Below are positions 1 to 64,000 of a DNA stretch of 64,000 nucleotides, in pieces; within the stretch, counting starts at the first letter, position 1; every line of letters begins with the position of its first letter. A program made the translations under genes and the position numbers. The notes below the pieces were generated by a model that did no database searches, was not told the origin of the DNA, and saw nothing but the letters and a program-made list of their open reading frames with translations. The stretch comes from Bacteroidales bacterium (GTDB taxonomy: Bacteria; Bacteroidota; Bacteroidia; Bacteroidales; Prolixibacteraceae): NCBI GenBank assembly GCA_012719495.1, contig JAAYAG010000055.1, forward strand, positions 1 to 64,000. The letters are read 5' to 3'.

Positions 1-71
1 GTATGATGATATAAAGAAAAGTAAAGAAGAGAAAAGATAAAAGTAGAGAATAAATTTCTGCGAGACTTAAG

Positions 72-105
72 GATGTCACCTTTCTCGAAGGGTGGCATCT
101 TTTTT
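72..105 (+). terminator. Rho-independent terminator of an off-window gene
   Basis: A 9-bp stem (72-80 with 91-99, one G-U pair) with a 10-nt loop is followed by a run of T. It would end a plus-strand gene lying left of the window. The T run touches the left arm of the inverted repeat at 104-172. Confidence 0.75.
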
Positions 106-172
106 ACTGGTAACTTTATGCATTCTTATATTTATATTGAAGCAAAATAACAGCGAAATAAGTTACCAGTAA
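104..172. repeat. Perfect 13-bp inverted repeat around a 43-bp AT-rich core
   Basis: TTACTGGTAACTT at 104-116 is exactly the reverse complement of 160-172. The pairing stops on both sides, so the arms are sharply bounded. The repeat lies between the upstream terminator and the lipoprotein gene that starts at 220. It could be an operator, a long-loop RNA hairpin or a small invertible segment. The sequence alone does not decide. Confidence 0.8.
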
Positions 173-219
173 GGGATAAGCCATTATACTATAATAAATA
201 ATATTTTAAAAATGCGGTG

Positions 220-2883
220 ATGAAATCGATAAAACTACCCATACTTGTTTTTTTCATAGCTGTTCCTTTTCTGTTTTCTTGCACCAATCAAAAAAAACAG
301 GAGTCAATAGATATAAAGGAGTGGCATATTCTTGGGCCATTCAAAACAGTCGGTCAAGTTGATAATTTGCAGTACAATAATTTGGCGAAATGGGGATTTG
401 ACGAGAAAACGATTGATTATTCATCGTTTATTGGCATCGCTCCAGATTCGGGAGTAACAAACTCAATTTATACCTTAGATTCTCAAATCATCGATTTCAG
501 CAAGCATTTTAGCATCAAAGATTTTCTGGGGAACGCCTATGCTGCCTGTTCTTTTAGTGTGAGCGATACCGCCGGTTATTACATCAATTTTTCGTGCGAC
601 GATGGGGGAAAAGTGTACCTGAACAACGAAGAGTTTATTGATTTGCCAAAAGCCGGGGCAATGCTGAATTTCGAAATCTATAGACCCATTAAGCTAAAGA
701 AAGGAAATAACTTTCTCTTAATCAAGGTTAATAACAGCCTGATGGACTGGCAGGCCAGCATCAAAATAAAGAAGTATAGCGAGGAAGATATGGATGAACA
801 CCGGAATGTGTTGGCTTGGTTAAACAACAATACTTTTTTTAAATACAGTATATACGACACAACCAATACGGTAATTCTCTCCAAAAACCTTTCAGGCAAT
901 AAATTGAAATTCGAGATTTTATCGGATAAAAAAAGTCCGGTATTGGAGGGAATGATTCAAGGCAACACCAACCAGCACCCCAACATTTCCGGATTGCCAG
1001 ATGGATTGTATTGTGCAGTTCTGCACGTAAATGGCATTGAACTTACCCAAGATATTTATAAAGGTGATCTTGAAAAAGAATTAGCAAGGATCACCACGCA
1101 TTTAAAGGACTTGAAAACGGGCGACTTAAGCTTAAAAGGAACCATCGATGCAAACATCACCAGATTTAACCATTTGATGAAACCGGAAAACCGGGGAAGC
1201 AATTTCGCGGATAAACAAAACAGGCAGCGAAAGCTCATTTATTTATACAAAACCCTTGTTGCGCTGGAAAAAAACGTTTCGGAAGGAAAAACAAATCAGG
1301 GATTACCGGGCATTGTTCTTCACAGTTTTGCCTCGAGGATTGACGATCGCAATCAATTCTACGTTTCCCATGCTCCGCGCGATTATGATCCAAAAATAAA
1401 ATATCCGGTTGCAATTTATGTGCCTGCAAGGGTAACAACCCATCGTCCATACCTCGAAAGCATGAGGGTAGCCGATGTTGCATTTCAGGAGAATCTTCAA
1501 TATTGGTCTGATAAATATCAGATGATTATTTTAGAGCCTTTTGGCAGAGTGGTTGGCCGTTTTAATTTTAATTCGATTGAAGAGACCGATTTGTTTGAAT
1601 TGTTAAGTTCGGCAAAAGCAAGTTATACTATGGATACGACACGTATGTTTCTAATAGGAAGTTGCCTGTCGGCAGACAGGGCACTAAGGCTTGCAGTAAG
1701 GTATCCTCATTTGTTCGCGGGCCTGGGTTTCGTTTCTCCGGCTTTTGCTTCAAACTTCTCAGATCAGAAATGGGACATAAAGAATTTGCCGTTCGATTTT
1801 CTTGAAAACATTAAGAAAATGCCCATATTCATTATTCACAGCAAAAATGATAAGCATACCGACATTTCCAATAGTTTATTTTTCGAAAAACTAGCAAAGG
1901 AAAACCATTTAGAGCGATTCACATTTATACAAACAGAGAATGACATCGAAGAATTTTTGTGGTACAAGTATGCAAAAAATGTATTCGACTTTATTTCGAA
2001 ACAGGAACCGAACTCAGCCTTGAAGCTTAATTCGTTAAAAATGAATGATTTTGACTACAGTACCAATCAAATAGTGACTATTCTCGAAAGAGACAAGCGC
2101 AACGTAATTAGCCGAATAGCTTTGAATATTGATAAAAACGACGTTGGTGCTGAAACGTCGAATGTTAGCAATTTTCAGATTGATCTTTCAAAACTCCAAT
2201 TGAATAAGGATGAGCCTATTTCAATTCAAGAGAATGGAACACTGTTATATAGCGGAGCTTTTCCAAAAGATGGCATCTTTACCAAAAAACAACAGATAAA
2301 ACTCGAAAATAATCCATTAGAAGGACCTTTTACTAAAATTTTTACTGACCGGTTTATCATTGTTATTGGGAGTTCAGGTACGCCCAAGGCAACAGATAAA
2401 AACAAAAAGACGGCGGAATTCTTTAATAAAGCCTGGAACGATAAATACTTTAACGATTGCATTGTAAGATATGATTATCAGATAACAGACTCAGACATCA
2501 AGAATGCAAATTTATTCCTCATCGGAGATTTTACATCAAATAAGATTTTAAAGAATCTGGAGGGGAGAATTCCAATTAGTATTGAAAATAACAAAATTAC
2601 AATTGCTGATCACCCGGTGAATGGCAGGGACCTGAATGTGTATATGGCATATCCAAATCCGGAAAATTGTGGAAAGTTCATTGGGATTTTCTCCGGAAAT
2701 ATTGAGCAAAACATTTTTAATTTGATGGATATCAGCAAAAGTGAGTTTATTAGGTTGCTGAGTCTGTACGGAGAAGAAGCTGCCTATTTTGACATTTCTT
2801 GTTTTGGTTGGTATGACTATAAAGTATGGGATAATTCTGGAACAAACCTTTATTCTGGTTATTTTGATGACGATCATAGTTAA
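220..2883 (+). CDS. Lipoprotein with N-terminal carbohydrate-binding-like region and degenerate alpha/beta-hydrolase domain
   Basis: A predicted lipoprotein: a hydrophobic signal ends in the lipobox-like FLFSC, so it should be anchored in an outer membrane leaflet. Roughly residues 30-190 contain a W-x-x-LGPF start and a beta-rich CDDGGKVYLNN segment, resembling PA14-like or sugar-binding modules that precede secreted hydrolases. Roughly residues 365-600 look like an alpha/beta-hydrolase of the esterase/S9 type, with a nucleophile elbow at GSCLSA. There Cys482 occupies the usual Ser position and Ser replaces the last Gly. An acidic residue may lie in HSKNDKHTD, but I see no clear catalytic His. 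The roughly 280-residue C-terminal region is unrecognised. GTG at 217 is in frame, but ATG at 220 is the more likely start. Substrate and activity are unknown; it may be non-catalytic. Confidence 0.7.
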   Translation: MKSIKLPILVFFIAVPFLFSCTNQKKQESIDIKEWHILGPFKTVGQVDNLQYNNLAKWGFDEKTIDYSSFIGIAPDSGVTNSIYTLDSQIIDFSKHFSIKDFLGNAYAACSFSVSDTAGYYINFSCDDGGKVYLNNEEFIDLPKAGAMLNFEIYRPIKLKKGNNFLLIKVNNSLMDWQASIKIKKYSEEDMDEHRNVLAWLNNNTFFKYSIYDTTNTVILSKNLSGNKLKFEILSDKKSPVLEGMIQGNTNQHPNISGLPDGLYCAVLHVNGIELTQDIYKGDLEKELARITTHLKDLKTGDLSLKGTIDANITRFNHLMKPENRGSNFADKQNRQRKLIYLYKTLVALEKNVSEGKTNQGLPGIVLHSFASRIDDRNQFYVSHAPRDYDPKIKYPVAIYVPARVTTHRPYLESMRVADVAFQENLQYWSDKYQMIILEPFGRVVGRFNFNSIEETDLFELLSSAKASYTMDTTRMFLIGSCLSADRALRLAVRYPHLFAGLGFVSPAFASNFSDQKWDIKNLPFDFLENIKKMPIFIIHSKNDKHTDISNSLFFEKLAKENHLERFTFIQTENDIEEFLWYKYAKNVFDFISKQEPNSALKLNSLKMNDFDYSTNQIVTILERDKRNVISRIALNIDKNDVGAETSNVSNFQIDLSKLQLNKDEPISIQENGTLLYSGAFPKDGIFTKKQQIKLENNPLEGPFTKIFTDRFIIVIGSSGTPKATDKNKKTAEFFNKAWNDKYFNDCIVRYDYQITDSDIKNANLFLIGDFTSNKILKNLEGRIPISIENNKITIADHPVNGRDLNVYMAYPNPENCGKFIGIFSGNIEQNIFNLMDISKSEFIRLLSLYGEEAAYFDISCFGWYDYKVWDNSGTNLYSGYFDDDHS

Positions 2884-3116
2884 TAAGGTGAGTTCAATCT
2901 GTGCAGCTAATAAAATACGAGTTTCATTCAAAAGAAGGATCATATCATTCACGTGGGCAAGGCAGCCATGCAGTATTTTCACCTCAAGTTCTGTAGGCAT
3001 ATTCTTTTTTTCGAAATATAGGAGAGCCTTGTTGGTTTGGTTTCTAAATAAAATACTTAACTTTAAAAGAGGTTTTGTTGTGATTGAAAAACTGGCACTA
3101 ATAATTGGCTTTTCCT

Positions 3117-4061
3117 ATGGCTTTGATTCACTTCAAGAAAGAAAATTTAAAAAAGCTAAAATATCCTTTTTTTAGTTTGTTGTCGGTTGTTGCAATCATT
3201 GTTGTTTTGTTTTTGCTATTACCCATCGATATTCAGCAATCGTTAGCATGGGGCATTTATATTATTTCAGCTGTTTTTGGCATTTTTCTTGGAGTGCTTT
3301 TGTCAAGGCTAAACACAATGCATATCAGATTGTTGAAAGAGAAAGAGGAGTTTAGAAAGAAGAATAATGAAATTCACTCCTACATGGCAAATGTAGTTCA
3401 CGACTTACGTTCTCCAATGGCGACTATCTATATGATTTCTGAATTGCTTGAAAATGATTTGGAATCAATCAGTGAATCGGAGCGCGAATTGCTTACTACC
3501 ATTAAAAATACATCGTCGTCAATGCTTGACAGAATTTGTTATATTCTTGACAATAGCAGGCTGGAAAAAGGATTGAATTCTGGGAATATGATTGCAGGTA
3601 ATCCGTATGAAGTTCTTATTGAAGCGGTAAAGAAACATCACATTTTGGCTATTGAAAAGAATATAGAGATTGATTTTTCACAGGTCGATGAATTTTTAAT
3701 AAATGTTCAATTTGAAAAAGAAGCCTTGGACAGTGTTTTTTGTAATTTAATCAGCAATGCCATAAAATATTCGATGCCCGACACTAAAATAAGTATTGCG
3801 TCGTATATTGAAAAAGATATGATTCGGTTTAGTGTTCAGGATCAGGGGCTTGGGATGACATCCGATGATCTTGAAAAGGTTTTTGGCGAATTTACACGAC
3901 TAAGCGCAAAACCTACAGGTAATGAACCGTCATCAGGGCTGGGGCTTTCTATTGTGAAAAAGTTTGTTGAAGCAATGGGGGGCGAAGTATTTGCATTTTC
4001 CGAAGGAAAAGGTAAAGGGGCTACGTTTTCTTTTACCCTTAAATTAAAGAATAAGAGATAG
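3117..4061 (+). CDS. Membrane-bound sensor histidine kinase, orphan
   Basis: Two transmembrane segments lie near residues 17-34 and 43-62, with almost no periplasmic loop between them. A short charged coiled coil follows, then a HisKA domain with the phospho-acceptor His95 in VVHDLRSP. The HATPase_c domain shows the N box (NLISNAIKYS), the G1 box (DQGLGM) and the G2 box (GLGLSIVKKF). All expected kinase motifs are present. With no sensor domain it may sense within the membrane or rely on a partner. No response regulator is nearby. An in-frame TTG at 3105 exists, but ATG 3117 is preferred. Confidence 0.88.
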   Translation: MALIHFKKENLKKLKYPFFSLLSVVAIIVVLFLLLPIDIQQSLAWGIYIISAVFGIFLGVLLSRLNTMHIRLLKEKEEFRKKNNEIHSYMANVVHDLRSPMATIYMISELLENDLESISESERELLTTIKNTSSSMLDRICYILDNSRLEKGLNSGNMIAGNPYEVLIEAVKKHHILAIEKNIEIDFSQVDEFLINVQFEKEALDSVFCNLISNAIKYSMPDTKISIASYIEKDMIRFSVQDQGLGMTSDDLEKVFGEFTRLSAKPTGNEPSSGLGLSIVKKFVEAMGGEVFAFSEGKGKGATFSFTLKLKNKR

Positions 4062-4103
4062 TTTTGCTATAGAGCAGGCATTTTTACATTTACAAAAAAA
4101 AGA

Positions 4104-4133
4104 AAACAGGAAGTTTTTTTTGACTTCCTGTTT
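4104..4133. terminator. Bidirectional terminator between histidine kinase and carB
   Basis: An 11-bp perfect stem (4104-4114 with 4123-4133) is flanked by A runs on the left and T-rich sequence on the right. It lies between convergent genes and can serve both strands. Confidence 0.8.
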
Positions 4134-4151
4134 CTATTTGTGGAATAAATA

Positions 4152-7355
<3,204 letters not shown>

Positions 7356-7443
7356 TGTGAGTGTTGTATAATATAGAAATGGTTATTTTTAAAATTTAAC
7401 GAAAATGATTCATGCTTTGTGATTTTTTCAGTTTTTTAGGGTT

Positions 7444-7451
7444 CAAAAATA
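7444..7451 (-). promoter_or_regulatory. -7-like promoter box for carB
   Basis: The minus strand reads TATTTTTG, matching the Bacteroidota TAnnTTTG box, about 90 nt upstream of the carB ATG. No convincing -33 element was identified. Confidence 0.4.
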
Positions 7452-7573
7452 GAAATTTAAATGCCCACACCCGAACTATTCAAAAATAATATTTCAACAC
7501 TTTTTTTAGATATTACTGACAAAATTCCGTTTTTCACTGAAATAAAAATAGCTAATTGTTTTTTCTGATGGTA

Positions 7574-7620
7574 AAAAAAGAAAAAAGCCCGTCAGTATGT
7601 ATAATTTTTACTGAACGGGC
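7574..7620 (-). terminator. Terminator of the thioredoxin operon
   Basis: A GC-rich stem (7587-7597 with 7609-7620, one bulge) is followed on the minus strand by a T-rich tract, just past the thioredoxin stop codon. Confidence 0.85.
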
Positions 7621-7647
7621 CGATTCTTCAACCACTTTTTATTGCTG

Positions 7648-8070
7648 TTAATTTGTTTTCTGTTGTAATATTTGTTTTATCTGATCGGCTTGAATAACTC
7701 CTACTCCTTGCCATTTTACTTCGCCTTTTTGAAAAAGGATGAGTGTTGGGATGCTTCGTATTCCATATTTCATGGCTGCGTCGCGATTCTTGTCGACATT
7801 AACTTTCAATATTTTGACTTTTCCTTGCATTTCGCTGGCTACTTGCTCAAGCACCGGAGCCATCATACGGCAAGGTGCACACCAGTCGGCATAAAAATCG
7901 ACCAATACAGGTTGTTTGCTGTTTATTATTTCGTTGAATGAACTCATGTTTTCTAGTATCTGTATGGTATTTGTTGTTGTGTTGTTATTTTCTCTCTTTT
8001 CTTTGCATGCACCTAACAAAAATGAGGTGACAAGTACAACCATAAAGGCAATATTCTTAACCTTTCTCAT
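7648..8070 (-). CDS. Lipoprotein thioredoxin
   Basis: A 140-residue protein with an N-terminal hydrophobic signal ending in a lipobox (FLLGAC), followed by a linker and a thioredoxin fold. The redox motif is ADWCAPCRMM, with CAPC instead of the usual CGPC, and the conserved cis-Pro is in GIRSIPTL. It should reduce disulfides or act as a redox partner on the periplasmic side. An upstream extension is open in this frame, but it overlaps the preceding gene; the ATG at 8070 gives the lipoprotein signal and an ATGA overlap with that gene, indicating translational coupling. Confidence 0.88.
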   Translation of the reverse strand: MRKVKNIAFMVVLVTSFLLGACKEKRENNNTTTNTIQILENMSSFNEIINSKQPVLVDFYADWCAPCRMMAPVLEQVASEMQGKVKILKVNVDKNRDAAMKYGIRSIPTLILFQKGEVKWQGVGVIQADQIKQILQQKTN

Positions 8071-8306
8071 TGATCTTTTGTCGATTTGTTTGAGTTTTCG
8101 ATATCTTGTTTTTCTTGTCTTTTCTTTGATGGACTTGCAATAAGTATTCCCATCAACATTCCGTATAATGTTGTGTTGTGCCATGTTGATGTTATGGGGC
8201 AAGTTCCTGAATTGCAGCCAACAAATCGCCAATATAAGAATCCTGCAATGCCGCCTATAGCTATGCCAAGAATGTATTGTTTGTATGTTGAAATAAAGTT
8301 TTGCAT
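8067..8306 (-). CDS. DUF6132-type small membrane protein
   Basis: A 79-residue protein with two hydrophobic stretches (about residues 11-25 and 45-58) separated by a segment containing GCNSGTCPITS. The two cysteines and this arrangement fit the DUF6132 family, which in Bacteroidota is typically found next to thioredoxin and Crp/Fnr genes. Its last codons overlap the thioredoxin ATG by four bases. A role in envelope redox or sulfur handling is inference from the neighbours only. Confidence 0.75.
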   Translation of the reverse strand: MQNFISTYKQYILGIAIGGIAGFLYWRFVGCNSGTCPITSTWHNTTLYGMLMGILIASPSKKRQEKQDIENSNKSTKDQ

Positions 8307-8363
8307 TGTTTCTGTTTTTCTTACAAAGAAACAATGTACACAATATTAAATCAGTAACTATTG

Positions 8364-9020
8364 TCACACAAGGGACGAGAAGTCGATTTTATTGCGGCTA
8401 ATGATTATTTGCCCCGATTTTTCGAGTTGTTTCAGTAGCCTCGAGATCACTTCGCGTGACGAGGTAAGGTTTGTGGCAATTTCTTGGTGTGTTCCGGTAT
8501 AAATTGCCTCACCGGTAGCTTTGTATCGGTCGGTAAAGAATTTAACCAACCGTTCATCCATTTTTTTGAAGGCGATACCATCAATGGTAGTAAGTAGTTC
8601 ATCGAAACGGCTTCGGTAGGCGTACATTACAAACTCTTTCCAAGTGGAATAGCTAACCATCCATTTGTCGAGAAAATCAACAGGGATACGAATGATTTCT
8701 GTTTCTTCTTCGGCGTAGGCGGTTATGTTGCTTTGCATTCGTCCCATGCAACAAGTCAGAGCCATGGCGCAAACCTGCCCGGGGTTAAGGTAATAAAGAA
8801 GAATTTCACGGCCTTCGTCGTCGCGCCGACATACACGAATAAGCCCTTCAAGCACAATGGGGAAACTTCGAATGTATTTACCTTCCGACATCAGTTCTTC
8901 ATTGACATCGACGGTAATCCACTCGCCTGCTTTCGATATTTCGCTAATTAATTCGCTTTCTAAAAATGGAAATCGTTTTCGTAATACATCAACCGATACG
9001 GGAATGTTATGTGTTTCCAT
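8364..9020 (-). CDS. Crp/Fnr-family transcriptional regulator
   Basis: A 218-residue cyclic-nucleotide-binding-type regulator. The N-terminal half is the beta-roll (LEGLIRVCRRDDEGREILLYYL). A long dimerisation helix follows, and the C-terminal winged helix contains THQEIATNLTSSREVISRLLKQLEKSG, written here as a domain at about residues 167-193. The Fnr iron-sulfur cysteine cluster is absent, but a vicinal Cys pair occurs in ALTCCMGRM, a possible redox or ligand site. It is the first gene of a three-gene unit with DUF6132 and thioredoxin, so it probably controls its own operon. The effector is unknown. Confidence 0.9.
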   Translation of the reverse strand: METHNIPVSVDVLRKRFPFLESELISEISKAGEWITVDVNEELMSEGKYIRSFPIVLEGLIRVCRRDDEGREILLYYLNPGQVCAMALTCCMGRMQSNITAYAEEETEIIRIPVDFLDKWMVSYSTWKEFVMYAYRSRFDELLTTIDGIAFKKMDERLVKFFTDRYKATGEAIYTGTHQEIATNLTSSREVISRLLKQLEKSGQIIISRNKIDFSSLV

Positions 9021-9050
9021 GACAAATATTTGTTTTAATTTTTGTCAAAA

Positions 9051-9099
9051 TATAGTTAAAAAAGAAATTGGAACAATGAAAATGCTCACTGTCCCAATT
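9051..9099 (-). terminator. Terminator of the C1 peptidase gene
   Basis: On the minus strand a 14-bp stem with two G-U pairs (9086-9099 with 9066-9079) is followed by a T-rich tract. It lies 23 bp past the peptidase stop codon. Confidence 0.7.
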
Positions 9100-9121
9100 C
9101 TTTCTGCTTATTTTTTTAATA

Positions 9122-10330
9122 TTATTTGATGCCTAGCTTTGTTCTGATTGCCTTGGGTATGGCATCTTTGTGAATCATAAAGTCGATGGTACGCAATTGG
9201 ATATATGGTTTGCTGGCATAGAAATAGCCTCCATAATTATTGTATTCGCCCCATGAATTCTTGATCTTGTAGTAAGTGGTTCCATTTTGATCTTTAGCCG
9301 TTCCAATTATTTGCATGCCATGATCGTCGGTTGTTGTATAATTATCGAAATCTTCTTGCCTCATTTCCTGTGTAATATTTTTTTCTTTACCAGGTTTTTC
9401 AAGTTTATACAGTTCTGTTTCTTTTTCCTGTTCATCGAGCTTTTCCCATTTTGAAATTTCTGCATCTGACATTTCGGTAAGATTCGCTTCAGGGATAACA
9501 GCAACTCCTTTGTTTTTCGATGCAAAACCACGGTCGCTAACATCGGCGCCCCATGCTACCGTGTAACCGTTGGCCAAGGCGTAATCGATTATTTCCATCA
9601 TTTCATTGAGTGGTACGTTGTAGATTTCATCCCAAAGCCAGTTGTCAGGTATTTCGACAATGAATTTTTCGTAGAATGGGTGATGCGTGAATGAACCTAT
9701 TTCGACATAATCGTCGGGATTTATTTTAAGATAATCGGAAGCAAAACTTTTTGGAGTATAAGTGGTTCCTTTGTAAGTGAATTTTTCAGGAACCGTACCC
9801 AGATAATTGTTCAGCAGGTCTTTGAATGCGTTGCGCCAGACGGTGGTAAGTTTTTTATTGTCATTTTTTATCACTCCGTCAAGAAAGGCCTTGAGAGCAG
9901 TGTCCATTTCGCCGTGAACGGGTTTCTTTTCGCCAATAGCAAGTCCTGAAAATGCAGACTCGGGAACCATCCCAAAATTTTTCAGAGCCCAGGTTACATC
10001 GTGAAAAGCGCCGCCAGGCCCAAAATTTGTGTTACCGTGCATGCGAACATATCTATCGGCTTTTGCATAATAACTGTTCCAAACAACAAACATTTCAGAA
10101 AGATCGGCTTCGGGCAAACCCTTTCTGATCATTTCTGATTCGATAAACGAAAGCCCTGAGAATGACCAGCATGTGCCCGAACGATGTTGGTCTTTTACAG
10201 GAGTTGTTGGCAAACTAATGATATCGGTAAACACGTACCCACTGCTATCGGCAGCTGGTTTTACCTCCTGTGCATTCACGCAAAGCCCAATAAAAATGCC
10301 TGCAAGCAGGCCGATTCTATGTTTTTTCAT
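9122..10330 (-). CDS. Secreted bleomycin-hydrolase/PepC-type cysteine peptidase
   Basis: A papain-fold (C1B) aminopeptidase-like protein of 402 residues. An N-terminal signal peptide ends near CVNAQ, so unlike cytosolic PepC it should be exported. The catalytic triad is intact: Cys54 in SGTCWSFSG, His337 in TDDHGMQ and Asn358 in KNSWGEY. Residues 285-325 form a highly charged Glu/Lys insertion. It probably degrades peptides in the periplasm. The gene is monocistronic, with its own terminator and a gap of 67 bp to tag upstream. Confidence 0.92.
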   Translation of the reverse strand: MKKHRIGLLAGIFIGLCVNAQEVKPAADSSGYVFTDIISLPTTPVKDQHRSGTCWSFSGLSFIESEMIRKGLPEADLSEMFVVWNSYYAKADRYVRMHGNTNFGPGGAFHDVTWALKNFGMVPESAFSGLAIGEKKPVHGEMDTALKAFLDGVIKNDNKKLTTVWRNAFKDLLNNYLGTVPEKFTYKGTTYTPKSFASDYLKINPDDYVEIGSFTHHPFYEKFIVEIPDNWLWDEIYNVPLNEMMEIIDYALANGYTVAWGADVSDRGFASKNKGVAVIPEANLTEMSDAEISKWEKLDEQEKETELYKLEKPGKEKNITQEMRQEDFDNYTTTDDHGMQIIGTAKDQNGTTYYKIKNSWGEYNNYGGYFYASKPYIQLRTIDFMIHKDAIPKAIRTKLGIK

Positions 10331-10397
10331 ACTTTTTAAGAATTTGAGGCGTAAAAATAGGTCTTTATAAGTTATCGAAACAGGGTAAAAGTCAGTT

Positions 10398-10964
10398 TTA
10401 TGCAGAAAGTTCGCTGTGCCGGTAACAACCTACAATATGGTCGTTTACGAGCCCAGTGGCTTGCATAAAAGAATACACAATTGTTGGCCCAACAAAGGTA
10501 AATCCTCTCATCTTTAGATCTTTTGATATTTTTATGGCTAAATCGGTTTGGGCTGGAACTTGGCTTAGCGAATTGAAATGGTTTATAATAGGTTTTTTGT
10601 TAGTGAATTGCCAAATGTAGTTGTCAAAACTTCCGAATTCGGTCTTGATAGTTAAAAATGCTTTTGCATTGGCAATGGTGGCGATTATTTTTCTGCGATT
10701 ACGAATTATTGAGGTGTCTCGCATAAGGTTTTCAATATTCGCTTCATTAAAATTGGCAACAATTTTAGGGTTGAAACCGGCAAATGCATTCCGATAGCCT
10801 TCGCGTCGTTTCAGGATGGTTATCCAACTGAGCCCGGCCTGTGCGCTTTCGAGTACAAGGAACTCAAAAAAAAGGTTGTCGTCGTGTACGGGTACACCCC
10901 ATTCTTCATCGTGATATTTCCTGTATATGTCAGAACTTTCGCACCAAGGGCAACGCATTTTCAT
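10398..10964 (-). CDS. tag: DNA-3-methyladenine glycosylase I
   Basis: A base-excision repair enzyme that removes 3-methyladenine from alkylated DNA. The 188-residue length fits the family. The zinc ligands of E. coli Tag are conserved in position: Cys5 and His18 at the N-terminus, His176 and Cys180 at the C-terminus. Glu39 in LVLESAQAGLSW corresponds to the catalytic/recognition glutamate. It follows the DUF4924 gene by 17 bp and probably shares its promoter at about 11580. Confidence 0.95.
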   Translation of the reverse strand: MKMRCPWCESSDIYRKYHDEEWGVPVHDDNLFFEFLVLESAQAGLSWITILKRREGYRNAFAGFNPKIVANFNEANIENLMRDTSIIRNRRKIIATIANAKAFLTIKTEFGSFDNYIWQFTNKKPIINHFNSLSQVPAQTDLAIKISKDLKMRGFTFVGPTIVYSFMQATGLVNDHIVGCYRHSELSA

Positions 10965-10981
10965 AAAATAAATTTTTCTGT

Positions 10982-11527
10982 TTATTCTTCTGTTTCAAGT
11001 TCGCCTGTCTCCCACTCTTTGAACAACATGGATAGGTGGTTCAGGAAGTTACCAAATTTCCATATAGCCACTTGAGTTCCATCGCTAAGTTCTTGATTTT
11101 TCATTTTTAGCATCAGTATCATGTACAAAGCGTTTAATACAATTTCAATGTCATTGTGGTTCAGTCCCGATTTTTGCCTAATATAGTCAATATCAAGAGC
11201 TATGTCGGAGTAAAGTTTTTGGTATTCTGCGTTGATACTTTTTTTTATAACAAGTTGATGAAACTGATCCAGTTCATTGGTCAGGTTAATTAGAAACTGT
11301 AGATGCCCTGCTTTTTGTATTTGTTCTTTCTGCATCATAACTACCAGGTTTTTGTACCAGTTAAAGATGCGTGTTCGAAGTTCTTCGTCGGCATGGTATT
11401 GACTAACCAGTTCGCTGTCAATTTTTTCCATATCGAAATTATATGCCCTGATCAGGTCTTCAATTTGCCATAAATAGAGGATGTATTCTACTATGTTGTT
11501 TTTCCTTTTTTCTTCTGCAACGACCAT
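10982..11527 (-). CDS. DUF4924 family protein
   Basis: An all-helical 181-residue cytoplasmic protein recognised by its N-terminal IVEYILYLWQIEDLIRAYN, typical of the Bacteroidota DUF4924 family. It has no signal peptide or membrane segment. Function is unknown. It is the first gene of a two-gene unit with tag, and this does not by itself imply a repair role. Confidence 0.8.
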   Translation of the reverse strand: MVVAEEKRKNNIVEYILYLWQIEDLIRAYNFDMEKIDSELVSQYHADEELRTRIFNWYKNLVVMMQKEQIQKAGHLQFLINLTNELDQFHQLVIKKSINAEYQKLYSDIALDIDYIRQKSGLNHNDIEIVLNALYMILMLKMKNQELSDGTQVAIWKFGNFLNHLSMLFKEWETGELETEE

Positions 11528-11576
11528 TTAATGAGTTTTTTACGATTTTGAATTAGGCTTCTGAACTCTTATTATA

Positions 11577-11584
11577 CAAAGATA
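11577..11584 (-). promoter_or_regulatory. -7-like promoter box for DUF4924-tag
   Basis: The minus strand reads TATCTTTG, matching TAnnTTTG, 50 nt upstream of the DUF4924 start. Confidence 0.45.
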
Positions 11585-11682
11585 CTCCTTTTGTTGTTGA
11601 CAGGTAGACGATTAACTGTTTATTTATTTTTTTCAACTAAAACAGTCTGTTAAGACAATATTTAAACGGGTTTTATGTACTA

Positions 11683-11709
11683 AAAAGGCCGCTATTTCAG
11701 CGGCCTTTT
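11683..11709 (-). terminator. Terminator of yidC
   Basis: A perfect 11-bp stem (AAAAGGCCGCT with its complement) and a 5-nt loop lie directly after the yidC stop codon, with T-rich sequence on the minus-strand 3' side. Confidence 0.85.
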
Positions 11710-11727
11710 GGTATACTTTTAAGAAAT

Positions 11728-13686
11728 TTACTTTTTCTTACTATTACGTTGTTGATTTTGTTGCAGTTGCTGTTGTTGCTTCATCATGTCGTCGAGCCTT
11801 TGCTGAAACTTCGATTTTGTCACCGGTTTCTTTTTAGTACTGGCAAGCATAAGTTGAGCTCGAACTTTATTCTCGTCGACCATGCCGCGGATTATGTAGA
11901 ACTGGCCAATAGAGAACAAGTTAGAAAGCAGGTAATAATAGCTTAACCCAGCTGAATATGAGTTCAGAAAGAACATGAACATAACGGGCATAAAGTAAAG
12001 CATAGTTTTCATTCCAGGCATTGCGCTTGTATCCTGAGTTCCACTAGTAAGTTTTGTTTGCAATATTGTTGTCGCAGTCATCAGAAGAGTGAACAAGCTT
12101 ACATGATTTCCGTAAATACTGCTAAGTAATGGGATATGTGCTTTCCACGAAATAATGGCATCATATGTCGATAAGTCGTTGGCCCATAGGAAACTTTCCT
12201 GCCGTAATTCTATCGAGCCCGGGAAGAAAAAGAACATGGCCATCAAGATTGGCATTTGGAGCAACATCGGCAAACAGCCACCCATAGGGCTAACTCCTAC
12301 TTTTTTGTAAAGAGCCATTGTTGCTTGCTGGCGTTCGAGTGCTTTTTCTGCAGGATATTTTTTGTTTATCTCTTCAATTTCTGGCTTTAATGCTTTCATT
12401 TTTGCCTGCGAAACTTGTGTTTTGTAGGTTGGATAGAAAACAATGATCCTGATTAATATAGTAAGTAACAGGATGATAATACCAAAATTAGCAATTTTGC
12501 TCCGGAGAAAGTTGAAAACCGGGATAATAAGATATCGGTTTACTTCGCGAACGATTGGCCAGCCAAGGTCGATGAGCTTTTCCATATCTTGCCCGTGCTC
12601 TTTCAGGGTTTGATAATGGTTTGGACCGAAATAGAACGACATCCCGTAATTCTGCGTGGTTTTGGTTTCGAACGGTAAGCCTATCTCGGTTTTTACAGAA
12701 GAAACGTAAGCCGATTTTGCATCTTTCTTATCGGTTGAGATGGCTGCATTGGCAAACGATTCGTCGGCAATAAGAGCCGATACAAAGAAAAGTTGCTTGT
12801 AACCAATCCATTTCACGGGAGTTGTTAAGTCTTCGCTGTCTGATTTATTAGTTTTCAGATGATCGACTTCATCATCTTTAAACTTATAAAATATGGTGGT
12901 ATAACGGTCTTCTCCATAGGTAGATGCTTTTTCCTGACGGGGAATATCGAAGTTAAAGTTGAAATCAATAAACCCGGTATTGGTTGAAATGATCCGTTCC
13001 ATTCCATTTAATTTGATGTCGTATCCAATTACATATGAGTTATGTGAAATTGAATACACATAATCAATGTAACGGCCATTTCCAGCATCGAGACGTAACG
13101 TTATTTCTTTGCTTTCCCCTTTTTCTTTTTCGTTGAACCGAGGTTTTCCTTCTTTCCCTTTTGGAACAGAGGGGCCGCTTACCGAAATGTTTTGCTCACT
13201 TGTAAGCGGTTTAAAATAAAGTTCATCGGTACGAATATTCCGGTTTTGAGCGAAAAAATTAAGGTGTTGTTCCGATTTTCCGTCTTCAATAAGGATGAGC
13301 TTTGAACCGTCGTGGCGCTTGTAATTTTTAAGTTCAACCGACTGAACTTTTCCCCCTTTTGTTGAGAGGCTAACTTTCATTAGGTTGTTTTCCAACACGA
13401 TAAGTTTGTCTTCGCCAGTGGCCGATACTGAAAAGTCACCGTAGAGGTTTCTAAATTCATTTTCAACAGAAAGGCTGTCGCTTGATTGTTGTTGATCGGT
13501 TTGAGCGGCCAGTTGTGCTGCTTGTTGTGTCTCTATCTCCTTTTGAGCCAACTGATTTGCCATTTCAATAGAATCGCGTCTTTGTTTAGCGGCTTCTATT
13601 TCTTTTTGCGATGGTTTGTTGATGTAGCTGAATATTACCAAAACGGCAAATATCAGTACAAGTCCAATTGTCGAATTTCTATCCAT
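11728..13686 (-). CDS. yidC: Membrane protein insertase YidC
   Basis: Inserts proteins into the inner membrane alone or with SecYEG. The 652-residue protein has the Gram-negative layout: an N-terminal transmembrane helix (about residues 6-24), a Gln/Ala-rich linker, a large periplasmic beta domain (about 80-350) and the C-terminal insertase core of five helices (about 375-610), including FGIIILLLTILIR and GCLPMLLQMPILMAMFFF. A Lys/Gln-rich cytoplasmic tail ends in NSKKK. It lies 47 bp after pyrG on the same strand and probably forms an operon with it, an order seen in other Bacteroidota. Confidence 0.96.
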   Translation of the reverse strand: MDRNSTIGLVLIFAVLVIFSYINKPSQKEIEAAKQRRDSIEMANQLAQKEIETQQAAQLAAQTDQQQSSDSLSVENEFRNLYGDFSVSATGEDKLIVLENNLMKVSLSTKGGKVQSVELKNYKRHDGSKLILIEDGKSEQHLNFFAQNRNIRTDELYFKPLTSEQNISVSGPSVPKGKEGKPRFNEKEKGESKEITLRLDAGNGRYIDYVYSISHNSYVIGYDIKLNGMERIISTNTGFIDFNFNFDIPRQEKASTYGEDRYTTIFYKFKDDEVDHLKTNKSDSEDLTTPVKWIGYKQLFFVSALIADESFANAAISTDKKDAKSAYVSSVKTEIGLPFETKTTQNYGMSFYFGPNHYQTLKEHGQDMEKLIDLGWPIVREVNRYLIIPVFNFLRSKIANFGIIILLLTILIRIIVFYPTYKTQVSQAKMKALKPEIEEINKKYPAEKALERQQATMALYKKVGVSPMGGCLPMLLQMPILMAMFFFFPGSIELRQESFLWANDLSTYDAIISWKAHIPLLSSIYGNHVSLFTLLMTATTILQTKLTSGTQDTSAMPGMKTMLYFMPVMFMFFLNSYSAGLSYYYLLSNLFSIGQFYIIRGMVDENKVRAQLMLASTKKKPVTKSKFQQRLDDMMKQQQQLQQNQQRNSKKK

Positions 13687-13733
13687 TAACTACTTTTTTC
13701 TTTGTAATATTGGTTTTAAGATTTTCCACAAAA

Positions 13734-15356
<1,623 letters not shown>

Positions 15357-15380
15357 TTATGGGTTAATGTAAAGAAAGAG

Positions 15381-15388
15381 CAAAGATA
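15381..15388 (-). promoter_or_regulatory. -7-like promoter box for pyrG-yidC
   Basis: The minus strand reads TATCTTTG, matching TAnnTTTG, about 37 nt upstream of the pyrG start. Confidence 0.45.
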
Positions 15389-15586
15389 GTGAAAAATAAA
15401 TTGTATTATTAATTTCCGATAAAAGATACTATATTTGAAATAGAATTAACCTTTACTATAAAAATGTACAAGAAAACATTATTTTAGCTTTCAAATAGTC
15501 ATTGTTTTTTGTTCTGTTTTTTGTACATTGGGGTTGGTCTTTAGTTGTTTTATGATGGATAATCTCCTTCGGCAAGTATTAATTTA

Positions 15587-15594
15587 TACATTTG
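15587..15594 (+). promoter_or_regulatory. -7-like promoter box for the FkbM methyltransferase
   Basis: TACATTTG matches TAnnTTTG. It would place transcription start near 15601, downstream of an in-frame GTG at 15596, which supports ATG 15620 as the true start. Confidence 0.45.
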
Positions 15595-15619
15595 CGTGTC
15601 TAACAAAATTAAACGTAAC

Positions 15620-16465
15620 ATGTTGGGTTTACCTATCACCAGAATTAAGATTGGTATAGCGAAAATGCTGTACAAAATAGTGAAATTGTTTTATCGTAGA
15701 ACAATCAGAAAGATAACCCGCCATGGCATTCATTATGAAGTAGATCTGTCGGAGGGTATCGATTTATCGCTTTTCCTTTTTGGAAATTTCCAGAGTCATG
15801 TTACCCAGAATAAATATTTAAGTATTAAGCCAGATGATGTAATAATCGATGTGGGTGGAAACTTTGGGATTATGGCTCTGCAATTTGCAAAAGCGGCCTC
15901 CAATGGGAAAATATATTCCTTTGAGCCAACACATTATGCTCTTTCTAAATTTAATAGGAACCTTGATCTTAATCCTGATCTAAAACAACGGATTGTTCTT
16001 ATCAATTCATTTGTATCAGAGACATCGAGTGATGAAGCTAAAATAACTGCGTTTTCTAGCTGGAAGGTTTCGGGGAAGGGATCAGCTGAAGAACTTAAAC
16101 ATCCGGTGCATTTAGGTACTGCAAAATCGACACAAGGGGTTGGCTCTTTGTCGCTTGATGATTTTGTATCGTCCTATTCTCTCCCAAAGGTTGATATTAT
16201 TAAGATAGATACAGATGGCCATGAATTTATGGTATTTAATGGAGCACGGAAGATGATAGAAACCTTAAGGCCAAAGATTATTTTTGAGGTTGGTCAGTAT
16301 GTCATGGAAGAAAAGGGAATTGATTTTTCGTTTTATCTGAATTATTTTTCCTCGATGAATTACTCTCTTTTTGACACAGAATCAGGAAAAAATATTTCAG
16401 CAAACAATGCTCTTAAGGTTATACCTAAACTGGGAACAATTGATATTATTGCCTTGCCAAAATAA
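15620..16465 (+). CDS. FkbM-family SAM-dependent methyltransferase
   Basis: A class I methyltransferase of the FkbM family, which O-methylates sugars, polyketides or lipids. The SAM-binding loop is seen in IDVGGNFGIMALQFA. The acidic residue ending strand 2 is in YSFEPT, and the family motif IKIDTDGHEFMVFNGA lies in the C-terminal half. The N-terminal 35 residues are basic and amphipathic and may touch the membrane. The gene stands alone between pyrG and the DUF349 gene, so its acceptor cannot be inferred. GTG 15596 would add eight residues. Confidence 0.85.
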   Translation: MLGLPITRIKIGIAKMLYKIVKLFYRRTIRKITRHGIHYEVDLSEGIDLSLFLFGNFQSHVTQNKYLSIKPDDVIIDVGGNFGIMALQFAKAASNGKIYSFEPTHYALSKFNRNLDLNPDLKQRIVLINSFVSETSSDEAKITAFSSWKVSGKGSAEELKHPVHLGTAKSTQGVGSLSLDDFVSSYSLPKVDIIKIDTDGHEFMVFNGARKMIETLRPKIIFEVGQYVMEEKGIDFSFYLNYFSSMNYSLFDTESGKNISANNALKVIPKLGTIDIIALPK

Positions 16466-16556
16466 TTCACATTCTTTGTTGAAGCTTTCTCTGATTTAGA
16501 TTATTTGTTTAGTTGTATTAGTCTAATCGTTTGAATAATATTAATTTAACGAAATA

Positions 16557-16593
16557 AAAAAGCCGCCTCGATGTTTCTTTCGAGGCGGCTTTT
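16557..16593. terminator. Bidirectional terminator, FkbM gene / DUF349 gene
   Basis: A strong GC-rich stem of about 13 bp (16558-16570 with 16581-16593), with A runs on one side and T runs on the other, separates two convergent genes. Confidence 0.9.
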
Positions 16594-16614
16594 AACTATC
16601 GTGAAGTTGGTTTA

Positions 16615-18666
16615 CTATTCTTCGTTGTCGTCAACTTCATCAATCACTCTGATTTTTTCTTTCAAATAAGTGATCTGTTCTTCGTTACGGGCTATTTTGC
16701 GTTCAACATCCAAAATAAGCGCTTCGGCATTTTTCGAATTGGCGAAGAAACCTACATTATTTTTCAGAGTAACCAAATCGCTCTCTAATTGACGAAGTTT
16801 GGTAATGTATTTATCGCGTTCGAAAAACATTTTGTTATGCCCTTTGTTGCTTGTTTTCAGATCGCTCATTTTGCTTTTGAACCTCATCAGGCTTCTGTCT
16901 TTATCTTCAACCCTGAGTTTGTCAAATTGTTTGTTTATGACTTCCCTGAACCTTTTTTGCACATCGTCTTTTTGTTGAATGGGTACATGCCCAATTTCGG
17001 TCCATTCGCGTTGATATTCTCTAAGTTTTTCAAGATCTTTAGACTCATCACCTGTTGATACAAAGTTTGTTACCGCATCGATCAGCTCATTCTTCTTCTT
17101 CAGGTTTTCAATTTGTTCGTTATCTTTCGAACTAAAGAATTCCGATTTCTGCTGGAAGAAACAATCGCAAGCAGCGCGGAACCTTTTCCATACAATATCA
17201 GATTGTTTACGTGGTACCGGGCCAATTTCTTTCCACTTTTTCTGGATGTTGATAAATTCTTCAGTTGTTTTCTTCCAATCTGTGCTTTCCTTCAATGCTT
17301 CGGCCTGTACACAAAGGTCGATTTTCATCTGCAGGTTATTGGTTTGTTCTTCTTTGTGCTTCGAATAAAAATCACGTTTCTTGTCGAAAAATGCATCGCA
17401 GGCTTTTCTGAAACGCTCGTAGATGAGTGTATTCTCTTTCTGAGGGGCAAATCCAATGGTTCTCCAGTATTTTTGCATCTCGACAAGTTCTTTCGATTTG
17501 TCTTCCCAGTCTTTATAAGAGCTTGGTTCTGATGTTATTATTTCTTCTACTTTTTCACAAAGTGCAGTTTTGGCGTCGAGGTTTTTCTTTTGCGATTTTT
17601 TGCGGTTCTCGAAGAAATCCTGATGCTTTTTGTTGATCAGTGTTGTGGCTGTTTTAAAGCGTTCCCACAGTTCTTCTTTCTTGTCGCGTGGCACTGGACC
17701 AATTTCGCGCCATAGGTCGTGGAATTTTTGCAGTGCGTTGAACGATTTTATTACTGATGGTTCGAGAAGTAATGCCTCGGCTTTTTCGCACAAGCTGATT
17801 TTTTCTTCCAAGTTCCTTTTAAGGTCAAGGTCGCGTAATTCTTTGTTTATCTTGATATAATCGTAGAAATTTTCTACATGGTGATGATAATTTTCCCATA
17901 AGTCTTTCATGTTGGCTTGTGGTACTAACCCAATTTCACGCCACTTTTGTTGAAGCTCCCTGAATTCCTGAAAAGTTTTGTTGATTGATTCCTTTCGGTT
18001 AACCAGGGTTTTAATCTCTTCAATTATTTCGTATTTTTTCTTGAGGTTTTCCTCTTTTTCTGCTTCAATATCTTTGTTGAGTTCTGCTTTGCGTTGTTTG
18101 AATTGTGCCAGAAGTGTTTTTAGATCTTGTTCATAAGGATCTGCTTCGGGCTTGAATTCTTCTTCAAAACCACCATTATCAATAAAGCTTTTCTTTTCTT
18201 CTATTAATTTGGTTTTGTGTTTCTTATAGAAATTCGATTTGATGCTTTCAACCCGGTCTACAATTTCAAAAAAACCAGTTTCTTGAAGCAACTCACGGAG
18301 CTCATTAATAAGTTCAACTTCACTTAAATTTGAGTAATCGGGCAAATCGGTACGTGGTTCAATTTCTTCATCAATCCCTTCTTCTGCAATGATTTCTTCC
18401 GTCTCGGCGGCAAGTTCTTCTAATACAACTTCGACAGTATCTTCACTAAGAGCCGGTTCTTCTTGCGTTTCTTCAACTACTTCATTTTTTTCTTCAGGTT
18501 CTGAATTTACCGGAGTGGAAATTGATTCCTCTTCAACGGCTTTTTCTTCAATGATTTCAGGGTTAGTAGCTAATTCAGCTGCGTTTTCCAATGCTGGATC
18601 GGAAATTGGTGCCGAATCATTCATCTCATGCTGAGCTTTCGAGTGCAAATTTTCGTTAGATTCCAT
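16615..18666 (-). CDS. DUF349 repeat protein
   Basis: A cytoplasmic protein of 683 residues. It has a very acidic Glu-rich N-terminal region (about residues 15-110) followed by helical coiled-coil repeats. Five DUF349 repeats are visible from their W-x-x-IG-x-x-P cores: WREIGLVP, WREIGPVP, WRTIGFAP, WKEIGPVP and WTEIGHVP, each followed by a basic helix. A final coiled coil closes the protein. The molecular function of DUF349 is not established. A longer start at 18693 adds nine residues; ATG 18666 is preferred because MESNENL looks like a natural cytosolic start. The gene appears monocistronic. Confidence 0.85.
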   Translation of the reverse strand: MESNENLHSKAQHEMNDSAPISDPALENAAELATNPEIIEEKAVEEESISTPVNSEPEEKNEVVEETQEEPALSEDTVEVVLEELAAETEEIIAEEGIDEEIEPRTDLPDYSNLSEVELINELRELLQETGFFEIVDRVESIKSNFYKKHKTKLIEEKKSFIDNGGFEEEFKPEADPYEQDLKTLLAQFKQRKAELNKDIEAEKEENLKKKYEIIEEIKTLVNRKESINKTFQEFRELQQKWREIGLVPQANMKDLWENYHHHVENFYDYIKINKELRDLDLKRNLEEKISLCEKAEALLLEPSVIKSFNALQKFHDLWREIGPVPRDKKEELWERFKTATTLINKKHQDFFENRKKSQKKNLDAKTALCEKVEEIITSEPSSYKDWEDKSKELVEMQKYWRTIGFAPQKENTLIYERFRKACDAFFDKKRDFYSKHKEEQTNNLQMKIDLCVQAEALKESTDWKKTTEEFINIQKKWKEIGPVPRKQSDIVWKRFRAACDCFFQQKSEFFSSKDNEQIENLKKKNELIDAVTNFVSTGDESKDLEKLREYQREWTEIGHVPIQQKDDVQKRFREVINKQFDKLRVEDKDRSLMRFKSKMSDLKTSNKGHNKMFFERDKYITKLRQLESDLVTLKNNVGFFANSKNAEALILDVERKIARNEEQITYLKEKIRVIDEVDDNEE

Positions 18667-18928
18667 TCTATTCTTGATATTTGAGTACAACAATTTATGT
18701 TTTAGATCATTATTATTTCAAGGGGTTACGAAAATAGGTATTATATAACAATAGTCAAAAAAAAACAATTTTATTTTTCTTTGGCACACGTTAAAATTTG
18801 TCATTTATCTCAGGTTCTGATTATAATCTCCGGCCACGAAGGTTCATCTTTAATTTTGTTTCTTTTGTTGCGTATTGTTCAGTTTATCAGTATTTTAATA
18901 TTTGTTTTTAGGTGTCGTTTGAAAAAAC

Positions 18929-18936
18929 TACATTTG
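18929..18936 (+). promoter_or_regulatory. -7-like promoter box for trmD
   Basis: TACATTTG, a full match to TAnnTTTG, lies 16 nt upstream of the trmD ATG. The resulting leader would be about 10 nt, and the promoter excludes the longer open frame that begins at 18781. Confidence 0.5.
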
Positions 18937-18951
18937 CGGAAAATTTTACTT

Positions 18952-19629
18952 ATGCGTATAGATATATTAACCATATTTCCTGAATTGTTTGAGAGTCCTT
19001 TTGGACATTCTATGTTAAAAAGGGCTCAGAATAAGGGTTTTATTGAGATTTTCATTCACAATATTCGCGATTATTCAACAGATAAACATAAAAGCGTTGA
19101 CGATTATGCTTTTGGTGGCGGGGCCGGTATGGTAATGATGATTCAGCCTATTGAAGATTTAATACTTAAGCTAAAGTTGGAACGTGATTATGACGAGATT
19201 ATTTATATGACTCCAGATGCAAAAGTTTTCAACCAGAAAGAGGCAAACCGTCTTTCTCTTTCGGAAAATATTATAATCCTTTGTGGTCATTATAAAGGTG
19301 TAGATCAGCGTATTAGAGACCATTATATAACCAAAGAGATTTCTATTGGCGATTATGTCCTAACAGGGGGAGAATTGGCGGCTGCTATTGTAGTTGATAG
19401 TATTGTAAGGTTGATCCCTGGTGTTTTGTCTGATGAGACGTCTGCCCTAACCGATTCTTTTCAAGATAATTTGTTAAGTCCTCCGGTATATACGAGGCCT
19501 GCCGACCATAATGGATGGAAAATTCCTGAGGTGTTGCTTTCGGGCAACGACAAATTAATTGACGAATGGCGCGAAAAACAATCGATGGAATTAACAATGC
19601 GCGTTCGCCCCGATTTGCTCGACGACTAA
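18952..19629 (+). CDS. trmD: tRNA (guanine-37-N1)-methyltransferase
   Basis: Methylates G37 next to the anticodon and so prevents +1 frameshifting. The 225-residue protein has the SPOUT knot motifs of Trm[25 protein letters not shown] and [13 protein letters not shown], with the C-terminal [20 protein letters not shown] pattern. The start at 18952 gives the canonical [13 protein letters not shown]; an upstream open extension encodes nothing recognisable and lies before the promoter. Unlike in Proteobacteria it is not next to rpsP, rimM or rplS. Confidence 0.96.
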
Positions 19630-19630
19630 T

Positions 19631-20689
19631 TTATTTTCGCCGCAAAATTACCATGGTAGCTCCGTAGCCATATTCCTGAAATGAGGCATCCTGAAAGAAA
19701 TATTTGGCGTAGGTCGATTTTAACTTTTTGTGGATTTCTTGTTTTAGTACCCCGTTCCCTACCCCATGAATGAAAACTATTCTATATGCCTTATTGTCAA
19801 TGGCCTGTTTCATTTCGGAATGGAATTTTTCCAATTGTAACTGTAATATTTCATGGTTTGAAAGGCCATTGCTACTATCTATCAATTCTTCAATATGAAG
19901 GTCTACTTCAACCAGTTCAGGCTGTTTCTTCTTCTCTTTGGGTGATTCTTTTTCACGGTTCTGAGCATCTTTGCTGTCGACAACTTTTTTAAAATCTTTC
20001 TCAGTAAGTTTGTCAATTTCTTCTTGCAGAGCATTGGTTACCAAGTCAAAAACCATTGCCCGGCCTTTGAAAAAGTTGTTTTTGGAAAAGCTTTTTTCTT
20101 TATAAAATTTAACTGGTTGTATTTCAATAGTTTTAACAATCGGGTTTATCAGGGTATTCTCTTTTTTCCTGAATGGCATCAATCTGAAACAGAAACGAGG
20201 AAGGTTTGACAGATCGGTTTGTGAAAGTCCTTCAATGTATTCTTTTGTATTGGGCTCCAATTCTCCAGAGTCGATGGAGATATACTCTTTTCCATCGTAA
20301 TGACTTATATGATAAAGTAATGAGAAATTACTGTCGTTGATCAGATATACCTCAATTTCTCCTCCTACGGGGTTATCCTGATTGGTTGGGAAAAATGCAG
20401 CAAAAAACTTTGGATTATCGTTGCCCGGGATAATTACCGATTCATGTTTAGGCATAACCTTTTGAGGTTCCTCATTTTTTGTTACTACCGGTTCTGGTTT
20501 TTTCGAAAAATCACGGTTGATTTCTGGCTTATGGTCTGCATCTTCTGTTTTAATCAGCTGATTAATCAATGTTGGTATTTCAAACCCATCCTGATTTTCA
20601 ACAATTGCAATAGTTTTACTTTGAAAACCAACAATCTTACCTCCTCCAACATCGTTCAAAAACTTGACTTTATCTCCTATCTTAAACAT
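19631..20689 (-). CDS. DUF2027 and Smr domain protein
   Basis: A 352-residue cytoplasmic protein. The first 60 residues form a small beta domain opening with KIGDKVKFLNDVGGGKIVGF, as in DUF2027 proteins. A beta-sandwich-like middle region (about 85-225) follows. The C-terminal Smr domain (about 265-350) has VDLHIEELI (the DLH motif) and IHGVGNGVLKQEI (the HGxG motif), shared with the MutS2 nuclease domain. It may bind or cut nucleic acid, but substrate and role are unknown. Its stop codon is one base from the trmD stop, so the two genes converge without room for a terminator. Confidence 0.85.
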   Translation of the reverse strand: MFKIGDKVKFLNDVGGGKIVGFQSKTIAIVENQDGFEIPTLINQLIKTEDADHKPEINRDFSKKPEPVVTKNEEPQKVMPKHESVIIPGNDNPKFFAAFFPTNQDNPVGGEIEVYLINDSNFSLLYHISHYDGKEYISIDSGELEPNTKEYIEGLSQTDLSNLPRFCFRLMPFRKKENTLINPIVKTIEIQPVKFYKEKSFSKNNFFKGRAMVFDLVTNALQEEIDKLTEKDFKKVVDSKDAQNREKESPKEKKKQPELVEVDLHIEELIDSSNGLSNHEILQLQLEKFHSEMKQAIDNKAYRIVFIHGVGNGVLKQEIHKKLKSTYAKYFFQDASFQEYGYGATMVILRRK

Positions 20690-20732
20690 GGTCTTTTCAA
20701 AATTATATTCACCTGAATTGAATTATTTCATG

Positions 20733-20740
20733 CAAAAGTA
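20733..20740 (-). promoter_or_regulatory. -7-like promoter box for DUF2027-Smr
   Basis: The minus strand reads TACTTTTG, matching TAnnTTTG, 44 nt upstream of the start. Confidence 0.45.
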
Positions 20741-20794
20741 GTAAAAGAACAATCTAATTCTGTTATAAAAGTGATGTAGGTTTAAATCAATTGG

Positions 20795-20802
20795 TATTTT
20801 TG
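20795..20802 (+). promoter_or_regulatory. -7-like promoter box for the ICMT-like gene
   Basis: TATTTTTG matches TAnnTTTG, 36 nt upstream of ATG 20838. It is divergent from the box at 20733-20740. Confidence 0.45.
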
Positions 20803-20837
20803 CAGAACGAAACCATATTACACTTATCCTATTGAAA

Positions 20838-21338
20838 ATGAAAAAAGAAAACAACTTAAAAGAATGGATTACCCCACTCACTGTTGCTCATTTTCTGTTA
20901 GTTGTCTTTATTGGACTTACTATTTTTGTCAAAGCCGAACATCACTCAGATATTTTAGGCAAACTAGGAAGTGTATTAATAATATGTGCCCTTGTTTTTT
21001 GGTTTGTCCCCATGTTTACACTAAGAAAATATGGAGAGGTTAGTCCTTTTGGTAGTTTTTTGGCAACTACCCGCTTGGTAGACAGGGGCGTATATGGTCT
21101 GATCCGACATCCTCAGTATTTGGGCTTTATGATTTTGACCAGCGGTATTGCCTTGTTGTATCAGCAGGTTTATCTTGGCGTATTGGCCGTAATGATAATT
21201 GTACTCTTGCGTTTTGGAATGAATGAAGAGGACAAATTACTGCAGGCACAATTTGGCGAAGAGTTTATAAATTATTGTAAAAGAGTACCTTCTGTCAATA
21301 TTTTTAAGAGCTTGATTACCATATTAAAAGAAAAATAA
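20838..21338 (+). CDS. Isoprenylcysteine carboxyl methyltransferase-like membrane protein
   Basis: A 166-residue integral membrane protein with about four hydrophobic segments. The RGVYGLIRHPQYLGF motif, followed by NEEDKLLQAQFGEEFINYCKRVP, is the SAM-binding signature of the ICMT/PEMT-like family. It probably methylates a small or lipid acceptor at the membrane, but bacterial members have diverse and mostly unknown substrates. ATG 20838 is preferred over an in-frame TTG six bases earlier. guaB follows with its own promoter-like box. Confidence 0.82.
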   Translation: MKKENNLKEWITPLTVAHFLLVVFIGLTIFVKAEHHSDILGKLGSVLIICALVFWFVPMFTLRKYGEVSPFGSFLATTRLVDRGVYGLIRHPQYLGFMILTSGIALLYQQVYLGVLAVMIIVLLRFGMNEEDKLLQAQFGEEFINYCKRVPSVNIFKSLITILKEK

Positions 21339-21387
21339 ATAAAGACAAAACCAAGATACTAAGGCGTACGATCCCTTAAATAATTTA

Positions 21388-21395
21388 TACATTTG
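21388..21395 (+). promoter_or_regulatory. -7-like promoter box for guaB
   Basis: TACATTTG matches TAnnTTTG. The predicted leader is about 23 nt and carries an unusually good ribosome binding site, GGAGG at 21414-21418, six bases before the ATG. Confidence 0.5.
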
Positions 21396-21424
21396 CCGAA
21401 TTTTAAATAAATTGGAGGTTAAAT

Positions 21425-22921
21425 ATGGCACTTTACATGAACGAAATTTCGCGTACTTTCAGTGAATATCTTTTAATACCGGGTTTAACCACTGCTGCGT
21501 GTACTCCCGATAAAGTAGATTTAACTGCCCCGCTTGTCAAGTTTAAAAAAGGAGAAAAAGCATCGTTGGAGTTGAATATCCCGTTTGTTTCAGCTATTAT
21601 GCAGTCGGTCTCCGACGATAGGATGGCTATTGCCCTGGCAAGAAATGGCGGTTTATCGTTTGTATATGGTTCTCAGTCAATTGAGACGCAGGCAGAAATG
21701 GTCAGAAGGGTTAAAAAGTATAAAGCAGGGTTCGTGGTTAGCGATGCCAATCTTACCCCTGAAAATACCTTGCAAGATGTGCTTAACATGAAAGAAAAGA
21801 CTGGGTACTCTACAGTTGGGGTTACCCACGATGGCACTTCGAATGGAAAACTCCTGGGAATGGTTACCAGTCGTGATTATCGTCCAAGCCGCGATCCGCT
21901 AGATCTTAAGGTTAAAGAATTTATGACCCCGTTTCCAAAATTAATCACCGGCCGTCTTGGTATTTCGCTAAACGATGCCAATGATCTTATATGGGATAAA
22001 AAATTAAATTGTTTACCCATAATCGATGATGATCAAAACCTTCAATATTTTGTTTTCCGTAAAGATTACGACAGTCATAAAGAATATCCGCTCGAATTAT
22101 CCGATTCAAACAAAAAACTCCTTGTTGGTGCTGGTATCAATACCCGCGATTACCGTGAACGTGTTCCTGAGCTAGTTGATGCCGGGGTCGATGTTCTTTG
22201 TATCGATTCATCCGACGGTTTTTCTGTATGGCAAAAAGAGACCATTCAATATATTCAAAGCAATTATGGTGGAAAAGTTAAAGTTGGTGCAGGGAATGTG
22301 GTCGACAAAGATGGCTTTTTATACCTTGTTGAAGCAGGTGCCGATTTTGTAAAAGTTGGTATTGGTGGGGGCTCTATTTGCATAACCCGAGAACAGAAAG
22401 GCATTGGTCGTGGTCAGGCTACTTCCATAATCGAGGTGGCAAAAGCTCGCGACGAGTATTACAAAAACACCGGTATTTATGTCCCTATTTGTTCCGATGG
22501 AGGCATAGTACAAGATTACCATATGGTGCTTGCCCTTGCCATGGGAGCCGATTTCCTTATGATGGGCCGCTATTTTGCCCGTTTCGACGAAAGTCCAACA
22601 CGAAAATTGATGGTGAATGGAAACTATGTGAAAGAATACTGGGGAGAAGGTTCGAACCGGGCTCGCAACTGGCAGCGCTATGATATGGGCGGTAGTGATA
22701 ATCTAAAGTTTGAAGAAGGGGTAGACAGTTATGTGCCTTATGCTGGCAAACTTAAAGATAACCTTGATGTTACGTTGGGTAAAATTAAATCGACCATGTG
22801 TAGTTGCGGGGTTACCACCATTGGCGAATTAAAAGATAATGGTAAAATTACACTTGTTTCTTCTACCAGCATTATCGAAGGCGGAGCGCACGATGTAATA
22901 CTCAAAGAAACAAGCAAATAG
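21425..22921 (+). CDS. guaB: IMP dehydrogenase, Tritrichomonas-type
   Basis: Catalyses NAD-dependent oxidation of IMP to XMP, the committed step to GMP. The 498-residue barrel contains a CBS-domain insertion (about residues 100-220). The catalytic Cys319 lies in [20 protein letters not shown], and the flap dyad Arg418-Tyr419 lies in NWQRYD. From memory these numbers and much of the sequence match the IMP dehydrogenase of the protozoan Tritrichomonas foetus, thought to be of bacterial origin, rather than E. coli GuaB. The gene ends at a clear terminator and has a strong GGAGG ribosome binding site. Confidence 0.95.
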
Positions 22922-22944
22922 AGATTATTCTTAAAACAAATAAA

Positions 22945-22970
22945 CAAAGGGCGGATTTATCCGCCTTTTG
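22945..22970 (+). terminator. Terminator of guaB
   Basis: A stem of about 10 bp (GGGCGGAT with ATCCGCC and flanking A-T pairs) is followed by TTTTG, just after the guaB stop. Confidence 0.75.
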
Positions 22971-22994
22971 TGTGACAACCCATTTATATTTTTT

Positions 22995-23002
22995 TATTTT
23001 TG
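22995..23002 (+). promoter_or_regulatory. -7-like promoter box for corA
   Basis: TATTTTTG matches TAnnTTTG. Transcription would begin near 23009, giving corA a leader of about 128 nt, which is long for this window. Confidence 0.45.
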
Positions 23003-23029
23003 CAGCGTAAATCTAAAATTATAATCAAT

Positions 23030-23080
23030 ATGGACGAAGGCCCGTATCATAGTAAGCAGAAAATGTTAATCTATTTATAG
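23030..23080 (+). CDS. Candidate 16-residue leader peptide upstream of corA
   Basis: An ATG-to-TAG frame encoding MDEGPYHSKQKMLIYL lies in the corA leader. Its start has the A-rich context usual here. The stop codon overlaps the 5' arm of a hairpin (23079-23112) that competes with a second hairpin hiding the corA ribosome binding site. The acidic and proline start followed by basic residues resembles enterobacterial MgtL in design, not in sequence. Whether it is translated is not shown by the sequence. Confidence 0.4.
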   Translation: MDEGPYHSKQKMLIYL

Positions 23081-23131
23081 AGGAGTCTTTGTTTGTAGTG
23101 CAAGCCTCCTTTAAGTTTCAATGAAAGGAGG
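23079..23131 (+). promoter_or_regulatory. Mutually exclusive hairpins controlling the corA ribosome binding site
   Basis: Hairpin B pairs 23105-23112 (CCTCCTTT) with 23124-23131 (AAAGGAGG), eight perfect base pairs that cover the corA Shine-Dalgarno sequence. Hairpin A pairs 23079-23085 with 23106-23112, adds an inner four-pair helix (23087-23091 with 23101-23104), and uses the same central strand, so A and B cannot coexist. A should leave the binding site free. It does not look like the M-box magnesium riboswitch. Confidence 0.55.
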
Positions 23132-23136
23132 TAAAA

Positions 23137-24069
23137 ATGATCAAATTTTACAAAAGCCTTGCTGGTGTATATAACCTCGACAAAGCAGGGGAAAATGGGT
23201 GGACTAATGTTATTAAACCCGATGAAAACGAAGTAAAAAGACTCGTTTCTGAATTTGGTATTCCCGATGATCTTATTCAGGATATTCTTGATATCGACGA
23301 GCGGCCTCGTATGGAATTCGACGACGATTGGTCGCTACTTATCATGCGTATCCCAGTTCAGACTCCCAATAACGGAGTACCTTTCATTACTGTACCTCTG
23401 GCTGTTTTTGTTACTCAGCAACAAGTTATTACTATATGCTGTGCCGAAAATGAAGTGCTACCTGCCGAACAGCCTTCGCTTTACAGGACTCATTATAAAT
23501 TGGTTAACGATCATACAAATTTCATTTTAAATCTTTTCTTGCGTTCAGCCAATACTTATTTGAAATACATGAAGCAAATCAACCAGCAATCTAATCACAT
23601 TGAAAAAGAACTTGAACGTTCGATTAAAAATGAGGAACTGCATAATTTGCTTAACCTTGAAAAAAGTCTGGTTTATTTTATAACGTCATTAAAAGGCAAT
23701 GATAATTTGTTGTCAAAATTCAGGAAATCAAAACTTTCTGTATTAAACGAGACAAACGAAGATTTGTTGGAAGATGCCATAATTGAAACAAAACAAGCAG
23801 TAGATACCGTTCAAATCTATTCCGATATTCAAAGTGGGATGATGGATACTTTTGCATCTGTTATTTCCAACAATATTAATGTTGTAATGAAGCAACTTAC
23901 TTCATTTTCAATTATCTTGATGATTCCAACTCTTATTGCCAGCATTTATGGAATGAATGTTAACAACGGTTTGGAAACTTCAAAATTGGCCTTTCTTGGA
24001 ATTTTAATATTTTCTATTATTGCCTCTACTCTTGGCGTTTACATTTTTCGGAGGAAACAGTTTTTTTAG
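23137..24069 (+). CDS. corA: CorA-family divalent cation (Mg2+/Co2+) transporter
   Basis: A pentameric inner-membrane channel subunit for magnesium or cobalt uptake. The 310-residue protein has a large cytoplasmic N-terminal domain. A long helix leads to two C-terminal transmembrane segments, the first ending in the selectivity motif GMN at residues 272-274 (SIYGMNVNN). The basic tail FRRKQFF is typical. It has a strong AAAGGAGG ribosome binding site ending five bases before the ATG, embedded in a hairpin, so translation is probably regulated. The gene is monocistronic. Confidence 0.93.
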   Translation: MIKFYKSLAGVYNLDKAGENGWTNVIKPDENEVKRLVSEFGIPDDLIQDILDIDERPRMEFDDDWSLLIMRIPVQTPNNGVPFITVPLAVFVTQQQVITICCAENEVLPAEQPSLYRTHYKLVNDHTNFILNLFLRSANTYLKYMKQINQQSNHIEKELERSIKNEELHNLLNLEKSLVYFITSLKGNDNLLSKFRKSKLSVLNETNEDLLEDAIIETKQAVDTVQIYSDIQSGMMDTFASVISNNINVVMKQLTSFSIILMIPTLIASIYGMNVNNGLETSKLAFLGILIFSIIASTLGVYIFRRKQFF

Positions 24070-24093
24070 ACAGGTTAACATTATCATATAAAG

Positions 24094-24128
24094 AAAGAGG
24101 TTGCAAATCATATCCTGCAACCTCTTTT
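24094..24128. terminator. Bidirectional terminator, corA / MATE exporter
   Basis: A 12-bp stem (24094-24105 with 24116-24127) is followed by T residues and preceded by A residues, between convergent genes. Confidence 0.85.
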
Positions 24129-24138
24129 TAGTTTACGC

Positions 24139-25524
24139 TTAGTTGTTAATTACTTTTATTTTTTTCCATTTTCCACTTTTGAAACGGAGTCCGAGAACAA
24201 CTCCAAAAATCAAAAAGAAAACTACCAATAAAAACCAGCTTAACTCAACTGAAAAACTAAAAACATAAAGTGAAAGATAGATTACCGGAACAAAGGTCCA
24301 ATGTGCTGCAACCGATACTATCATCGTAAAAAAGGTATCGCCAGCACCACGCAATGCTCCAACAAAAGCAACCAACATAGATTCGGCTAATACATATAAG
24401 GCCGCAATTTTTATCATGTTTACCGCAATGGGCACAGCATCTTCGAATATTTGGGATGGTTGGGCCGGGTGGAACACTCTTACCAATGCTTCGGGTATGA
24501 ATACAAACAGGATAAGAACAATCAGCGAATAAAAAATGCCTATTTTAATAGCCGATAATGCGGCATGTTGCGCTATTTCAGGCTTCCTTGCACCCATATA
24601 TCTCCCGACCAAACTGGTAACGGCAATTTCGAGACCAAGCAACGGGATATATGAAACCATATCCCAGTTAAACATGATTGTTGTCGCGGTTGCAGCCACA
24701 TCACCTTTACTGTGAAATATTGAAATCATTATTGAAAAAGCAATAAAGTTCAGAAACAATTCAAATCCTGCAGGTGAACCAAAAACAATGAGTTTTTTCA
24801 TGATCGGCCAATTGAAACGGAACGATTTGAGTACCGAAAATTCAACTTGGTTTGTCTTATTTAAATACACTATAAAGAGCAGCAATGTAGCTAAAAACGA
24901 ACCGGATATGGTTGCAAGTGCGGCACCTTTTACTCCCATGGGTTCGAAGCCTAACTTTCCGAATATCAGTATGTAATCCAATATTACGTTTATTATCATT
25001 GCCAGTACAGTAGCGGTCATCACTATTTTTGTTTTGCCAATTCCTGTGAAATAGCATCCAAGGGTATGGCGTAAGAGGCTGAAAACAGATCCCCATATTA
25101 GTATATTTAAGTAATCATTTTGATATCCTAGTTGTGATGCCGGTATTCTGGCCATCTCGAAGTACATCGATAGAACTGGTTTCGAAAGCATAATGAGAGG
25201 CCAGGCCAAAAGCGTAATAAGTACAGCCTGAAAAGCTGATTTTGTAGTATTTTGCTTTTCACCAGCACCAAAATATTGAGCAACAAGGGCAGTTGAATAT
25301 CCGGTCAAGCCAATGAAAAAGAAAGTTAGCATTTGCATAGCCACACCTCCACCTAAGGCTGCATTCATTTGTTCAGAGCCAACCCGTGCCAGGAAAAGTC
25401 TGTCGGTAAAGGTCATGACTCCGTCGCATGCGGTGGATATAATCATTGGTAATGATAAAATCAATAATTCTTTTATTCCTCCGGGCTCGTTGTAGCCCGA
25501 AAAATATCGTCTAATCGCATTCAT
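24139..25524 (-). CDS. MATE family efflux transporter
   Basis: A 461-residue inner-membrane antiporter with about twelve hydrophobic helices in two related halves. Recognisable segments are LPMIISTACDGVMTFTDRLFLARVG in the first half, given as residues about 27-51, and GALRGAGDTFFTMIV in the second. Such proteins export drugs or metabolites in exchange for sodium ions or protons; the substrate cannot be read from sequence. The gene stands alone, with a long 5' region (25525 to about 25980) shared with the divergent riboswitch-controlled gene. Confidence 0.9.
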   Translation of the reverse strand: MNAIRRYFSGYNEPGGIKELLILSLPMIISTACDGVMTFTDRLFLARVGSEQMNAALGGGVAMQMLTFFFIGLTGYSTALVAQYFGAGEKQNTTKSAFQAVLITLLAWPLIMLSKPVLSMYFEMARIPASQLGYQNDYLNILIWGSVFSLLRHTLGCYFTGIGKTKIVMTATVLAMIINVILDYILIFGKLGFEPMGVKGAALATISGSFLATLLLFIVYLNKTNQVEFSVLKSFRFNWPIMKKLIVFGSPAGFELFLNFIAFSIMISIFHSKGDVAATATTIMFNWDMVSYIPLLGLEIAVTSLVGRYMGARKPEIAQHAALSAIKIGIFYSLIVLILFVFIPEALVRVFHPAQPSQIFEDAVPIAVNMIKIAALYVLAESMLVAFVGALRGAGDTFFTMIVSVAAHWTFVPVIYLSLYVFSFSVELSWFLLVVFFLIFGVVLGLRFKSGKWKKIKVINN

Positions 25525-25969
25525 AATAAAGAAATTGTGGTTAAGATTAAAATAAAAAAAGAGAAGAGGATTATGTAGACTCTTCTTACAATGTCGGGGA
25601 TGTAACCTTATCTTGTGAATACCAAAATAAAATACAAAACACGAATAGTACCTCTCCTACCCGACTAATTTTGAGCCTGTTAGTAAATTTGTCTTCATGT
25701 CGATAAAATTTTAAATGTTTCTGACTAGTTTGTTTTCTACCTATCAATATTAATTCTCATTGACGGAGAAGATTTGGCTATGAAAATAAAGCATGTACTT
25801 TAGCTTTAAAGACAAAGATTGATCAATTTACCCTACTCAAATAATTATTATTTATATAAAGAGCTAATTGCCAATGTGTTTGGTTTTTATTTTACACAAA
25901 TTTGTATTATACTTTAACTGGCAGTGTATAAAAAACAGGATTTTTTGTTCTGTTAAAAATAATAATCAG
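25525..25969. other. Gene-free region between the MATE gene and the riboswitch promoter
   Basis: About 445 bp of AT-rich DNA. I see no open frame with recognisable content. A weak hairpin (GAAGAG/CTCTTC, about 25562-25588) falls in the likely 5' leader of the minus-strand MATE gene. Nothing else stands out. Confidence 0.5.
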
Positions 25970-25977
25970 TATTATTG
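25970..25977 (+). promoter_or_regulatory. -7-like promoter box ahead of the cobalamin riboswitch
   Basis: TATTATTG differs from TAnnTTTG at one position and would start transcription a few bases before the aptamer. Confidence 0.35.
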
Positions 25978-25985
25978 CACACGAA

Positions 25986-26165
25986 ATGGTTGACTTGGTA
26001 TGTTTCATATCTGTCAATAATAGGGAATGCCGTGTAACCCGGCAACAGTACCCGCTGCTGTGATTCCTGCTAATTTTTGTGACAATACTTTAGCCACTGC
26101 TCCGTTTTTTTGAAGGAATGGGAAGGCGTCACAAAAAGGGATAAGTCAGAAGACCTGCCATTCGA
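25986..26165 (+). ncRNA. Cobalamin riboswitch
   Basis: The conserved B12-aptamer blocks occur in order: GGGAATGCCGTGTAACCCGG (about 26023-26042), ACAGTACCCGCTGCTGTGA, GCCACTG, GGGAAGGC, and the 3' block AGTCAGAAGACCTGCC ending at 26159. It probably lowers expression of the downstream DUF4465 lipoprotein when intracellular cobalamin is plentiful. The 120 nt between aptamer and start codon may hold the expression platform; no strong terminator is obvious there, so control may be translational. Confidence 0.92.
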
Positions 26166-26287
26166 TTTTTAAACTTTTGCTTTCGGGAAGAAAGGCATTG
26201 TAACTGATAAAAAAGTGCACGCTGTTTTTGTCTCTTTTCGTTAAGCTCTTGGGTATGAATAATTCAAGAATGTTAAATATTATCAAA

Positions 26288-27277
26288 ATGAAAAAGTTAA
26301 TTAAATTTTCTGTCGTATTTTTCTTGGCAGCTGGTATTTTTTCTTCGTGTAACAAAGACCATGTTGCACCTGAGATTTCGACATTTGTAATTAATTCTGA
26401 CACTACGATTCGTGTTGGAAGTTCTTTGTCGCTCGAAGCCAATATCACTTCTGAGCTGGTTTATCATTACAATTGGTATATAAACAACGAGCTTAAAAGC
26501 AATGAGCCTGTATATGTTTTTACACCAGAAAAAACTGGGGAATATGCAGTTAAGTTGTTGGTGAAGAACAAGTATGGTTCTGATAGCATTGATGCTGTCG
26601 TTACAGTTAAACCTCGCTTGATTACTATCGACTTTGGTGATTTGTCTTTAGGCAGCAATTCATTCTGGAATGGAAGTAATGGTGCGGGTAGCTTTACTTC
26701 GGGGATTGCCAACTTTAGAAATTATTACTACAGCGACTATTCGTATTGGGAAGGTTTTTCATATTCGAACCGAAACGATGCAGTAACTAGTGGTTATGCC
26801 AATCAGTATAGTGTGTTCAATAAAGAGAATAATGGAAATACCTTTGCGTTGTTTTATCCCCCTTATGCAGGTGTTGCTTCTGTAAGTTTTTCGAATGGAC
26901 AAAGTGTTGTTGTTGAGAGTATTAAAGTATGCAATGACTCATATCCTGCTCTTTCGATGACCAACGGAGATGCGATGGCTAAAAAATTTGGTGGAAGTAC
27001 AGGTAATGATCCTGATTTCTATAAACTTATTATTGCAGGATTGGATAAAAACGGGCAGATGACAAAAACCGTTGAATTTTATCTTGCCGATTTTCGTTTT
27101 TCTGATAATTCACAGGACTATATTGTAGATACCTGGACAAGTGTAGATATTTCTTCGCTGGGAGCTGTAAATCAGCTTACTTTTAAGTTTGAATCGAGCG
27201 ATAACGGCACTTTTGGAATGAATACCCCGGCTTATGTATGTATTGATGATATTGTTTACAACGAACCTGAGGATTAG
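26288..27277 (+). CDS. DUF4465 lipoprotein under cobalamin riboswitch control
   Basis: A 329-residue lipoprotein: a signal sequence ends in IFSSC with Cys21. An Ig/PKD-like domain (about residues 30-105, with PEKTGEYAVKLLVKNKYGSDS) and a DUF4465 domain (about 108-325, from ITIDFGDLSLGSNSFWNGS) follow. As I recall, DUF4465-type lipoproteins of gut Bacteroides bind vitamin B12 at the cell surface (BtuH); this was not checked here. The riboswitch in front strongly supports a B12-related role. No BtuB-like receptor or btu transport genes are adjacent. ATG 26288 is chosen because it gives the lipoprotein signal; earlier in-frame ATGs lie in the leader. Confidence 0.88.
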   Translation: MKKLIKFSVVFFLAAGIFSSCNKDHVAPEISTFVINSDTTIRVGSSLSLEANITSELVYHYNWYINNELKSNEPVYVFTPEKTGEYAVKLLVKNKYGSDSIDAVVTVKPRLITIDFGDLSLGSNSFWNGSNGAGSFTSGIANFRNYYYSDYSYWEGFSYSNRNDAVTSGYANQYSVFNKENNGNTFALFYPPYAGVASVSFSNGQSVVVESIKVCNDSYPALSMTNGDAMAKKFGGSTGNDPDFYKLIIAGLDKNGQMTKTVEFYLADFRFSDNSQDYIVDTWTSVDISSLGAVNQLTFKFESSDNGTFGMNTPAYVCIDDIVYNEPED

Positions 27278-27301
27278 TTGTATATAATTGTGTTGAATGA
27301 A

Positions 27302-27331
27302 AAAGGGCTGAATCAATAAATTCAGCCCTTT
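27302..27331. terminator. Bidirectional terminator, DUF4465 gene / TPR gene
   Basis: A perfect 12-bp stem (AAAGGGCTGAAT with its complement) and a 6-nt loop lie between convergent genes. Confidence 0.88.
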
Positions 27332-27353
27332 ACTTTTACAATTCACGGTAGAT

Positions 27354-28163
27354 TTATTTTTTTATCGAAGCTTTGTAGTCGTTGAATGATTTGATGTTAT
27401 CCTGGCTGGCTTTTAAGTATGTGTTGGCCAGTTCATTGGATGGATCAAATTTTAATACATTCTCAAACATTGGGATTGCTTCTTCAAACTTTGTAATAGC
27501 AAGCCCCATTTTTTCAACATATTCAGTAGGTGCACCGGCCGAAGCTTGTTTGGCAAGTTCGTTAGCCTGATTAAAAGGAACAGAAGCTTCTTTTAACATA
27601 GGTACGGTGAGCATCGATTTCATTTTGTCGAGTACCTTACTGTCTGGATGTTCAGTAATAGCGGCAACCAAAATGTCTTTCATTTTAGTTTCTTCACCTG
27701 CTTCTTTGTAAATATCGGCGATATACAACTTGCACATATCGGGGCGATAGCCCAACTCAATGGTTTTCTGATAATACGACATTGCTACATCGTTCTTGTT
27801 CATTTTGTTGGCACAGTATGCCATAGCATAAGTGTTTTTGCCATCAGTAGCAGCTTCGTTGCCTCCTTTTTCAATATACTTTTGGTAGTAATTGAAAGCA
27901 GATTCCCATTGTTTGTTTTGCATGTAATCGGAAGCTGCATATTTAAAACTGTTGACATAAAGAGTTTGAGTATTAGCGTCTTCGGCTGCACCTTCTTCTC
28001 CCGATTTGAGATATTTCTCATACTCGGTAATGGCTTTAACCCATTCTTTGTTGCGATATGCGTCGTTCCCGGCGTTTTTCGCTTGTAATCCTTCACTTAA
28101 TGTTTCCTGTGCAAATGCTGTCACTGAGAATAATACAGCAACTAATAATAAATACTTCTTCAT
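27354..28163 (-). CDS. Exported tetratricopeptide repeat protein
   Basis: A 269-residue protein with a signal peptide cleaved after TAFAQ, placing it in the periplasm or outer membrane. It contains three to five TPR-like helix pairs (NAYRNKEWVKAITEYEKYL-type, NKQWESAFNYYQKYI, NKNDVAMSYYQKTIELG and a C-terminal KFEEAIPMFENVLKFDPSN). Such repeats usually mediate protein-protein contacts. ATG 28163 is used because an earlier in-frame start would bury the signal. The partner is unknown. Confidence 0.82.
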   Translation of the reverse strand: MKKYLLLVAVLFSVTAFAQETLSEGLQAKNAGNDAYRNKEWVKAITEYEKYLKSGEEGAAEDANTQTLYVNSFKYAASDYMQNKQWESAFNYYQKYIEKGGNEAATDGKNTYAMAYCANKMNKNDVAMSYYQKTIELGYRPDMCKLYIADIYKEAGEETKMKDILVAAITEHPDSKVLDKMKSMLTVPMLKEASVPFNQANELAKQASAGAPTEYVEKMGLAITKFEEAIPMFENVLKFDPSNELANTYLKASQDNIKSFNDYKASIKK

Positions 28164-28294
28164 AATTTTACTATTTTCAGATTTCAATTCGAATTGTTAG
28201 TATTCTCGTTTAAAGCCTTTAAAGATATATAAAATGACTTTATCCGAAAAATAAAAAAAATTTATGCCTTATTGTGTTGCTCAATCCCGATCTT

Positions 28295-28582
28295 TCAAGG
28301 ATTGTAATTGTCTTTATTCCAGAAAGATATGATATTTAAAACCATTGTTTTATAATTTTGTGCTGCTGCGTTTTCTGGCTCTAGCATCAGCAAATGGTTT
28401 AAATCGTTCAGGGCATTGCCCCATTGTTGCATTTTGTAGTACACTTGTGCACGCAAAAGCATCGCTTCAGTATCAAGTGGGTTGTTTGATAAGTAGTTGG
28501 ATAACAACGTTTCAACTTCACCCAGTTTCCCTCCTTCTTCAAGCTTATTTACTTCAATAGCAATTGCATTTTCCATATTCAT
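28295..28582 (-). CDS. Small tetratricopeptide repeat protein
   Basis: A 95-residue soluble protein made of about two TPR units (LSNNPLDTEAMLLRAQVYYKMQQWGNALNDLNHLL pattern, residues about 31-65, with LEPENAAAQNY after it). It has no signal peptide. It overlaps the end of the glycerate kinase gene by 29 bases and is the last gene of a relA-like - glycerate kinase - TPR unit. The second Met codon, at 28576, is a possible alternative start. Confidence 0.72.
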   Translation of the reverse strand: MNMENAIAIEVNKLEEGGKLGEVETLLSNYLSNNPLDTEAMLLRAQVYYKMQQWGNALNDLNHLLMLEPENAAAQNYKTMVLNIISFWNKDNYNP

Positions 28583-29690
28583 TTTTCAATTTTTCTCCTA
28601 ACATAGATGAAATCATGGTCACTAAATCTGAAGCATGTTCTGTCGATTCTTCTTCACTTCTTGAAAGTTTATTAATCGGCAAAACCGCTTCGAAACCTTC
28701 TTCATCCATCAACGTGGTGGCGCCACATATTGCAAATACTGGTTTATCAATTTTCATTCCAATTTTTAAAACCTCCCCTGGAAGTTTACCTTCAAACGTT
28801 GTTTTATCAATTTTGCCTTCGCCGGTAATGATGAAATCTGAATGGATTGCTTTGTGCATAAAATTGGTTTTTTCGAGGATAAACGGTGCTCCATTTTCGA
28901 TTTTTGCACCCAATAGAGCATGAAATGAAGCGGCAATACCCCCCGCAGAACCACCACCGGGTAAGTGGGTTACATCTTTCTTTGTCTTCTGGAATAATTG
29001 CTGTGCGAAGATGTCTAAATTCTTAGATAATATTTCCACGTCGCCTTTTGTTGCTCCTTTTTGAGGTCCAAAAAGCTTCGCTGCTCCATTAATGCCTGTC
29101 AGGGGTGTTTTTACATCGGTTAGCAAGATTAATTCAACATTTTTTAACCGCAGTAAAGCATCGGTTCTATCAATATGAAGCACATCGCCCAACATCAGTC
29201 CGCATCCTGATTTTATTTCTCCATTTTGTCCATAAAACCTTACGCCCAAGGCCATAAGTGCCCCCATGCCGCCATCGACAGTGGCACTACCTCCTAGACC
29301 AATAATAATGGTTTTTGCCCCAGCTTCAATAGCTCCATTTATGAGTTCTCCTGTGCCATAGGTAGTCGATTGGGTGGCTGAATATTCATGGCACTTGAGC
29401 AGGCGTAACCCCGATGCATTGGCCATTTCAATAATTGCAATTTGGCTATCTTGTGTAAGATAATAACCGCTTTCTATCTTTCGTTCAAGCGGGTCACAAA
29501 CCGTAATATGCTGTATCTTTGCATTATAAATGTTTGCCAGAATAGCAGCTGTTCCATCGCCTCCATCGGCCAGAGGAAGTTTTTCAATATTTGTTATTCC
29601 CGATATTCTGAGTCCTTTTTCTATTGCATCGCAAAATGCAAAAGCATCGAGAGAACCTTTCATCGAATTGGGTGCTATTAATATTTTCAT
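28554..29690 (-). CDS. Glycerate kinase
   Basis: Phosphorylates D-glycerate to phosphoglycerate with ATP (glycerate kinase type 1 family, as GlxK/GarK). The 378-residue protein opens with ILIAPNSMKGSLDAF and has LPLADGGDGTAAIL, IIGLGGSATVDGGMGAL and ITGEGKIDKTTFEGKLPG, all family signatures. Its ATG overlaps the upstream stop by one base (TGATG), so it is probably translationally coupled to the (p)ppGpp synthetase gene. A TTG one codon earlier is unlikely to be used. Confidence 0.93.
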   Translation of the reverse strand: MKILIAPNSMKGSLDAFAFCDAIEKGLRISGITNIEKLPLADGGDGTAAILANIYNAKIQHITVCDPLERKIESGYYLTQDSQIAIIEMANASGLRLLKCHEYSATQSTTYGTGELINGAIEAGAKTIIIGLGGSATVDGGMGALMALGVRFYGQNGEIKSGCGLMLGDVLHIDRTDALLRLKNVELILLTDVKTPLTGINGAAKLFGPQKGATKGDVEILSKNLDIFAQQLFQKTKKDVTHLPGGGSAGGIAASFHALLGAKIENGAPFILEKTNFMHKAIHSDFIITGEGKIDKTTFEGKLPGEVLKIGMKIDKPVFAICGATTLMDEEGFEAVLPINKLSRSEEESTEHASDLVTMISSMLGEKLKNEYGKCNCY

Positions 29691-31885
29691 CAATAATCGC
29701 CTCTTGAAACGTGTTGAATCCCTTTGATATTCTTTAGTTTATGCATCAGAAAATCAAGATGTTCCACATTATTGACATATACTCTGAGGGTACCTTCAAA
29801 ATTGCCATTTTTTGAATCGACATTTATTGAACGCATTTGCACTCCAACATCTTTTGCAATGATGTAAGAAATGTCGCCGACAATTCCCTGCCTGTCGGAG
29901 CCCGAAAGGTGTATTGTTGCCTGAAATGAAGCATTCAGTTTGGTCGATCTCCATTTGGCTTTAATGAAACGATATGGATATCTTTCACGCATTTGCTTGG
30001 CGTTAGGGCAGTGTTCGCGATGTATTTTTATGCCTTCGCGAATGGTAACAAAACCGAATATTTCGTCTCCAAAAATTGGGTTACAGCACTGGGCCAATTT
30101 GTAAATTACATTTTTCAGGTCTTTGTCGATCACCAGAAAATCATCGCCTGAGTCGAATGAAAGGTTTTCAACAACTTTTTTGGGCAAAAGCTCTCCGAGA
30201 ACTTCCTTGGCTTTAACTTCTTGTATTTCAGTGCCGCGAATAATACTTTTCAGTTCAAGCGGGTCGATTTGTCCGACCGACACTGCGTAGTATAAATCCA
30301 CAGCCGATTTCAATTTGAAATGACTGATAATCAGTCGTATATTCTCTTCGTTGTAATCTATTTTCCAGTTTTTGAATTTCCTTTTAACGATTTCTTTCCC
30401 ATTTTCAGCTTCACGCCGTTTATCTTCGTTCAAACTTGCTTTGATGCGGCTCTTGGCTTTTGAGGTAACCACAAAGTCAAGCCAGTCGATCTTGGGTTTC
30501 TGATTGCTTGATGTATCAATGGCAACCTGATCACCGTTCTTAAGCTTGTGTTTTATGGTGACTTTTCGCTGGTTTACTTTTCCTCCAACACATTTATCGC
30601 CAAGCCCCGAATGAATTTCGTAAGCAAAATCGAGAATTGTCGCCCCGGCTGGTAAGCGTTTTAAGTCGCCTTTAGGAGTAAAAACAAAAATCTCGTCGTC
30701 ATATACATTGGTTTTGAATTCTTCAATTATGGCATTGGTATCTCCCGAAGGGTTTTCAAGCATTTCCCTAATGCCTGCGAGCCATTTGTCGAGTTCTCCG
30801 CTGCTTTTTCCACCTTTATATTTCCAGTGAGCAGCCAGCCCTTTTTCTGCGACTTCATCCATTCTTCGGGTTCGTATTTGCACTTCGACCCAACGACCGT
30901 GAGGCCCCATTACTGTTGTATGCAACGACTCGTATCCATTTGATTTGGGTATGGAAATCCAGTCTCGCATTCGTTCTGTATTGGGTTGATATTCTTCGGT
31001 TACGATAGAATATACTTGCCAGCAGTCTGATTTTTCTTCTTCTAGTTTTGAGTCGAGAATGATGCGGATGGCAAAAAGATCGAATACTTCTTCGAAGGTT
31101 ACCCGTTGTTTTTTCATTTTATTCCAGATAGAATAAATTGATTTAGTCCGGGCTTTCATTTCAAATTTGAAATTTCTTGTCAGCAATTTTGCTTCAATTG
31201 GTTTTACAAATTCAGAAACAAAATTTTTGCGCTCTTCCAAAGAATCTTCAAGCTTTTTCACAATATTCTGATATTCATCAGGTTTAAGGTATTTCAACGA
31301 TGCATCTTCCAGTTCAGTTTTAATATTGTAAATACCAAGCCTATGAGCTAGCGGAGCATACAGAAACGAAGATTCGTTAGCATATTTTTGTTGCAGGTCG
31401 GATGGGAGTCCGTCCAGGTTTCGCATATCTTCGAGACGGTCGGCAATTTTAATAAGAATTACCCGCAAGTCGCCAGAAAGGGCAAGCAGTAGTCTCCTGA
31501 AATTTTCGGAATGCACCGAAATTGTGACTGTGTCGATAGAGTTTATTTTGAACAGTCCGTCGAGGAGAGAACTTACTTGTTCGCCAAAACGTTGGGGAAT
31601 AGATGCAATTAGCTCATCTTTTTCAGAGCTGCTTTCAAAAACATTATGTAGCAGAGCTGCAATAACAGGGTCGGTTCCAAGGCCTATATCAGTAGCAACA
31701 ATTCGGGCAACTGACATTGAGTGATATATAATTGGCTTGCCCGATTCCCAACTGGTTTCTCCCAGAATTTCGTAGGCAAAGTGGCACGCTTCTGATATCT
31801 TATTGAGATCGAGATTGCTGCTTTGTTTCCCGAGAAGTGCCAAGAGCTCTTCCAGTGTGGTTTCGAAACGATTATTGTTTTCCAT
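29690..31885 (-). CDS. RelA/SpoT-type (p)ppGpp synthetase with degenerate hydrolase domain
   Basis: A 731-residue long RSH protein in the order pseudo-HD hydrolase, synthetase, TGS and ACT. Synthetase motifs look intact: RDWISIPKSNGYESLHTTV and EVQIRTRRMDEVAEKGLAAHWKYK. TGS starts near residue 400 (IFVFTPKGDLKRLPAGATILDFA) and ACT lies at about 655-731. In the hydrolase domain His55, His80 and Asp149 remain, but the HD motif is His80-Asn81, the catalytic Glu-Asp pair reads Glu84-Ser85, and ADRLHNMR reads ADRLEDMR. It should therefore make, but probably not degrade, (p)ppGpp. It is the first gene of the operon with glycerate kinase. Confidence 0.9.
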   Translation of the reverse strand: MENNNRFETTLEELLALLGKQSSNLDLNKISEACHFAYEILGETSWESGKPIIYHSMSVARIVATDIGLGTDPVIAALLHNVFESSSEKDELIASIPQRFGEQVSSLLDGLFKINSIDTVTISVHSENFRRLLLALSGDLRVILIKIADRLEDMRNLDGLPSDLQQKYANESSFLYAPLAHRLGIYNIKTELEDASLKYLKPDEYQNIVKKLEDSLEERKNFVSEFVKPIEAKLLTRNFKFEMKARTKSIYSIWNKMKKQRVTFEEVFDLFAIRIILDSKLEEEKSDCWQVYSIVTEEYQPNTERMRDWISIPKSNGYESLHTTVMGPHGRWVEVQIRTRRMDEVAEKGLAAHWKYKGGKSSGELDKWLAGIREMLENPSGDTNAIIEEFKTNVYDDEIFVFTPKGDLKRLPAGATILDFAYEIHSGLGDKCVGGKVNQRKVTIKHKLKNGDQVAIDTSSNQKPKIDWLDFVVTSKAKSRIKASLNEDKRREAENGKEIVKRKFKNWKIDYNEENIRLIISHFKLKSAVDLYYAVSVGQIDPLELKSIIRGTEIQEVKAKEVLGELLPKKVVENLSFDSGDDFLVIDKDLKNVIYKLAQCCNPIFGDEIFGFVTIREGIKIHREHCPNAKQMRERYPYRFIKAKWRSTKLNASFQATIHLSGSDRQGIVGDISYIIAKDVGVQMRSINVDSKNGNFEGTLRVYVNNVEHLDFLMHKLKNIKGIQHVSRGDY

Positions 31886-31922
31886 AGCGTTTTCTGTTTT
31901 TCGAAAGGTGCGCCCATTTTCA

Positions 31923-31930
31923 CAAAAATA
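31923..31930 (-). promoter_or_regulatory. -7-like promoter box for the RelA/SpoT gene
   Basis: The minus strand reads TATTTTTG, matching TAnnTTTG, 38 nt upstream of the start. Confidence 0.45.
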
Positions 31931-31985
31931 GAAATTTATTGAGCTTTCAACGTATTATGGTGTTCTTTCGGTGTTCAGTAAAAAA

Positions 31986-32015
31986 AAAATCCTGTCTCAT
32001 GGGAAACAGGATTTT
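31986..32015 (-). terminator. Terminator of the alcohol dehydrogenase gene
   Basis: A 10-bp stem (AAAATCCTGT with ACAGGATTTT) lies 20 bp past the stop codon and is followed on the minus strand by a run of T. Confidence 0.8.
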
Positions 32016-32034
32016 GCTTATTTATTCAGATTCG

Positions 32035-33192
32035 TTAGAATCGGTCTTTAAGGATTTTCCTGATTTCGTCGCTACCTACCAGCTTGTTTTCTCCAATATT
32101 CACAGAACCTCGTTCTTCCATTCGTTCAACAATTTCGTCAATAGTGAGAACTGGAATTTTGTATTCGTGAAGCCTGGTTTGTAGGCCCATTAATTCAAAG
32201 AATTCAACAGTTTTAGCAATAGTTATATCAATTGCTTTGTTTTCGTCGGTTTCTGATATACCCCAGACTCTTTGTCCTAACTGAATAATTTTCTGCTTTT
32301 TAGATTCACGCATAACATTCATTACTCCTGGAAGTACGATTGCTAATGTTCGCGCATGGTCGACACCGTGAAGGGCAGTAATTTCGTGGCCTATATTATG
32401 AGTTGTCCAATCTTCGGGAACTCCTCGGCTGATAATTCCGTTAAGGGCCATGGTTGCAGCCCACATAAAGTTTGCAGCAGCGTCGTAATTGGCAGGGTTG
32501 GCAAGTACTCTAGGGCCTTCTTCAACCAGCGTGAGCATTACCCCTTCAGCAATACGGTCCTGTACTTTAGCATCGACTGGATAGGTAAGATACTGTTCGA
32601 TTACATGAACGAAAGCATCAACGATTCCGTTGCCAATTTGCCTTGGAGGAAGAGTAGCAACAACAGTTGGATCGAGCACAGAAAATTGAGGTAGTACCAA
32701 TGGAGAACCAAACGATAGTTTCTCTTTGAATTCCTGACGAGTGATTACTGCATTACCGTTCATTTCGGATCCGGTTGCCGGGAGAGTAAGTACTACACCT
32801 AATGGTAAAGCATCGATAACGTCTTCGTTATGAGCCAAAATGTCCCATGGGTCTATCCCTTGATAATAATACGCAGCAGCAATAAACTTAGCGCCATCAA
32901 CAACTGACCCCCCTCCTACGGCTAGCAGAAAATCAATATTGTTTTCTTCGATAACCTCAAGGGCTTTCATGCATTTTTCATACGTCGGGTTAGGTTCAAT
33001 GCCCGAAAATTCATAAAATTCGATATTGCCCAATGCTTCAACAACCTGATCGTAAACACCATTCGTTTTGATGCTTCCCCCTCCATAAATAAGAAGGACT
33101 TTTGCATCTTCGGGTATTTCTTCTGCAATGGATGAAATTTGCCCTTTTCCGAACAAAATTTTTGTAGGATTGTAAAAGATAAAGTTGTTCAT
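32035..33192 (-). CDS. Iron-containing alcohol dehydrogenase (YqhD/butanol-dehydrogenase type)
   Basis: A 385-residue group III alcohol dehydrogenase that reduces aldehydes, usually with NADPH. The nucleotide-binding domain shows LIYGGGSIKTNGVYD and LLAVGGGSVVDGAKF. The metal site comes from Asp and His residues in GIVDAFVHVIEQYLT and from WTTHNIGHEITALHGVDHARTLA, the family signature. The overall pattern fits the BdhA/YqhD branch. It is monocistronic and divergent from the gene at 33243, with overlapping promoters in the 50-bp gap. Confidence 0.92.
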   Translation of the reverse strand: MNNFIFYNPTKILFGKGQISSIAEEIPEDAKVLLIYGGGSIKTNGVYDQVVEALGNIEFYEFSGIEPNPTYEKCMKALEVIEENNIDFLLAVGGGSVVDGAKFIAAAYYYQGIDPWDILAHNEDVIDALPLGVVLTLPATGSEMNGNAVITRQEFKEKLSFGSPLVLPQFSVLDPTVVATLPPRQIGNGIVDAFVHVIEQYLTYPVDAKVQDRIAEGVMLTLVEEGPRVLANPANYDAAANFMWAATMALNGIISRGVPEDWTTHNIGHEITALHGVDHARTLAIVLPGVMNVMRESKKQKIIQLGQRVWGISETDENKAIDITIAKTVEFFELMGLQTRLHEYKIPVLTIDEIVERMEERGSVNIGENKLVGSDEIRKILKDRF

Positions 33193-33201
33193 AAGTATTC
33201 T

Positions 33202-33209
33202 TACTTTTG
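33202..33209 (+). promoter_or_regulatory. -7-like promoter box for the 33243 membrane-protein gene
   Basis: TACTTTTG matches TAnnTTTG, 33 nt upstream of the ATG. It is divergent with the box at 33230-33237. Confidence 0.4.
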
Positions 33210-33229
33210 TATTTATAATTTTCTAAAAA

Positions 33230-33237
33230 CAAAAATA
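33230..33237 (-). promoter_or_regulatory. -7-like promoter box for the alcohol dehydrogenase
   Basis: The minus strand reads TATTTTTG, matching TAnnTTTG, 38 nt upstream of the dehydrogenase ATG. The two divergent boxes overlap in function. Confidence 0.45.
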
Positions 33238-33242
33238 AAAAA

Positions 33243-33848
33243 ATGACAATTGATTCGACAGATAATGATGAAGGAAATTCGTTTGAATATCGTTTACGAG
33301 AAGTTTCAGATGAAGAAATCATTAATATATTGAGATATCGCGAACATTATCAGCCACATGCTGTGCGCGAGGCAATACGCGAAGCAATGAATCGCGGCAT
33401 AATCTCGTCGCCCGAAGATTTGAACAAGGAGGAATTCTCGGCACAACCGCTTCCCGTTAAATCTATTTTTCCTGTGGGTATTTCTGAAAAACAGAATGTT
33501 ACGATTTTTAAAAGCCTTTGCCGAATCGTGTATATATTCTGTGCAATCCCTATTATCTTTTCAGTTGTAAAGTTTTCACAGCATTCGTATTTAGCTGCAG
33601 TTTCATATTTATTATTAGGGGTATACATGGTTTTTGTCGCGTACAATCTGGAACGCAAGCGGAATGTGGGGTATTCTACAGCACTGTTGCTTAGTAATTT
33701 TCCTATTATTGGTTTCAGTATATACACGCTGTTTACAATGGAAAAAATTGTGGGTATCGATATTTTTGCTGCGGTTACAATGATGGTAATTTTTGTTTAT
33801 ACGTCGTTTTACTTACATAAATTGGCACTCTATTTTAGTAAGAAATAA
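33243..33848 (+). CDS. Conserved-looking membrane protein of unknown function
   Basis: I do not recognise this 201-residue protein. The N-terminal 85 residues are soluble and begin with an acidic stretch and a helical element (SDEEIINILRYREHYQPHAV, then REAIREAMNRGII) that looks like a short domain found at the start of several Bacteroidota membrane proteins. Four hydrophobic helices follow (about residues 92-108, 115-133, 143-162 and 170-190). It has its own promoter box and ends 137 bp before the GIN lipoprotein gene. Confidence 0.72.
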   Translation: MTIDSTDNDEGNSFEYRLREVSDEEIINILRYREHYQPHAVREAIREAMNRGIISSPEDLNKEEFSAQPLPVKSIFPVGISEKQNVTIFKSLCRIVYIFCAIPIIFSVVKFSQHSYLAAVSYLLLGVYMVFVAYNLERKRNVGYSTALLLSNFPIIGFSIYTLFTMEKIVGIDIFAAVTMMVIFVYTSFYLHKLALYFSKK

Positions 33849-33931
33849 GCCGCATTCATTATATTCGTTAATTCACCGATCAAAACAAGTTGCTTATCGA
33901 ATTTACCTAACCTTTTAGGGGCTATTAGAAT

Positions 33932-33939
33932 TATTTTTG
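33932..33939 (+). promoter_or_regulatory. -7-like promoter box for the GIN lipoprotein
   Basis: TATTTTTG matches TAnnTTTG, 47 nt upstream of the ATG. Confidence 0.45.
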
Positions 33940-33985
33940 CAGTACAATTACATTCGGTTAGGATTAAAATTAAACTTACAAAGAC

Positions 33986-34705
33986 ATGATAGGAAAAAAA
34001 TTGAATATAAAGTTAATGATCTTCGCTTCGATGGCCTATTTCATGTTCAGCTCATGTACTGCAAATGTGCGTCAGAGTAGTAAAGAGTCTTTTGATAAAG
34101 AATATGAAATAAAGGATTTTACTAAGATAAAATTCGAAGGTGGATATAACGTAAAGCTGATACAAGGAGATAAAGGATCGCTTGTAATGAATACTACAGA
34201 GCAAATTCATAATAGGGTAAATATTTGGGTCGACGACGATATGCTTCATGTAAAAACAAAGATTGATAATTTGAGCCCCGAAGAAATTAACCTGACAATT
34301 GTAGTTGCTCAACTGGAATACATAAAGGTTGAAGGGGGCGTTTTTTTAACCAATGATGATTACTTGGTTCAAAAAAACTTGAAACTTGAAGTAGAAGGAG
34401 GAGCTCATATTGATATGAAAATCAAAGCTGATACTTTCAGAACTAAAGCCTCGGGTGGTGTTAACATGGAATTTGAAGGGAACGCAAACCTTTTTGAAGC
34501 CATTAGCGAAGGAGCTGGCAATATTGACGCTGATCATTTTGAATCGAAAGTTGTTGATTGTCGGGTTTCCGGCGTTGGCAATGCCACAGTTTATGCTACC
34601 GACGAACTTCGTGCCGTAGTTGAAGGGGTTGGAAAAATTGGATACCGTGGCACTCCTTCGGTCAATAAGCAAGTGAACGGAATAGGAATGGTTTACCGAC
34701 GATAG
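33986..34705 (+). CDS. Head-GIN domain (DUF2807) lipoprotein
   Basis: A 239-residue lipoprotein with a lipobox at FMFSSC. The mature part is a right-handed beta-helix-like GIN domain. It opens with FTKIKFEGGYNVKLIQGDKGS and ends with the typical VEGVGKIGYRGTPSVNKQVNGIG repeats, which are given here as a region at about residues 212-236. Function is unknown; location is probably the periplasmic face or the surface of the outer membrane. The gene is monocistronic. Confidence 0.87.
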   Translation: MIGKKLNIKLMIFASMAYFMFSSCTANVRQSSKESFDKEYEIKDFTKIKFEGGYNVKLIQGDKGSLVMNTTEQIHNRVNIWVDDDMLHVKTKIDNLSPEEINLTIVVAQLEYIKVEGGVFLTNDDYLVQKNLKLEVEGGAHIDMKIKADTFRTKASGGVNMEFEGNANLFEAISEGAGNIDADHFESKVVDCRVSGVGNATVYATDELRAVVEGVGKIGYRGTPSVNKQVNGIGMVYRR

Positions 34706-34720
34706 AATTTGTAGATTATT

Positions 34721-34756
34721 AAAAAAGCAGGATAGAAGCCCTACCCTGCTTTTTTT
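34721..34756. terminator. Bidirectional terminator, GIN lipoprotein / argF
   Basis: An 11-bp stem (34721-34731 with 34745-34755) with long A and T flanks. Its right arm overlaps the last base pairs of argF. Confidence 0.85.
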
Positions 34757-35747
34757 ATGTCAGTAAAGCAACCAAAACAGCTTTAATAGTATGCAGTCGG
34801 TTTTCAGCCTGGTCGAAGACCACTGAAGCTTCGCTTTCGAAAACATCATCGGTCACTTCCATACAATTAATGCCAAATTTGTCAAAAATTTGTTTTCCAA
34901 TTTTGGTGTCAGTGTTATGGTATGCCGGAAGGCAGTGTAAAAATTTAACATCAGGGTTACCAGTAAGTTCTAGCACGCGACGATTAACCTGATAGGGCTT
35001 TAACAACCTAATGCGTTCGTCCCATACTTCATCGGGTTCGCCCATCGAGACCCATACGTCGGTGTATATGAAATCACAACCGCTAACTGCTTCTGTGATA
35101 TTATCGGTTATTTTTATTGAAGCCCCTGTTTCTGATGCTATTAATTGACATTTTTCTACGAGTTTTTCTTCAGGTTGACATGAGGCAGGCGCACATGCCC
35201 TGAAATCGATCCCCATTTTAGATGAACCAATCATGAGCGAATTGCCCATGTTGTTCCTGGCATCACCTATATAGCAAAATTTCAATTCATTAAGTGGCTT
35301 AGATGAGTGTTCTTCCATGGTAAGAAGGTCGGCCAGTATTTGAGTAGGATGAAAATCAGTGGTTAAGCCGTTTATTACGGGTACTGAAGAGTATTGGGCA
35401 AGTTCTTCTACAATATGCTGCCCGTAGCCACGGTACTCGATGGCATCGAACATCCGGCTCAGCACGCGGGCCGTGTCTTTCATACTTTCTTTATAGCCTA
35501 TTTGTGACCCTGATGGCCCAAGATAAGTAACATGTGCACCCTGGTCGTAAGCTGCTACTTCGAATGAACAGCGGGTGCGAGTCGACGTTTTCTCAAAGAT
35601 CAATGCAATGTTTTTGCCCGAAAGTCGCATTTCTTCTGTGCCGGTAAGCTTTTCTTCCTTTAGCTTGTGGGCAAGACTCAGCAGAAACCTGATTTCATCT
35701 TGCTGATAGTCGAGCAGTTTCAGAAAATGCCTGTTTTTAATTTTCAT
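34755..35747 (-). CDS. argF: Ornithine carbamoyltransferase
   Basis: Transfers carbamoyl phosphate to ornithine, giving citrulline in arginine synthesis. The 330-residue protein has the carbamoyl-phosphate motif [11 protein letters not shown] (near residue 57) and the ornithine-binding Cys in HCLPAYHN (near 270). It ends with the SMG-containing loop ([13 protein letters not shown]) typical of true OTCases rather than the acetyl- or succinylornithine variants. It uses the carbamoyl phosphate made by carB at 4152-7355. It lies alone, with its own promoter box. Confidence 0.95.
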
Positions 35748-35818
35748 TTTAAAGCTATTAGTTCATTATTCGCTTCAGAGAAGATTTAATTTACAATTAC
35801 TTTTTTATGACTATCTGG

Positions 35819-35826
35819 CAAAAGTA
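35819..35826 (-). promoter_or_regulatory. -7-like promoter box for argF
   Basis: The minus strand reads TACTTTTG, matching TAnnTTTG, about 70 nt upstream of the argF ATG. Confidence 0.4.
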
Positions 35827-35927
35827 AAAATTTTGCTTCATACAAAGTATGCAAATTATAAGGAATAACATCATGGGATTCAGCCCATGAAAGAGTTAAT
35901 CTTGATGCCAATTTTGAGAGATAGATT

Positions 35928-36854
35928 TCAATTAAGGACAAAATGATAAGTAATTGTTCCTGTTTGAAAAGCAGGAGCATCGAGATTTTGATTAAAGCTG
36001 GTTTGCAATGCCGCTTTTCGGGCAGCTTCAAGGAAACCGGAGCTGAGCAAATTTGACCCTTTAACACCCGGTACTGCTTTGGTTACTTTTCCGTATTTAT
36101 CAACAGTGATTTCTACCACCACAATTCCTTCCTCGTTACCTGGGTATGAAGGTTTTGGCAACGATTTAGCGGAGCGGCCTGACAAGCTGAATGATATTCC
36201 CCTGCCTTCAGATTCACCTCCGCCACCACCTGAGCCATATTGTTTAACTCCAGGACTTCCGTCGGGTGAACCTTGATTGCCAGGGCCATAGGTAACGCCT
36301 TCACCTGTTGCCGAAGCATCGGTTCCTTGCCCAGAATTACCGAAAACATTCTTTGCTCGTGAATTTATTTGCGCAATACGAGCATTTTCTTCTGCTTTTC
36401 GCAAACTATCTTGCCGACGAATTTCTGCTAAACGGTTTAGTTCGGCAATGCGCTCTTCGTTAATGCGTTGCAAACTGTCCCTTCGGCGCTTGTCTTCAGC
36501 CATTTGCTTTTGGCGTTTCTGGTCTTCTTGTTTTTTAATTTCTTCAAGTGCTGCAGTTTTTTCAAGATCTTGTGTAACCACCTGTTCTTTCCCAGCTACA
36601 GGTTGTGTGGTTTTAGGTGTTGCTGGAGGTGGTGTTTGTGGCCGGGGTTCGGTAACGGTTTTTGTGGCTTCTTTGGGTGTGGGTTCATTCATCCCCTGAC
36701 CATTTTCAGAAGTGCCAAAATCAATTAACACCCCTTTCTCGGCTGGTAGCGGATAAGGAGTAAAGAACCCAAACCTGATAAGTAAAAAAATCAGGATAAG
36801 GTGAAAAATAATGGTTACAGTTAACCCTTCTTTATGTTTATTTAAATAATCCAC
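35928..36854 (-). CDS. TonB-family energy transducer
   Basis: Transmits energy from the inner-membrane ExbB-ExbD motor to outer-membrane receptors. The 308-residue protein has an N-terminal helix (about residues 13-30), a Pro/Thr-rich stretch (about 65-90) and a long Lys/Arg/Glu helix with TolA-like composition (about 100-165). A Gly-rich linker and a C-terminal TonB domain (about 215-308, with LPKPSYPGNEEGIVVVEITV) follow. Its start overlaps the exbD end by 17 bases, so the three genes are coupled as exbB-exbD-tonB. Confidence 0.88.
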   Translation of the reverse strand: MDYLNKHKEGLTVTIIFHLILIFLLIRFGFFTPYPLPAEKGVLIDFGTSENGQGMNEPTPKEATKTVTEPRPQTPPPATPKTTQPVAGKEQVVTQDLEKTAALEEIKKQEDQKRQKQMAEDKRRRDSLQRINEERIAELNRLAEIRRQDSLRKAEENARIAQINSRAKNVFGNSGQGTDASATGEGVTYGPGNQGSPDGSPGVKQYGSGGGGGESEGRGISFSLSGRSAKSLPKPSYPGNEEGIVVVEITVDKYGKVTKAVPGVKGSNLLSSGFLEAARKAALQTSFNQNLDAPAFQTGTITYHFVLN

Positions 36855-37272
36855 CCTTTGTTGAATTTTGTTCCGGACTTGTCGCCAATATCATTTTAAA
36901 CTTGTTGCGCTGTGCGATGTTCATCACTTTAACAACCTCCTCAATAGGAACCGATTTGTCGGCATGCAACGAGATATATGTTTCATCATCGGGGCGGGTT
37001 GTTCTTAATAGAAATGGTTCAATGTCTTGAAAATTAATCTGAATCAATTTTCCGTTGTCGTTTACGTAGTAACGCAGGTCTTGTGTTATTGAAATCGATG
37101 AGATTGGTTTAGCCTGTGTCTGATTATTGCTTTCGGGCAGCAACAGTTTTAGTGCATTGGGAGCCACCAAAGTAGATGTGATCATGAAAAAGATAAGTAA
37201 CAGAAAGACCAAGTCACTCATCGAAGACATGTTCATTGCTGAATCGATTTTACTTCTTCGTTTTATGGTCAT
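36838..37272 (-). CDS. exbD: ExbD/TolR-family proton-channel subunit
   Basis: A 144-residue protein with one N-terminal membrane helix carrying the essential Asp (SDLVFLLLIFFMITSTLV) and a periplasmic domain. With ExbB it forms the proton-driven motor for TonB. It starts nine bases after exbB ends. Whether the set serves TonB or a Tol-Pal-like role is not certain, because the partner has a TolA-like middle region. Confidence 0.9.
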   Translation of the reverse strand: MTIKRRSKIDSAMNMSSMSDLVFLLLIFFMITSTLVAPNALKLLLPESNNQTQAKPISSISITQDLRYYVNDNGKLIQINFQDIEPFLLRTTRPDDETYISLHADKSVPIEEVVKVMNIAQRNKFKMILATSPEQNSTKGGLFK

Positions 37273-37281
37273 GGCAAGTAA

Positions 37282-37968
37282 TTATGCAGGTTCATTCAAC
37301 ATGTCCATAAATTCGGTTGTGTTCATTTCCATTTTGAATATTAAGTTTTCAATCCTGGAAACAAGGAAGTTGTAGCCGAAATAAGCCATAACGCCGACAA
37401 TGAGGCCAGCAACAGTGGTAACCATAGCTTCATAAATACCCGACGACAAAAGTTGGATATCGATGTTATTACCGGCACTGGCCATATCGAAGAAAGCTCT
37501 CACCATACCTGTTACGGTTCCTAAGAATCCAAGCATAGGAGCGCCTCCGGCAGTAGTTGCCAGCCATGGCAAGCCTTTTTCAAGTTGGGCAACTTCAAGG
37601 TTGCCAACATTCTCAATTGCTTTATTAACGTCGTCTAACGGCCTGCCAATACGTACAATTCCTTTTTCGAGCATACGAGTAATTGGGTGGTTGGCCGAAC
37701 GGCAAATGGCTAAGGCTGCGTCGATTTTGCCTTCGCTTACGTTTTGCCTGATTTGGTTCATCAGGTTTGGATCGACTTTAGATGCTTTTCGGATGGCCAA
37801 AAATCGGTCAACAAAAATGAAAACAGCGATTAACGATAACGCAAGAATTGGAATCATGATCCAGCCACCTTTGAGGGCTAATTCTCCATAATTCATGGTA
37901 ACTCCAGCTTGGTTTACAGCCAGAACTCCTATTGTCTGGTTTACTTGTGGTAGAACGAAATCTAACAT
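37282..37968 (-). CDS. exbB: ExbB/TolQ-family proton-channel subunit
   Basis: A 228-residue inner-membrane protein with three helices: one near residues 35-52, and the two conserved ones in MLGFLGTVTGMVRAF and AMVTTVAGLIVGVMAYFGYNFL. A cytoplasmic region lies between. It is the first gene of the exbB-exbD-tonB unit. A Met at about residue 25 (MNYGELALKGG) is a possible alternative start. Confidence 0.92.
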   Translation of the reverse strand: MLDFVLPQVNQTIGVLAVNQAGVTMNYGELALKGGWIMIPILALSLIAVFIFVDRFLAIRKASKVDPNLMNQIRQNVSEGKIDAALAICRSANHPITRMLEKGIVRIGRPLDDVNKAIENVGNLEVAQLEKGLPWLATTAGGAPMLGFLGTVTGMVRAFFDMASAGNNIDIQLLSSGIYEAMVTTVAGLIVGVMAYFGYNFLVSRIENLIFKMEMNTTEFMDMLNEPA

Positions 37969-38069
37969 ATTTTTGTATTTTACTGTTTCTTAAACGATGA
38001 TTTGGTGAAATTATTCTCTTTTTTTCTTTATTGTCGCAAAGTAAATAAAGTTATTGAATTTCGAAATGG

Positions 38070-41000
38070 TTAATTTTCGTTTTTAGGCCCTGTTTTTTTC
38101 TTCTTTTTTTTCAGAATTGCGTTGCGGTATTTTCTGAACAAATCTTTTAACGTATTGAATTCTTCGCGGTACGATAAACCGATGCCTTGTGTGTAAGGTT
38201 CTTCTTCATTCAAAATGCCGTCATTTGAATGATTATAAACTTTTAATTGCAGCCGGCCGTCGTTTGTAAGCTTAACTTTAATATCGAATTCCCCGATGAA
38301 TTCCCCACTGTTGTTGGCCGATGGGTTACTGTTGTTGCCTATGTTTCCATCGATAGTTACCCTGTCGTTAAATACCTGAGTACTAAGTGCAAGTTCAATC
38401 TGGTCGTTCGATATTTCTTTAACACCATCGGTTACACCAGGCCGGTAGTTAACCCCAATATCTACCTGATCGCTTATTTGAGATAACCAGTTGCTAAGCT
38501 GGTTCGAAAGAAGTTCGCTTGCGGTGGTGCTTGCAGTATTTGTCACAATTTCGGAGCCTGCAACTGTAGTGGTTTTTCCAGCGTATATTTCAGGAGTATA
38601 GAAACGGCCAAGCATTAGTAACGAAAGCATTTGTTTGTTTACATCTTCTTCGGTAACAATGATTTGCTTTACCTGGTCTTGAATACTTTGCTCGGCTGTT
38701 GGCAGTTCGATCTTAAAGTTGATTTTAGGTTGCATGAGGCTTTCACTCAAAGATATTACACAGTCGACGGGCATACGGCGTACAAGATCCATATCGGTAC
38801 TGCTTTCGGGAAACAAATCGTAGAGCGATGTTTTTACCTTATATACTGCTGTTAAGTTGATATCTGCATCGTAAGGCTCACCTGTCCATTTTATAGTGCC
38901 ACCTTGGTTGATAGTAAAGCGCTTATTAATAATGTTTTCGAGAGTGAAAAGATAATCTCCTTTTTCGATTACGTAATCCCCATAGAGTTTGATATTGAAA
39001 TCTTTATCGACTTTAACCTGCAAATTACCATTTCCTTCGCCTTTTATAATGTCGCCCATTTGCGAATTAAATATCAGCTGAACTTTAGCTTCGGGATTGA
39101 TATCAATGTCGAAGTTCATGTTTAACCCATTGGATACCAGCTTGTATTCCGTTTGTACAATTTCCTCTTTGACATTGGTAAAGCGGATAAAATCATAATG
39201 TTCTATAGTGCTTTTTGTGTCGAGTGGAATGTTAATGTTTGTTCCTCTGGCAGTTTTTAAATTTCCAACAAGAGAAACATCGGAATCGTATCCATTAATT
39301 TTCAGAAATCCACTTACGAATGCTGTACCATAAAAATATTCGTTATCAGACGAAGAGATGTTCATCGCCATTAGTTTGTCAGTGTCAACCGTTAAATTAT
39401 ATCGCATTTTTCCAAAGCTTTGATGGGCAATGTGCCCGCTGAAAATGCCATTGTTCCCCATTTCATCTTCAATTCTCATTGTAGGGAAAAGTATTGAATC
39501 GGCTTTGAAAACAACAGGATCTGAGAAATAATAGTGCGATTTGGTTGGTGTTATGCCCATACCAATCCGAGTTTCTGGCGTTAGCTTCCCATTGAACATT
39601 AGATGATCGATTTTCCCTGAAACTCTCATTCTTCCATTTACTTCGCCGCTGATGTCATAAAATAAAAACGGGGTAAGCAACTCCAAAAATTTTAATGGTG
39701 CTTTGTCTAGGTTAAGGTTAAAATCGACCAAACTCTTCATTGGGTCTATTGCTCCGGCTCCGTCAATTAGAGTTCTGTCTTTGTCTTTTAATGTCAATTT
39801 TGCAATGAGTTTTTCAAGCTCAGGACTCCAGTCGCTTTTTACTGACAAATCGCCAAAAGTAGCTTGATTAAGAGATAAACTACTGATAATCAAATCTAAA
39901 TTAATTTTTTTCTTTTTGTACAGATCAGTAATATCGAGGTTTCCATTAATTTTTCCACCAAGTCCAGACTGACCAATGAGCAGGTCAATTAAACGGATAT
40001 CAATATTCTGAAGATTGATTTTGGCCTTTGATGTCGGATTTTCGTTAATATTTCCCCATAGTTTTATTCTCTGCTCACCGTTTTTTAACAATAACTGGCT
40101 TATATCTAACGCTGTAGAATCAATGCTAATGACTGATTGGTCAATACTCCACAATGAATCTGAAATGATAAACCACGATGGTAGCATTTTTACTTCAATG
40201 TGGGGATACTTTGTTTCTGTTCGTTCAAAAGTGGTAACAGTTTTCAATTTGCCCAGGTTTTTGGTGCCATCTTGGTTTTCCCAATGAACATCGAGATTAA
40301 CCATGTCGTTTTTGCCTGTGGAGTTGATCGTTAAGTTTTTGGTTTCAACTTTTTCAGTCATTTTATAGGTTTCGGCTAACAAGTCGAATCGTATCTGTTC
40401 AGGAGTAGCTTCAACGTTTATCGAAAGATTATCTGCTTCTTGTTTCGCATATTTTATCACAGGAAGTATTGTTTCTACGTGTGCACGTTTATTCGTTTCG
40501 TCAAAAAATCCTTTGATTGTAAACGGCTTTTCTAATACTAGCGATGGAAGGAATGCTTTGGTCAGGGCATCAGTGTTTTTTATATCTGCAGTAAAAAGAA
40601 AACGGTTTTGGGTGTATGTCCTTTCACGCGTAAGAGGCAGAGAGGAAGGGAAATAAATTTCATATAAATTTATTAAAGAATTGTTTAATGTTTTAAAACT
40701 ATAATGTCCGCTGATATCAATATCCGCCCAATCGCTTCTTAGCGAAAGAATGTTTGTACTATCAACCTTGTCGTTTTTCAGTTGTGCATTTTCGAGGAAC
40801 ATGATGGTCTTGGAGTTTTTGAAGCGAAGCTGTTTTACATCAACAACTCCTTTGATCATATCGAGATCCTTCCCTTCAAAATTAGCATCTATTACGCCTG
40901 AGATTTTAGCTATAGAGTCGGTTTTAAGCAAGTTAAGTTTTTGTAGATCTGCATAATCAATTTGACTTCTGAATCTGAAAGTAGGCATGTTTGGCGAGAT

Positions 41001-42479
41001 ATCAAGGCTCCCGAGGTAATTCATTTTCAAGTTTGGGTCATCAATTGAAAGAGCTCCGTCAAAGTGGTTATTTTTTATGTTTCCCTTTATTTCGATGTTT
41101 TTGTATTTATAGTTGAAAACATCAATAGTGTCTACTATACCATTAAACGTAAAATCGTAATTTTCTTTATGTATCAAACCGTCAATTTTTCCACTAAGGG
41201 TAAGTTTTCCAAGATTGTCGGTGTTGAAAAGTGAACCGATTCGTAGGTTACGAGTGTTTATCCTACCTTTTACTTTTAATGACTGGTTTTTATCGGGCTG
41301 AAAGGACACATCGCCGTCTACAGTTCCCAAATTACTAAATGCTGTACCGTAAGCCACAAAATCGTTGAGAAAGCCTGTAAAATTGCCTTTATAGGTGAAT
41401 ACCCCTAAGTTGTCGAGAAATTTGGGCAGGTTGGGTTCAACCGGGAAAATCTTCCGGGGAAGTTTAAGATTTCGCAATTCGATAAGGTTGGCGTACGACT
41501 CGAACAAGTTGACAAACAGGTAGGTATTTTCGATATCTGGTAACCCGTTGATATAGAAGTCTCCATTGAGTCGAGTAAGGTCTTCGAGCCTGGCCTTTAC
41601 ATTTTTCCCTTTAATCTCGCTGAGTTTGCCGTATATCCGTCCTGAGATTTCGGCTGCAACACTGTTTCCGTCGTAATCTGACAGAAGAAAGGCAATATCC
41701 TTGTAATCAAGTTTAATTCGCTCAATATAAGAATCGAACCTCAAATCGAAAATGTTCTTTGTTAAAAGATATTCTTTGAGATCAAGATGTATTGAATCAA
41801 CTCTCAGCAACGAATTGTCGGATGTGACACTAATCGATTGAAGGTCAAAAATGCTGTCAGTATACGAAACTTTGGATGAAAATTCATTGATGGCAAAACC
41901 ATTACGACATTGAAATGATAGCTGGTTCAAATTGAAAGCAAACCTATTGCTTGAAGGGAATTTTAATTTATCGAGCGATAGATTTATTTTTGACAAATGC
42001 ACAAAGTCGCTCAGCGATTCACTCATCGAAGTATCGGAATAACAGAATATTCCGTCTTCTATTTCCAGCATTGAAATGCTTGCACTCCAAGGCTTATTTT
42101 GCGAAGGTTGTTTTTCTCCAAAAAGGAAACTGAAATTATATATACTATCACCCGTTTTTTCAACCATTACTTTTGGATTGTCGAGGGTAATTGATTTGAA
42201 GTGAAGCGCATTATTTTTTAACGACAACGAATCTATGGATGCAACCAGTTTGCTGGTATATAGCAAGGTATCTTTGTTTTGGTCGCTTAGATAAAAATCG
42301 TCGAGTACTACTTTTGTAAATAGGGAGAATTTTACTCGTCCAATCGAAACATCAGCATCAATACTTTTCGAAATTCCCGCAGTAATTTTATTGATAAGTA
42401 TCTTCTGGAAGTAGCTGGTTTGAAAAATACCATAGCCAATCGCCAGTGTTAAAAACAGTAGCGATATAATAACCAGCAA
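38070..42479 (-). CDS. tamB: TamB/DUF490-family translocation and assembly protein
   Basis: A huge AsmA-like beta-taco protein (1469 codons as given) anchored in the inner membrane by one N-terminal helix and spanning the periplasm, linked to outer-membrane protein assembly or lipid transport. The C-terminal region (about residues 1090-1440) carries the conserved DUF490/TamB signature, including GDYLFTLENIINKRFTINQGG and the closing barrel-like strands. The start is uncertain: the first standard codon is TTG at 42479. In-frame sequence upstream encodes a plausible IKKTINI lead-in from an ATT at 42500 behind a GGGAGG ribosome binding site. An ATG at 42528 is out of frame by one base. It is divergent from tsaD. 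Confidence 0.88.
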   Translation of the reverse strand: MLVIISLLFLTLAIGYGIFQTSYFQKILINKITAGISKSIDADVSIGRVKFSLFTKVVLDDFYLSDQNKDTLLYTSKLVASIDSLSLKNNALHFKSITLDNPKVMVEKTGDSIYNFSFLFGEKQPSQNKPWSASISMLEIEDGIFCYSDTSMSESLSDFVHLSKINLSLDKLKFPSSNRFAFNLNQLSFQCRNGFAINEFSSKVSYTDSIFDLQSISVTSDNSLLRVDSIHLDLKEYLLTKNIFDLRFDSYIERIKLDYKDIAFLLSDYDGNSVAAEISGRIYGKLSEIKGKNVKARLEDLTRLNGDFYINGLPDIENTYLFVNLFESYANLIELRNLKLPRKIFPVEPNLPKFLDNLGVFTYKGNFTGFLNDFVAYGTAFSNLGTVDGDVSFQPDKNQSLKVKGRINTRNLRIGSLFNTDNLGKLTLSGKIDGLIHKENYDFTFNGIVDTIDVFNYKYKNIEIKGNIKNNHFDGALSIDDPNLKMNYLGSLDISPNMPTFRFRSQIDYADLQKLNLLKTDSIAKISGVIDANFEGKDLDMIKGVVDVKQLRFKNSKTIMFLENAQLKNDKVDSTNILSLRSDWADIDISGHYSFKTLNNSLINLYEIYFPSSLPLTRERTYTQNRFLFTADIKNTDALTKAFLPSLVLEKPFTIKGFFDETNKRAHVETILPVIKYAKQEADNLSINVEATPEQIRFDLLAETYKMTEKVETKNLTINSTGKNDMVNLDVHWENQDGTKNLGKLKTVTTFERTETKYPHIEVKMLPSWFIISDSLWSIDQSVISIDSTALDISQLLLKNGEQRIKLWGNINENPTSKAKINLQNIDIRLIDLLIGQSGLGGKINGNLDITDLYKKKKINLDLIISSLSLNQATFGDLSVKSDWSPELEKLIAKLTLKDKDRTLIDGAGAIDPMKSLVDFNLNLDKAPLKFLELLTPFLFYDISGEVNGRMRVSGKIDHLMFNGKLTPETRIGMGITPTKSHYYFSDPVVFKADSILFPTMRIEDEMGNNGIFSGHIAHQSFGKMRYNLTVDTDKLMAMNISSSDNEYFYGTAFVSGFLKINGYDSDVSLVGNLKTARGTNINIPLDTKSTIEHYDFIRFTNVKEEIVQTEYKLVSNGLNMNFDIDINPEAKVQLIFNSQMGDIIKGEGNGNLQVKVDKDFNIKLYGDYVIEKGDYLFTLENIINKRFTINQGGTIKWTGEPYDADINLTAVYKVKTSLYDLFPESSTDMDLVRRMPVDCVISLSESLMQPKINFKIELPTAEQSIQDQVKQIIVTEEDVNKQMLSLLMLGRFYTPEIYAGKTTTVAGSEIVTNTASTTASELLSNQLSNWLSQISDQVDIGVNYRPGVTDGVKEISNDQIELALSTQVFNDRVTIDGNIGNNSNPSANNSGEFIGEFDIKVKLTNDGRLQLKVYNHSNDGILNEEEPYTQGIGLSYREEFNTLKDLFRKYRNAILKKKKKKTGPKNEN

Positions 42480-42583
42480 TATATTTATTGTTTTTTTAAT
42501 ACTTTTGTCCTCCCAAAAATAAGATCATACAAAATAACAATTTTTAGACCAAAAATTGGTTCTAGTCAAAGAAAATAAAGTAT

Positions 42584-43627
42584 ATGCTACATAATAATAA
42601 AGTTATCATACTAGGAATAGAATCTTCGTGCGACGATACTTCGGCTGCTGTTATAGAAAACGGAGTAATCAGATCGAATGTTATAGCCAGCCAGAAAGTT
42701 CATGAACAATATGGAGGTGTTGTTCCCGAACTGGCCTCAAGGGCACATCAGCATAATGTGGTACCGGTGGTCGATGTGGCGCTCAAGCAGGCATCTATCG
42801 ATGCCAGCCAGCTCACAGCCATCGCATTTACGAGAGGTCCCGGACTTTTGGGCTCTTTGCTTGTTGGCACATCATTTGCCAAAGGCTTATCGCTTTCGCT
42901 TGATATTCCCATGATTGATGTTAATCACTTGCAAGGACATGTGCTGGCCCATTACATTAAAGAAAGCGACGACGACAACGACAAACCACGTTTTCCACAT
43001 CTTTGCTTGTTAGTATCGGGAGGAAATTCGCAGATCATAGTGGTGAGAAACCACCTCGATATGGAGGTGATTGGTCAGACGATCGATGATGCGGCTGGCG
43101 AAGCTTTTGATAAGTGCGGAAAGGTGATGGGCCTGCCCTATCCTGCCGGTCCGGTAATTGATCGCTTGGCAAAGGAGGGAAACCCAGATGCCATAGAATT
43201 GAGTAAGCCAAAGATTGAAGGATTAAACTATAGTTTTAGTGGTCTGAAAACAAGCTTTTTGTACCACTTACGCGATCAATTGAAACTCAATCCTAACTAT
43301 ATTGAAGAGAATAAAGCAAATCTGTGTGCCTCATTACAGAAAACAATCGTCGATGTGTTGGTCGGCAAACTGGTTCGGGCAGCAAAAGAAACCGGAATCA
43401 ACGAAATAACCTTGTCAGGAGGTGTTTCCGCTAATTCAGGGCTCCGGGGCGAAATAGAGCGACAAGCAGCAAAAAGAGGCTGGCGCATTTTTCTTCCCCC
43501 ATTACGCTACACTACTGATAATGCAGCAATGATTGCAATTACGGGTTATTATAAGTACCTTAACCATGAATTTGCGACTCACGATATGGTGCCTTTTGCA
43601 CGGATGGTTATTAATGAAAAAACATAG
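42584..43627 (+). CDS. tsaD: tRNA N6-adenosine threonylcarbamoyltransferase
   Basis: Transfers the threonylcarbamoyl group to A37 of tRNAs that read ANN codons. The 347-residue ASKHA-fold protein shows ILGIESSCDDTSAAV at the start, ELASRAHQHN, the metal-binding pair in VNHLQGHVLAHY, and SGGNSQIIV and LSGGVSANSGLR in the nucleotide site. It is transcribed away from tamB, and the TonB receptor gene follows after 24 bp. Confidence 0.97.
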   Translation: MLHNNKVIILGIESSCDDTSAAVIENGVIRSNVIASQKVHEQYGGVVPELASRAHQHNVVPVVDVALKQASIDASQLTAIAFTRGPGLLGSLLVGTSFAKGLSLSLDIPMIDVNHLQGHVLAHYIKESDDDNDKPRFPHLCLLVSGGNSQIIVVRNHLDMEVIGQTIDDAAGEAFDKCGKVMGLPYPAGPVIDRLAKEGNPDAIELSKPKIEGLNYSFSGLKTSFLYHLRDQLKLNPNYIEENKANLCASLQKTIVDVLVGKLVRAAKETGINEITLSGGVSANSGLRGEIERQAAKRGWRIFLPPLRYTTDNAAMIAITGYYKYLNHEFATHDMVPFARMVINEKT

Positions 43628-43651
43628 AAAATATAACACCTAATCACCATA

Positions 43652-46036
43652 ATGAAAAAAATCCACCTTTTAATTATCTCACTGCTGATTTTTACATTAT
43701 CGCATGCTCAACGGGCTACTGTTAGTGGATATCTTATCGATAAGTCGTCGGGAGAACGGCTTATAAATGCCAATGTATACGAAAAAAACAGTTTGCAGGG
43801 CACCACCACCAACACATTTGGTTTTTACAGCATTACCCTTCCCAAAGATCACAAAACACTTACCTACTCTTTTGTTGGTTTTGAGCCGGTTGATGTTTCA
43901 TTTAACTTGGTAAGCGATACAGTAATCAATATCGAATTAGAATTAAACGCCGAAATTGAGGAGATAACTGTATATGGTGAAGCAGCGCGCAAAGTTCACA
44001 ATACTGAAATGAGCATGGTTGAACTTCCTGTTATTCAGGTGCAAAAAATTCCTCTTTTTATGGGAGAGCCTGATTTGCTTAAAGTTTTGCAACTGCTTCC
44101 CGGAGTAAAATCAGGAACAGAAGGCACAAGTGGTATTTATGTTCGCGGAGGTGGACCCGACCAAAACCTTTTTTTACTCGACGGGGTACCAGTGTACAAT
44201 GTCAATCATTTATTGGGCTTTTTTTCAGTGTTTAACCCTTCGGCAATAAAAACTGTTAAACTATACAAAGGAGGCTTCCCTGCCCGTTTTGGAGGCCGGC
44301 TTTCGTCAGTCATCGATATCAATATGAAAGAAGGCAACATGAAGAAATTCGAAGGCGAAGCATCGCTTGGCATCATTTCATCGCGGCTTTCGCTTGAAGG
44401 GCCAATCGTGAAAGATAAAACATCGTTCATCGTTTCTGGAAGACGAACGTATGGCGATCTTTTGCTGCAACCACTTCTGAAACTTAGTGCTGATAATTTA
44501 AGAGCCGGATATTATTTTTACGACCTGAATGCTAAAATAAATCATATTTTTTCTGAAAAGAGTAGGCTTTATTTAAGCGGATATTTTGGACAAGATAAGC
44601 TTTACGTTAAAGATAAATCGGAATACACTACCGAATCGGTTACCTATAAAAGCCGTAACGAAGTTAACATAGGCTGGCAAAATGCTACAGGAGCTTTGCG
44701 TTGGAACTATTTGTTTTCAAATAAATTATTTGGGAATTTTATCGCTACCTACAGCAATTATAATTTTTTTGTTAGTTACGATTATCGCAATAGTAGTTCC
44801 GATTCGCCTGAGTCGAGAGATTTTTTCAAGTACCTTTCCGGAATCGATGACTGGTCGGCAAAGGCTGAGTTTGATTACTTTCCGTTGCCCCAACATGCCG
44901 TCAAATTTGGTTCGGGATACATTTATCACACTTTTGAACCTGGGGTAACCCGAATTCAATCGGCAGCCAACAACGAACCTGATGGTGATTTTAACCTCGA
45001 GTTGGGGAACGATCCGATTTATGCCCACGAAGCCTATTTGTTTGCTGAGGATAATTTCGATATCACTCCGCGTTTGAAAGCAAATATAGGATTACACTTG
45101 CTGGGTTTCAGCGTTCAGGATGTGTTTTATCCTTCACTCGAACCGCGGGCTAGTTTGCGTTTCCTTGTAAATGAAGTATTCTCACTGAAAGCTTCGTACA
45201 GCAAAATGTCACAAAATATCCATCTGTTAAGCAGTTCTACTATCAGTTTGCCTACCGATTTGTGGCTGCCTACCACTAAACGAATTAAGCCTCAGAAATC
45301 GCATCAATATGCGTTAGGTGCATTTTTTAAATTACCACATGACCTTGATTTTTCAGTAGAAGGGTATTACAAAACCATGACTAATCTGATTGAGTACAAA
45401 GATGGTGCTTCGTATATTTTGTCTGGCAAAGGATGGGAAGACCTAGTTGAACTGGGCGATGGTTGGTCGAGTGGCGCTGAATTGCTTCTTGAAAAGAAAC
45501 TCGGAAAAACAACTGGCTGGATTGGTTATACCCTCTCGTGGACAGAGCGGCAGTTTGACAACCTCAATTTCGGGCGACCGTTTTACGCCCGTTACGACCG
45601 CCGTCACGATATAAGTATTTCGGTTACCAACGAGCTTACAAAGCACATCGACATTGCGATTACCTGGGTATACGGAACCGGTAATGCGGTTACCCTAGGC
45701 AAGCAAACCTACAAACAAAATGAAAGTATTTCAGATGGATATGATCAAAGCTTAACGTATATCGAAAGCAGAAATAACTTCCGTATGCCGGCCTATCATC
45801 GTGTCGATGTTGGTGTTAACTTCCATCGGGTAAGTAAATTGGGGAAAAGCACATTCAGTATTTCAGCATATAATGCATACAACAGGCTGAATCCCTTTTA
45901 TGTAGACTGGGGCTATAAAAATACTGAAACCGGGAAACCTGTTTCTTCCGGTTATGAACCGAATGCAGAGCCCGCACTCATTCAGATGAGTATCTTTCCC
46001 ATTATTCCATCAATTTCTTATACCTTAAAATTCTGA
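43652..46036 (+). CDS. TonB-dependent receptor with carboxypeptidase-like N-terminal domain
   Basis: An outer-membrane active transporter of 794 residues. A signal peptide ends at SHAQ. A carboxypeptidase-regulatory-like beta domain (about 22-105, VSGYLIDKSSGERLINANVYE) follows, then a plug (about 120-225, with GIYVRGGGPDQNLFLLDGVPVYN) and a beta-barrel that ends in Phe. It directly precedes a DUF4249 lipoprotein with a 5-bp gap, the usual pairing for this receptor subtype, and is presumably energised by the TonB system. The ligand is unknown. Confidence 0.93.
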   Translation: MKKIHLLIISLLIFTLSHAQRATVSGYLIDKSSGERLINANVYEKNSLQGTTTNTFGFYSITLPKDHKTLTYSFVGFEPVDVSFNLVSDTVINIELELNAEIEEITVYGEAARKVHNTEMSMVELPVIQVQKIPLFMGEPDLLKVLQLLPGVKSGTEGTSGIYVRGGGPDQNLFLLDGVPVYNVNHLLGFFSVFNPSAIKTVKLYKGGFPARFGGRLSSVIDINMKEGNMKKFEGEASLGIISSRLSLEGPIVKDKTSFIVSGRRTYGDLLLQPLLKLSADNLRAGYYFYDLNAKINHIFSEKSRLYLSGYFGQDKLYVKDKSEYTTESVTYKSRNEVNIGWQNATGALRWNYLFSNKLFGNFIATYSNYNFFVSYDYRNSSSDSPESRDFFKYLSGIDDWSAKAEFDYFPLPQHAVKFGSGYIYHTFEPGVTRIQSAANNEPDGDFNLELGNDPIYAHEAYLFAEDNFDITPRLKANIGLHLLGFSVQDVFYPSLEPRASLRFLVNEVFSLKASYSKMSQNIHLLSSSTISLPTDLWLPTTKRIKPQKSHQYALGAFFKLPHDLDFSVEGYYKTMTNLIEYKDGASYILSGKGWEDLVELGDGWSSGAELLLEKKLGKTTGWIGYTLSWTERQFDNLNFGRPFYARYDRRHDISISVTNELTKHIDIAITWVYGTGNAVTLGKQTYKQNESISDGYDQSLTYIESRNNFRMPAYHRVDVGVNFHRVSKLGKSTFSISAYNAYNRLNPFYVDWGYKNTETGKPVSSGYEPNAEPALIQMSIFPIIPSISYTLKF

Positions 46037-46041
46037 TCACA

Positions 46042-47199
46042 ATGAAAATAAGAGCCAGCATATTTATGTTCAAGTCTGAAAAAAATATTTCAGTTCTTGC
46101 TTTTTCGTTTTTCATGAGCACATTTTTCATTTTAAGTTGTCAGAAAGTACTCGAGTTTGATGAAGACGAAATTGAGCCCATGTTAGTTGTTAACTGCATG
46201 TTGCAGCCCGATAGCTCAGTAAGTATAAGCCTTACACGTTCGGTTTCTGCTCTCGAAACTGCATTATTTTTTCCAGTAGTAAAAAATGCTTCTCTATCCT
46301 TTTCGAATGGTTATGATATAAGTACCGATTTTGCCTTTGTAACTGAATTTGATTCACTATATTCAAATTATTACAATTATGATGGTAGCCCCATATTTGT
46401 TGTTTATGAAAGGGGCAACTATGTAAACTCACAAATTAAGATAGAACCAGGCCGAAAGTATCAGTTGAAAGTTAGTGCCGAAGGATTTGATGATGTAACA
46501 GCCGAGACTGAAATCCCTTTCATGGTGGGTATTGACAAATTGGATACGTTTTCAGTAAAAGAAAACGACAACTTCTCAACAATGGTTGAGCGTAAAGCAT
46601 CATTGAAATTTACTGACCCTGTTGGTGATAATTTTTATCGCATAAAAGTAGAAAACGCATCCATGACTGTATCTTTTGACCCTCAAACAGGTGAGATATC
46701 TTACTTAAATCCTTATAGTTATACTAATTATATCACTTCTAATGATCCGGTTTTTGGCTACAATACCGGCACCGATATTATTGATACCGGCTCAGGCAAT
46801 CGTTTCGGCGTTTTTACTGACCAGTTATTTGATGGAAAACAATATGACATTGAATTTACGTATACTACGGATTATCAGAATTATGAAGCTCAAAAAACCG
46901 AATTCTTTTTACAGATTTACAGGGTTAGTCTTGTATCATTATCGCGCGATTATTACTATTATTTAAAAACAGTTGATGATCAAACATCATCGGGGTACGA
47001 TCTTTTTTCCGATCCGGTGTTGATTTATACGAATATAAAAAATGGCACCGGAATTCTTGGTGGCAGTGCTGAAGATAAACAATATGTTTTACTTTCTGAT
47101 TTACCTAATAGTTATCGTGCACTTCTTCCCTTTGCCAACGATGAAAGCTTGTTTGACTTTATAAAAAAGGAATCGGGGAAACGACCAAAATATTACTAA
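46042..47199 (+). CDS. DUF4249 lipoprotein, partner of the TonB receptor
   Basis: A 385-residue lipoprotein. A hydrophobic signal ends in FILSC, after a rather long N-terminal stretch (an ATG at 46069 may be the true start). The mature protein opens with the beta domain typical of DUF4249 (EPMLVVNCMLQPDSSVSISLT). Members of this family sit next to TonB-dependent receptors and probably act as surface lids or ligand-binding partners, by analogy to SusD-like proteins. Its last four bases overlap the convergent ftsE gene. Confidence 0.87.
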   Translation: MKIRASIFMFKSEKNISVLAFSFFMSTFFILSCQKVLEFDEDEIEPMLVVNCMLQPDSSVSISLTRSVSALETALFFPVVKNASLSFSNGYDISTDFAFVTEFDSLYSNYYNYDGSPIFVVYERGNYVNSQIKIEPGRKYQLKVSAEGFDDVTAETEIPFMVGIDKLDTFSVKENDNFSTMVERKASLKFTDPVGDNFYRIKVENASMTVSFDPQTGEISYLNPYSYTNYITSNDPVFGYNTGTDIIDTGSGNRFGVFTDQLFDGKQYDIEFTYTTDYQNYEAQKTEFFLQIYRVSLVSLSRDYYYYLKTVDDQTSSGYDLFSDPVLIYTNIKNGTGILGGSAEDKQYVLLSDLPNSYRALLPFANDESLFDFIKKESGKRPKYY

Positions 47200-47912
47200 T
47201 CGATAAACGACCGGAAATCGAGTTGTTCTCCTTGCGACATACCAGCATCGATAAGTTTTCCTTCTGAGCAAATCAGAGTACGTGCCGGATATTTATCAAC
47301 GACCAGTTTATCGTGGGTTGCCATTAGCACGGTTTTACCTTCGCTGTTGATTTTTTTGAACAGTTCGAGTATGCCAACCGACGTGTCGAAATCGAGGTTC
47401 CCGGTTGGTTCATCGGCCAAAATTATTTCAGGGTTATTGAGCAGGGCGCGGGCAATGACAATACGCTGCTGTTCCCCTCCCGAAAGTTGATGTGGCATTT
47501 TTTGCTTGAAGGCAACCATTCCAACTTCTTCAAGAATGGAATCGATACGCTCATTCATTGCCTTTTCGTCGGTCCAGCCGGTCGATTTAAGCACAAAATG
47601 AAGGTTCTTGTAGATAGAACGATCGGTAAGCAGTTTAAAATCCTGAAAAACTACGCCAATTTTTCTTCTAAGGAATGGAATATCTTTAGTTTTAATCGTT
47701 TGCAAAGAATAACCGGCAACGTATGCTTCTCCATTGAAAACAGGCAGTTCGGCATTCAGCGTTTTGATAAGGCTCGATTTTCCACTACCCACTTTACCAA
47801 TTAGAAAAACAAATTCTCCGTTGATTAACTGAAAATTAACCTGTGATAAAACCAATTGTTCGCGTTGGTATATGTCGGTGTCTTTAATCGATATGGCAAA
47901 AGCTTCTTCCAT
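47196..47912 (-). CDS. ftsE: Cell-division ABC transporter ATPase FtsE
   Basis: The ATPase of the FtsEX complex, which couples the divisome to septal peptidoglycan hydrolysis. The 238-residue protein has Walker A (GKVGSGKSSLIKT), Q loop (VFQDFKLL), signature (LSGGEQQRI), Walker B (IILADEPTGNLD) and switch His (MATHDKLV). The F-QDFKLL-DR pattern is the FtsE hallmark that separates it from LolD-type ATPases. No ftsX lies beside it. The gene converges with the DUF4249 gene, with a four-base overlap and no terminator. Confidence 0.88.
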   Translation of the reverse strand: MEEAFAISIKDTDIYQREQLVLSQVNFQLINGEFVFLIGKVGSGKSSLIKTLNAELPVFNGEAYVAGYSLQTIKTKDIPFLRRKIGVVFQDFKLLTDRSIYKNLHFVLKSTGWTDEKAMNERIDSILEEVGMVAFKQKMPHQLSGGEQQRIVIARALLNNPEIILADEPTGNLDFDTSVGILELFKKINSEGKTVLMATHDKLVVDKYPARTLICSEGKLIDAGMSQGEQLDFRSFID

Positions 47913-48199
47913 AATAATATTGTGTTATTGGTACATTTTTACTTGATACAGAATGTTTTTTGTTCATTTAGAATTCATTATTTCAGCCGAGCAATAAAAA
48001 CAAACTTATCAAAACAAAGAACGATAACGAAAATGTTTTCAAAACAAAAAATAAGATTGAGACACAAAACTAAATTTTTTATTCAAAAGGAATACTATAC
48101 ACGCTAAATAAACAGTTTAATGGTAAGAACCCCTTTGGATAAGGGCTTTGATTACCGATTTAATTTCTATTTTTACTGAAATTTATTTCAATCACAATT

Positions 48200-51100
48200 A
48201 TGAAAAATAACAAGCTGTTTTCGAACACTTTAGCACTTAGCATTTTTTTATCGTTTTCGTCAATTGCTGTTCTGTCGCAAGAGCCATTTTCGAATAATCA
48301 GTTTGCCAATGCTGTTGAAACCTACAACACATCGAATTATGTAATTGCAGAAAAGTTATTCAGCGACATGCTAGAAACCCTGCCTGCAAACAACCCTTTG
48401 CGATACGACGCACAGTATTATCGTTTAATGTGTTTGGTTAAACAGAATAATCGTTTTGCAGAAAATGAAATCTCCGACTATTTGTCGAAACATGCCGAAA
48501 GCCCTTGGGAAAACCAGCTTTGGTTCGAACTTGGAAAAATTCAGTTTGCCAACCGCAGGTATAAAGTTGCCGCGAAAACCTTCGAAAATGTCGACCCGTT
48601 TATCCTTGCCAAAGTCGATGCTGACGACTTTAGGTTTTATAATGGGTATTGCAATTTCGACATTGGAAATTATAAAAAAGCATCACAATATTTTTTCGAC
48701 ATTAAAAAATCATCGTCGCCATACGCTTCATCTGCATCATATTACTGGGGATATATAAACTATCTTGAAGGAAATTATGAAACAGCACTTCAGGAATTTA
48801 AAAAACTCGAAAACAACAAAAACTTTTCAGGATTTATTCCTTTTTACACCATTCAAATCTATTATTTGCAGGAAAAATATGATTTGGTGATCGAAAGTGG
48901 GGAAAAAATTATCTATGCAGCCCCCAAGGAACAAAAAAATGAACTCAATAAAATCCTTGGAGATTCATATTTCGAAACAGGAAATTACTTGAGTGCCATA
49001 AAATTCCTCGAAAATTATGAAGGGGTTGGGGGAAAAAAGACACGCGAAGATTTTTATCGCCTGGGGTATTGTCTTTATAACGTGAAAAATTATTCGAAAG
49101 CTATCGATGCGTTTGAAAATGTAGCTTCAACAGGTGATGAACTCACTCAGAATGCTTTCTACCATTTAGCCGATTGTTATTTGAAAACCGGCGATAAAAA
49201 GAAAGCACGTGCCGCATTCGAGCAAGCATCGAAGTTTAGCTATAATCCATCTATTGAAGAAGATGCATTATTTAATTATGCCAAACTTTCTTACGAACTT
49301 TCGTATTCACCATTCAACGAAACCATAAAAGCATTTGATCAGTATATTTCGAAATATCCAAATTCGGAGCGCAACGATGCCGCTTTCGATTATCTGGTTA
49401 AGGTTTACATGACCACGCGCAATTATCGTGATGCAATCACTTCTATCGAAAAGATAAAAATTAAATCTCCATCGGTTCGTGAAGCTTATCAGCGGGTTAC
49501 ATACTTCAGGGGTCTCGAGCTTTTCAACGATGCGAATTACCGTGGAGCGATCGAATTCTTCACAAAATCTCTCGAAAACTCCACATTTAATGCTAGTTAC
49601 AAGGCACAGGCTCAATATTGGAAAGCTGAAGCAAATTACCGACTTGGGCAATATCAACATGCCATCGATGGGTTTACTGTATTTCAGGCACTTCCCGGAG
49701 CTTTCTCGTTGCCCGAATTTGGTAACGCCTATTATAACATTGGGTACAGCTATTTCAATATGAAAAAGTATCAGGAAGCCTCGGTTTGGTTCAGAAAATA
49801 TCTTTCGCAAAGTAAAACTACCAATGAAATGAAAGCCGATGCAAGCAATCGAATCGGCGATTATTATTATCTTGGACGTGAATACCAGGAGGCAATAAAA
49901 TACTATACATCAGCTTATTCAAGTAAAGCATTCGATCCTGATTACGCCCTCTACCAAAGAGCTATTTGCAAAGGGTTTGATAAAGATATTAACGGAAAAT
50001 TTAACGACTTAAAAGCGTTATCGGAACAATTCCCCACTTCGTCGTATAACGATGATGCCATGTATGAAATGGCAAGGGCAAAAGAAAGGCTTGGTAGCGA
50101 AGATGAAGCGATCGAATTATATAATTCACTGATGACCAAGCATCCTGAGAGTATTTTGGTGCGAAAGTCCTTATTGCAGTTAGGGCTGATTTATTACAAC
50201 AAGAATGAAAACGAAACATCGCTGACATATTATAAAAAGGTTGTCGACAATTATCCAAATACTGAAGAATCGAAAGCCGCTTTGGTTGGAATTAAGAACA
50301 ACTATATCGACATGAACAATGTAGACGCTTATTTCGATTATTCGGGAACGGCTGGAGGTAAGCAGGGGCAAGTGTCAACATCTGCCCAAGATTCAATATT
50401 TTATATGGCTGCCGAACGGAACTATATGGCTGGCGAAAGTGGCGCAGAAGCAAAATTTGATGAATATCTTACCCGTTTCCCCAATGGCAGTTTCAAATTG
50501 AATGCTTCTTTTTATCTGGCTGAGATTTGTTATAGCAAAGGTCAGTATTCCCGTTCACTTGAATTATATGAAACCGTAACCTCGATGGGCGATAATATTT
50601 TCAGTGAACAAGCCTTGTTGAAAGCTGGAGAATTGTCATTTAATGCTCAAAAGTATGATACATCGCTTGATTATTTCCAGCGCCTTGGCAAAGTAGCTAC
50701 TACAAAGTGGAACATACTAAAATCGAGAGCGGGTGTTATGCGCAGCTATTTCAAATTGTCCGATTATCCCAACTCAATTTCATCTGCACAATTGGTAATG
50801 AAAACCGAAAATGTAACCGAAGCTATAACCCGAGAAGCCAATTATATACAGGCAACTTCATATTACAAGCAATCGCAACCTGACGAAGCGCTGAAGTTTT
50901 ATACCTTATTGGCCAACGATACAAAGCTTGCTGAAGGTGCAGAAGCTAAATACAACAAAGCAAAAATTCTTTTCGAGAAAAACCTTCTCGATCAGTCGGA
51001 GGCAGAAATTCTTGACTTTATTAACAAAAATACACCTCACCAGTATTGGTTAGCTCAATCGTTCATCCTTCTCACCGATATACACTTAGCCAAGAAAGAC

Positions 51101-51235
51101 GTATTTCAGGCCCGACATACATTGCAAAGTCTTATAGACAACTATACTAATCAAACCGATGGAGTGTTGACATTAGCTAAAGAAAAGATGCAAGTTGTTG
51201 AAAGTCTTGGAAATCAAAACATTATTGAAGAATAA
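48200..51235 (+). CDS. Large periplasmic tetratricopeptide repeat protein
   Basis: A 1011-residue exported protein. The signal peptide runs to about residue 26 (AVLSQ), and almost all of the rest consists of TPR/Sel1-like helix pairs, with fifteen or more repeats by eye (for example NRRYKVAAKTFENV, KNYSKAIDAFENVA, KKYQEASVWFRKYL and EYQEAIKYYTSAY). Such proteins act as scaffolds in the envelope. It is followed after 65 bp by an outer-membrane barrel gene, and the two probably form one unit. Function is otherwise unknown. Confidence 0.85.
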   Translation: MKNNKLFSNTLALSIFLSFSSIAVLSQEPFSNNQFANAVETYNTSNYVIAEKLFSDMLETLPANNPLRYDAQYYRLMCLVKQNNRFAENEISDYLSKHAESPWENQLWFELGKIQFANRRYKVAAKTFENVDPFILAKVDADDFRFYNGYCNFDIGNYKKASQYFFDIKKSSSPYASSASYYWGYINYLEGNYETALQEFKKLENNKNFSGFIPFYTIQIYYLQEKYDLVIESGEKIIYAAPKEQKNELNKILGDSYFETGNYLSAIKFLENYEGVGGKKTREDFYRLGYCLYNVKNYSKAIDAFENVASTGDELTQNAFYHLADCYLKTGDKKKARAAFEQASKFSYNPSIEEDALFNYAKLSYELSYSPFNETIKAFDQYISKYPNSERNDAAFDYLVKVYMTTRNYRDAITSIEKIKIKSPSVREAYQRVTYFRGLELFNDANYRGAIEFFTKSLENSTFNASYKAQAQYWKAEANYRLGQYQHAIDGFTVFQALPGAFSLPEFGNAYYNIGYSYFNMKKYQEASVWFRKYLSQSKTTNEMKADASNRIGDYYYLGREYQEAIKYYTSAYSSKAFDPDYALYQRAICKGFDKDINGKFNDLKALSEQFPTSSYNDDAMYEMARAKERLGSEDEAIELYNSLMTKHPESILVRKSLLQLGLIYYNKNENETSLTYYKKVVDNYPNTEESKAALVGIKNNYIDMNNVDAYFDYSGTAGGKQGQVSTSAQDSIFYMAAERNYMAGESGAEAKFDEYLTRFPNGSFKLNASFYLAEICYSKGQYSRSLELYETVTSMGDNIFSEQALLKAGELSFNAQKYDTSLDYFQRLGKVATTKWNILKSRAGVMRSYFKLSDYPNSISSAQLVMKTENVTEAITREANYIQATSYYKQSQPDEALKFYTLLANDTKLAEGAEAKYNKAKILFEKNLLDQSEAEILDFINKNTPHQYWLAQSFILLTDIHLAKKDVFQARHTLQSLIDNYTNQTDGVLTLAKEKMQVVESLGNQNIIEE

Positions 51236-51300
51236 CGTGTGATTGCATTAATGCCACGAAGAAATTGGAAAGTCAAAAATCTAATAACTAAAAGATACAG

Positions 51301-53046
51301 ATGAAACGGAACAAAATAATAGCAACCATAATATTAACAATCGCCAGCAGCGGTTTTGCATTTGCCCAGGACACCATTATGAACAAGGAGGTTGAAGTAA
51401 TTAAAGCATTTCAGCCCACCATAAGTGAATCAAATAAAATTGTATCGAATCCCAAGATTAACGATACAGTGAAGTATACCCCAATTTTTGATTATCGCAT
51501 ACAATCATCGTTGGTCCCAGTACCACGCTCTATTCAAAAATTGCCGGTAGTTCAGCTTGGAAATCCGCCACAAAGCCGCAGTAATACAGGGTATCTAAGA
51601 GCCGGCATTGGAAATGCCTATACCCCATTTGCAGAATTTGCATTGAATACTTCGCCGGCTAAAGCGACCGACTTTGGCATTTTCTTCTCTCATTTTTCAT
51701 CAAGTCCGAAAGTAAAACTCAATAACGGAATTCGGGTTAAGTCTCCTTATTCTGACGATGCGGCTACTATTTTCGTTAAGAATAAATTTCGTAAATCTGT
51801 ACTCGACTGGAATATTGGGTTCGAACGCAATCGCTTCAATTATTATGGTTTTGCCAGTGTCGACACGTTGTTATACCGCGAAACTGAAAATATTTCGAAT
51901 ACGCTGAATAAAAAACAGGTCTTTAATAATGCCTCGGCGTTGTTCAACTTACGAAAGATCGATGGACGTTCCGAGTTTTCGTACGATGTATCACTTGGGT
52001 ACAACTTTTTCTGGAATTCTACCGGACAAAAAAGTCATAAAGGAGGCTACAGCGGGAAATACCTGCTCGACAAACGAAATTTCGATATTGTAATTGGCTC
52101 TGAAATCGATTATTTCTATACCGACAGCATAAATAACCCATATAAATTGAAAAGTAACCATCAGTATGTATTTGTTGCTTTGAGCCCTCAGTATGTATAT
52201 GAAAAGAAAAATATTATGCTGAAAGCGGGAATCAACGTATCATCAGTTATTGATGATGACACTGACGCCCTTTTCCATATTTCGCCCAAAATATATTTCG
52301 AATACCAGCCTATTGCCAACGTGCTGTCTGTATTTGTCGCAACCGATGGAAAACTGAATGTAAACGATTACCAATCAGTCATGCAGTACAACAGGTATTA
52401 TAATTTTGCAAACGAATTGAAACCCTCGAATGAGGTCATAAACCTTTCCGGCGGATTTAAGGGAAAATTCAGCCGCAAAATGTCGTATGTTTTCGATGTG
52501 TCTTATTCTATCTGCCAAGACGAAGCTTTCTTTTATTTGCTTCAGAATCAGTATGAGGCAGCCTCAGATGAGCTTAAAAACTTATTTTCAGCCAATTATT
52601 ACGATTTAAATACCCTTCGTTTCGGTGGAGATGTTAGATACAGCAGCAAATCGTTTAGTTTGGGTCTAAACGGGAATTATTACAGCTATTCAAGTAATTC
52701 AAACGTAACTATAACTCACAGGCCGACATTCGATGCTCAGCTTACTTCGCTTTTCGATATAGGTTCGTCAATTAAGGTACGGCTCGATGCTCAGGTAATT
52801 GGTTCACGCAAAGCCGAAATTATGGTTGTGTCAAATGATAACGATGGTAGCGCACCAGCTATCAGTCAGGAAATCCATACGATAAAAACTGCTATCGGGA
52901 TAAGTGCCGGAGCCGATTATGCCTACAATAAAAAGTTGTCGTTTTCGCTTGATGTACGGAACATGATAAACCAGAATTATGAATTATGGCATGGCTATAA
53001 TACACAGGGGATATTAGTATTAGCTGGAGTCCGTTACACCTTCTGA
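51301..53046 (+). CDS. Outer-membrane beta-barrel protein, partner of the TPR scaffold
   Basis: A 581-residue protein with a signal peptide ending at FAFAQ. A short soluble segment (MNKEVEVIKAFQPTISES) is followed by a long region of alternating aromatic beta strands that ends in Phe (VRYTF), the mark of an outer-membrane barrel. It lacks a TonB plug. Its position after the TPR protein suggests they work together in the envelope. No substrate or enzymatic motif is visible. Confidence 0.8.
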   Translation: MKRNKIIATIILTIASSGFAFAQDTIMNKEVEVIKAFQPTISESNKIVSNPKINDTVKYTPIFDYRIQSSLVPVPRSIQKLPVVQLGNPPQSRSNTGYLRAGIGNAYTPFAEFALNTSPAKATDFGIFFSHFSSSPKVKLNNGIRVKSPYSDDAATIFVKNKFRKSVLDWNIGFERNRFNYYGFASVDTLLYRETENISNTLNKKQVFNNASALFNLRKIDGRSEFSYDVSLGYNFFWNSTGQKSHKGGYSGKYLLDKRNFDIVIGSEIDYFYTDSINNPYKLKSNHQYVFVALSPQYVYEKKNIMLKAGINVSSVIDDDTDALFHISPKIYFEYQPIANVLSVFVATDGKLNVNDYQSVMQYNRYYNFANELKPSNEVINLSGGFKGKFSRKMSYVFDVSYSICQDEAFFYLLQNQYEAASDELKNLFSANYYDLNTLRFGGDVRYSSKSFSLGLNGNYYSYSSNSNVTITHRPTFDAQLTSLFDIGSSIKVRLDAQVIGSRKAEIMVVSNDNDGSAPAISQEIHTIKTAIGISAGADYAYNKKLSFSLDVRNMINQNYELWHGYNTQGILVLAGVRYTF

Positions 53047-53077
53047 TTATTAAGTGTTTTTCAACTTAATTTGTTGA

Positions 53078-53126
53078 TAACTTTTGCCTTTCACTCACTG
53101 AATAGTTAGGCAGAAAGGTTATATTT
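53078..53126 (+). terminator. Probable terminator after the barrel gene
   Basis: An imperfect hairpin (TAACTTTTGCC at 53078-53088 with GGCAGAAAGGTTA at 53109-53121) is followed by a T-rich stretch. Confidence 0.45.
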
Positions 53127-53129
53127 TCC

Positions 53130-53137
53130 TATATTTG
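53130..53137 (+). promoter_or_regulatory. -7-like promoter box for gyrB
   Basis: TATATTTG matches TAnnTTTG. It lies about 194 nt upstream of the gyrB ATG and directly after the preceding terminator, so gyrB would have a long leader containing two tiny ORFs (53291-53311 and 53312-53338). Confidence 0.4.
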
Positions 53138-53324
53138 AGCTCAAATTTTTAGGAACAGAAAATTATTTGTAATTTATTGAAAATCAGGATTTATAAATGA
53201 TTTTTCTCTTTATTTTTTCAATATGTTCTACAGGAAATAAAGATCATCGGGCCTAATTTTTTGAATACAAAAAATACCATCTTGAAAGCGATGGAAAATT
53301 TGAATTTTTAGATGAAGAAAATAA

Positions 53325-55316
<1,992 letters not shown>

Positions 55317-55356
55317 TTGTAACTTTGTTGAAATTAATGTGATATCAAAATATTTT

Positions 55357-55398
55357 AGTGGATCGGGAAAAGCAATTGTGTCTCGATCCACTTTTTTT
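55357..55398 (+). terminator. Terminator of gyrB
   Basis: A 9-bp stem (AGTGGATCG with CGATCCACT, 55357-55365 and 55384-55392) is followed by a run of T. Confidence 0.85.
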
Positions 55399-55425
55399 AT
55401 TAATATAGTCTCAAATTTTTTCTAA

Positions 55426-56007
55426 ATGGATATCTGTGTATTTTGTTCATCAAGCAATGCCATTGACAATTGGTATTTTGAAGCTGCTGAAAAGCTAGGT
55501 TATTTAATTGCCAGAGGAAATCATTCTCTTGTGTATGGCGGTGCAAACGTTGGTCTTATGGAAAAAGTAGCCATCACGGTAAGGCAAAATAACGGGAGGA
55601 TTTTAGGGGTAATCCCTCAAAAAATTTACGACAAAAACCTCGGTTCTAATCATCCTGACGAAATACAGATAACAAAAACAATGGACGAACGCAAAGTATT
55701 GATGCGTGAACGTTCAGACGCTTTTATTGCTTTACCTGGTGGATTTGGAACGCTTGAAGAGGTAATTGAAGTAATAACCTTGAAACAGCTTGATTATCAT
55801 AGAAAACCAATTGTTTTCATCAATACATTGGGCTTTTTCAATGATTTATTTGCACAATTCCAGAAGTCGTTTGATGAATCATTTGCAAAAGAAAGTTACC
55901 GCAACCTATATCATATAGCCAATTCGCCAGAGGAGGCCATTAACTATATTGAGAACTACATTTTCGAAGATCTCGGTCCCAAATGGTTTAACGTACCCTC
56001 CCGGTAA
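55426..56007 (+). CDS. LOG-family nucleotide 5'-monophosphate phosphoribohydrolase-like protein
   Basis: A 193-residue Rossmann-fold protein of the LOG/TIGR00730 family. The diagnostic PGGFGTLEEV motif is present, with the catalytic Arg in MRERSDAFIALPGG. An N-terminal VFCSSSNAID loop and YGGANVGLM complete the fold. Family members split nucleotide monophosphates into base and ribose 5-phosphate, including cytokinin precursors in plants; the bacterial substrate is not certain. It follows gyrB after a terminator and converges with the methyltransferase gene. Confidence 0.9.
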   Translation: MDICVFCSSSNAIDNWYFEAAEKLGYLIARGNHSLVYGGANVGLMEKVAITVRQNNGRILGVIPQKIYDKNLGSNHPDEIQITKTMDERKVLMRERSDAFIALPGGFGTLEEVIEVITLKQLDYHRKPIVFINTLGFFNDLFAQFQKSFDESFAKESYRNLYHIANSPEEAINYIENYIFEDLGPKWFNVPSR

Positions 56008-56015
56008 TTCGCTAA

Positions 56016-56615
56016 TTATGAGAGAAAAAACAAAATCGTAGAGAGTTTACAATAACTGGCCGTAATAATGCCCCGTTTAAAGCGGGTGCGGGTTTCTTCA
56101 CTTCTAACCACCCGGAAGCCTGCTTTTAAGAATAACTTATTGATTTGTTGTCCGGTAATTCCATTTTCTTCATCGATAAATTCCCTAAGGTAGACTTTTC
56201 CCCCGTTTTTTAAAAGCCTGAACATTTCTTCAACCAAATCTTGTCGATTTTCTTTAATAACCAGATGCAGAACCTGATGAACATTTATGGCATCATAATG
56301 GTTTTCATCGATTGTTAAACTGGCTAACCTACCATGATGGAACGAAGTATTTTTATATTCGCGCAGGTTTTTTCGGGCTTTTGACATATAGCGGTCTGAA
56401 ACATCAACGCAGGTTAATTCGCCCAGATCTACCTTGCGGGCAAGAAGTTCGGCCATAGCACCAACTCCTGAACCAAACTCCAGTACCTTATAATTTCTCA
56501 AAATTGGCAGTGAATTGACATACTTATGATATAAAAATTTCTTATTGATGGGCCTCAATGCTTGTTGAACCGAAACTGACCAGTTACTGGGTTCATAGAT
56601 TGTGTGTTGTTTCAT
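56016..56615 (-). CDS. Class I SAM-dependent methyltransferase
   Basis: A 199-residue soluble Rossmann-fold methyltransferase. Motif I is VLEFGSGVGAMAELL, the acidic residue of motif II lies in LTCVDVSDRYMSKA, and the post-motif YDAINVHQVLHLV follows. It is monocistronic. The acceptor is not predictable from sequence or context. Confidence 0.82.
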   Translation of the reverse strand: MKQHTIYEPSNWSVSVQQALRPINKKFLYHKYVNSLPILRNYKVLEFGSGVGAMAELLARKVDLGELTCVDVSDRYMSKARKNLREYKNTSFHHGRLASLTIDENHYDAINVHQVLHLVIKENRQDLVEEMFRLLKNGGKVYLREFIDEENGITGQQINKLFLKAGFRVVRSEETRTRFKRGIITASYCKLSTILFFLS

Positions 56616-56753
56616 GGCTATTTAATTTAAGTCTATAACGATTAAAGTTAATGTATTTGTATCCCATCCACTATCTTTTTTCGATTAATTGCCGTAGAAT
56701 CCCGACAAACGAAATTTCCTTATATGATTGAGTGAAATCTTCAACTAATTTTT

Positions 56754-57368
56754 TTAAAACCAACCAAAGATAAAATTCATATACACACCCAATCCTGACA
56801 AATCGCTTTGGTTTAACGGCGTAGTATGGTTCACATCAAGTGTTTGGCGGTATTCTGCCCCAACGTTCATTTTGAAGAAGCGGGTAATGTTTATTTCTAC
56901 TGAAATTGTTGGCGATACAACAAAAACATTATCCGAAAAAAAACTGTTATTGGTCAAGTTTTCTCCCGATACACCACCCCAGCCTATCCGGGCGCTTATA
57001 ACTGGATGAATTACTGCTTTGTGAGCAATTTCATATCCAATCCATAATCCGCCATGACCAAAATCGATATCACGAAGAATGTTTTCTCTTTTTATATCTA
57101 TCGAATTACTCAAGCCTTCGCCATAGCCTCCGATAAACATATTGTTTATGATTATTCCGCCGCCGCCACCCATCATAAACGCAAAATCGCCACCTAAATT
57201 TGTATAGGTCATCAATGGTCCACCAAACCCGCTAATACGCTTTATTTCAATTGTGTTGATGATTGTTTTTAGCTCGTCGTTTTCTTGTTTTTCAGCAAAA
57301 AATTTATCTGCTGCAAATGAATTTGTAATAGAAAAAAACAACAGAAACCCAAAGAATATCTTTTTCAT
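56754..57368 (-). CDS. Exported beta-barrel-like protein
   Basis: A 204-residue protein with a signal peptide ending near SFAAD. Alternating polar and hydrophobic strands and a C-terminal aromatic residue (FIFGWF) suggest a small outer-membrane barrel. A striking Gly-rich turn (MMGGGGGIIINN) lies in the middle. No specific family was recognised. Confidence 0.72.
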   Translation of the reverse strand: MKKIFFGFLLFFSITNSFAADKFFAEKQENDELKTIINTIEIKRISGFGGPLMTYTNLGGDFAFMMGGGGGIIINNMFIGGYGEGLSNSIDIKRENILRDIDFGHGGLWIGYEIAHKAVIHPVISARIGWGGVSGENLTNNSFFSDNVFVVSPTISVEINITRFFKMNVGAEYRQTLDVNHTTPLNQSDLSGLGVYMNFIFGWF

Positions 57369-57567
57369 AATATCTGTTTTATAGTTAGTAATTAGGTCTA
57401 ATACGTAATGAGACTCGCAAGATTTTTATTAATAAATTAAAGACAGAAAAGCATCAAAGGGGTTGCATTTTTTTAAAAAAAAACAGATTACAATCGAATA
57501 AATCATTCTTTTTAGATAACAAACCATTACAGACCCATAAATCAAGAAGTAATTAAAAAAACAACAA

Positions 57568-57978
57568 CTATGTATTTTTTTGAACAACACGAGGAACTAG
57601 AAAAACAGAGCCCTCTCGGGAATAACCAATTTTTTCGTAAAATTTATCGGCACCCGACATTACGTATACAACACTGTCGGGGAATCTGTCATAAAGGCAT
57701 TCCATCAATTGCCGGCCAATGTTCTGTCCCCGGTGTAATTGTGCTACAAGCAAATCACAAACCCAGATATACATTCCGAAATCATTGAGTGACCGACAAT
57801 ACCCGCACAACTCATTTTCAGAATATGCTACAAACGTGATCGATTTCTCCAATGCCAGGGCATACTTCTCCCGCATTTCTTCGTTGGCATAATCCCAACC
57901 TTCTTCGTTGAGTATGATTCCCATTACATTACTTTCGTCCATTTCTTTATTGTATGGTCGGATGTTAACTTGTTTCAT
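57568..57978 (-). CDS. GNAT-family N-acetyltransferase
   Basis: A 136-residue acetyl-CoA-dependent acetyltransferase. The pyrophosphate-binding motif A is seen in LLVAQLHRGQNIGRQLMECL, and the C-terminal strand and helix in MSGADKFYEKIGYSRE are typical. The acceptor (small molecule or protein) is unknown. It is monocistronic, next to a long gene-poor region. Confidence 0.87.
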   Translation of the reverse strand: MKQVNIRPYNKEMDESNVMGIILNEEGWDYANEEMREKYALALEKSITFVAYSENELCGYCRSLNDFGMYIWVCDLLVAQLHRGQNIGRQLMECLYDRFPDSVVYVMSGADKFYEKIGYSREGSVFLVPRVVQKNT

Positions 57979-58818
57979 AAATTTTTTAGTTGAAATATAT
58001 AAAAAATATCACTAGAACAGGTGTTAAGCAATAGTTTTTCAGAGTGTTATATCTTTATTGTCTTAAAATGTGCTTTTAAAATTAGTATATTTCTGTAAAT
58101 TATGTTTGAATACAATTGTAATTAACAATACTACATTGATTTGCTTTTCTGAATTTTCAACTCAGTAGAGCATCAAATTTTTCAAATAAAACTTACGAAT
58201 AGAATATCGTATTAATGCATTTGGATATTTAAATTGCAACTAAATATTATGATATATTACTGATGTTTTTAGCTTGAGAATTTGATGCAAATTCTTTGGT
58301 TTGCTTGTGTAAACTTTGCTTTATCGATTTTTAAGCATGCAAAATGCGCTGAATTCTTTTGCGTTGCCGAAGGTTATCAGAAGTAATAATGAAAAGTTTT
58401 TTTGAATCTGGCTTTATATTTTTTAATGCTCCTCTTTACATCAATAAAATGATGATAATGGTGTTGTTTTTACCCACGTTATGGTCGGATTACATTTCAC
58501 AGTCATTTTTAAGTTTTGTTTTAAAGAATACTAATGTTATTTTCTTTTGTTGAAACTTCAATATATCTATGGTTATTTTTTTACTGTTGTACATTTTCTA
58601 AGTAACTTCATTAAATTTACTTCATACTACATCAGAGTAGCCGTTTTCGATAACTATCAAAAAAAGTTTTTTTCTAGTTTTTTAAAGGTTAGTGACCCTT
58701 TTGTTTTTAACAAAATGTAGTTCATGAGAATCTCATATTTCAAAAAATTCTAAGTGGAGTCGGGAGAAAATCAAGCATGAGGTGTTGCCTTTCTGTTTTC
58801 AAATTAGTAAAATGATTG
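57979..58818. other. Gene-poor AT-rich region
   Basis: About 840 bp with no open frame that looks like a protein. A solitary -7-like box (TATGTTTG, 58101-58108, plus strand) and a perfect 8-bp hairpin (58277-58284 with 58288-58295) are the only structures I see. An unannotated small RNA or decayed DNA is possible. Confidence 0.5.
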
Positions 58819-58826
58819 TATTTTTG
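58819..58826 (+). promoter_or_regulatory. -7-like promoter box for the small lipoprotein
   Basis: TATTTTTG matches TAnnTTTG, 26 nt upstream of ATG 58852. Confidence 0.45.
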
Positions 58827-58851
58827 AACATATAATCATAAACAGAAACCT

Positions 58852-59076
58852 ATGAAGAAAACATTCGCAATTGCCTTTTTTGCCTTTTTGTTTTTTGCAG
58901 GGTGTAAACCGCAAAATAAAAATAGCGAACCTGAAGAAAGCCTGACCACCTCTGAAGAATTGTTGGATACCACCCAGGCAGTTTCTGATGAAGACCCAAT
59001 TGACGACTCTGGAGAAGCCCTTGTCGACGATACTATTTATTACGAAACCGAATTTGAAGAAATAGATCAGGAATAA
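58852..59076 (+). CDS. Small acidic lipoprotein
   Basis: A 74-residue lipoprotein. The signal sequence ends in FFAGC, leaving a mature part of about 56 residues dominated by Asp and Glu and with no apparent fold. The function is unknown; a tethered acidic peptide could bind cations or keep a surface hydrated, but this is speculation. It has its own promoter box and shares a terminator with ackA. Confidence 0.75.
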   Translation: MKKTFAIAFFAFLFFAGCKPQNKNSEPEESLTTSEELLDTTQAVSDEDPIDDSGEALVDDTIYYETEFEEIDQE

Positions 59077-59077
59077 A

Positions 59078-59104
59078 AAAGGACAGGTATTTTGCCTGTC
59101 CTTT
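59078..59104. terminator. Bidirectional terminator, small lipoprotein / ackA
   Basis: A 10-bp stem (AAAGGACAGG with CCTGTCCTTT) and a short loop lie between convergent genes. Confidence 0.88.
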
Positions 59105-59125
59105 GTATATTTAAATATTACTAGG

Positions 59126-60325
59126 TTATTGTAGAAAGCTTAATGTATCTTCTGCGATCATAAGTTCTTCATTTGTAGGTATTACCATAATTTTCACTTT
59201 CGATGTTGGTTTGCTTAGCAATGCTTCTTCAGCTCTAATTGTGCTATTCAATTCATTATCGAGGTCGAACCCAAGCCACTCCATTTCACTACAGATTCCT
59301 TGACGACACATGACATCGTTTTCGCCAATTCCACCGGTAAAGACCAGCACATCACAACCATTCATTGCTGCAGTATAGGCTCCAATGTATTTTTTAACCC
59401 GGTAAAAATACATCTCGAACGCCATCTTTGAAAGCTCGTTGTTGTCTTCGGCAACCGATTTTCGCAGATCTCTGAAATCTGACGAAATACCTGTCAATCC
59501 AAGCATTCCGCTATGTTTATTAAACAATGTGGAAGCAGTTTCAACGCCCAATTTTTCTTTTTCCATAAGATAAGTAACCACGCCAATATCTAGGTCACCG
59601 GCACGTGTTCCCATCAACAGACCCTCTACAGGGGTGAATCCCATTGATGTATCAACAGAAACACCGTTTTTAATTGCTGCGATAGAAGCCCCGTTCCCAA
59701 GATGGCAAGTAATGATTTTCGAACTGTTGTAATCAATTCCAAGCAGTGAACATGCTTTTCGGCTCACATACCGGTGACTTGTTCCATGAAAACCATACCT
59801 TCTGATCCCGTATTTCTGGTATAAGCTATAGGGAATACCATACATGTAGGCATATTTTGGCATTGTTTGATGGAATGCTGTGTCGAAAACCCCAACTTGT
59901 ATCATGTTGGGAAGAATTTCTTTGATAGCTTCAATTCCTTTAAGGTTTGGCGGATTGTGAAGTGGTGCAAGGTCGATGCACTCTTCCATTTTTGCTACAA
60001 CTTCATCGGTAATTAAAACACTACTGTTGAATTTCTCACCTCCGTGAACAACCCTGTGGCCTACAGCCGATATCTCGTTAAGATTGGCAACACATCCATG
60101 CTTCTTGCTCGAAAGCACTCCCAGTACATATTCAATACCAATTTTATGATCCAGAATCTCGCCTTCAAAAATTACTTCATCACCGTTTTGCTTGACCAAT
60201 TTGAGAAATGAACCATTCAGTCCAATTTTTTCAACAACGCCTTTGGAAAGCACCGTTTGGTCGGTCATGTCAAACATCTGGAATTTGATGGATGAACTAC
60301 CACAATTTAATACTAATATCTTCAT
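59126..60325 (-). CDS. ackA: Acetate kinase
   Basis: Converts acetyl phosphate and ADP to acetate and ATP, the energy-yielding end of acetate fermentation. The 399-residue protein starts with MKILVLNCGSSSIKF (an earlier Met codon at 60340 is less likely). It has VGHRVVHGG, the catalytic FDTAFH motif, GFHGTSHRYVS and CHLGNGAS. It is the third gene of pta - 3-hydroxyacyl-CoA dehydrogenase - ackA, with an 86-bp gap to the dehydrogenase. Confidence 0.96.
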   Translation of the reverse strand: MKILVLNCGSSSIKFQMFDMTDQTVLSKGVVEKIGLNGSFLKLVKQNGDEVIFEGEILDHKIGIEYVLGVLSSKKHGCVANLNEISAVGHRVVHGGEKFNSSVLITDEVVAKMEECIDLAPLHNPPNLKGIEAIKEILPNMIQVGVFDTAFHQTMPKYAYMYGIPYSLYQKYGIRRYGFHGTSHRYVSRKACSLLGIDYNSSKIITCHLGNGASIAAIKNGVSVDTSMGFTPVEGLLMGTRAGDLDIGVVTYLMEKEKLGVETASTLFNKHSGMLGLTGISSDFRDLRKSVAEDNNELSKMAFEMYFYRVKKYIGAYTAAMNGCDVLVFTGGIGENDVMCRQGICSEMEWLGFDLDNELNSTIRAEEALLSKPTSKVKIMVIPTNEELMIAEDTLSFLQ

Positions 60326-60411
60326 TTGAATACTTTTCAACTTTAGTTATTTAGGTTTCCCTTGATAAAATGTGAAAACCCGAATTAATTCACTAAAAAT
60401 TAAGGAAAAGA

Positions 60412-61362
60412 TTATTTAATCCGTTCACTGTTCTCATCGTAAAAAAAGAACCCTTTTCCACCGTCGAGCCCAAAGCGATGTTGTCTAATCATCTTTTTTA
60501 TCAGCGGGTTTGGTTTATATCGCGCTTCGCCGAATTCGTTGAACAGGTTTTCCATCCAACGCACGGTACGTTCGAGCCCCATAATATCAGCAAGAGCAAA
60601 AGGTCCAAGGCGCATCCCATAACCTGTCATCATAAGTTGTTCAATATCCTCAATATTCCCGGCACCTTCGAGGACTAATTGGCAAGCTTCGTTCAACATA
60701 ATGGAATACATTCTTACGCTTATTCTTCCAGCCGATTCTTCTACAGGAATTGGTTTGCGTTTCACCATTTTAATAAACTGGCTTACTTTTTCAAATGCTT
60801 CATCCGAAGTATGCAGTCCCTTGGTGATTTCAACAATACGCGAATCAACCGAATTTATCATGAAGTGAATGCTTATACACCGATCCTTATATTTCAGATT
60901 TTCAGCTAGTTCAGAAATCATTACTGTAGTAGAATTCGACGCAATAATGCATGTTGGAGAAACCACCTTTTCAATATCTTCAAAAACTTTGCGTCGCGAA
61001 TCCACGCTGCGACCAATGCTGGTGAGTGATGCTGTTTCAACAACTAAATCGCAATCTTTCATATCTTTAAGAGAAGTTGTTGCCTTTATTCTCGACATAA
61101 CAGCCTTTTTCTCAGAAACAGTAGCACCCCAATTTCTTATTCGACTTTCCATAATATCAGAAATTGAATTCAATGATTTTGTGATTTTTTCAGGAGTAGC
61201 CTCCCAGAACAATACATCCATTCCGTATGAACTGCATACTCTGGCAATATATTGCCCATCGTTTCCACAACCTACGATACCAACTTTGGAAAATAGTTTT
61301 CCCGATTTCTTCTCCTTGCTTAGCCCATACTCCTCAATGGGTTCAATTATCTTTTCTGCCAT
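60412..61362 (-). CDS. 3-hydroxyacyl-CoA (3-hydroxybutyryl-CoA) dehydrogenase
   Basis: NAD-dependent oxidoreductase of the 3-hydroxyacyl-CoA dehydrogenase family. The Rossmann motif GIVGCGNDGQYIA and the acidic residue in LFWEAT suggest NADH specificity. The catalytic segment ASNSTTVMISEL is followed by SIHFMINSV (His kept, loop differs by one residue from the usual HFFNPV) and VEITKG. The C-terminal dimer domain has LNEACQLVLEGAGN and LGPFALADIMGLE. ATG 61362 is used; upstream in-frame sequence runs into pta. It sits between pta and ackA, which suggests acyl-CoA metabolism linked to fermentation. 316 residues. Confidence 0.9.
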   Translation of the reverse strand: MAEKIIEPIEEYGLSKEKKSGKLFSKVGIVGCGNDGQYIARVCSSYGMDVLFWEATPEKITKSLNSISDIMESRIRNWGATVSEKKAVMSRIKATTSLKDMKDCDLVVETASLTSIGRSVDSRRKVFEDIEKVVSPTCIIASNSTTVMISELAENLKYKDRCISIHFMINSVDSRIVEITKGLHTSDEAFEKVSQFIKMVKRKPIPVEESAGRISVRMYSIMLNEACQLVLEGAGNIEDIEQLMMTGYGMRLGPFALADIMGLERTVRWMENLFNEFGEARYKPNPLIKKMIRQHRFGLDGGKGFFFYDENSERIK

Positions 61363-61372
61363 TTTAGACTTT

Positions 61373-62371
61373 TTAAAATTTATTAGCGGCTTGATTTGCA
61401 GTGATTGCCACCATATTAACAATATCAGAAACCGAACATCCCCGAGACAAATCGTTGATTGGGGCAGCCATTCCCTGCAATACTGGCCCTACCGCTTCGG
61501 CTCCGGCCAAACGTTGCACTAATTTATATCCAATATTACCCGATTCAAGACCTGGGAATATCAGTACGTTGGCTTTTCCTGCCACTTTGCTGCCTGGAGC
61601 TTTCAACTCGCCAACTTCTTTAACCAGTGCGGCATCGAGTTGGAGTTCGCCATCGATCATCAGTTCAGGAGCCATCTGCTGAGCTAATTCTGTCGCTTTT
61701 CTTACCTTGTCGACTAACGGATGTTTTGCACTTCCTTTGCTTGAAAAGCTTAAAAGGGCTACCCGAGGTTCCATTCCGGTAATAGCTCTGGCCGTTTTAG
61801 CTGTTGTAACAGCAATTTCGGCAAGTTGTTCGGCACTAGGATCAGGCAACACGGCACAATCGGCAAAAACAAGGATACCATCGGCTCCAAATTTTTGATC
61901 GACAAACATAAAGAATGCACCAGAGACAACACTGCTCCCTGGGGCTGTTTTTACAAACTGAAAAGCAGGCCGGAGAACATCGCCTGTGGAATTAATTGCT
62001 CCAGCAAGTTCACCGTCAGCGTCGCCACATTTGATCATCATTGCCCCAAAACAAAGCGGATCGTTAAGCATTTTTAACGCATCATCGTGGCTTAATCCCT
62101 TTTCTTTCCTGATCTCAACCATTTTTTCTGCGTATTTTTCCCTCTGCAAATCGGTTGTTGGGTCAATTATTTCAGCCCCGGATATATCTACATTAAGTTC
62201 TGCCGATTTTTGCTCAACTTCAGCCTTGTTTCCCAATAAAATTAGTCTGGCTAGTTTCTCTTTGATAATAATTTGCGCAGCCTTTAACGTTCTTGGTTCT
62301 GTTCCTTCGGGAAGTACAATTCTCATATTGTACTTGGCTGCATTTTGTTTAATTTGTTTCAGTAAATCCAT
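61373..62371 (-). CDS. pta: Phosphate acetyltransferase
   Basis: Makes acetyl phosphate and CoA from acetyl-CoA. The 332-residue single-domain form (no N-terminal DRTGG or BioD-like extension) shows the catalytic-domain motifs IVLPEGTEPRTLKAA, ALLSFSSKGSAKHPLVDKV, and the C-terminal GNIGYKLVQRLAGAEAVGPV followed by LSRGCSVSDIVNM. It is the first gene of the acetate operon. A GTG one codon upstream is possible. Confidence 0.95.
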   Translation of the reverse strand: MDLLKQIKQNAAKYNMRIVLPEGTEPRTLKAAQIIIKEKLARLILLGNKAEVEQKSAELNVDISGAEIIDPTTDLQREKYAEKMVEIRKEKGLSHDDALKMLNDPLCFGAMMIKCGDADGELAGAINSTGDVLRPAFQFVKTAPGSSVVSGAFFMFVDQKFGADGILVFADCAVLPDPSAEQLAEIAVTTAKTARAITGMEPRVALLSFSSKGSAKHPLVDKVRKATELAQQMAPELMIDGELQLDAALVKEVGELKAPGSKVAGKANVLIFPGLESGNIGYKLVQRLAGAEAVGPVLQGMAAPINDLSRGCSVSDIVNMVAITANQAANKF

Positions 62372-62401
62372 CACTTACTCTATTTCTGGTAAAAAGAAGT
62401 A

Positions 62402-62409
62402 CAAAAGTA
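62402..62409 (-). promoter_or_regulatory. -7-like promoter box for the pta operon
   Basis: The minus strand reads TACTTTTG, matching TAnnTTTG, about 30 nt upstream of pta. Confidence 0.45.
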
Positions 62410-62566
62410 ACCTTTTTGTCCGCTTGTTATAATTGAAAAAAGTCATTTCGACGATATTTTTCAAAATTTTTAATTTTCATAGAAGTTAGCTATTCGTAAG
62501 GTGAAAATCAATATTCATGCGATTCTTAAAAATCGTGAAATTCGGATCAACGGTCTCTAAAAGTGT

Positions 62567-62574
62567 TATTTTTG
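62567..62574 (+). promoter_or_regulatory. -7-like promoter box for the right-end TPR gene
   Basis: TATTTTTG matches TAnnTTTG, 21 nt upstream of ATG 62595. Confidence 0.45.
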
Positions 62575-62594
62575 AGAAGATTTACACGATAATT

Positions 62595-64000
62595 ATGAGA
62601 AAATCCATCACAATACTTTTGCTTTTTTTAGCACAACTTGCATTTAGTCAGATCAATACTAACAATGTAATTCACACCGGACGTAGCCGCTTATACTTTG
62701 GAAACTATGTTGGAGCAATTGAAAGTTTCAACATGGTTATTAAAATGAAGCCTTATTTACCTGAACCTTATTTTTATAGAGGAGTGGCCAAATTAGAACT
62801 TGATGATTTTAGGGGGGCCAAGGAAGACTTGGATAAGGCACTGGAGATTAAGCCTTTTTTTTCGGATGCAATTATGTACCGGGGTATTGTAAACTATAAC
62901 TTAAAGAACTTTCAGGCGGCGCTCGATGATTATTCCAGTGCAATGGAATTAGGAGGGGAAAATGCTGATTTGTTGAACAATCGTGGAATTTGTAAAGCGG
63001 CTTTACGAGATTTTGAAGGGGCTATTGACGATTATTCAAAATCTATAAAATTGAAAGCTAAGAATTACAATGCCTATTTGAACCGAAGTATTGCTTACCA
63101 GATTCAAAAACAATGGGATAAAGCCATCGCCGACTGTAATCAGTTGATAAGATTAAAACCAAATTCTCCAATGGGATACATAAGTCGTGGTTTGGTGAAA
63201 ATTGAAAAGCAAGATTATGCCAGCGCTTTACGCGACTTTGATGTAGCAGTTTCTTTCGATCATAATAATGCTTTTGCTTATCAAAACCGAGGGATGGTAA
63301 AACAAGAGTTGGGTAGCTATGAAGCAGCCATTATGGATTACGATGAAGCGTTAAAACTAGATCCTTACATGGCCAGTGCTTATTTTAATCGGGGAATTGC
63401 CAAAGAAATGTTAGGTCGCGATGGATACCAAAAAGATTATGATACCGCTTCGCTCCTCGATCCTCGCTTTGCCAAACGCCCATGGCAAACTAAAGAAGAG
63501 ATTGAAAAAGAAGCAGCTGCACAGCAACAACAGATCAAAGCCTGGCAACAAGCTCAAAAATCGGGCAATAAGCAGCCTGCGGCCACTGCCCTTCCCGATT
63601 CATTATCGCCTGCCGATTCTACCATGAAAAAGATTGATGTTGAAGAATTGAAACGCCGTAAAATAAGGGCAAACCTCGCCGTGGAAGACAGCCGTGAAAA
63701 ACCTCTTTTCAGTGATGAGAATATTGAAAAAGTGAGCGTTCAGGATCGTAATATTGAGATTACCCTCCTGCCCAATTTCGAAATCTCTACAATCCAAAAA
63801 AATAATTCAAGCAACGAAAATGTAGGATATTTCAACCTGATTATTGAAAACCTGAATGCCCAAAACAATTATGAACCCTACTTAACTATCACCAATAATC
63901 CCGATCGTTCGGTTTCTTCAATGGAATTCTTTTCTAATCAGATTCTTATGTTTAGCGAAAGAATTCGTGTAAATGAAACTTTTTCAGATAATTACTTTTA
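62595..64000 (+). CDS. Exported tetratricopeptide repeat protein, cut by the window edge
   Basis: The frame stays open to the last base, so at least 468 residues are encoded and the end is missing. The N-terminus is a signal peptide (ending near AFSQ). Residues about 25-290 form seven or eight TPR units with the pattern GNYVGAIESFN, DDFRGAKEDLDKALEI, KNFQAALDDYSSAM, RDFEGAIDDYSKSI, QDYASALRDFDVAV and GSYEAAIMDYDEAL. A Gln-rich linker (about 305-335) and a beta-rich C-terminal region follow. It is probably a periplasmic or outer-membrane scaffold protein. It is divergent from pta. Confidence 0.85.
   Translation, partial: MRKSITILLLFLAQLAFSQINTNNVIHTGRSRLYFGNYVGAIESFNMVIKMKPYLPEPYFYRGVAKLELDDFRGAKEDLDKALEIKPFFSDAIMYRGIVNYNLKNFQAALDDYSSAMELGGENADLLNNRGICKAALRDFEGAIDDYSKSIKLKAKNYNAYLNRSIAYQIQKQWDKAIADCNQLIRLKPNSPMGYISRGLVKIEKQDYASALRDFDVAVSFDHNNAFAYQNRGMVKQELGSYEAAIMDYDEALKLDPYMASAYFNRGIAKEMLGRDGYQKDYDTASLLDPRFAKRPWQTKEEIEKEAAAQQQQIKAWQQAQKSGNKQPAATALPDSLSPADSTMKKIDVEELKRRKIRANLAVEDSREKPLFSDENIEKVSVQDRNIEITLLPNFEISTIQKNNSSNENVGYFNLIIENLNAQNNYEPYLTITNNPDRSVSSMEFFSNQILMFSERIRVNETFSDNYF

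Follow-up and report, generated by a model that had tools for sequence, protein, structure and literature searches.

An acidic upstream reading frame and mutually exclusive RNA helices precede corA and other Mg2+ transporter genes in Bacteroidota, a probable ribosome-operated attenuator

The leader of the corA gene in a Prolixibacteraceae genome (order Bacteroidales; GenBank contig JAAYAG010000055.1, positions 1 to 64,000, a stretch of 64,000 nucleotides referred to here as the window) is rather likely, in the absence of expression, ribosome profiling or Mg2+ data, to be a ribosome-operated translational attenuator which tunes production of the Mg2+ transporter to Mg2+ supply. As judged by comparison of related leaders, the conserved upstream open reading frame (uORF), the placement of its stop codon, the helices A, B and 1:2, the strong Shine-Dalgarno (SD) sequence and the link to unrelated Mg2+ transporters are established. 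The leader spans about positions 23010-23136 of the window, and the following features were located:

22995-23002, forward strand: -7 promoter motif TATTTTTG, matching the Bacteroidota TAnnTTTG
23030-23080, forward strand: leader uORF, encoding the peptide MDEGPYHSKQKMLIYL followed by a stop; conserved in relatives and without an SD of its own
23029-23043, forward strand: segment 1, from the start codon to the Pro5 codon, pairing with segment 2 (helix 1:2, also termed P0)
23078-23097, forward strand: segment 2, comprising arm 1 (23078-23085) and the loop of hairpin A, with segment 1 or segment 3 as partner
23105-23113, forward strand: segment 3, the arm 2 common to hairpins A and B, in which CCTCCTTT mimics the 16S anti-SD
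23124-23132, forward strand: segment 4, AAAGGAGG, the SD of corA, masked inside hairpin B
23137-24069, forward strand: corA, encoding a Mg2+ channel of 310 amino acids (Pfam PF01544, E 3.7e-51)

The top NCBIfam match of corA was TIGR00383 (corA), with a score under the cut-off of that model. The uORF has 16 codons, from an ATG at 23030 to a TAG stop at 23078-23080. The four segments have the arrangement of an attenuator, in which 1:2 together with 3:4 corresponds to the OFF state and 2:3 to the ON state. Transcription is expected to start near 23009-23010, a position inferred from the -7 motif. Of 95 relatives, 80 have this motif 27-42 nt 5' of their uORF, where shuffled sequences would yield 2.1. 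A transcription start downstream of 23085 would have refuted the preliminary description of this leader; the motif lies just 5' of the uORF, and the inferred start is compatible with that description.

Hairpin B is a perfect 8-bp helix between CCTCCTTT (23105-23112) and AAAGGAGG (23124-23131), to which a G-U adds a ninth pair, with a free energy of -9.5 kcal/mol (z -3.0) when folded alone. In hairpin A, arm 1 (23078-23085) pairs with arm 2 (23106-23113) around an inner helix (23091-23096/23100-23105); this hairpin gave -12.1 kcal/mol (z -2.9) when folded alone. Arm 2 is common to A and B, making the two mutually exclusive. The 16-codon ORF, hairpin A and the SD-masking hairpin B of the preliminary description, as well as the strand shared by A and B, were thus all recovered where it had placed them.

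Covariation in both stems, which the preliminary description had proposed as a check, was assessed among the leaders of relatives, and compensatory changes were found in both. For hairpin A, 92.7% of cells were paired, with double changes at 7 of 8 pairs; 34 double-change cells were counted, compared to 9.7 +/- 2.7 in shuffles, and slid controls were 40-53% paired. For hairpin B, 83.6% were paired, with double changes at 8 of 10 pairs. RNAalifold on the raw MAFFT alignment recovered A and missed both B and helix 1:2, because A and B exclude each other, and its consensus was replaced by counts on named structures. In a cross-species swap test, which depends little on alignment and pairs the arms of each leader either with their own partners or with those of other species (2000 permutations), own arms were clearly favoured for A (-12.7 vs -9.9 kcal/mol, z -12.0) and for B (-14.3 vs -11.1 kcal/mol, z -10.7), no permutation being as good in either case, while five control segment pairs were all null. 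Kinship can bias such tests upwards; after thinning to a single representative at 75% identity, z was still -11.4 for A and -9.0 for B. The observation of the corA leader is confirmed as real and far from chance.

Folding of the entire leader to minimum energy (z -2.5) gave a third helix, 23029-23043 with 23082-23083 and 23085-23097, in which the opening codons of the uORF, up to Pro5, are paired to the last part of arm 1 and to the A loop. This helix 1:2 adjoins B and is compatible with it, and is incompatible with A. As the uORF side hardly varies, own loops were compared with shuffled loops and paired much better (z -15.7 for mononucleotide and -12.4 for dinucleotide shuffling). In leaders with an altered uORF side (codon 4 GGC to GAC or GTC, CCC to CTC, GAA to GAC), the loop often follows suit; compensatory cases include L056, L065, L087, L093 and L100, and pairing was poor in L072, L089 and L090.

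An acidic uORF at such a position is expected in 0.14% of shuffled leaders. Among 96 leaders of non-redundant relatives, 95 start with ATG, 95 encode at least two acidic residues (Asp or Glu) at positions 2-4 and 92 encode proline at positions 4-6, with all four proline codons in use, so that the acidic and proline-containing start named in the preliminary description is conserved. Lengths in this set range from 10 to 19 codons, with two main classes of 12 and 16, and the in-frame stop falls between -13 and +6 nt of arm 1 in 80 of 81 leaders. Past codon 5, frame 0 alone shows conservative codon differences. At codons 2-5 frame 2 also scores highly, since helix 1:2 constrains the same bases, and the codon test is therefore not decisive there; in these leaders (class 1) helix 1:2 makes use of the DEGP codons as well, and the constraints on peptide and RNA are entangled. 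SD pairing of the uORFs had a median of +1.1 kcal/mol. Variant uORFs, MDGVPSH.. and MDGVPDN.., precede CorA at L183 and L184, with one acidic residue near the start and a strong hairpin A.

More distant CorA genes are preceded by class 2 uORFs (e.g. MDDYHPDS, MDDYYPKK.., MDDSNPR..), which are accompanied by A and B. Hairpin B of class 2 passed the swap test (z -12.6, n=51, 0 of 3000 permutations), while helix 1:2, which was sought in the same leaders, is absent (z 0.6). Asp-Asp is retained with varied codons in class 2 despite the missing helix, which argues that the acidic pair is no mere by-product of RNA pairing; the Gly-Pro step is mostly absent. By hand count, an M[DE][DE] uORF precedes 51 of the 67 assessable CorA genes of the order sample that reach at least 40% identity. 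In other Bacteroidia families an M[DEN]DD uORF (MDDDHP.., MEDDPD..) starts 7 nt 5' of the corA ATG and overlaps the corA start out of frame (ATGGACGATGATC), as seen at L227, L228, L275, L276, L278, L279, L280, L281, L283 and L284. This third class is possibly a minimal version of the same sensor, and early drop-off would by itself free the corA start codon. It is conceivable, though we hold it only tentatively and with more doubt than belief, that Bacteroidia share an acidic-start uORF code which sets Mg2+ import in at least three layouts: class 1, MDEGP with four segments; class 2, MDD with two hairpins; and class 3, MDD or MED overlapping the corA start, with the output of classes 1 and 2 passing through SD-dependent initiation.

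The effect of a ribosome was modelled as a masked footprint of 30 nt in 95 leaders. Without a ribosome, 1:2 and B were formed and SD accessibility was 0.06. This ribosome-free ground state is also what would be expected if Mg2+ bound the leader RNA directly and stabilised 1:2 and 3:4, the uORF being incidental, and the M-box, likewise a leader of Mg2+ transporter genes but one that acts by direct ligand binding, shows that RNAs are capable of direct Mg2+ sensing. We give this explanation very little credence: no conserved unpaired core is seen outside the uORF, helix 1:2 is missing in class 2, and conservation extends to the start codon, the frame and the placement of the stop. Rfam gave nothing at gathering threshold for the window leader, and no metal riboswitch, the M-box included, up to E 1 at five leader loci. 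The only Rfam match was to an unrelated cobalamin riboswitch (RF00174, 92 bits, window 25970-26176, forward strand), which lies 5' of an ORF (26228-27277) that reads like a surface lipoprotein.

A masked ribosome on codons 1-7 removed 1:2 and left A able to form; at the stop codon it abolished A in 95 of 95 leaders while B remained, in agreement with the earlier claim that a ribosome at the stop blocks A and allows B. At equilibrium B is usually still favoured over A when a ribosome occupies the early codons (mean SD accessibility 0.19), and in the window leader SD accessibility was 0.00 in every modelled state. The ON state consequently requires that A be formed during transcription, before segment 4 is made; shortened transcripts did favour A in the modelling.

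In the attenuator proposed here, a leader whose uORF carries no ribosome would pair segment 1 with segment 2 and segment 3 with the SD of segment 4, leaving corA OFF. A ribosome on the first codons would open 1:2. At low Mg2+ it would pause or drop off at the acidic and proline-containing start (Asp-Glu-Gly-Pro), and segment 2, once freed, could pair with segment 3 as hairpin A, exposing the SD for translation of corA (ON). At high Mg2+ the ribosome would reach the stop, in or just before arm 1, and cover segment 2; hairpin B would then form and corA would be shut (OFF). The ribosome logic of early drop-off in the preliminary description is supported, but segment 1 had been overlooked and the ground state without a ribosome is predicted to be OFF; early drop-off can work only because the ribosome first opens 1:2. 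It is inferred that the uORF is translated, that Mg2+ is the signal and that the trigger is destabilisation and not stalling. The same RNA switch could be operated by a stalled ribosome (e.g. at the proline codon, or through shortage of EF-P or charged tRNA-Pro), the signal then being translation capacity instead of Mg2+. Holding the ribosome at codon 5 does cover segment 1 and increase A, and proline is nearly universal in class 1 (92/96); against this, class 2 uORFs mostly do without the Gly-Pro step and yet keep Asp-Asp, and the downstream genes encode Mg2+ transporters, not amino-acid or translation functions. Stalling is accordingly regarded as unlikely, though not negligible.

Pairing of the corA SD to the 16S tail has an energy of -13.9 kcal/mol, the strongest among 42 genes in the window (median about 0). 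Bacteroidia seldom use SDs and their ribosomes generally occlude the anti-SD (PMC9976891), so that the role of SD masking as the output has yet to be proven for these organisms. The studied strong-SD exception in Bacteroidota is rpsU (< -13; PMC9976891), and corA shares with this autoregulated gene an exceptionally strong SD in an SD-poor phylum. Its value is within the rpsU range. Of 290 genes in the leader loci, 36 have very strong SDs, and the majority of these 36 have CorA-like starts. It is therefore imaginable that the SD selects specialised bS21-lacking ribosomes, as for rpsU, the hairpins mainly barring normal ribosomes from corA. This seems improbable, as it leaves the acidic uORF, the stop placement and helix A unexplained, and many class 1 SDs are weaker (median -8.2). 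For rpsU no uORF or acidic peptide is described, and the sensor is bS21 content (PMC9976891). Control might also be exerted on transcription, given that the enteric corA and mgtA leaders work via Rho (PMC11552253). Hairpin B, however, includes the SD, ends at the gene start without a U-run, and shows covariation with the SD region among corA leaders, mgtE leaders and class 2 leaders alike; Rho-dependent attenuation is a reading we consider poorly supported, and SD masking rather than Rho-dependent termination is the predicted output.

Upstream regions were collected from CorA relatives in GTDB genomes and by whole-genome searches. Nearly all close relatives have ATGGACGAAGGCCC..., then CTGTAAGG...CCTTACAG...TGTAAGGAG; members of the close set without the leader are L049, L052, L107 and L108. 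A covariance model (R1) was used to scan samples of the family, order and phylum, and matched 44 of 120, 37 of 393 and 3 of 395 genomes, respectively. One of the three phylum matches (L113 in G339, E 0.0084) was rejected as a chance match, having no uORF of this type and no transporter. Two Flavobacteriia records, named Yeosuana marina and Mesonia oceanica (L059 and L066), also have class 1 leaders; set against the near-empty phylum sample, this suggests that corA has sporadically been transferred horizontally together with its leader. The source genome has a single leader copy by R1, no second being found and its mgtE (contig 86) having no such leader, and order-level genomes with the leader have one each.

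The preliminary description had presented a leader of corA; the element is not specific to that gene. R1 leaders precede both CorA (PF01544) and MgtE (PF01769, PF03448) genes, the latter including L121, L148, L149, L154, L157 and L158, as well as L141, where the MgtE frame matches about 200 nt further down. At L288/L294 the leader precedes a Mg2+ P-type ATPase (TIGR01524, 1222 bits vs a cut-off of 611), and at L172, L285 and L287 a gene for a PRC/MgtE_N/CBS protein, after which comes an Nramp gene. Mg2+ transport by an Nramp-related protein has precedent (PMC4072509); the PRC-barrel/MgtE_N/CBS and Nramp pair (L172, L285, L287; L291-L293) is a candidate Mg2+-specific Nramp system, its transport of Mg2+ being inferred. 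By hand comparison, the 21 genomes in which another transporter has the leader do not overlap with the 81 that have this CorA (samples of 393 and 386 genomes, possibly not identical). Non-CorA leaders alone gave z -6.9 for B (0 of 3000) and z -10.2 for helix 1:2, L141 being counted with the corA group. That a single leader serves at least two unrelated transporter families is the best evidence for Mg2+ as the signal. The leader is kept on mgtE (L167) in G602, a genome of 1.2 Mb that is 99% complete, and the switch is thus present even in a small genome.

Among known systems the leader most resembles mgtQ-mgtB of Salmonella, in which a tiny ORF with acidic codons near its start precedes a Mg2+ transporter gene, and 1:2 with 3:4 excludes 2:3, with 3:4 hiding the RBS under translational control (PMC8092293). 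Loss of the mgtQ start codon lowers mgtB, acidic codons raise it, and the RBS lies within 3:4 (PMC8092293). The corresponding features, an acidic short ORF before a Mg2+ transporter gene (95/96) and exclusive helices with the RBS in 3:4, are met here, as is the general requirement for a ribosome-mediated attenuator, with stops near arm 1 in 80/81 and A lost under masking in 95/95. Homology to mgtQ was tested and not met, as place, gene, peptide and phylum differ, and no sequence kinship was seen: mgtQ is gammaproteobacterial, has 8 codons, is intergenic within mgtCBRU (between mgtC and mgtB) and targets MgtB, whereas the Bacteroidota element is a 5' leader with a uORF of 10-21 codons and targets CorA, MgtE, MgtA-type ATPase or Nramp-linked genes. 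In mgtL of E. coli and Salmonella, acidic and proline codons destabilise ribosomes at low Mg2+ (PMC11282234, PMC11552253); mgtL-mgtA is alike in its acidic/proline start (EPDP), in low-Mg2+ destabilisation and in being shut by full translation, but its output is Rho-dependent termination and its peptide and RNA differ. In enteric corL-corA a leader ORF likewise precedes corA, its translation represses corA and alternative structures are formed (PMC11552253), but corL has a UUG start, a longer leader, a single proline and Rho dependence. The published corA motif is confined to gammaproteobacteria (PMC6429828). The preliminary description knew of no such leader for Bacteroidota corA; no description of a Bacteroidota leader of this kind was found in the open-access papers searched, but the design itself has precedent in mgtQ (PMC8092293) and corL (PMC11552253). 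The logic of the leader corresponds to that of mgtQ and, less closely, to that of mgtL and corL, without any indication of shared ancestry. The best reading is a Mg2+-responsive translational attenuator, set off by destabilisation or pausing of the ribosome at the acidic and proline codons. By function it is an attenuator of the mgtQ/mgtL type, homology to either not having been demonstrated, and its distribution is unusually wide and modular.

Control by Mg2+ is poorly known outside enterics and Firmicutes. The occurrence of one leader on four non-homologous transporter types points to Mg2+, or the response of the ribosome to Mg2+, as the signal, and these leaders supply a natural set of strong, regulated SD sites in Bacteroidota. 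Independent evolution of Mg2+ sensing by acidic nascent peptides in distant phyla is suggested.
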